The notes below the pieces were generated by a model. The model worked only from the letters and a program-made list of their open reading frames with translations. It was not told the origin of the DNA and ran no database searches. This document shows positions 1-21,295 of a DNA stretch of 21,295 nt, piece by piece. Origin of the DNA: a virus; the IMG/VR virus record IMGVR_UViG_3300025669_001581, positions 1 to 21,295 of that record, one strand, 5' to 3'. The translations under genes and the position numbers were made by a program. The first letter of the stretch is position 1. Each line of letters starts with the position of its first letter.

Positions 1-730
1 TTATATTCATAATTTCGCATATTTAGGAAATGGAATTGTCTTAGCAGGTACAGGCACAGGCGGTAAGATATATAGATCAACGGATTACGGAGCCAATTGG
101 ACTGATTTAGGTCAACAAGATGCTGAAACTAATATTTATTCTTTAGCATATCTTGGAAATGGAATTGTCTTAGCTGGAACAAGCCCGAATGGTAAAATCT
201 ATAGGTCTACAGATTACGGAGCCAATTGGACTGATTTAGGTCAACTGGATGCTGAAGATAATATTAATTCTTTAGAATATTTAGGAAATGGTATTGCTTT
301 AGCTGGTACAGGTGCGAATGGTAAGATATTTAGATCAACGGATTACGGAGCCAATTGGACTGATTTAGGTCAACTGGATGCTGAAACTATTATTCTTTCT
401 TTAGCTTACCTTGGTAATGGAATTGCTTTAGCTGGAACATACCCGAATGGTAAAATATTTAGATCAACGGATTATGGAGCTACCTGGACAGATTTGGGAC
501 AACTGGATGCTGAAACTCAGATTCTTTCTTTAGAATATCTTGGAAATGGAATTGTCTTAGCTGGTACAGGTGAGAATGGAAAAATATTTAGATCTACGGA
601 TTACGGAGCTACCTGGACTGATTTAGGTAAACAAGATTATGAAACTCATATTCTTTCTTTAGCTTACCTTGGTAATGGAATTGTCTTAGCTGGTACACAA
701 CCAAATGGAAAAATCTATAGATCTACGGAT
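1..730 (+). repeat. Tandem 129-bp (43-aa) in-frame repeats
   Basis: The hexamer GGAAAT/GGTAAT recurs at 26, 155, 284, 413, 542 and 671, exactly 129 bp apart each time, and the flanking sequence is highly similar. Five complete units plus partial units at both ends are visible. The array continues upstream of the window and breaks off near 730. The exact period keeps the reading frame. Confidence 0.95.
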
Positions 731-1471
731 ATAATCAATGGTCTGTCTTCATCACACACATTATTAAATACAACTCCTGCTGACACAGATGGCGCAAGAG
801 CAAACCAGATACTTTTCAAGGGTACTCAGAGTGGGACAGAAGAAACAACACTTGCAAAGATTCAGGCGAGTCATGATGGAGCTGCTGATGATCAGAAGGG
901 TGCATTGATAGTATACACTAATGACGGATCTGATGGGGATAGTCCTACTGAGGCTGTCTTTATAACTTCTGCTCAACGAGTTGGTTTGCAAACCTCCGCC
1001 CCAGATGCAGCACTCGAAATCAACCATGCTACCGGTGATAACCTCCGGCTTACATACAACGATGCAGATGGTTCAGCAACCTACTACGCTGATTTTCAAA
1101 CTACAGGTAGTGGCAACCTTGTTATTACGCCAAGTGGTTCAACGATGACAACCGCAGGTGGGCTAAAACGCCACAGAACGGCAGCGGCTGCAGATTATAA
1201 CCCGTCGATAGCCACCAGTGATTATGTAATTGCGGTCACTTCAACGGGGGCTGACAGGGCAGTGACTATCTCTACAGAGGATGTTAATTCAGGTAGCACA
1301 GATAACCCGAGAGTTTTTATCGTAAAAGATGAAGGCGGCGGAGCGGGTGCAAATAATATCACAGTCAGTCTTGAAAGTGGGAACATTGATGGGGCTGCAA
1401 CGGCTGTAATATCCACTAATTATAACAGTGTATCGATTTACCTTGACGGGACAAACGGATTTATTTTTTAA
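2..1471 (+). CDS. Phage tail fibre / receptor-binding protein with Asp-box repeats (5' partial)
   Basis: The frame is open from base 2, so the true start lies upstream of the window; 489 residues are visible. The first ~243 residues are tandem 43-residue repeats, each carrying an Asp-box (S-T-D-Y-G-A-[NT]-W-T-D), the turn motif of BNR/sialidase-type beta-propeller blades. From about residue 250 the sequence changes to a Gly/Ser/Thr/Asp-rich fibre style (for example DGARANQI, SHDGAADDQKG, TNDGSDGDSPTE) seen in many phage tail-fibre C-termini, and it ends DGTNGFIF. Inference: a virion surface protein that recognises the host envelope, with the propeller array as a binding or glycan-contacting part. 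The repeat half is AT-rich and the C-terminal half is more GC-balanced, consistent with mosaic assembly. Its place just before the lysis genes fits late structural expression. Confidence 0.8.
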   Translation, partial: YIHNFAYLGNGIVLAGTGTGGKIYRSTDYGANWTDLGQQDAETNIYSLAYLGNGIVLAGTSPNGKIYRSTDYGANWTDLGQLDAEDNINSLEYLGNGIALAGTGANGKIFRSTDYGANWTDLGQLDAETIILSLAYLGNGIALAGTYPNGKIFRSTDYGATWTDLGQLDAETQILSLEYLGNGIVLAGTGENGKIFRSTDYGATWTDLGKQDYETHILSLAYLGNGIVLAGTQPNGKIYRSTDIINGLSSSHTLLNTTPADTDGARANQILFKGTQSGTEETTLAKIQASHDGAADDQKGALIVYTNDGSDGDSPTEAVFITSAQRVGLQTSAPDAALEINHATGDNLRLTYNDADGSATYYADFQTTGSGNLVITPSGSTMTTAGGLKRHRTAAAADYNPSIATSDYVIAVTSTGADRAVTISTEDVNSGSTDNPRVFIVKDEGGGAGANNITVSLESGNIDGAATAVISTNYNSVSIYLDGTNGFIF

Positions 1472-1481
1472 GGGAGATATT

Positions 1482-1538
1482 ATGAAAAAATTGGAACTTC
1501 TGGTGTCCTGCATCATCATATTGATTGGGAGCCGTTAA
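1482..1538 (+). CDS. Possible 18-aa hydrophobic peptide
   Basis: An ATG at 1482 follows a good Shine-Dalgarno (GGGAG, 6 nt away) just after the tail-fibre stop. It encodes MKKLELLVSC followed by a run of Ile/Leu and ends GSR. It has a lysine start, a hydrophobic core and a lipobox-like LVSC, so it could be a leader or membrane peptide. It is very short, and another frame over the same bases also looks protein-like, so this is uncertain. Confidence 0.25.
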   Translation: MKKLELLVSCIIILIGSR

Positions 1539-1588
1539 CTGAAGACGGCTTCGTGGAAGCTATCCCTTAACCGAAAGGATAATTTAAA

Positions 1589-1699
1589 ATGACAGCAAAA
1601 GGAACACCGAAAAGAGATGGATCAGGCAAGGGCTCCAGGGCAAACAAAGGCCGTGGCGGGTGCAGTACAACTAAACAATCAGGGAAGGGTAAAAAATAG
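1589..1699 (+). CDS. Small basic Gly/Lys-rich phage protein (36 aa)
   Basis: ATG at 1589 is preceded by AAAGGAT about 8 nt upstream, and the TAG stop abuts the ATG of the next gene at 1700. The product is short, rich in Lys, Arg, Gly and Ser, with the pattern GTPKRDGSGKG then NKGRGGC and a lysine-rich end. This recalls the small Gly-rich peptides (DUF5320-like style) often found near phage tail genes. It has no predicted fold, and its function is unknown; the positive charge would allow nucleic-acid contact. The tight coupling to 1700-2023 supports it being a real gene. Confidence 0.55.
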   Translation: MTAKGTPKRDGSGKGSRANKGRGGCSTTKQSGKGKK

Positions 1700-2023
1700 A
1701 TGGCACTACAAAAAGCAGTAATCTACAAAGGTATCGATATTCCGGAAGCTTATTACAAAATCACCAGGGTTATGATTGAGGATACAGTATCTGATAATAA
1801 AAAAGTCTGGCAAGTGCAGTTGATGGTCACGCCGTTCACCGATGCTACAAAATCAAATGCTTTGCCCGAGAGATATCATAACATTATGATATCTGCTGAG
1901 AAGGATTTAAATTACCCGAACTATTATTCCTGGTTAAAAGGAATAGCAATGTTTGAAACGGCTATAGATATTCTGGATGATACACCGAAGGAGGTTGAAG
2001 AAATAGCGATAGCGGAGGAATAA
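1700..2023 (+). CDS. Hypothetical phage protein downstream of tail fibre (107 aa)
   Basis: The start codon directly follows the stop of the preceding small gene, and AGGGAAGGG lies upstream as ribosome site. The 107-residue product begins MALQKAVIYKGIDIPEAYY, a style I associate with small proteins lying next to tail-fibre genes in many phages, followed by mixed beta-strand and loop sequence with a conserved-looking VWQVQLMV strand. The C-terminus is acidic (DDTPKEVEEIAIAEE). There are no transmembrane segments or catalytic motifs. Position suggests a virion-associated or tail-assembly accessory role, but this is inference only. Confidence 0.7.
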   Translation: MALQKAVIYKGIDIPEAYYKITRVMIEDTVSDNKKVWQVQLMVTPFTDATKSNALPERYHNIMISAEKDLNYPNYYSWLKGIAMFETAIDILDDTPKEVEEIAIAEE

Positions 2024-2028
2024 ACACA

Positions 2029-2502
2029 GTGGCTATAACAAACGATCAGCTAAGAGAAATGGTAAAACACAATGAAGGATACAAAACTCAATTATATCTG
2101 GATTCCCTTGGCAATCTCACAGGTGGTCATGGCCATCATTTTAGCATCGGCAGTTTTCTTCCTGATAAAGCCATTGAAGTACTGTTCGACCATGACATTT
2201 GGGGCGCTAAGAAAGACCTTCAAGGCTTTAAGAGACTGACCGGGGTCAACGGCATCGGGCCTGTGCGTGAAGCAGTGTTGATTGATATGCTTTTTAATAT
2301 GGGGCTGGCAAGGGTTCTTAATTTTAAAAAGATGGCAAAAGCCCTCAGAAAAGCAGACTTTCCAAAAGCAGCAATTGAGATTAAGGATTCATTGTATTTT
2401 AACCAGCATGATAAGTATGATCCTGGCGGCCCTCACAGAGCCAATCGAAACGCTTGGATGATGCGGGAAGGAGTTTTATTTTGCGGTCAAGAATGTACCT
2501 GA
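2029..2502 (+). CDS. Endolysin, T4-type lysozyme (glycoside hydrolase family 24)
   Basis: Muramidase that cleaves peptidoglycan for host lysis. The start is GTG at 2029 with AGCGGAGGA about 9 nt upstream. The N-terminal catalytic pattern is E16-x8-D25-x5-T31 within EGYKTQLYLDSLGNLT then GHGHH, matching the E11/D20/T26 triad spacing of T4 lysozyme. Downstream, VREAVLIDMLFNMG and the late NRNAWMMREG match the helical core of the family. At 157 residues it is close to the T4 enzyme length. No signal peptide or SAR segment is visible, so export would need a holin, and the small membrane genes that follow are candidates. The last 22 bases overlap the next gene. The catalytic assignment is strong. 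Confidence 0.9.
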   Translation: MAITNDQLREMVKHNEGYKTQLYLDSLGNLTGGHGHHFSIGSFLPDKAIEVLFDHDIWGAKKDLQGFKRLTGVNGIGPVREAVLIDMLFNMGLARVLNFKKMAKALRKADFPKAAIEIKDSLYFNQHDKYDPGGPHRANRNAWMMREGVLFCGQECT

Positions 2503-2744
2503 TATTAAGTCTTATGTTCCTGCTGACGTCCTGCTCCTGGTTTCAATCTAAGGCAATTGTAAAGGGGCCGGATCGTGTCAAGTGGCAAATCGAATACAAA
2601 AATGGAAGTAAAGTTGAATTTGCAAAAAATGGGGAGAATGTAACAATAGTAATAGATGACCGGAAGCCTGATAATGTTTTTAAGAGTTTCCTGCAATGGA
2701 CTCTTTTGAATGCATCAAACACTGATGTTCAAATTGGAGATTGA
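2481..2744 (+). CDS. Small outer-membrane-type lipoprotein, o-spanin candidate (TTG start)
   Basis: I place the start at TTG 2481 because AAGGAG (2468-2473) sits 7 nt upstream, and this adds a charged n-region (MRSRM). The ATG at 2493 has no comparable site. The 87-residue product has a textbook type II signal peptide: Arg-rich start, Leu/Met/Phe core, then LLTSC with the lipidated Cys at 18 and Ser at +2, which favours outer-membrane sorting. The mature part (~70 residues) is polar with a WQIEYKNGSKVEF stretch. Its position directly after the lysozyme, overlapping it by 22 bases, suggests a lysis role such as an outer-membrane spanin subunit. It lacks the Pro-rich look of classical Rz1, so the spanin call is tentative while the lipoprotein call is firm. 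Confidence 0.7.
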   Translation: MRSRMYLILSLMFLLTSCSWFQSKAIVKGPDRVKWQIEYKNGSKVEFAKNGENVTIVIDDRKPDNVFKSFLQWTLLNASNTDVQIGD

Positions 2745-2747
2745 ACC

Positions 2748-3011
2748 ATGCCTGAAAGCGAACGAAGAATTGAAATGGTTATGCTTAAAAAAGACGTTGA
2801 GACTATCGCTAATCATATAGCCGAAAACACAGTTATGACTAAAAAGATGTACGATGTCTTGATTGGCGATGGCACAGCAAATGGAATCTGTACCAAGGTG
2901 AGAGTGCTTGAGGTATCGCAGAAGAGGTCATGGTGGTTTTTAGGCGGCATAGCGATGGCTGTTATGGGAGCGGCAATCTTTATAATCAAAGGATCAATAT
3001 TAGGAGGGTGA
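2748..3011 (+). CDS. Small phage membrane protein, XhlA/holin-accessory-like (87 aa)
   Basis: ATG at 2748 follows GGAG about 8 nt upstream. The first ~60 residues are hydrophilic and helical with heptad-like spacing (MVMLKKDVETIANHIAENT); the end is a single hydrophobic segment SWWFLGGIAMAVMGAAIFII with basic residues before it. An N-terminal coiled coil plus C-terminal membrane anchor is the layout of XhlA-type proteins that assist holins. Its position between the lipoprotein and another small membrane protein in the lysis cassette supports such a role. Identity is inferred from layout, not from a specific motif. Confidence 0.6.
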   Translation: MPESERRIEMVMLKKDVETIANHIAENTVMTKKMYDVLIGDGTANGICTKVRVLEVSQKRSWWFLGGIAMAVMGAAIFIIKGSILGG

Positions 3012-3016
3012 AGGAA

Positions 3017-3208
3017 ATGGGTGATTTTAAAACAGTTTACAAAACAAAAACTTTTTGGGCAGGAATTTCAGCAGTGCTGGCTGGGGCCGCCGGATTTTTT
3101 ACTGGAACGATGGATCCCGGGACTGCAATTCAGACGACACTGACGGGTTTGATCGGGATCTTTTTACGCTCAGGAATTATTAAAGTTGAGAATGGGCCAC
3201 GGGTTTAA
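3017..3208 (+). CDS. Small hydrophobic protein, holin candidate (63 aa)
   Basis: The start is ATG 3017, with AGGAGG (3002-3007) 9 nt upstream overlapping the end of the previous gene. The product begins MGDFKTVYKTKTFWAG, followed by an Ala/Gly-rich hydrophobic stretch (ISAVLAGAAGFFTGT) and a second apolar stretch (IQTTLTGLIGIFLRSGII). Two short membrane segments with a basic N-terminus are compatible with a class II holin or a related lysis membrane protein. Proteins of this style occur next to phage lysozymes. It is the last gene before the terminator at 3214. Holin activity is an inference from size, hydropathy and position. Confidence 0.6.
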   Translation: MGDFKTVYKTKTFWAGISAVLAGAAGFFTGTMDPGTAIQTTLTGLIGIFLRSGIIKVENGPRV

Positions 3209-3213
3209 ACGGG

Positions 3214-3256
3214 AAGACAGGCCCTGGATTCCTACACACAGGGCCTGTCTTATTTT
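3214..3256 (+). terminator. Rho-independent terminator of the lysis operon
   Basis: A perfect 13-bp stem (AAGACAGGCCCTG at 3214-3226 with its complement at 3239-3251) encloses a 12-nt loop and is followed by ATTTT. It lies between the convergent rightward lysis genes and the leftward cluster. On the minus strand the far side is not T-rich, so it appears to serve the rightward transcript. Confidence 0.85.
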
Positions 3257-3521
3257 AAAACAGCAGCTTTTCGATAGAACAAATAATTTCCCGGCAGTCT
3301 GTTATTTTATCAGAAACTACATTCGAAGTTGTGTCCATAAATTCAACAAGTGACGGCAAAGCTACAGGATCAGCCGTGCATTCTTCCTTCGATGGGGCAT
3401 TCTCAATATGCCGTTTGAGTTCCATGAGGTCTTGTCTCAGATAATCCAATTCGTTTAACGACTCTACTATAACAATATGCTTTTCTTTTTGTTCACTTAC
3501 TACTTTTCCGATGCTTTCCAT
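3255..3521 (-). CDS. Hypothetical helical protein (88 aa)
   Basis: This is the last gene of the leftward cluster, ending beside the terminator hairpin. ATG 3521 has AAGGAG about 8 nt upstream. The product is largely alpha-helical with charged heptads (SEQKEKHIVIVESLNELDYL, then LMELKRHIENA), compatible with a short coiled coil, and has four scattered cysteines or none in pairs that would suggest zinc. There is no membrane segment. I do not recognise a family; function unknown. Confidence 0.6.
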   Translation of the reverse strand: MESIGKVVSEQKEKHIVIVESLNELDYLRQDLMELKRHIENAPSKEECTADPVALPSLVEFMDTTSNVVSDKITDCREIICSIEKLLF

Positions 3522-3540
3522 TTTTACGCTCCTTTTTTAT

Positions 3541-3726
3541 TTAAAGTTCGTGCTCGGGGGCGTAACTCAAATTTTCAAGCTCCGCCGCTTTTTCCTTAAA
3601 ATCGTCATACCTAAACGCCATGGAGTCCCCGAATTGTTCCCGCTGTTTGTTTTCCGCCTTCATGCCTTCAATCGTTGCTTGCACAGACAAAATCAATCCC
3701 AGTCTTTTTATGTCGACGCTTTTCAT
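3541..3726 (-). CDS. Hypothetical small protein (61 aa)
   Basis: ATG 3726 lies 2 nt after the stop of the upstream gene and follows AAGTGGAAAATAAAA, a leader shared with neighbouring genes. The product is charged and helical, starting MKSVDIKRLGLILSVQATI and ending PEHEL, with KAENKQREQF in the middle. No motif or membrane segment is visible. Tight packing with neighbours and the shared leader support it as a true gene. Function unknown. Confidence 0.55.
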   Translation of the reverse strand: MKSVDIKRLGLILSVQATIEGMKAENKQREQFGDSMAFRYDDFKEKAAELENLSYAPEHEL

Positions 3727-3728
3727 TT

Positions 3729-4064
3729 TTATTTTCCACTTTCACCATTAAGTATTTTCATTAACTTTGGGTAGATTTCTACCCTTAATTTTTGACGCAC
3801 TCCTTCGATTGCCAGGAGTCTTTTAATATCAGTCTTAAGTTCTGTTTCCATTGACCCTATAATTGTATTACAGATTCTTGTCTGTATCGTTGGTCGTACC
3901 TGCTCGATTACTTCGTTCCAATTTATTGATGACCATAGCTTGTCCAGGATTTCTTGAGGAAACGATTGACGTTGATGATAATCAATTGCAAAGATTTGTG
4001 TTTGGCTTACATCTTTTAAAATTTTCTGTCGCATTGTTTTTAAAAGTTCTTTTTCAAAATCCAT
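3729..4064 (-). CDS. Hypothetical helical protein (111 aa)
   Basis: ATG 4064 is preceded by the leader CTTTAAAACATCAAGTGGAA, which is similar to the one before the next gene upstream. The product is predicted all-alpha, starting MDFEKELLKTMRQKILKDV, with a central INWNEVIEQVRPTI and a basic C-terminus. It lacks cysteine pairs, membrane segments or known catalytic motifs. It resembles no family I can name. The gene sits in a run of co-directional phage genes separated by only a few bases. Confidence 0.6.
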   Translation of the reverse strand: MDFEKELLKTMRQKILKDVSQTQIFAIDYHQRQSFPQEILDKLWSSINWNEVIEQVRPTIQTRICNTIIGSMETELKTDIKRLLAIEGVRQKLRVEIYPKLMKILNGESGK

Positions 4065-4091
4065 TTTTTTATTCCACTTGATGTTTTAAAG

Positions 4092-4481
4092 TTAAAATTT
4101 ATTCAAATATTCAGCGGCTAACGCCAGCGAATAGAAAACTTTTCCTCCGTTTTTCTCAACCATCTTTGCTACAGTCTTTAATGATTCCCATTGTGAGTTT
4201 TTAAATATCCTTTCGTCTTTTTTTAAAAGAATAAGCACCGTCTTGGTAGGTCTTTTATTTGAATCATCAACAACTTCTGCGATGGAATAAACTCCTGACA
4301 TTTTTGGCGTGATAGCGTATAGGCAGACGTCACACGTTTCACGTTCTTGCAATTCTTTTTCTTTGCAATCTTCTGTCCAGTCATCTACGACCGGATTAAA
4401 ATAATCAATTTCTAAAAGTGGGATTAGATCGTTTCTCCATGTTGACTCATTGCATGTTCCACCTAAAAATACTTTTTTCAT
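4092..4481 (-). CDS. Nucleoside 2-deoxyribosyltransferase-like protein (129 aa)
   Basis: I chose ATG 4481, 2 nt after the upstream stop and behind AAAGGGAA; a longer frame to 4550 only overlaps the upstream gene. The N-terminus KKVFLGGTCNESTWR is the first strand and Gly-rich loop of the nucleoside 2-deoxyribosyltransferase-like fold (Nuc_deoxyri_tr2 type). FNPVVDDW follows as the second strand region, and MSGVYSIAEVVDD carries the likely catalytic Glu (E69). In related enzymes the Glu is the nucleophile that exchanges bases on deoxyribonucleosides. In a phage such a protein could act in nucleotide salvage or handle a nucleotide second messenger. The fold assignment is fairly secure, the substrate is not. 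Confidence 0.7.
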   Translation of the reverse strand: MKKVFLGGTCNESTWRNDLIPLLEIDYFNPVVDDWTEDCKEKELQERETCDVCLYAITPKMSGVYSIAEVVDDSNKRPTKTVLILLKKDERIFKNSQWESLKTVAKMVEKNGGKVFYSLALAAEYLNKF

Positions 4482-4483
4482 TT

Positions 4484-4819
4484 TTATTCCCTTTGCTGTT
4501 TTAAAGTAGGTACTACTCCTATCGTCTGTAATATACTCCCATTCTCCCAAGTCGTCGGCATTGTGCCGGTTGCCGTGAATATGCTTCCGGAAATATTTTG
4601 ACCTCCAACATTTTTGAAATCATCCCCAGGGGCAAAATAATTTATTCTATATATTTTATGTATTTTTAGTTCTCCGAAGGACATCTGGAGCGTCACGACT
4701 CCATCTGAAATCTTTCTCGCATCGGTGCAAACCATGTATGCGCATATAGTCACCATGTTTATGATTGTGGATAAGACTATAAGCTGCAAGACAGGTCTAT
4801 AGTATTCTGCGTTTGTCAT
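4484..4819 (-). CDS. Single-span membrane protein of unknown function (111 aa)
   Basis: ATG 4819 overlaps the stop of the upstream 47-aa gene (AAATGA) and has AAGGGGAA upstream. An N-terminal hydrophobic segment (LQLIVLSTIINMVTICAYMV, roughly residues 11-30) follows a short polar start MTNAEYYRP, so the remaining ~80 residues (Gly/Thr-rich, beta-like) probably face the periplasm or cytoplasm as a soluble tail. A longer frame back to 4906 would only re-read the upstream membrane gene. The C-terminal codons also contain the ribosome site for the next gene. Function unknown. Confidence 0.6.
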   Translation of the reverse strand: MTNAEYYRPVLQLIVLSTIINMVTICAYMVCTDARKISDGVVTLQMSFGELKIHKIYRINYFAPGDDFKNVGGQNISGSIFTATGTMPTTWENGSILQTIGVVPTLKQQRE

Positions 4820-4959
4820 TTGCTTATTCCCCTTAAAAATAATAAAGCATATATTAAAAACATAAATAATGCTGCGAAAGAGATCATACTTAAATAAAGC
4901 ATCCATTCGTCAGCGTGCTTATTGCCGTATCTTATGATTTTGTTCAGGAAATCTATCAT
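4816..4959 (-). CDS. Small membrane protein (47 aa)
   Basis: ATG 4959 has GAGGAAG upstream, and the stop TGA overlaps the next ATG (ATGA). The product begins MIDFLNKIIRYGNKHADEW and ends with a hydrophobic helix (LSMISFAALFMFLIYALLF) then RGISK. It is a single-pass, N-in/C-out style micro-protein with an amphipathic first part. Stop/start coupling with 4484-4819, itself a membrane protein, suggests the two may work together. Function unknown. Confidence 0.65.
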   Translation of the reverse strand: MIDFLNKIIRYGNKHADEWMLYLSMISFAALFMFLIYALLFLRGISK

Positions 4960-4985
4960 TTCATTTTCTTCCTCGGTGTAGATTT

Positions 4986-5207
4986 TTATGTCCACACCTC
5001 ATCCTCATTTGGACAATCAGAGCAAGGTGGAGACTCTACAATGGCGTTCGGATCTTCCCCAAATTCTTTACATAACACCGTTGCCGTTGTGCTACCGATT
5101 CCAAACAGATCCTTTACACACGCCCACCTGGGATGGCCACATTCTTCTGGATGCGGAACTACATTTTGAATGGCCCGATGTACCAACTCTTTATATGATG
5201 GTTTCAC
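4986..5207 (-). CDS. Hypothetical phage protein with HPRW...GIGSTTA motif (73 aa, GTG start)
   Basis: The preferred start is GTG 5207, whose GTGA overlaps the stop of the upstream MazG-like gene. An ATG at 5252 would need 49 bases of overlap. The core ECGHPRWACVKDLFGIGST followed by TATVLCKEFGEDPN matches a small conserved phage protein pattern I have seen (HPRW-x-V-x-D-x-F-x-IGST, then LC-x-x-x-GxDP), which looks like a helix-turn-helix-sized helical unit. There are five cysteines, including a C-terminal CSDC, so metal binding is possible. Function unknown; the family is recognised only by memory of its pattern. Confidence 0.65.
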   Translation of the reverse strand: MKPSYKELVHRAIQNVVPHPEECGHPRWACVKDLFGIGSTTATVLCKEFGEDPNAIVESPPCSDCPNEDEVWT

Positions 5208-5503
5208 GGCTTGATATTTCCGATTTCTATTCCCTTCAAAATTCTGATGCACGTAGCCGCCGTCTGCAAAAGTTCAGTTTCTAATTCGTATGGCGGCCCG
5301 CCACCATCTTCAATGTACACCCAATCATTCGCGGCCTGTATCGCTTCACCTGCTTCCTCGGCCATTATAGCGACTGCACGCACCGGATCGCAAGGAAATT
5401 TTGGATGCTTATGCAGGGCTCCTTCCAATTCATTTTCGATTAGAAAGATAATGTTTTTAATTTCGCTTGTTTTCATTTCTTCATGGCTGAATTTGTTTTT
5501 CAT
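5204..5503 (-). CDS. MazG-like nucleotide pyrophosphohydrolase-family protein (99 aa)
   Basis: ATG 5503 has AGGTG upstream. The segment AVAIMAEEAGEAIQAAND contains the EExxE metal-binding motif (E49, E50, E53) typical of all-alpha MazG-type NTP pyrophosphohydrolases, followed after ~24 residues by ETELLQTAATCIRIL. In canonical members the second helix carries ExxD; here the corresponding position reads ELLQ, so the last acidic residue is missing and catalysis may be altered. Phages use such enzymes to clear non-canonical or signalling nucleotides, including (p)ppGpp. The stop overlaps the GTG of the next gene. The fold is likely, the activity uncertain. Confidence 0.65.
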   Translation of the reverse strand: MKNKFSHEEMKTSEIKNIIFLIENELEGALHKHPKFPCDPVRAVAIMAEEAGEAIQAANDWVYIEDGGGPPYELETELLQTAATCIRILKGIEIGNIKP

Positions 5504-5512
5504 TTAATGCAC

Positions 5513-5689
5513 CTATTTTAAAATTTGTAATGCGAGCGGAACAACACACTCGGCGTTATGTTTTATTTTTTTGCATTTTTTTTCATTATTTCCGCAAAAA
5601 ATACACTCTCTATTCCCAGGAATATCTGACAAATGTATTCGGAAATATATATCCATTATCGCTTTAGCCATTTTTACCTTGTCTTTCAT
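5513..5689 (-). CDS. Small Cys-containing protein, zinc-binding candidate (58 aa)
   Basis: I place the start at ATG 5689, which overlaps the upstream stop as ATGA; ATG 5701 is an alternative. The product begins MKDKVKMAKAIMDIYFRIHL and has C29-x2-C32, C39, H44 and C48 (ECIFCGNN ... CKKIKHNAEC), followed by a helix VPLALQILK. The ending resembles small phage proteins with H-x3-C-P/V-x-x-LA-x-x-ILK, probably one zinc site capped by a helix. It sits among several other Cys-rich small genes. Function unknown. Confidence 0.6.
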   Translation of the reverse strand: MKDKVKMAKAIMDIYFRIHLSDIPGNRECIFCGNNEKKCKKIKHNAECVVPLALQILK

Positions 5690-5925
5690 TTCGGGCACCA
5701 TCCAGGAATACCAGCATCGACTATCTCCCGACAATGCCCAATCTCAAATAGACACAGGCTTTTTCCGTTTATTATTCTCATATGTTCGCAGACATCTTCC
5801 GTAAGCACGGGGCAGCCCGGCTCGTGGATAACTGCTTTATCTCTGATGCAGCAGGTTGCACCACAGTGTGTACAAGATCGCGTCATTATGCCGTTGTTAA
5901 GTTTATATTTTATCCAGTTTTTCAT
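5686..5925 (-). CDS. Cys-rich small protein, possible two-site zinc ribbon (79 aa)
   Basis: ATG 5925 forms an ATGA overlap with the upstream DUF262 gene and has GGAG about 11 nt upstream. Nine cysteines are present (18, 21, 25, 26, 38, 46, 58, 65, 77) with two histidines between them. SCTHCGATC could form one half of a zinc site, and CREIVDAGIPGWCP at the C-terminus is distinctive. No membrane segment is present. It may bind metal and act as an adaptor or inhibitor, but no family is recognised. Confidence 0.6.
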   Translation of the reverse strand: MKNWIKYKLNNGIMTRSCTHCGATCCIRDKAVIHEPGCPVLTEDVCEHMRIINGKSLCLFEIGHCREIVDAGIPGWCPK

Positions 5926-6467
5926 TTTTTAAGTAACTCCTTGACTTTGTTTAGTTCTTTTTTGGTATGAGGGGTTCCGCCACTATTCATTTCAAGATAC
6001 CAAGTCAGAACTTCTTTCCTATTTTTCAGATTGTTAACATTGATTATAAATTCACAACCACGCATGAGTCTCATGAGTCCAATGAAGTCGCTGTGTATAA
6101 ATCCTACTTTGTCATCACTCAGTCCTTTAAACACACGAAGTTTATTTTTCATGAATTTTGTAACTGCTGTAAGCCGTTGCAATCCATCAACGATTACAAA
6201 CGGACCTCTAAAATCATCCATCCAGCCAACACAATTAAAATAAATGATATTTGCACCAGGGCCATTCTTCATTTTATACTCGATATACTTTCTTTGCTGC
6301 TTGGCATTCCATACATGGCCTCTCTGGAAATCAGGATTTAAATCTAGTATCGCGGAACCTCTTCCACTTTGTAAGTGTTTATCTATCCAATGCAGAAGAT
6401 ACTCCCAGTCAACATTTACTTGATAATTTCCTGCATTGGTCATTTGTGGTATGTCTTTTAAATTCAT
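5922..6467 (-). CDS. Stand-alone DUF262 (ParB/GmrSD-like) domain protein (181 aa)
   Basis: The start is ATG 6467, 9 nt from GGGAG; the TTG at 6473 is too close to that site. The protein is essentially one DUF262 domain: D46-F-Q-R-G-H-V-W (the QR-x-x-VW element), D94-G-L-Q-R-L-T-A (DGxQR element) and LEMNSGGTPHTKKEL near 158-172 (N-x-G-G, then an EL cap). DUF262 is a ParB/Srx-like fold present in GmrS-type modification-dependent restriction enzymes, where it binds or hydrolyses NTP. Here no DUF1524 HNH partner is seen, so restriction by itself is unlikely. A phage copy could act as a nucleotide-dependent regulator, a decoy against GmrSD-type systems, or a self-marking factor. Domain call secure; role inferred. 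Confidence 0.8.
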   Translation of the reverse strand: MNLKDIPQMTNAGNYQVNVDWEYLLHWIDKHLQSGRGSAILDLNPDFQRGHVWNAKQQRKYIEYKMKNGPGANIIYFNCVGWMDDFRGPFVIVDGLQRLTAVTKFMKNKLRVFKGLSDDKVGFIHSDFIGLMRLMRGCEFIINVNNLKNRKEVLTWYLEMNSGGTPHTKKELNKVKELLKK

Positions 6468-6521
6468 GCGCAATATCTCCCTCTATCCTATCTTTTTAGT
6501 ACATTCCAGTCATTGCAGCTT

Positions 6522-6737
6522 TTAAAGCATACTATCCTCTAATTTTTTCTCCAGAATTTCCCGGATCGATGGGTGGCAAATTAAAGCGCTTTCCTTTTTT
6601 AAAAAATAAAAGCTTTGCATCGGACTTTCTTTAATATACTTTTTATATTTTTTATCCCACCGCCGATTCTTTTTCTTTTTTGGAAATTTGCATTGTATTG
6701 TTTCTACCAAATTCGGATTAGTTATTATTTTAAACAT
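6522..6737 (-). CDS. Small basic phage protein (71 aa)
   Basis: ATG 6737 overlaps the upstream gene by 13 bases; only a weak GGAT lies upstream, so translation may be coupled. The product has a beta-like start MFKIITNPNLVETIQCKFP, a very basic middle (KKKKNRRWDKKYKKYIK) and then SALICHPSIREILEKKL. This order (short strand, Lys/Arg cluster, IICHP helix) is a pattern of small conserved phage proteins without assigned function. The charge suggests nucleic-acid or ribosome contact. Function unknown. Confidence 0.6.
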   Translation of the reverse strand: MFKIITNPNLVETIQCKFPKKKKNRRWDKKYKKYIKESPMQSFYFLKKESALICHPSIREILEKKLEDSML

Positions 6738-7132
6738 TTTTTAAATCCAGTAAGTTTTTGATATTCAGCCAAAAAATCTTGCATACTTTGATCCCAGATT
6801 GGTATGCAGTACCCTATGACAGAAAGATTTAGATATATTTCTCCGCAATCTTCACACATGTAATCTGTTCCTAAATCTCGCTTGTTGTCTATGCAACCAC
6901 CGTTTTCTTCGCAATTTTCACACGCTGCGCTTTCTTTTTTGCAGTCAATGCAAACATCATCATCGTAACAAGTTTCATACTGCAAAAAGTCCAATGCCGG
7001 AGATCCTAAATTTATTACAGAATTACATGATATACATTTTTTGTTAGGAGTTGTCATAGGTGTAAAATCTTTTGGCGCTTCATAATATTGACCACAATCG
7101 TCATAACATTCACATTCGCATGATAAGCTCAT
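6725..7132 (-). CDS. Cys-rich zinc-ribbon phage protein (135 aa)
   Basis: Two adjacent ATGs overlap the upstream stop. The second (7132) has better spacing from AAGGA, while 7135 would make an ATGA overlap. There are 16 cysteines, many in C-x2-C pairs: C33/C36, C61/C64, C71/C74, C93/C96, plus CECECYDDC at the N-terminus. The organisation (C-E-C-x, then KKCISC with GSPALDF, then paired Cys and a C-terminal helix DFLAEYQKL) recalls a phage family in which a KCxxCgxxIxxG knuckle is followed by CxxC and an aromatic-rich helix. It most likely binds two or three zinc ions. Partners are unknown. Confidence 0.65.
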   Translation of the reverse strand: MSLSCECECYDDCGQYYEAPKDFTPMTTPNKKCISCNSVINLGSPALDFLQYETCYDDDVCIDCKKESAACENCEENGGCIDNKRDLGTDYMCEDCGEIYLNLSVIGYCIPIWDQSMQDFLAEYQKLTGFKKCLK

Positions 7133-7320
7133 CATAGTTTCCTTGTTGAATATGAGATGCAAATGTCTACACCCAGTATGTATTTATTTCCGCATTCGTC
7201 GCACTCCAATTCCTCTCCATCGCTGTCAGCTAACTCGTAGCTGTCCTCATGCCGAAAACCACAGTGCGGGCAAGTTATTTCGTCCTCAAGCATTGTGTCG
7301 ATATCTAAAATTTTCATCAT
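7132..7320 (-). CDS. Two-knuckle zinc-ribbon protein (62 aa)
   Basis: ATGATG at 7320/7317 follows AAAGGAA at good spacing; a longer frame to 7356 lacks a site. The product is acidic and contains C17-P-H-C20-G and C40-D-E-C43-G separated by 19 residues, the classical four-Cys zinc ribbon. EDSYELADSDGEELE links the knuckles. Proteins of this size and pattern are common in phage early regions. No further domain is present, so it may act as an adaptor for host RNA polymerase or another enzyme; this is speculation. Confidence 0.7.
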   Translation of the reverse strand: MMKILDIDTMLEDEITCPHCGFRHEDSYELADSDGEELECDECGNKYILGVDICISYSTRKL

Positions 7321-7342
7321 CAAATTCCTTTCTTTTAAAAAA

Positions 7343-7636
7343 TCAGTCACAACCATCGCATTTCATATTTTCTGCCTGATTTAAGGCGATCTTTGCACTG
7401 GATAAACTTGATGTACATATTTTAATTTGTCTTTCCTTGCGAGCAATAAAATTTCTCAATGCTTGCTTACGATCCGGGTAAGCAAATCTTTTCCTTGATG
7501 TTTTGCTTACCCATTTTTCAAACCCATATTTTTCAATCCAATATCCGCGCGGGGTTTCTCTTAATAAGTCGTAATGGCTTTCCCGTATTTCAACCCCATA
7601 AATTGATACGAAATTTGAAAATCTATAAAATTTCAT
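7343..7636 (-). CDS. Hypothetical phage protein (97 aa)
   Basis: I chose ATG 7636, 7 nt from GAGG; the ATG at 7642 is an alternative and the longer frame to 7705 runs into a hairpin region. The product starts MKFYRFSNFVSIYG and continues with ETPRGYWIEKYGFEKWVSK, an aromatic-rich segment, then a long basic helix (RKQALRNFIARKERQIKIC) and ends CDGCD. The style matches a frequent small phage protein (YGFExWVS followed by RFAY/RYAYP-type motif) with unknown function. No membrane span. Confidence 0.6.
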   Translation of the reverse strand: MKFYRFSNFVSIYGVEIRESHYDLLRETPRGYWIEKYGFEKWVSKTSRKRFAYPDRKQALRNFIARKERQIKICTSSLSSAKIALNQAENMKCDGCD

Positions 7637-7670
7637 TTTCATCCTCAATTTCTTTCTTTCTTTAAAAAAA

Positions 7671-7798
7671 TCCCCGGCTCGGCATCTCCAATTTTGCACA
7701 ACCAAAAACAGAAAACGCCTCGGCTGCTATCAAATCCTTACGTACGCGACCTTTTCGGCTAAAGATTAAAATAATAGAAAACAGCAGTGAGCCGGGGA
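7671..7798 (-). other. Structured leader: 10-bp inverted repeat with terminal T-run
   Basis: Between the genes at 7343-7636 and 7810-8373, TCCCCGGCTC (7671-7680) pairs perfectly with GAGCCGGGGA (7789-7798) across a 108-nt loop. Read leftward, the last strand is followed by TTTTTTT. Within the loop CGGCTGCT (7721-7728) can pair with AGCAG and then GCCG (7783-7794), competing with the outer stem. This resembles an attenuator or structured small RNA in the leader of the downstream gene. No convincing ORF covers it. Confidence 0.4.
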
Positions 7799-7809
7799 AA
7801 TTTGGTTTA

Positions 7810-8373
7810 TTAACGATAATATCCAGCAAGGCCCATATGATACCGACACGAATGCTTCGGGAACCCTGTGATTTTTGCCATGTCGCCATAGCTGCCCTCG
7901 AACCCATTTTTCAATTCGGACAGAACGGCTTCTTTTGCTCCATGGTGCCTGACGTTGTTCGGCCCGCCGACAGATTTTAATGGAACGCCCAAATGCTTCA
8001 TATAATTTTTTATGGTCACATAAGACTTACCGGTTATCACGCCTATTTTACGCGTGCTGCCGTGATTCTTGTACAGGTCTTTCAATAACATGGCTGGATC
8101 TCCCCAGCTTTCCCCGGATGCCTTATTGTATGCCACCATCATCTCGTTTATATTTTCATCCATGGTCGGCCAGTGGCAGTCTATACCGGCAGCATTCAAT
8201 CGGAGCAGGACTGCAGTGCGGCATATATCGCCCATTAAATACGCTATTTTACCGGCGCTCTTATATTCCTTGTATACCGCCTCAAAGAAAGACTTTTCAC
8301 CCGCAGGATAATCGGTCCCATGCTCGGCGTTGAATTCCTTTATTTTTTCAATCCAGTTGTAACCCTTTGCCAT
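7810..8373 (-). CDS. DNA-binding protein with three HTH-like units (187 aa)
   Basis: ATG 8373 has TGAGGA 8 nt upstream. An ATG at 8388 overlaps the upstream stop (ATGA) but lacks a ribosome site, so either is possible. The protein is helical and seems to hold three repeated winged-helix-size units: EAVYKEYKSAGKIAYLMGD, then LLKDLYKNHGSTRKIGVITG with KSYVTIKNYMKHLGV (a good helix-turn-helix), then VLSELKNGFEGSYGDMAKIT with a basic end. Each unit has the form helix, G-S-x-x-x-I/M turn, recognition helix. Inference: a sequence-specific regulator or a small structural DNA-binding protein. No catalytic motif is present. Confidence 0.65.
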   Translation of the reverse strand: MAKGYNWIEKIKEFNAEHGTDYPAGEKSFFEAVYKEYKSAGKIAYLMGDICRTAVLLRLNAAGIDCHWPTMDENINEMMVAYNKASGESWGDPAMLLKDLYKNHGSTRKIGVITGKSYVTIKNYMKHLGVPLKSVGGPNNVRHHGAKEAVLSELKNGFEGSYGDMAKITGFPKHSCRYHMGLAGYYR

Positions 8374-8384
8374 GCGAACTGTCC

Positions 8385-8528
8385 TCATTTCATAAAAATT
8401 TCATATAGGGCCGGGCCATAAACGTGGCAGCACAAAAACAGCCCCACCGGGATCAGGATAACCGGCACCGCTCTCTCAAATCGATCAAAAAATCTATCAA
8501 TTTGTTCCTCGATATCGTCATATTTCAT
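8385..8528 (-). CDS. Small membrane protein (47 aa)
   Basis: ATG 8528 lies inside the end of the methyltransferase gene with AAGGA 8 nt upstream; its TGA overlaps a downstream ATG. The product starts MKYDDIEEQIDRFFDRFERA (amphipathic, acidic) followed by a transmembrane helix VPVILIPVGLFLCCHVYG and ends YEIFMK. It is a one-span micro-protein similar in layout to the 47-aa product at 4816-4959. Function unknown; membrane targeting is clear. Confidence 0.65.
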   Translation of the reverse strand: MKYDDIEEQIDRFFDRFERAVPVILIPVGLFLCCHVYGPALYEIFMK

Positions 8529-9309
8529 CTTCTATTTCCTTAATTTTTTGCATCATGGGAACTATCGTCGCTGGGACTACTGCATTTCCTGCAACTCGAG
8601 CAACCGCCGTTTTAGATAATCCGTCAAGCCAGCCAACAGGGAATCCGGCAAGCTCTGTTCTTTCGTCTCGATCAGCGGTCCGAAGACTCCCCGAACCGTC
8701 CCAAATGTAACCATCACGCGCATCGTAGCGCAAGGGGTGCGTAGTAAGACAAGGATAGCCATCCGCCTTATTATGTTTCTTTTTATCAGGCCCCTTGCGG
8801 CTTTCGCGCTCAAAGTGAAGTCGGAAGTTGAAAGCTTTTTCTGTTTCAGAACATCCGATAACGATGTCTCTGGTTCTGTTTTGAGCTGTATACGAATAAG
8901 CGTTTGTTCGGATAATAACCGTTCTGTATCCGAGAACTTCCAGCGCGGCGCAAAAGTCACGATCATCTGATGCAGGAACATTCTCGCGGAGTACCCACCT
9001 GGGCCTGCTTCTTGCGACCACGGCAAGGAAGTATCCGGAATAGTCTGCACACTTTCCTGATCTCCAGATGCTTCTTGCCTTAGATCGGATAGGGCATGGG
9101 TCTCCGCCTGAAATAATGGTTGCTGAATCGCTATTGTCATAATTCCTCACATCATCTTTGATTTTTACGCCTGGAAAATGTCGTGATAGTACCCCCTGAC
9201 ACTGCCTGTTGGGTTCGTAAAAGGCGGTTATCTCGTGGTTGTTTCCCCACACATTCCTTGCAGCTAGAGAAAAACCGCCTATGCCTGAAAATAGATCAAG
9301 GTGTTTCAT
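8518..9309 (-). CDS. DNA (cytosine-5) methyltransferase
   Basis: The start ATG 9309 is 7 nt from GGGAGGG. This 263-residue enzyme shows the C5-MTase motifs in order: I (DLFSGIGGFSLA, residues 5-16, SAM binding), IV (GGDPC, catalytic C72), VI (R-ENV, 108-111), VIII (QNRTR, 143-147) and X (VAGNAVVPA near the end). It transfers methyl from S-adenosylmethionine to cytosine C5. Motif IV continues PIRSKAR instead of the usual PCQxxS, a variation also remembered from phage orphan methylases. It is shorter than typical restriction-modification enzymes, so the target recognition region is compact. No cognate nuclease lies nearby, which suggests an orphan anti-restriction enzyme protecting phage DNA. 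It is the second gene of the leftward operon, so expressed early. Confidence 0.9.
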   Translation of the reverse strand: MKHLDLFSGIGGFSLAARNVWGNNHEITAFYEPNRQCQGVLSRHFPGVKIKDDVRNYDNSDSATIISGGDPCPIRSKARSIWRSGKCADYSGYFLAVVARSRPRWVLRENVPASDDRDFCAALEVLGYRTVIIRTNAYSYTAQNRTRDIVIGCSETEKAFNFRLHFERESRKGPDKKKHNKADGYPCLTTHPLRYDARDGYIWDGSGSLRTADRDERTELAGFPVGWLDGLSKTAVARVAGNAVVPATIVPMMQKIKEIEDEI

Positions 9310-9310
9310 T

Positions 9311-9391
9311 CTATACCCTCCCGCCGAATACAATTACACACAATGAAACAATTCCCATAAACAAAAATAAAACGCATAACATTATTATCAT
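9311..9391 (-). CDS. 26-aa hydrophobic micro-protein, first gene of the leftward operon
   Basis: ATG 9391 follows AGGAG at 7 nt, and the TAG stop ends 1 nt before the methyltransferase ATG. The product is almost wholly hydrophobic (MIIMLCVLFLFMGIVSLCVI then VFGGRV) and would span the membrane once. It could be a leader peptide coupling ribosomes to the methyltransferase or a tiny membrane effector. Supported by the ribosome site and the exact spacing only. Confidence 0.5.
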   Translation of the reverse strand: MIIMLCVLFLFMGIVSLCVIVFGGRV

Positions 9392-9463
9392 ATTGATCTC
9401 CTGTAATTTCTTATCGTTTGTGCTGAACATCCAAGCTTTCTGTTTTATTTTGATCATGAAAAC

Positions 9464-9493
9464 ATTATAATTCTATTTTTTTTAAATAGTCAA
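9464..9493 (-). promoter_or_regulatory. Sigma-70-type leftward early promoter
   Basis: On the minus strand TTGACT (9493-9488) and a perfect TATAAT (9469-9464) are separated by 18 nt of A/T-rich sequence. Transcription would begin near 9457, leaving a ~65-nt leader before ATG 9391. The -35 box lies within the left arm of the large inverted repeat, so a protein binding there should block it. Confidence 0.75.
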
Positions 9494-9534
9494 GAACTTT
9501 TTTCCTTAATTTTGGGAAAAAAGTTCTTGACTAT
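9486..9534. promoter_or_regulatory. 20-bp perfect inverted repeat, candidate operator
   Basis: Positions 9486-9505 and 9515-9534 are exact reverse complements (arm core TAGTCAAGAACTTTTTTCC), with 9 nt between. The outer ends contain AGTCAA and TTGACT, one of which is the leftward -35 box. It lies between divergent transcription units and just before a Cro-like gene. A rightward -10 box at proper spacing is not evident. Confidence 0.65.
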
Positions 9535-9562
9535 AAATTTTAGATGTGCGAAAGTCCAAACC

Positions 9563-9724
9563 ATGAAAACTAAAAGATATTTAAAAAAAATGGTCAAAGC
9601 TCTCGGGAAGCCCGAAACAGCGCGGGTGTTGTGTATTTCGTCAAGATATCTTAACATGTTAATTGCTGGGCGCAATCCTGGAAAATCACTTGCAAGAATT
9701 ATAAAATTGCAAGCAACTTTATAA
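9563..9724 (+). CDS. Cro-like small HTH regulator (53 aa)
   Basis: The ATG at 9563 begins MKTKRYLKKMVKALGKPET; a longer frame from 9512 would pass through the palindrome and is unlikely. The ribosome site is weak (GAAAG). ALGKPETARVLCISSRYLN followed by MLIAGRNPG matches the helix-turn-helix of Cro/YdaS-type proteins, in which 'LGk...aA..l.is...ln..iaGr.p' spans the turn and recognition helix; an Ala/Arg-rich tail follows. It probably binds the adjacent inverted repeat and sets the balance between leftward and rightward early transcription. The position, divergent to a strong promoter, mirrors lambda cro. Family subtype not certain. Confidence 0.7.
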   Translation: MKTKRYLKKMVKALGKPETARVLCISSRYLNMLIAGRNPGKSLARIIKLQATL

Positions 9725-9751
9725 TCCAAAGCTAAAAAAAGGAGAATCAAA

Positions 9752-10405
9752 ATGACAAAAAACATCAGGCCGGTTGCTTTCGATCTTGAAACAATTGCTG
9801 ATCAATCAATCATTGAATTTTTGCCAGAGATTGAAGCTAAAAAAAATTTGAAGGATGAAGCAAAAATACAAGCGGATATATCAGATAAAACAGCAAAAAG
9901 ATTGAATGAGCTGGGTATGGACCCGCTTACAAATTTGATTTGCTGCTTTTCATGGTGCGATGGTTCGAATATCGGAAGTGTTGTATTGAAGGATGAGAGC
10001 CACGCATCTGAAAAAGAATTATTGCTACAAGCCTGGGATATTTTAGCGCAATACAATTTCTACGCAACGTTCAACGGAATATCTTTTGATGTCCGGACTC
10101 TCAATCTACATTCCATGAGAGAGCGGATACATCCAGGTAAAAAAATTGATACTAAAAAATATCAAATTGGTAATCATATGGATCTTCGGATGGTGCTTGG
10201 AAACTGGGAATCATTTGCGAAAGGGAAACTTGATTATTACCTAAAAATTTTCTTTGGTGAAGGAAAAATGGAAGGCATTGACGGAAGCCTTGTCCAGCAT
10301 TATTGGGATGTTGGGTTAGTGGATGATATTCAAAAGTATTGTGAAAAAGATGCAGAAGAGACATTCAGGCTGTATGAACTTGTGCGTGATTATTACTCAT
10401 ATTGA
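9752..10405 (+). CDS. 3'-5' exonuclease, PolB-exonuclease-like (RNase H fold)
   Basis: The ATG at 9752 has AAAGGAG upstream. The 217-residue protein has the three DEDD exonuclease motifs: Exo I FDLETI (D11, E13), Exo II FNGISFDV (D113) and Exo III YCEKDAEET (Y196, D200), a DEDDy pattern. The layout matches the predicted 3'-5' exonucleases related to the proofreading domain of PolB (PF10108-type). It should remove nucleotides from DNA 3' ends using two metal ions. As the first enzyme of the replication/recombination module it may provide proofreading in trans or trim ends for recombination. No polymerase gene is in the window. Confidence 0.85.
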   Translation: MTKNIRPVAFDLETIADQSIIEFLPEIEAKKNLKDEAKIQADISDKTAKRLNELGMDPLTNLICCFSWCDGSNIGSVVLKDESHASEKELLLQAWDILAQYNFYATFNGISFDVRTLNLHSMRERIHPGKKIDTKKYQIGNHMDLRMVLGNWESFAKGKLDYYLKIFFGEGKMEGIDGSLVQHYWDVGLVDDIQKYCEKDAEETFRLYELVRDYYSY

Positions 10406-10457
10406 TACGGCTGCCATAAATAATTATAAATGCAAAAAAATGGAAGGAGAAAAACTT

Positions 10458-11756
10458 ATGTTCAAAAAAGCTTTACCGAGAAGTAAAAAATTCAAATTGT
10501 TTTTGTACGGTCCACCAGGAGGATTCAAAACTAGAACGATGTTAAGGCTTGCGAATGTTCCAGATGGAGATCCCGAAGCTTTGGCAATTGTTGATACTGA
10601 ATTTGGTTCAGATCATTATGCCGATGAATTTAATTTTCTGCGCCTTCAAACCAATGACCCCGATGAAATATTCAACGCTACGAAAAGGTTGTTGAAAAGT
10701 CCTGGGAAAATAAAAACATTAGGGTTTGATTCTTTCAGCGTATACTATGCTAGTTTAATGGCTAAGTACGTTGACTTATATCTCAAACGAGAGATCAGCT
10801 CGAAAGGGCACAAAAAAGAGTATTACGTTTTGCAACCACGAGACTATCAGCCGATCAACAGAGAGGCCGAAAAATTCATTCGCATGCTTTTAAGTTGCGA
10901 TTTGAACGTAATTGTTACGTGCCAAAGTAAAGAACAGTGGGGCGATAATATGAAGGTCATCGGATCGACCTTTGATGGGTTTAAGCGGTTGCCATATTAT
11001 TTCGACACCTCAATCGAGGTGGAGGAAAACAAACGATATAAAAGCGGGTTTTCAGGAACGGTTAAATTAAAGGACCGGACAAACAAGTTAAAAGTTGGTG
11101 AAAAAATTCCATGGGAAAATGATCAAGCCATTTATGACTATTTGGTAAAGTCTTTCGGGCAGGATTTTTCTACCGGACCTGATACCGTTGGATATCAGGA
11201 TGATGAAGTCAAAATTCATCCAGTTGAAAAAGCTGTTTCCAGCAAAGAAGATACAAATCAGACTGCGCCCATATTTCCTCCTTTTTCGCTCATATTTCCT
11301 CCTGGCACAGAACACAAAAGCGAGCCAAAACAAGAAGAACTCAAGTCTAAGTCTGATTTTAAGAAACAAATCAATGATTCGGAAGAACCTGTCCATATGG
11401 AGCAGCTTAAAAATATCGTCAAGCTGAAAAGTGAATTAAAAATTCACAGTAAAAAAGAGTGGGCTGAGTTATTGAAGATGGAGCCTTTCAATGTTAATTC
11501 TGCTAAAGAATTTACAATTGATATGGCAAATGAGTTCATCCGGATGCTAGTATTGAAAAAAGCAGGGCTTGAATATAGTCCGGCTATTGAAGAAAAGGAA
11601 AATGTTGAAGATGCTGGAATTTCTGAAAGTGATCTTTTAAAAAAAGATGTATTTCAAGTAGTTGCTGCAAAAGATAAGGAAGAGGCTCCCGGTGATTACG
11701 ACAAACAATTGGATATTGAAGATGATGATCCAGGAGGCAACGACTTACCGTACTGA
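10458..11756 (+). CDS. RecA-like ATPase, Sak4/AAA_24-type single-strand annealing/recombinase protein with SSB-like tail
   Basis: The start ATG 10458 follows AAGGAG; upstream in-frame ATGs lack a site. Of 432 residues, about 1-255 form a RecA-type ATPase: Walker A G18-P-P-G-G-F-K-T25, IVDTEFG near 44-50, Walker B LGFDS (D91), and VTCQSKEQW as a sensor-like strand. It matches phage nucleotide-binding proteins of the Sak4/AAA_24 family, which promote ssDNA annealing with an SSB partner. Walker A has Phe where Gly is expected before the Lys, which is odd. A charged linker leads to a small helical domain (~311-370). The extreme C-terminus DIEDDDPGGNDLPY is acidic with an aromatic end, like the SSB interaction tail. 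The next genes include a DUF669-like partner. Confidence 0.8.
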   Translation: MFKKALPRSKKFKLFLYGPPGGFKTRTMLRLANVPDGDPEALAIVDTEFGSDHYADEFNFLRLQTNDPDEIFNATKRLLKSPGKIKTLGFDSFSVYYASLMAKYVDLYLKREISSKGHKKEYYVLQPRDYQPINREAEKFIRMLLSCDLNVIVTCQSKEQWGDNMKVIGSTFDGFKRLPYYFDTSIEVEENKRYKSGFSGTVKLKDRTNKLKVGEKIPWENDQAIYDYLVKSFGQDFSTGPDTVGYQDDEVKIHPVEKAVSSKEDTNQTAPIFPPFSLIFPPGTEHKSEPKQEELKSKSDFKKQINDSEEPVHMEQLKNIVKLKSELKIHSKKEWAELLKMEPFNVNSAKEFTIDMANEFIRMLVLKKAGLEYSPAIEEKENVEDAGISESDLLKKDVFQVVAAKDKEEAPGDYDKQLDIEDDDPGGNDLPY

Positions 11757-11921
11757 ATGAACCGTCTTGATTATCTTATAAATCAATTTGGGTATCCCAA
11801 GGTTTTCAAGGCAGGATTATCATTATTGGGATACCCTGGAACATGGGCAACAACCAAGATTGAAATAAACAAAATACAACAACAATTAAAACAAAGGAGA
11901 AAAGAATGGCTGATCAATTAA
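11757..11921 (+). CDS. Small hypothetical protein (54 aa)
   Basis: The ATG at 11757 immediately follows the TGA of the ATPase gene, so reinitiation is plausible although no close ribosome site is present (AGGAGG lies ~20 nt away). The end overlaps the next gene by 16 bases. The product starts MNRLDYLINQFGYPKVFKAG, then LSLLGYPGTWATTK and a basic helix QQQLKQRRKEW. The sequence looks protein-like and fills the gap exactly, but codon support is limited. Function unknown. Confidence 0.45.
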   Translation: MNRLDYLINQFGYPKVFKAGLSLLGYPGTWATTKIEINKIQQQLKQRRKEWLIN

Positions 11922-12448
11922 GTTGGGATTCTGTTGAAACAACAGAGGAAATTTCTGAAAAAGAATTCAAAAATGCTGATCAAAAATGGCCTTTGATTGG
12001 ACGGTACGCTTGCACTTGTGTTGAGAGCAAACCTAGACAAGCTGATTTGAAAGATTATTCCTGTTTTAAGGCCAATTTAAAATGGAGAATTGATAAAGTT
12101 TTTGAAATACAGGGAGAAGGCGCGACCGAGGATCAAGATGAATCATTCAACGGAAAATTCTTATATGATGATGTCATGCTTCCTCATGACCAGGAAAAAG
12201 AAGCGATCAAAAAAAGACGAATTTTTGTTGCTAAAAAAATTGGCCTCATTAAAGGAAACGCAAATTTGAACGCAAGAGCATGGGGGTCAGATGTCCTTGG
12301 AAAACGCGCCGTTCTAACTGTTGATGAGAATTCATATGTTAAAAATGGAAAGACCATTACAAACAATCAGGTGTCATTTTATGGATATGAATCAATTGAT
12401 TCGGTTGACATGAAAGAAATAGAAACCGACAATTTCGCTGACATTTAA
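11906..12448 (+). CDS. DUF669-like protein, ssDNA-binding candidate (180 aa)
   Basis: AAAGGAG lies 8 nt before ATG 11906. The protein begins MADQLSWDSVETTEE, then PLIGRYACTCVES (the opening strand after a Gly in OB-like folds), LKANLKW-type strands, NGKFLYDDVMLP, ARAWGSDVLGKRAVLTVDEN and a closing NNQVSFYGYESID. This order matches phage DUF669 proteins, which lie next to Sak4-type recombinases and are thought to bind ssDNA. The mid-region GATEDQDESF is an acidic insertion. It probably coats ssDNA and is the likely target of the acidic tail of the ATPase upstream. Family call is from pattern memory; ssDNA binding is inference. Confidence 0.65.
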   Translation: MADQLSWDSVETTEEISEKEFKNADQKWPLIGRYACTCVESKPRQADLKDYSCFKANLKWRIDKVFEIQGEGATEDQDESFNGKFLYDDVMLPHDQEKEAIKKRRIFVAKKIGLIKGNANLNARAWGSDVLGKRAVLTVDENSYVKNGKTITNNQVSFYGYESIDSVDMKEIETDNFADI

Positions 12449-12463
12449 CAAAGGCTGGTCAAT

Positions 12464-13240
12464 ATGATTAAAAGGGCAACGCATAACAATAAAACAATTA
12501 CTTTTAGTGAAATATTGCACACATATACACTGGATGATTCTTCCCAACAATTTATTTCAGGAACTCAATTTATCGGTAAATATTTTCCCACATTTGATAA
12601 AGAAAAATGGTCCGCTTTCGTTGCTGATCGTGATGGGATAACAATCGAGCAGGTTCTTGAAAAATGGGATAAAGAGAAGGTTCGTGGTACTACTTCAGGA
12701 ACTAATGTTCATTTATATGCCGAAAAGCTTATTGAAGGAAAGCAAAACTTACCGCTTCCGTCCAGCGATAGAGAAAAAAAACTTTTTTATAAAGTAAATA
12801 TTGCCGTTGTTGCCCTTTTAAAAAATTTTAAATTTATAGAAGCTGAAAAAATTGTTTTTAGTCCAAATTTAGGCGTTGCCGGAACTATTGATTTGCTGAT
12901 GTTTGATCCGGCAACGTTAACTGTAATTATATTAGATTGGAAACAAAACAAGAAAATATCAAAAGTTAATAATTATGATTCTGCTTTATACCCGATAGAT
13001 CATCTTGAGGACACAGATTTAAATAAATACGCTATGCAATTGAATTTATACCAACGAATTTTAGAGGAAGAAAGCTATTTTCCAGGAGCAACTGGAGGAT
13101 TCAAGCGAGTATTGGTTCATCTTACATCAGATTATAGCATAAAGAATAAAATTATTAAATTACCTGATATGCAAGTAGAAATTAATAATATGCTTAAAAA
13201 TTATTTTTATAAAGAAAGTATAACGGCATGGAAGAAATAG
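12464..13240 (+). CDS. PD-(D/E)XK superfamily nuclease, RecB/Cas4-like
   Basis: The 258-residue product has the ordered motifs of RecB-type exonucleases: GTTSGTNVHLYAEKLI (H83, E87), VAGTIDLLMF (D143), ILDWKQ (D158, K160: the D-x-K of the core) and MQLNLYQRIL (Q192-x3-Y196, the QxxxY motif). Such enzymes degrade dsDNA ends to make ssDNA for annealing proteins, here the Sak4-like ATPase. The start ATG 12464 has a moderate site (AAAGG). The end overlaps the RecD2 N-terminal gene by 13 bases, so the nuclease and helicase parts are translationally linked, reminiscent of a RecBCD/AddAB-like division of labour. There is no Cys cluster, so an Fe-S Cas4 is excluded. Confidence 0.85.
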   Translation: MIKRATHNNKTITFSEILHTYTLDDSSQQFISGTQFIGKYFPTFDKEKWSAFVADRDGITIEQVLEKWDKEKVRGTTSGTNVHLYAEKLIEGKQNLPLPSSDREKKLFYKVNIAVVALLKNFKFIEAEKIVFSPNLGVAGTIDLLMFDPATLTVIILDWKQNKKISKVNNYDSALYPIDHLEDTDLNKYAMQLNLYQRILEEESYFPGATGGFKRVLVHLTSDYSIKNKIIKLPDMQVEINNMLKNYFYKESITAWKK

Positions 13241-14193
13241 GAGCTTTAAACAGAATTATTTTTTCAAATCAAAAGAATTATTTTTTAATTGGTGCGTTTA
13301 ATAGAGAAGTAGATTTTGGATATGAATCGTTTACGGCTGTAGGCTCCATGGTAGATCCCCTTGTCGGAATTGAATATAGGCTACAAGGGGAATGGATTGA
13401 TAATCCAAAGTTTGGTAAGCAATTCAAATTTTCAGCCTATGAAGCTATGGAGCCTGAAGATACAGCCGGAATTTGTAAATATCTCGTGATGACCTGCAAA
13501 GGTATCGGGCCTTCAACAGCAAATAAAATTATGTATGAATATGATGTTAACGCCATTGAAATATTAAAAAAAAATCCTGATAAAGTATCAAAGGAAATAA
13601 AAGGAATTACAATTGAACGGGCAAAAGAGATCCAGCATGATTTAATGCAAAAAGAAGAAATGGAAAAAACGATTATTTCTCTTGAAAAAATATTTTACAA
13701 AATAAAAGGGTTGAGAAAGGATCTTTCCATCCTATGCATAAAATTTTGGGGGCATATGGCAATCGGTTTAATTAAAAAAAATCCTTATATCTTAACTGAT
13801 ATAAAAGGAGTTGGATTTTTAACTGCTGACCAGATAGCCCAAACGTTGGGAATAGCGCCTGATGATATTTTTAGATTGAAAGCTGGCATACAATACGGAA
13901 TTGAACAGGAAACCAGGACTGGGCATGTTTGGGTTCAATTAGAAAACTTGCAAGAGGTCGTAACAAAATTATTGAAAATCAATTTAACATTTTTTAATGC
14001 TATCGAAGAAATGATTTTTGATAAAATATTGGTAAAAAAAGAACTTTCATCAAAAATTTTTTATAGCTTGGATAAATTAGATAAAAACGAAACCATTATA
14101 TCCGAAAAGGTGATTTTATGCATACGATACCAATTGCAGACGGAGGGGATAGTGATACCGAAAATAAACAACAGGATGATATCAGTGGAATAA
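13228..14193 (+). CDS. RecD2 helicase N-terminal part (OB and HhH domains), separate gene
   Basis: The 321 residues match the region in front of the motor of RecD2 helicases. An OB-like start (FTAVGSMVDPLVGIEYRLQG, then EW-x-x-NPKFGKQFKF, residues ~35-68) is followed by helix-hairpin-helix units (CKGIGPSTANKI ~90-101; IKGITIERAKEI ~124-135) and NPYILTDIKGVGFLTADQIA (~185-204), the classical NPY...GigF..aD segment. It then continues to SEKVILCIRYQLQ. The helicase motor itself follows in another frame from 14118, so the protein as read lacks ATPase motifs. Start ATG 13228 overlaps the nuclease gene by 13 bases. Split at a domain boundary: natural fission, programmed frameshift or error remain possible. 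Confidence 0.85.
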   Translation: MEEIGALNRIIFSNQKNYFLIGAFNREVDFGYESFTAVGSMVDPLVGIEYRLQGEWIDNPKFGKQFKFSAYEAMEPEDTAGICKYLVMTCKGIGPSTANKIMYEYDVNAIEILKKNPDKVSKEIKGITIERAKEIQHDLMQKEEMEKTIISLEKIFYKIKGLRKDLSILCIKFWGHMAIGLIKKNPYILTDIKGVGFLTADQIAQTLGIAPDDIFRLKAGIQYGIEQETRTGHVWVQLENLQEVVTKLLKINLTFFNAIEEMIFDKILVKKELSSKIFYSLDKLDKNETIISEKVILCIRYQLQTEGIVIPKINNRMISVE

Positions 14194-15491
14194 TCCTTAC
14201 GGATCAACAACAAGATTCCGTTGAAATGGTTTTAAATAATCAACTATCTATTTTAACCGGGGGTCCGGGGACTGGAAAAACAACCACTATTAAAGAAATT
14301 ATCAAGCAAGCAAAATCAAGAGGATTGATTATAGAACTTTGCGCGCCTACCGGAAAAGCTGCCAAGCGCATGATGGAAGCAACAGGTGGGTTTGCGTGTA
14401 CAATTCATAAGCTCATGGAGCCGCAAGTTGGTGATAATGGTATATTCTATTTTACAAAAAATGAAATCAACCAAATAAAAACAGGGTTAGTAATTGTTGA
14501 TGAAGTCAGCATGGTAACCAATAATTTAATGGCTGATTTTTTAAAAGCTATAAACATAAAAACAAAAATATTGCTGGTAGGAGATAAAGGGCAATTACCA
14601 AGTGTGGGGCCTGGAGCAGTATTAAGAGATTTATTAAAAACAGGCATAATACCGACTATAAATCTTACAAAAATACACAGGTCAGCCGGTGACATCGCTT
14701 TTGCATGCCAGAAAATAGAGCATGGAAAGGTTTATAAACCTTCTGATAGTCTAGATTTAGACGCAATACCTCCAAAAAATTTACGTCATATTGAGGTTTC
14801 TACGCCAGAGGCTATCCAGTCTGTTATCAAAAAATTGGTTTCTGAAAATCTTTCAGGACGCGGATATGATCCCACCTGGGACGTTCAAATAATTTCTCCA
14901 ATGAACTCCAGAACAAATTTAAGCTGCCAGGATTTAAATTTTGAAATGCAAAAAATATTGAATCATGATGCAAAAAAAATGAATGGAACATCTTTTTGCA
15001 TAGCAGATAAAGTGATCAATACAAAAAATAAAATTATGCCTGCGGTTCATAATAAAGATGAATTAATTGTAAACGGAGATATCGGATATATTATTATGGA
15101 CCCCAAGGCAGAATCAAAAGAACATTATTTTATAAAATCAAGAACATTATGTGTGAATTTCATAAATCCAGATAGACAAGTTTATGTTGAGCGCCGGGCG
15201 AACAGCCTTTTGCACGCCTACGCAATCACTTGTCATCGCATGCAAGGGTCAGAGGCCCCAGTGATTGTTATCCCGGTTCATAACACCTTCGGGCCATTTG
15301 TAAATAGATCATGGATTTATACCGCTATCAGCCGGGCGAAAGAAATTTGCATAACGGTGGGAAGGTTTAAGGCCATCGAATCCGCTATTCACAGGATAGA
15401 TTCACAAAAAAGAAAAACATTATTAACAGAAAAGATTATGTCTATGTATAAGGAAGATTCTTTTCTTGAATTGCAATTGCAATGCATTTGA
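14118..15491 (+). CDS. RecD2-type SF1B helicase motor domain, separate gene
   Basis: This 457-residue product carries the complete set of SF1B motifs: Q motif LTDQQQ (~28-32), Walker A GGPGTGKTT (48-56), Ia APTGKAAKRM (76-85), II VDEVS (127-131), III GDKGQLPSVGPG (155-166), V CHRMQGSEAP (~371-380) and VI YTAISRAK (~401-408). It is a 5'-3' DNA helicase motor. ATG 14118 has its own AAGGTG at suitable distance and lies 76 bases inside the preceding gene, in the -1 frame. The first ~27 residues are linker-like (IADGGDSDTENKQQDD), so the two products together equal one RecD2 of ~750 residues. The next gene, an ERCC4 nuclease, follows after 10 nt. Confidence 0.9.
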   Translation: MHTIPIADGGDSDTENKQQDDISGIILTDQQQDSVEMVLNNQLSILTGGPGTGKTTTIKEIIKQAKSRGLIIELCAPTGKAAKRMMEATGGFACTIHKLMEPQVGDNGIFYFTKNEINQIKTGLVIVDEVSMVTNNLMADFLKAINIKTKILLVGDKGQLPSVGPGAVLRDLLKTGIIPTINLTKIHRSAGDIAFACQKIEHGKVYKPSDSLDLDAIPPKNLRHIEVSTPEAIQSVIKKLVSENLSGRGYDPTWDVQIISPMNSRTNLSCQDLNFEMQKILNHDAKKMNGTSFCIADKVINTKNKIMPAVHNKDELIVNGDIGYIIMDPKAESKEHYFIKSRTLCVNFINPDRQVYVERRANSLLHAYAITCHRMQGSEAPVIVIPVHNTFGPFVNRSWIYTAISRAKEICITVGRFKAIESAIHRIDSQKRKTLLTEKIMSMYKEDSFLELQLQCI

Positions 15492-15501
15492 GGATATTTT
15501 A

Positions 15502-15948
15502 ATGAAAAATTTTACAATCATTGTTGATACCAGGGAACAAAAACCTTTTTTATTCAAAGGAATAGATCCTCAACCAAAAATTATTATTAAAAAATTGGAT
15601 ACTGGAGATTACAGCCTTGAAGGATATTCAGATCAAATTTGCGTCGAGCGTAAATCAGTTATTGATTTATTTGGTTCATGCGGATCAGGCCGGGAAAGGT
15701 TTCAGCGCGAAATAGAACGCATGGGGAAATTCGAATATGCAGCTATAGTATGTGAAGGCGATTGGCAACAAATCTTAAGAAGTTCGCAAGAGTATACCAT
15801 GATGCTACCAAAATCAATATTTGCTTCTATTGTTGCATGGGAGCAACGATACAATATTTATTTCTGGCCTTGTGTAAACCGGAAAATGGCTGAAAAAACA
15901 ACATATAGGATTCTCGAAAGATATTATCGGGATAGAAGTTTAATATAA
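15502..15948 (+). CDS. ERCC4 (XPF/MUS81-type) nuclease domain protein
   Basis: Start ATG 15502 has GAGG about 9 nt upstream; a longer frame from 15466 overlaps the helicase end. The 148-residue protein shows DTREQKPF (D9, R11, E12), TGDYSLEGY (D36) and ICVERKSVIDLFGS (E49-R50-K51, D55), the signature of ERCC4-fold nucleases, with ERFQREIERM following. In eukaryotic and archaeal relatives this domain cuts branched or flapped DNA. Alone and without an HhH tail here, it may resolve recombination or replication branches, perhaps with the HhH-bearing RecD2 part. Catalytic residues appear intact. Confidence 0.88.
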   Translation: MKNFTIIVDTREQKPFLFKGIDPQPKIIIKKLDTGDYSLEGYSDQICVERKSVIDLFGSCGSGRERFQREIERMGKFEYAAIVCEGDWQQILRSSQEYTMMLPKSIFASIVAWEQRYNIYFWPCVNRKMAEKTTYRILERYYRDRSLI

Positions 15949-15967
15949 TAAAGCAAGAAATAACACC

Positions 15968-16168
15968 ATGATGAATTCAATTGATAAGGAATATTTGACA
16001 ACTGAAGAGGTTTCAAAGTTAATAGGAATTTCAAGACAAACGTTGCATAATCACAGATCAAAAAAGAAAGGAATCCCATTCATCAGAGTTTTTAATCGTA
16101 CCATTCGACATAAAAAGGTAGATGTACAGCAATACATGGATTCGAACGCAATTGATATGAACCTTTGA
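15968..16168 (+). CDS. MerR/excisionase-type HTH_17 DNA-binding protein (66 aa)
   Basis: The product EYLTTEEVSKLIGISRQTLH followed by NHRSKKKGIPFIRV and TIRHKKVDVQQYM is the standard layout of HTH_17 proteins: helix-turn-helix at ~12-30, a wing, and a 'R-x-x-K-x-D-V-x-x-Y' end. It starts at ATG 15968 or 15971, with only a weak ribosome site. It may regulate the replication module, assist origin opening, or be an excisionase, though no integrase is seen here. A subfunction cannot be chosen from the sequence. Confidence 0.8.
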   Translation: MMNSIDKEYLTTEEVSKLIGISRQTLHNHRSKKKGIPFIRVFNRTIRHKKVDVQQYMDSNAIDMNL

Positions 16169-16197
16169 TTTTATATTTTTCTGAATGGATGGGATAA

Positions 16198-18477
16198 ATG
16201 ATGCAAAAACCACAAACAATTGATCAGATAAAACAAGCAGTACTTTCCCAAATAAATATCATTTCAGAATATCAAGAAATGGGTGTTCGATTAGCAGGTT
16301 CAGGTGCCCCAAATGCCCGTGGATGGGTATCGGTATATTCTCCATACAAAACTGAGAAGAAGCCATCTTGCGGTATATACCTTGGCAACACCAATACATA
16401 CAGGGGATATCTTGTAGCTTTCAATAGGGCTGGATCATCTGGAAAAATGGTATGGACGTCAAGTCTATTTGATTCTGCCCGTGATTTGCATCCCCAATTG
16501 TCAGGATGTGATTTCATTGAGATATTGGAATTTTATGCCAAGAAATTAAACATAGATTTTTCTGCAAAAAAAATTAAGAAAAATAGTAAATCCAAAAAAA
16601 CAGGAATTATAGAATCCACTTATGATTATCGTGATGAAAAAGGAAAATTGATATTTCAAGCGGTTCGCTTTAGAGATCCAAAGTCTTTTAAGCAACGACA
16701 ACCGGCATCGAGTGATGAATCAGATGATAAATGGATATGGAATCTTCAAGACATCGAAATCATTCCATATAATTTGCAAGAGATTATCAAGCCTGAAAAT
16801 GAAATTATCTATATCGTTGAAGGTGAAAAAGATGTTGATAATTTAAAAGCAATTGGCATCACGGCTACATGCTGCCCTATGGGGGCCGGGAAATGGTGGC
16901 CGAATGTAAATAAATATTTTGAAGGTAAACACGTTATAGCTATTCCGGATAATGATATTCCAGGACAAGATCATGCTGAAAGAGTTTACCGGGAGCTTTC
17001 GCCAGTTGCACAATCGATTAAAATTATACAGCTTCCCGAGCTTCCAGAAAAAGGGGATGTGTCCGACTGGTTAGAATCAGGTGGGCAGATGGATGATTTA
17101 ATTGCACTTGTTAATCAATCACCTGAGAAAAAGCAATATGATGATGAAGTATCGCTATTGAACAAAAAACATATTGCAATTATGATTGCCGGTAAATTTG
17201 TAGTCATGAATGAAGAAATAAACCCGGTATCTAAAAGAATAGAAACCACATTTTCATCTGTAAACGATTTCCGCAACAGATATTTAAATCGCATGGTTCT
17301 AAATCCTAAGTTTGGTGAATATGGTCAAAAGAAAGAAATTACAGCCGCTGAATTATGGTTAAAATCAATCAATAGACGTGAATGTGATCAAATTGTTTTT
17401 GATCCTGACGATAATAACAAAGGATTGTATTCAAATTGTTATAACCTATGGCGCGGATTGGCTACACAATCGATTAAAGGTGATTGGTCCTTATACCGGG
17501 ATCATATTTTTTCAAATATCGCCAGCGGCAACCAGAGCCATTATAATTGGATTATTTCATGGATGGCGCGAATTGTTCAAAATCCTGGTGGAAAACGTCC
17601 TGGAACTTCAATTGTGTTAAGGGGAAAACAGGGGACCGGAAAAGGAGTGTTTCTTACAAATTTTGGTAAACTTTTTGGTAATCATTTTTTACATATTAAT
17701 AACCAGTCGCAACTTGTTGGAAGATTTAATAATCTTTTTAAAGATGCCTTGTTTGTATTTGTCGATGAAGGGTTCTGGGCTGGTGATAAATCAGTCGAAG
17801 GGATTGTAAGGGGGATGATCACAGAAGATATTTTGATTGTAGAGCCAAAAGGAAAAGATTCATTCATGGTAAAAAATCATATCAATCTAGCCATGGCCTC
17901 CAATAACGAATGGGTCGTTCCAGCCGGTATGGAAGAAAGACGTTTTTTTGTAATTGATGTTGCTGATAATTGCATGCAAAATATCTCATATTTTCAAAAA
18001 ATATCAAAACAAATGAATAACGGAGGGCATGAAGCACTTCTTTACGACTTGTTGCGTTGGAATTATGAAAATGAAGCTGATATAAAAAAAGTTCCTCGCA
18101 CTTCTGCATTATTTGATCAGATCCTTTCATCAATGAATGACGTTCAAAAATTTTGGTATGAAAAAATAAGAGATATGAAAGTATCTAAAAAAAATAATGA
18201 TTGGGATGGTGAGATTTATTGTGCTGAATTATATAATGATTATGTTGAACATTCTAAAATGTTAGGATTTAAAAACATTAGGATAGATAGACAGTTTGGG
18301 AAAGCGTTAAGACAGCTTTGTCCATCCTTGCGTAGGCGAAGAAAAACAATGGATATAAGCGGTAAACAGGAATGGTACTATATTATTCCTGATTTTGCAG
18401 AATGTGTTTATCATTTTGAAAAAGCAGTTGAAATGGAAATGGATTGGGATCGTGATGATGTTTACGATGGACGATAA
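16198..18477 (+). CDS. Primase-helicase: Toprim primase fused to DUF5906/SF3-like ATPase (759 aa)
   Basis: The N-terminus (~20-110) has the primase zinc-domain layout (SVYSPYKTEKKPSCGIYL) but lacks the zinc Cys/His, so it is degenerate. The Toprim domain follows: VEGEKD (E208) and PDNDIPGQD (D251, D253), then KGDVSDWL. From ~330 onward comes a DUF5906-type phage ATPase: Walker A G476-K-Q-G-T-G-K482-G, Walker B VFVDE (D523-E524), then LAMASNNEWVVPAG (~560) and ERRFFVIDV with an arginine finger-like RR. The C-terminus is basic and wHTH-like. It should lay primers and unwind DNA at the phage origin. The start is ATG 16198 or 16201; the site is weak. It is the last gene of the replication block and is followed by an AT-rich non-coding region. 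Confidence 0.88.
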   Translation: MMQKPQTIDQIKQAVLSQINIISEYQEMGVRLAGSGAPNARGWVSVYSPYKTEKKPSCGIYLGNTNTYRGYLVAFNRAGSSGKMVWTSSLFDSARDLHPQLSGCDFIEILEFYAKKLNIDFSAKKIKKNSKSKKTGIIESTYDYRDEKGKLIFQAVRFRDPKSFKQRQPASSDESDDKWIWNLQDIEIIPYNLQEIIKPENEIIYIVEGEKDVDNLKAIGITATCCPMGAGKWWPNVNKYFEGKHVIAIPDNDIPGQDHAERVYRELSPVAQSIKIIQLPELPEKGDVSDWLESGGQMDDLIALVNQSPEKKQYDDEVSLLNKKHIAIMIAGKFVVMNEEINPVSKRIETTFSSVNDFRNRYLNRMVLNPKFGEYGQKKEITAAELWLKSINRRECDQIVFDPDDNNKGLYSNCYNLWRGLATQSIKGDWSLYRDHIFSNIASGNQSHYNWIISWMARIVQNPGGKRPGTSIVLRGKQGTGKGVFLTNFGKLFGNHFLHINNQSQLVGRFNNLFKDALFVFVDEGFWAGDKSVEGIVRGMITEDILIVEPKGKDSFMVKNHINLAMASNNEWVVPAGMEERRFFVIDVADNCMQNISYFQKISKQMNNGGHEALLYDLLRWNYENEADIKKVPRTSALFDQILSSMNDVQKFWYEKIRDMKVSKKNNDWDGEIYCAELYNDYVEHSKMLGFKNIRIDRQFGKALRQLCPSLRRRRKTMDISGKQEWYYIIPDFAECVYHFEKAVEMEMDWDRDDVYDGR

Positions 18478-18922
18478 AGATTATTAACATGGTCTTTTGG
18501 TGTTTTAATGGCTGCTTTTAACATATTGATATAATTACAACTATCATATCAAGACCAAGAAGACCAATAAAAACGATGAAATTGATAGAGATCCAGATAA
18601 ATAAAAAAACTATGCAAGCTTAGGAGAAAATCATCAAAATTGTATAGTCTATATAACTAATATTACTATTTATTGATCTTCTAGATCTTAATAAGATAGT
18701 AGTAAGTATAACAGTTACTTAAAAAATCGGTCAATAGGATAGCAATGATCTTTAATGATCTAATCAATAAGATAAAATACAGGTTTGAACATGTTATATT
18801 TTTTAGGGTGGTATAAAAGTGTATATAAATTGTAATAAATACAATGATTTATATTTTTATGCATCAATTTATACATTTTTAATAAATTTTTTAACTAAAA
18901 TAAAGATACTGTAGAATAAAAA
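18478..18922. other. AT-rich non-coding stretch, candidate replication origin
   Basis: No ORF with a ribosome site is seen across 445 bases. It contains GATCTT at 18675, 18684 and 18747 and GATCTA at 18757, with AATAAGATA-like elements right after two of them (18690-18698, 18767-18775). An imperfect 11-bp inverted repeat is present (GGTCTTTTGGT at 18491 with ACCAAGAAGACC at 18554), the right arm holding a direct repeat AAGACCAA. Very low GC and location directly after the primase-helicase fit an origin or unwinding region. No certain promoter. Confidence 0.4.
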
Positions 18923-19096
18923 ATGGTAGAAGAAAAAAAACAAGATTGGTATTTTACATTCGGGTATTGGGACGCGCTGAACACGGGTTGTATCGTAATA
19001 ATAAGCGGAACTTATGAATCTGCCCGTAAAGAAATGATCAAAAGATATGGGTCCAGATGGCTAGGCCAGCATGCATCCGGACGTAATATAATTTAA
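18923..19096 (+). CDS. Small conserved phage protein, WYFTFG...RYGSRW type (57 aa)
   Basis: ATG 18923 follows an in-frame stop; the ribosome site is weak. The product has WYFTFGYWDALNTGCIVIIS, then GTYESARKEMIKRYGSRWLG, a compact beta-beta-alpha arrangement: F-T-F-G strand, hydrophobic strand, G-T/S-x-x-x-AR-x-x-M helix and RYG-x-x-W. I recall this pattern from widespread small phage proteins of unknown function ('FTFG ... G.f.eAR.eM...yG..w'). The strong pattern supports a real gene despite its shortness and weak start. Confidence 0.7.
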   Translation: MVEEKKQDWYFTFGYWDALNTGCIVIISGTYESARKEMIKRYGSRWLGQHASGRNII

Positions 19097-19133
19097 AATA
19101 AATAAAAAAAATAAATAAAAAGGAGATTAAATC

Positions 19134-19604
19134 ATGATTGAGAAAAAAAAGATTTGCAAAACACCGGGATGCGGCGGCGAAATGCTAATAGGCTCTTTCT
19201 ATTGCGCTTCTTGCGTCTATGCCATTCGAAATGGAAACCTACCCAATGCTATCCATTTTACTGCCGGGGTGGAGTGTTTAACGGCTGGTTGCACAAACCT
19301 TCCGTCGGTTGGTTGCTCTCATTGCTTAAAGTGCATAGAAAAAATGAATATGGACAAATGGTTTTGTGATAAAGCAGATATAAAAAAACAGGTGCCACCC
19401 ATTCCTCCCGCGGCAGCAAAAACAGTATCCAGAGTTTACCCGGAAATAACATTAGAAGATTATTTAAGCCCTACCTTGATTGGTAGGCTTGAGAAAAGGG
19501 CAACGGCATCTTGTCGTTCGCTTGTTCATGAAATAATTTTTATTATCAGGGATGTTTTGCGGGCTGAAATATTCGCGGAAGAGGTGAAGGAGGAAAACAA
19601 ATAA
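19134..19604 (+). CDS. Protein with two zinc-ribbon-like units (156 aa)
   Basis: AAGGAG stands 9 nt before ATG 19134. The N-terminal half has two related Cys sets: C8-x4-C13-x10-C24-x2-C27 and C48-x4-C53-x7-C61-x2-C64 (with C67), each of the form KTPGCGG/TAGCTN followed by FYCASC/SHCLKC, consistent with duplicated zinc ribbons. The C-terminal half is a Pro/Ala linker (VPPIPPAAAK) and a helical segment SCRSLVHEIIFIIRDVLRA. The stop overlaps the next ATG (TAATG). Function unknown; probably a DNA- or protein-binding adaptor. Confidence 0.65.
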   Translation: MIEKKKICKTPGCGGEMLIGSFYCASCVYAIRNGNLPNAIHFTAGVECLTAGCTNLPSVGCSHCLKCIEKMNMDKWFCDKADIKKQVPPIPPAAAKTVSRVYPEITLEDYLSPTLIGRLEKRATASCRSLVHEIIFIIRDVLRAEIFAEEVKEENK

Positions 19605-19879
19605 TGCCAAAATGCAGAAAGAAATCAAAAGTTTATGATATGGTCCAATGGTTCAAAATGGGCGACCATCCAGACGTGATACAGGACCCGGATGCCTATA
19701 ACGGATTATGCAAAATGTGTGGAAATAACCTGAGAGATCATGGATGGATCAAATATTTGCACCAAGGTGGTTATGTATGCCCTGGAAACTACATCGTCGA
19801 TACCGGATTGGGATACTCGGATAGTTACAAACCCCATGTTTTCCATAAAACATTTGAAATAATCGGGGAGGTAAAATAA
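19604..19879 (+). CDS. Small 'PGDWI'-type phage protein with CxxC insert (91 aa)
   Basis: The ATG overlaps the preceding stop as TAATG. MVQWFKMGDHPDV at the start and YVCPGNYIVDTGLG followed by KPHVFHKTFE at the end match a common phage pattern ('aVQWfk.GDHp.v ... v.PGDwIi.g...y..kPdiF..tYe'). A Cys pair (C36-x2-C39, CKMCGNN) and HGWIKYLHQGG lie in the middle. It is distantly similar to 20698-20973 in this window. The function of this family is not known to me. Confidence 0.65.
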   Translation: MPKCRKKSKVYDMVQWFKMGDHPDVIQDPDAYNGLCKMCGNNLRDHGWIKYLHQGGYVCPGNYIVDTGLGYSDSYKPHVFHKTFEIIGEVK

Positions 19880-19882
19880 AAC

Positions 19883-20362
19883 ATGAGGAAACGAGGTCGG
19901 CGCGATGGCATTGAATACGAATTCTTGTGTGGATGCATCTACAATTATTATATTGTCGGCCAGCGGAAAGGACACTGCCCAAAATGTGGTCCCGGAAACT
20001 TGATCGAAGCAGTCCTAAAAAATTGTCAGGATTGCGGAGCAGAATTGAGACTTTCCATCAAAGCCTCAAACCGACTTCGCTGTGATGTTTGCAGCGCCAA
20101 GAAAGTAACCGGCGACCACATGAAATCCAGGAAGCGTAGAAAAACATTGCTACAGGAAGATCATTTGACAATGCGAGAGGCGCAACATGCGTTCCGGCGC
20201 GGTGATCTGGTTGAGAAAACGGCGTCAACTTGTCCGTGCTTGGATTGTCCTATTCTTCCGCTGGACAAAAAAGACAGGCAGGAGTGTAGTGGATGTAAAA
20301 AAAAAGAAGAATATATGGCGCGGAATCACCGGGAAGACATGCAGGGATTTAAAGCTTTTTGA
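19883..20362 (+). CDS. Multi-Cys zinc-ribbon protein (159 aa)
   Basis: GGGAGG lies upstream of ATG 19883. The product is basic and holds Cys pairs C16/C18, C32/C35, C48/C51, C67/C70, C117/C119/C122 and C135/C138, enough for two or three zinc sites (GHCPKCGPG, NCQDCGAE and RLRCDVC are typical knuckles). KSRKRRK is a basic patch. The last 30 codons, starting at KKDRQECSGC, form the beginning of a 205-bp repeat found again at 21091, so the 3' end may have been acquired by recombination. Function unknown. Confidence 0.65.
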   Translation: MRKRGRRDGIEYEFLCGCIYNYYIVGQRKGHCPKCGPGNLIEAVLKNCQDCGAELRLSIKASNRLRCDVCSAKKVTGDHMKSRKRRKTLLQEDHLTMREAQHAFRRGDLVEKTASTCPCLDCPILPLDKKDRQECSGCKKKEEYMARNHREDMQGFKAF

Positions 20363-20473
20363 GAAAAATCAAGCACCGGACGCAAAGGGTGTTGTTATAA
20401 CCCCATGAAAAAGAGTAAACAAATGCAACGGGTGCAAATAGCCGCACCGCTGATTAAAATATTATGTGCTTAC
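20269..20473 (+). repeat. 205-bp direct repeat, copy 1
   Basis: Matches 21091-21295 at a constant offset of 822 with only two visible differences (T/C at 20296, C/G at about 20375). It covers the 3' end of the zinc-ribbon gene and the start of the following non-coding stretch. The true length is unknown because copy 2 runs out of the window. Confidence 0.95.
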
Positions 20474-20527
20474 AAGCACAACCGATCAGGCTGGTTCGAG
20501 TCCAGCTCGTTTGCCGAGATCAGGTGA
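20405..20527 (+). CDS. Possible 40-aa ORF, partly inside the repeat
   Basis: ATG 20405 opens a frame to TGA 20525 (MKKSKQMQRVQIAAPLIKIL, then CAYKHNRSGW and FAEIR). It could be a remnant of an HTH protein, but the ribosome site is far (AAAGGG ~18 nt) and the frame passes straight through a T-arm-like hairpin, where such GWFESS strings arise by chance. Weak. Confidence 0.25.
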   Translation: MKKSKQMQRVQIAAPLIKILCAYKHNRSGWFESSSFAEIR

Positions 20528-20612
20528 AGGACACGGTTCGAGTCCGTGACAGCGTAAGCTAAGGGAGTATCCCGCCAGGTTCGGGAAGGCATGACAGCCA
20601 GGAAAGACTGGC
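20429..20612 (+). ncRNA. Candidate structured RNA with two tRNA T-arm-like hairpins
   Basis: In a GC-richer island, GCTGGTTCGAGTCCAGC (20490-20506) and CACGGTTCGAGTCCGTG (20532-20548) each form a perfect 5-bp stem with the 7-nt loop TTCGAGT, the geometry of a tRNA T-arm. Further hairpins are present: 20429-20449 (GGTGC/GCACC core), TGTGCTT/AAGCACA (20465-20480) and GCCAG/CTGGC (20597-20612). I could not build a complete tRNA around either arm: no convincing anticodon arm or full acceptor stem. It could be tRNA remnants or an unfamiliar RNA. Confidence 0.35.
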
Positions 20613-20697
20613 ACATAATAAAAAGTTGAAGCTTGATATCGCTTTGCTCACCACTTAACAGAATATTATAAAACCTACAAAGGAAGGAATAAAAGCT

Positions 20698-20973
20698 ATG
20701 CCAAAATTTAAAAAAAAACCCGTTGAGATTGAAGCTATGCAATACCTAAATGATGAGTCATCTTATGATATTTTGCATTGGATAAATGAAGGACAGTACA
20801 AGAGAAAACCGGAGGTTCCCTTTGCAACGTGGCTAAGTGGAAAACTAACTATTCCTACACTTGATGGTGATCATGTCGCTAATATTGGTGATTGGATAAT
20901 TAAGGACGCTCGGGGCGAATTTTATTCATGTAAATCTGACATCTTTGAGGCAGAAAACGAACCGGTTTTATAA
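20698..20973 (+). CDS. Small 'PGDWI'-type phage protein (91 aa)
   Basis: ATG 20698 follows AAGGAAGGA. MPKFKKKPVEIEAMQYLND at the start and IGDWIIKDARGEFYSCKSDI plus FEAENEPVL at the end match a widespread phage pattern ('KPv.IeA.q ... PGDWIi.gv.GE.Y.cKPDIFe.tYepv'), here with Ile for Pro before GDWI. It is all-beta in appearance. It lies between the two copies of the 205-bp repeat and so may be a mobile or exchanged cargo. Function of the family is not known to me; it is related to 19604-19879. Confidence 0.75.
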   Translation: MPKFKKKPVEIEAMQYLNDESSYDILHWINEGQYKRKPEVPFATWLSGKLTIPTLDGDHVANIGDWIIKDARGEFYSCKSDIFEAENEPVL

Positions 20974-21045
20974 TCAGTCGTTGCAACGTATGCTCCGCAA
21001 CGCTAAACTTAATTGTTAGCTTTGGGTAAAGGAGGATTGATTAAC

Positions 21046-21111
21046 ATGACGATACCAGAAACAAAAGATAAGCGGGGAGTAGACTGCCGGAAAAGACAGG
21101 CAGGAGTGTAG
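21046..21111 (+). pseudogene. 5' gene fragment joined to repeat copy 2
   Basis: A perfect ribosome site AAAGGAGG precedes ATG 21046, but the frame ends after 21 codons (MTIPETKDKRGVDCRKRQAG), 20 bases inside the second repeat copy. The first 15 codons are unique sequence. It looks like the start of a gene whose remainder was replaced by the repeat in the wrong frame. Confidence 0.5.
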
Positions 21112-21295
21112 TGGATGCAAAAAAAAAGAAGAATATATGGCGCGGAATCACCGGGAAGACATGCAGGGATTTAAAGCTTTTTGAGAAAAATCAAGGACCG
21201 GACGCAAAGGGTGTTGTTATAACCCCATGAAAAAGAGTAAACAAATGCAACGGGTGCAAATAGCCGCACCGCTGATTAAAATATTATGTGCTTAC
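21091..21295 (+). repeat. 205-bp direct repeat, copy 2 (runs off the window)
   Basis: Identical to 20269-20473 except two bases. It continues to the last base of the window, so it may extend into the T-arm-like hairpins seen after copy 1. The upstream border is sharp: bases before 21091 share nothing with those before 20269 beyond the A-run. Confidence 0.95.
21092..21184 (+). pseudogene. Duplicated 3' fragment of the zinc-ribbon gene
   Basis: In frame with copy 1, these bases encode the same ending (KDRQECSGCKKKEEYMARNH, finishing GFKAF and TGA) as 20270-20362, but no start codon or upstream part is present: an in-frame TAG lies at 21080. It is a gene tail carried by the 205-bp repeat. Confidence 0.7.

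Follow-up and report, generated by a model that had tools for sequence, protein, structure and literature searches.

Gene content of the window

The window, i.e. the entire stretch of DNA analysed here, is the 21,295-nt (21.3-kb) IMG/VR virus record IMGVR_UViG_3300025669_001581 (positions 1 to 21,295). Its genes include, in this order, those for a PolB-type exonuclease, an AAA_24 ATPase, an SSB-like protein, a PDDEXK nuclease, the N-terminal part of a RecD2 helicase (RecD2-N), the corresponding motor, an ERCC4-type nuclease and a primase (Table 1). The AAA_24 family includes Sak4-type annealing ATPases, and the true start of its member in the window is probably located downstream of 10323. Residues D143, D158 and K160 of the PDDEXK nuclease are invariant in its homologues. 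The lysozyme-like protein (PF00959) is consistent with a tailed phage.

Table 1 Features of the window
Feature	Coordinates	Strand	Remarks
Phage lysozyme-like protein	2029-2502		PF00959
PolB-type 3'-5' exonuclease	9752..10405	+	PF10108 3e-18
AAA_24 (Sak4-like) ATPase	10323..11756	+	PF13479 1.6e-6; phrog_1366
SSB-like protein	11906..12448	+	weak match to two phage SSB families, each via single homologues among 12; synteny
PDDEXK nuclease	12464..13240	+	phrog_298 2.5e-29; overlaps RecD2-N start by 13 bases
RecD2-N (OB fold plus helix-hairpin-helix)	13228..14193	+	separate 321-aa protein; ATG to TAA
AAGGTG, Shine-Dalgarno-like site of motor gene	14107..14112	+	5 bases ahead of ATG at 14118
Two-frame overlap (76 bases)	14118..14193	+	RecD2-N C-terminal tail and motor N-terminal extension; without counterpart in relatives
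RecD2 SF1B motor	14118..15491	+	separate 457-aa protein; ATG to TGA
ERCC4-type nuclease	15502..15948	+	PF02732 5e-14, phrog_3490; directly downstream of motor; syntenic
Primase/helicase	16198..18477	+	phrog_1829 3e-41, DUF5906

An earlier sequence-only reading had described two overlapping genes in different frames which together make up a full-length RecD2. Both ORFs were confirmed, with the motor ORF in frame -1 relative to that of RecD2-N, and their products jointly span one RecD2 in the proper order: RecD2-N matches positions 1-290 of TIGR01448 (191 bits) and the motor protein positions 305-712 (2e-112, 376 bits). The N-terminal OB and HHH_RecD2 region characteristic of the family is present in RecD2-N, with matches to Pfam HHH_RecD2 (1e-28) and OB_YrrC (3e-16) that both exceed the cut-off. 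The motor protein possesses the SF1B motor with RecD2-type motifs and the SH3 insertion, as evident from matches to Pfam AAA_30 and UvrD_C_2, to SH3_13 (2e-8, below the Pfam cut-off) and to Deinococcus radiodurans RecD2 (3e1s, 8e-42), and from intact versions of all SF1B motifs (GGPGTGKT, DEVSM, GDKGQLPSVG, HRMQGSE and YTAISRAK). Since neither ORF reaches the 500-bit equivalog cut-off of TIGR01448, which refers to both regions in one chain, the RecD2 of the window is to be regarded as a two-gene form rather than as a standard member. At the sequence level it is confirmed as a predicted bacterial-virus helicase carried as two closely packed genes, one for the DNA-binding part and one for the motor part. 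Domain order (OB, HhH, helical region, SF1B motor with SH3) and motifs are shared with known RecD2 proteins (TIGR01448; YrrC of Bacillus subtilis, RecD2 of D. radiodurans), and the motor is homologous to 3e1s/3gp8; the known cellular form, however, is a single chain of ~730 aa, whereas that of the window consists of two proteins cut in the linker.

An AlphaFold2 model of RecD2-N (12 sequences; pLDDT 87.4) predicts a confident fold for this protein alone, composed of an OB fold (residues 2-73), helical hairpins, a last helix (282-305) and a disordered end, with the last 8 residues at a pLDDT under 50. Structural matches were obtained to RecD2 (3gp8, Z 13.8) and to the OB folds of SSB/PriB (Z about 10). 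RuvA, likewise composed of OB plus HhH and retrieved by Foldseek with a low TM-score, was rejected as a relative and taken to share domain types only. In the fused relative L174 (loci are designated by L numbers), the counterpart of this last helix spans residues 267-285, a coil occupies 286-300 and the first motor helix extends over 301-310. Judged by profile position, this linker coil contains the end of the first and the start of the second gene in all split cases except L003, and nearly all breaks are situated in a single loop between N-terminal region and motor. The break had been assigned to a domain boundary before, and its position between the long helix and the first motor helix bears this out.

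Distribution of the split and anatomy of the junctions

When the motor, RecD2-N or primase served as a single query protein, scans of viral contigs yielded nothing, while alignment-based scans did find relatives. The motor alignment A2 retrieved 80 viral loci and the closer alignment A3 also 80, many of them identical with the A2 set, as well as 31 loci in bacterial genomes; alignment A1 was dropped as a query due to excessive divergence. The single-frame fused form was found at 139 out of 199 motor-bearing loci. Removal of near-copies and unclear cases left 127 representatives, 99 of them fused and 28 split, a proportion that is no estimate of prevalence because the representatives were picked by similarity to the window.

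The closest relatives are all split (L091, 54-56 %; L093, L095, L170-L172 and others) and broken at the same place, an observation far beyond chance. In a tree of 70 motors, that of the window branches first within a clade of 13 members (support 100/98), all of them split and all with both the motor and the N-terminal gene (L015 and L098 are contig fragments). A second all-split clade (9 members, support 96/89) likewise retained both halves throughout (9/9), and single split genes are scattered elsewhere in the tree (L100, L141, L049, L131, L073 and L003). Parsimony required 8 unpolarised changes on the motor tree, at least 5 of which are forced by well-supported branches; placement of all split genes in one clade was rejected (p 9e-59). 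The tree of the N-terminal halves returned the same clades, with L100 joining that of the window. These topologies indicate that the RecD2 split arose more than once, and the wide spread of the fused form, including cellular RecD2, suggests that the latter is ancestral.

Members of the split clade originate from separate samples and from bacterial metagenome-assembled genomes (MAGs) named Desulfobacterium, Desulfobacteraceae and Deltaproteobacteria, and the host of the window virus is probably a relative of Desulfobacterium. Among 291 genomes of the class of these MAGs, 3 contained a split N-terminal gene of the clade type, and this survey also provided a further clade member (G092, i.e. L225). 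Ordinary fused RecD2 genes were additionally present in two of the genomes bearing split-clade genes. The gene order AAA_24, SSB-like, RecD2 and ERCC4 is common to split and fused relatives (fused: L102, L107, L112, L177 and L178). The PDDEXK gene separates RecD2-N from the SSB-like gene in the window, L093-L096, L099, L109, L171, L172 and L225, adjoins RecD2-N in L170 and is absent in L091; beside fused relatives it was not found in any case.

In the window, the two ORFs overlap by exactly 76 bases, and the motor gene has its own AAGGTG-ATG start, both as previously read from the sequence. The motor frame opens only at 14085, with 109 bases common to both open frames. The 76-base overlap comes from a single record and is the longest in the clade, where it is unusual: in the other 12 members, the two genes overlap by 1-14 bases, lie a few bases apart or flank an inserted ORF. 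Overlaps of the type ATGA or TTGA occur in L091, L172, L098, L015 and L093, those of L091, L172 and L093 comprising 4 bases with motor homology beginning at once. TAATG junctions are found in L171 and L109, overlaps of 13-14 bases in L095 and L099, and short gaps in L096, L094 and the extra member G092. Most motor starts of the relatives are equipped with ribosome-binding sites comparable to AAGGTG. In L170, the junction of RecD2-N and motor is precisely occupied by a 214-aa ORF (7354-7998), preceded by an ATGA and followed by a GTGA overlap; this ORF has no Pfam or NCBIfam match, so the designation HNH-like refers to sequence appearance only. Outside the clade, the halves are up to 3 kb apart (L141) or on opposite strands (L144), and tight coupling is therefore not required everywhere, as these few other lineages illustrate.

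The N-terminal half showed no sign of relaxed constraint in split genes when pairs of equal motor identity were considered. At 45-50 % motor identity, similarity of the N-terminal half was 0.382 in the clade of the window, 0.346 in the second clade and 0.335 in fused enzymes; at 50-55 % the respective values were 0.404, 0.419 and 0.374, the pairs being non-independent and the values hence a comparison rather than a formal test. Conservation to the same degree as in fused enzymes argues for a RecD2-N that still works.

A presumptive two-subunit RecD2

The N-terminal region of B. subtilis RecD2 (~280 aa) is described as uncharacterised, with a proposed role in binding of the second strand at forks and in strand switching (PMC12143592). 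D. radiodurans RecD2 devoid of its first 150 residues is active (PMC3757182, PMC12143592), and much of RecD2 biochemistry was performed with this construct (PMC3757182). Based on this proposed second-strand role and the activity of the truncated enzyme, we propose that the halves rejoin non-covalently. The best explanation, to which we assign a probability of roughly 0.7, is an ancient and retained fission of a phage RecD2, the halves of which are translated separately and cooperate, most likely as two subunits of one enzyme joined non-covalently. An ancestral single gene would have been cut in the loop between OB/HhH region and motor. Gene anatomy suggests a common message from which each half is translated on its own; for the motor gene, the ribosome-binding site located within the end of the RecD2-N gene would serve for re-initiation or coupling. 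Binding of the two products to each other, or joint action as one enzyme, is plausible: movement of the motor along one strand in the 5'-3' direction would be accompanied by binding of the other strand, or of the junction, by the OB/HhH subunit. Such a RecD2 may supply unwinding to a phage recombination/end-processing module composed of the Sak4-like ATPase, the SSB-like protein and the PDDEXK and ERCC4 nucleases.

Precedents are phage genes-in-pieces, namely NrdA of Aeh1, gene 43A/43B of Aeromonas phage 25/44RR and the T4 topoisomerase; the parts of split phage NrdA and DNA polymerase reassemble (PMC2988022), and a non-covalent RecD2 is proposed by analogy. These cases share with RecD2-N and motor, which are separate, intact and conserved ORFs, the division of a phage DNA-metabolism gene into parts with separate (for RecD2 presumed) translation and, in some instances, an inserted homing endonuclease reminiscent of the HNH-like ORF of L170. 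RecD2 differs in being split repeatedly at one domain boundary, usually without insert, and in a joint function that we infer. While phage gene splitting as such is known, neither a split RecD2 nor its repeated occurrence at one linker with clade-wide retention was encountered in searches of openly accessible papers.

The preceding reading had favoured gene fission over random error and had named a single fused gene in all relatives as the contrary outcome; the clade of the window is wholly split (13/13 members, separate samples and MAGs), and fission is strongly supported. An ordinary single-gene RecD2 disrupted by faulty assembly or sequencing, or by a frameshift mutation of recent date, is a practically negligible explanation, even if a change of one base would suffice to join the frames, the window is represented by a single metagenomic record and the fused enzyme is the common form. 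Against it stand independent records split at the same place in other samples and bacterial MAGs, the motor's own ribosome-binding site, and junctions that vary in sequence and length among relatives like those of real gene pairs. Since the same split is kept across relatives and arose repeatedly, it is considered real biology; judged from these comparisons, the split of the window reflects neither misassembly nor gene decay. Programmed -1 frameshifting yielding a fused RecD2 besides the separate products, as had been suggested, is hardly tenable. The motor frame is indeed -1, the open frames share 109 bases and AAAG at 14106 could in principle slip, but none of 17 junctions contained a slippery heptamer (X_XXY_YYZ), 4 of the 13 clade members have a relative frame of +1, some gene pairs are non-overlapping or on opposite strands, and a -1 frame simply follows from ATGA or TAATG coupling.

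More weight, albeit at rather low probability, is given to halves that no longer cooperate, the motor acting as a lone Dda-like helicase and the OB/HhH protein as an independent DNA binder, perhaps as a partner of the upstream nuclease. T4 Dda is an SF1B motor of similar size (439 residues resolved) that works as one chain and matches a fused RecD2 relative in structure; it is not known to have an OB/HhH region or a partner gene. Compatible with independence are also the remote or opposite-strand halves of L141 and L144 and the equally tight packing of RecD2-N against nuclease and motor genes. The motor of the window is, however, nearer to RecD2 than to Dda, both halves were kept together in every member of the two split clades, their trees agree, RecD2-N has maintained the rate, relative to that of the motor, seen in fused enzymes, and the insert of L170 left both halves flanking it with coupled junctions. 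It is unlikely that RecD2-N, motor and PDDEXK nuclease constitute one RecBCD-like phage end-processing machine built from RecD2 parts, in which the freed OB/HhH subunit would bridge nuclease and motor. In the window, a nuclease and a RecD-family motor are encoded side by side as in RecBCD/AddAB, and RecD joins its complex via its N-terminal domain (PMC12143592); the nuclease of the window, however, is a small separate PDDEXK protein, and neither a RecB-type motor nor RecC was seen in the window.

The split RecD2 offers a natural test for the role of the poorly understood first part. Since N-terminal region and motor became separated in phages on several occasions, both being retained, a naturally free-standing motor is available for assays in which its partner is either added or left out. 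The recurrence of fission at a single loop further suggests that a covalent connection of the two is dispensable.

Other interrupted RecD2 loci

KX853510, annotated with recD2_1 and recD2_2, does not represent the same split, as its break is located earlier (model position 235 of 292). L144 was rejected as a case of a partnerless motor because its contig encodes RecD2-N at another site, on the opposite strand. L221 (G146:C242), from a bacterial genome bin, is a RecD2 gene in overlapping frames with the break at the same domain boundary, which may be cellular, viral or an error. Breaks with overlapping frames also affect two further RecD2 genes of the class surveyed (L224, G195:C1; L223, G291:C281); the break of L224 lies inside the motor and resembles error or decay more closely. 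In L100 (7485-9272; identical with L016), two small ORFs separate the RecD2 halves and the motor frame is broken near its start. In L141 (5604-7977; IMGVR_UViG_3300028840_001720; also L139), the RecD2 halves are separated by a CRISPR-like array with 14 copies of GTTGCAGCGAACGAATGATTGGTTTGGGATTGTGAG at a spacing of 71-75. This array adjoins a 381-aa ORF and a 120-aa CxxC ORF, both devoid of a convincing family match, and together they possibly form a small phage-borne type V system.
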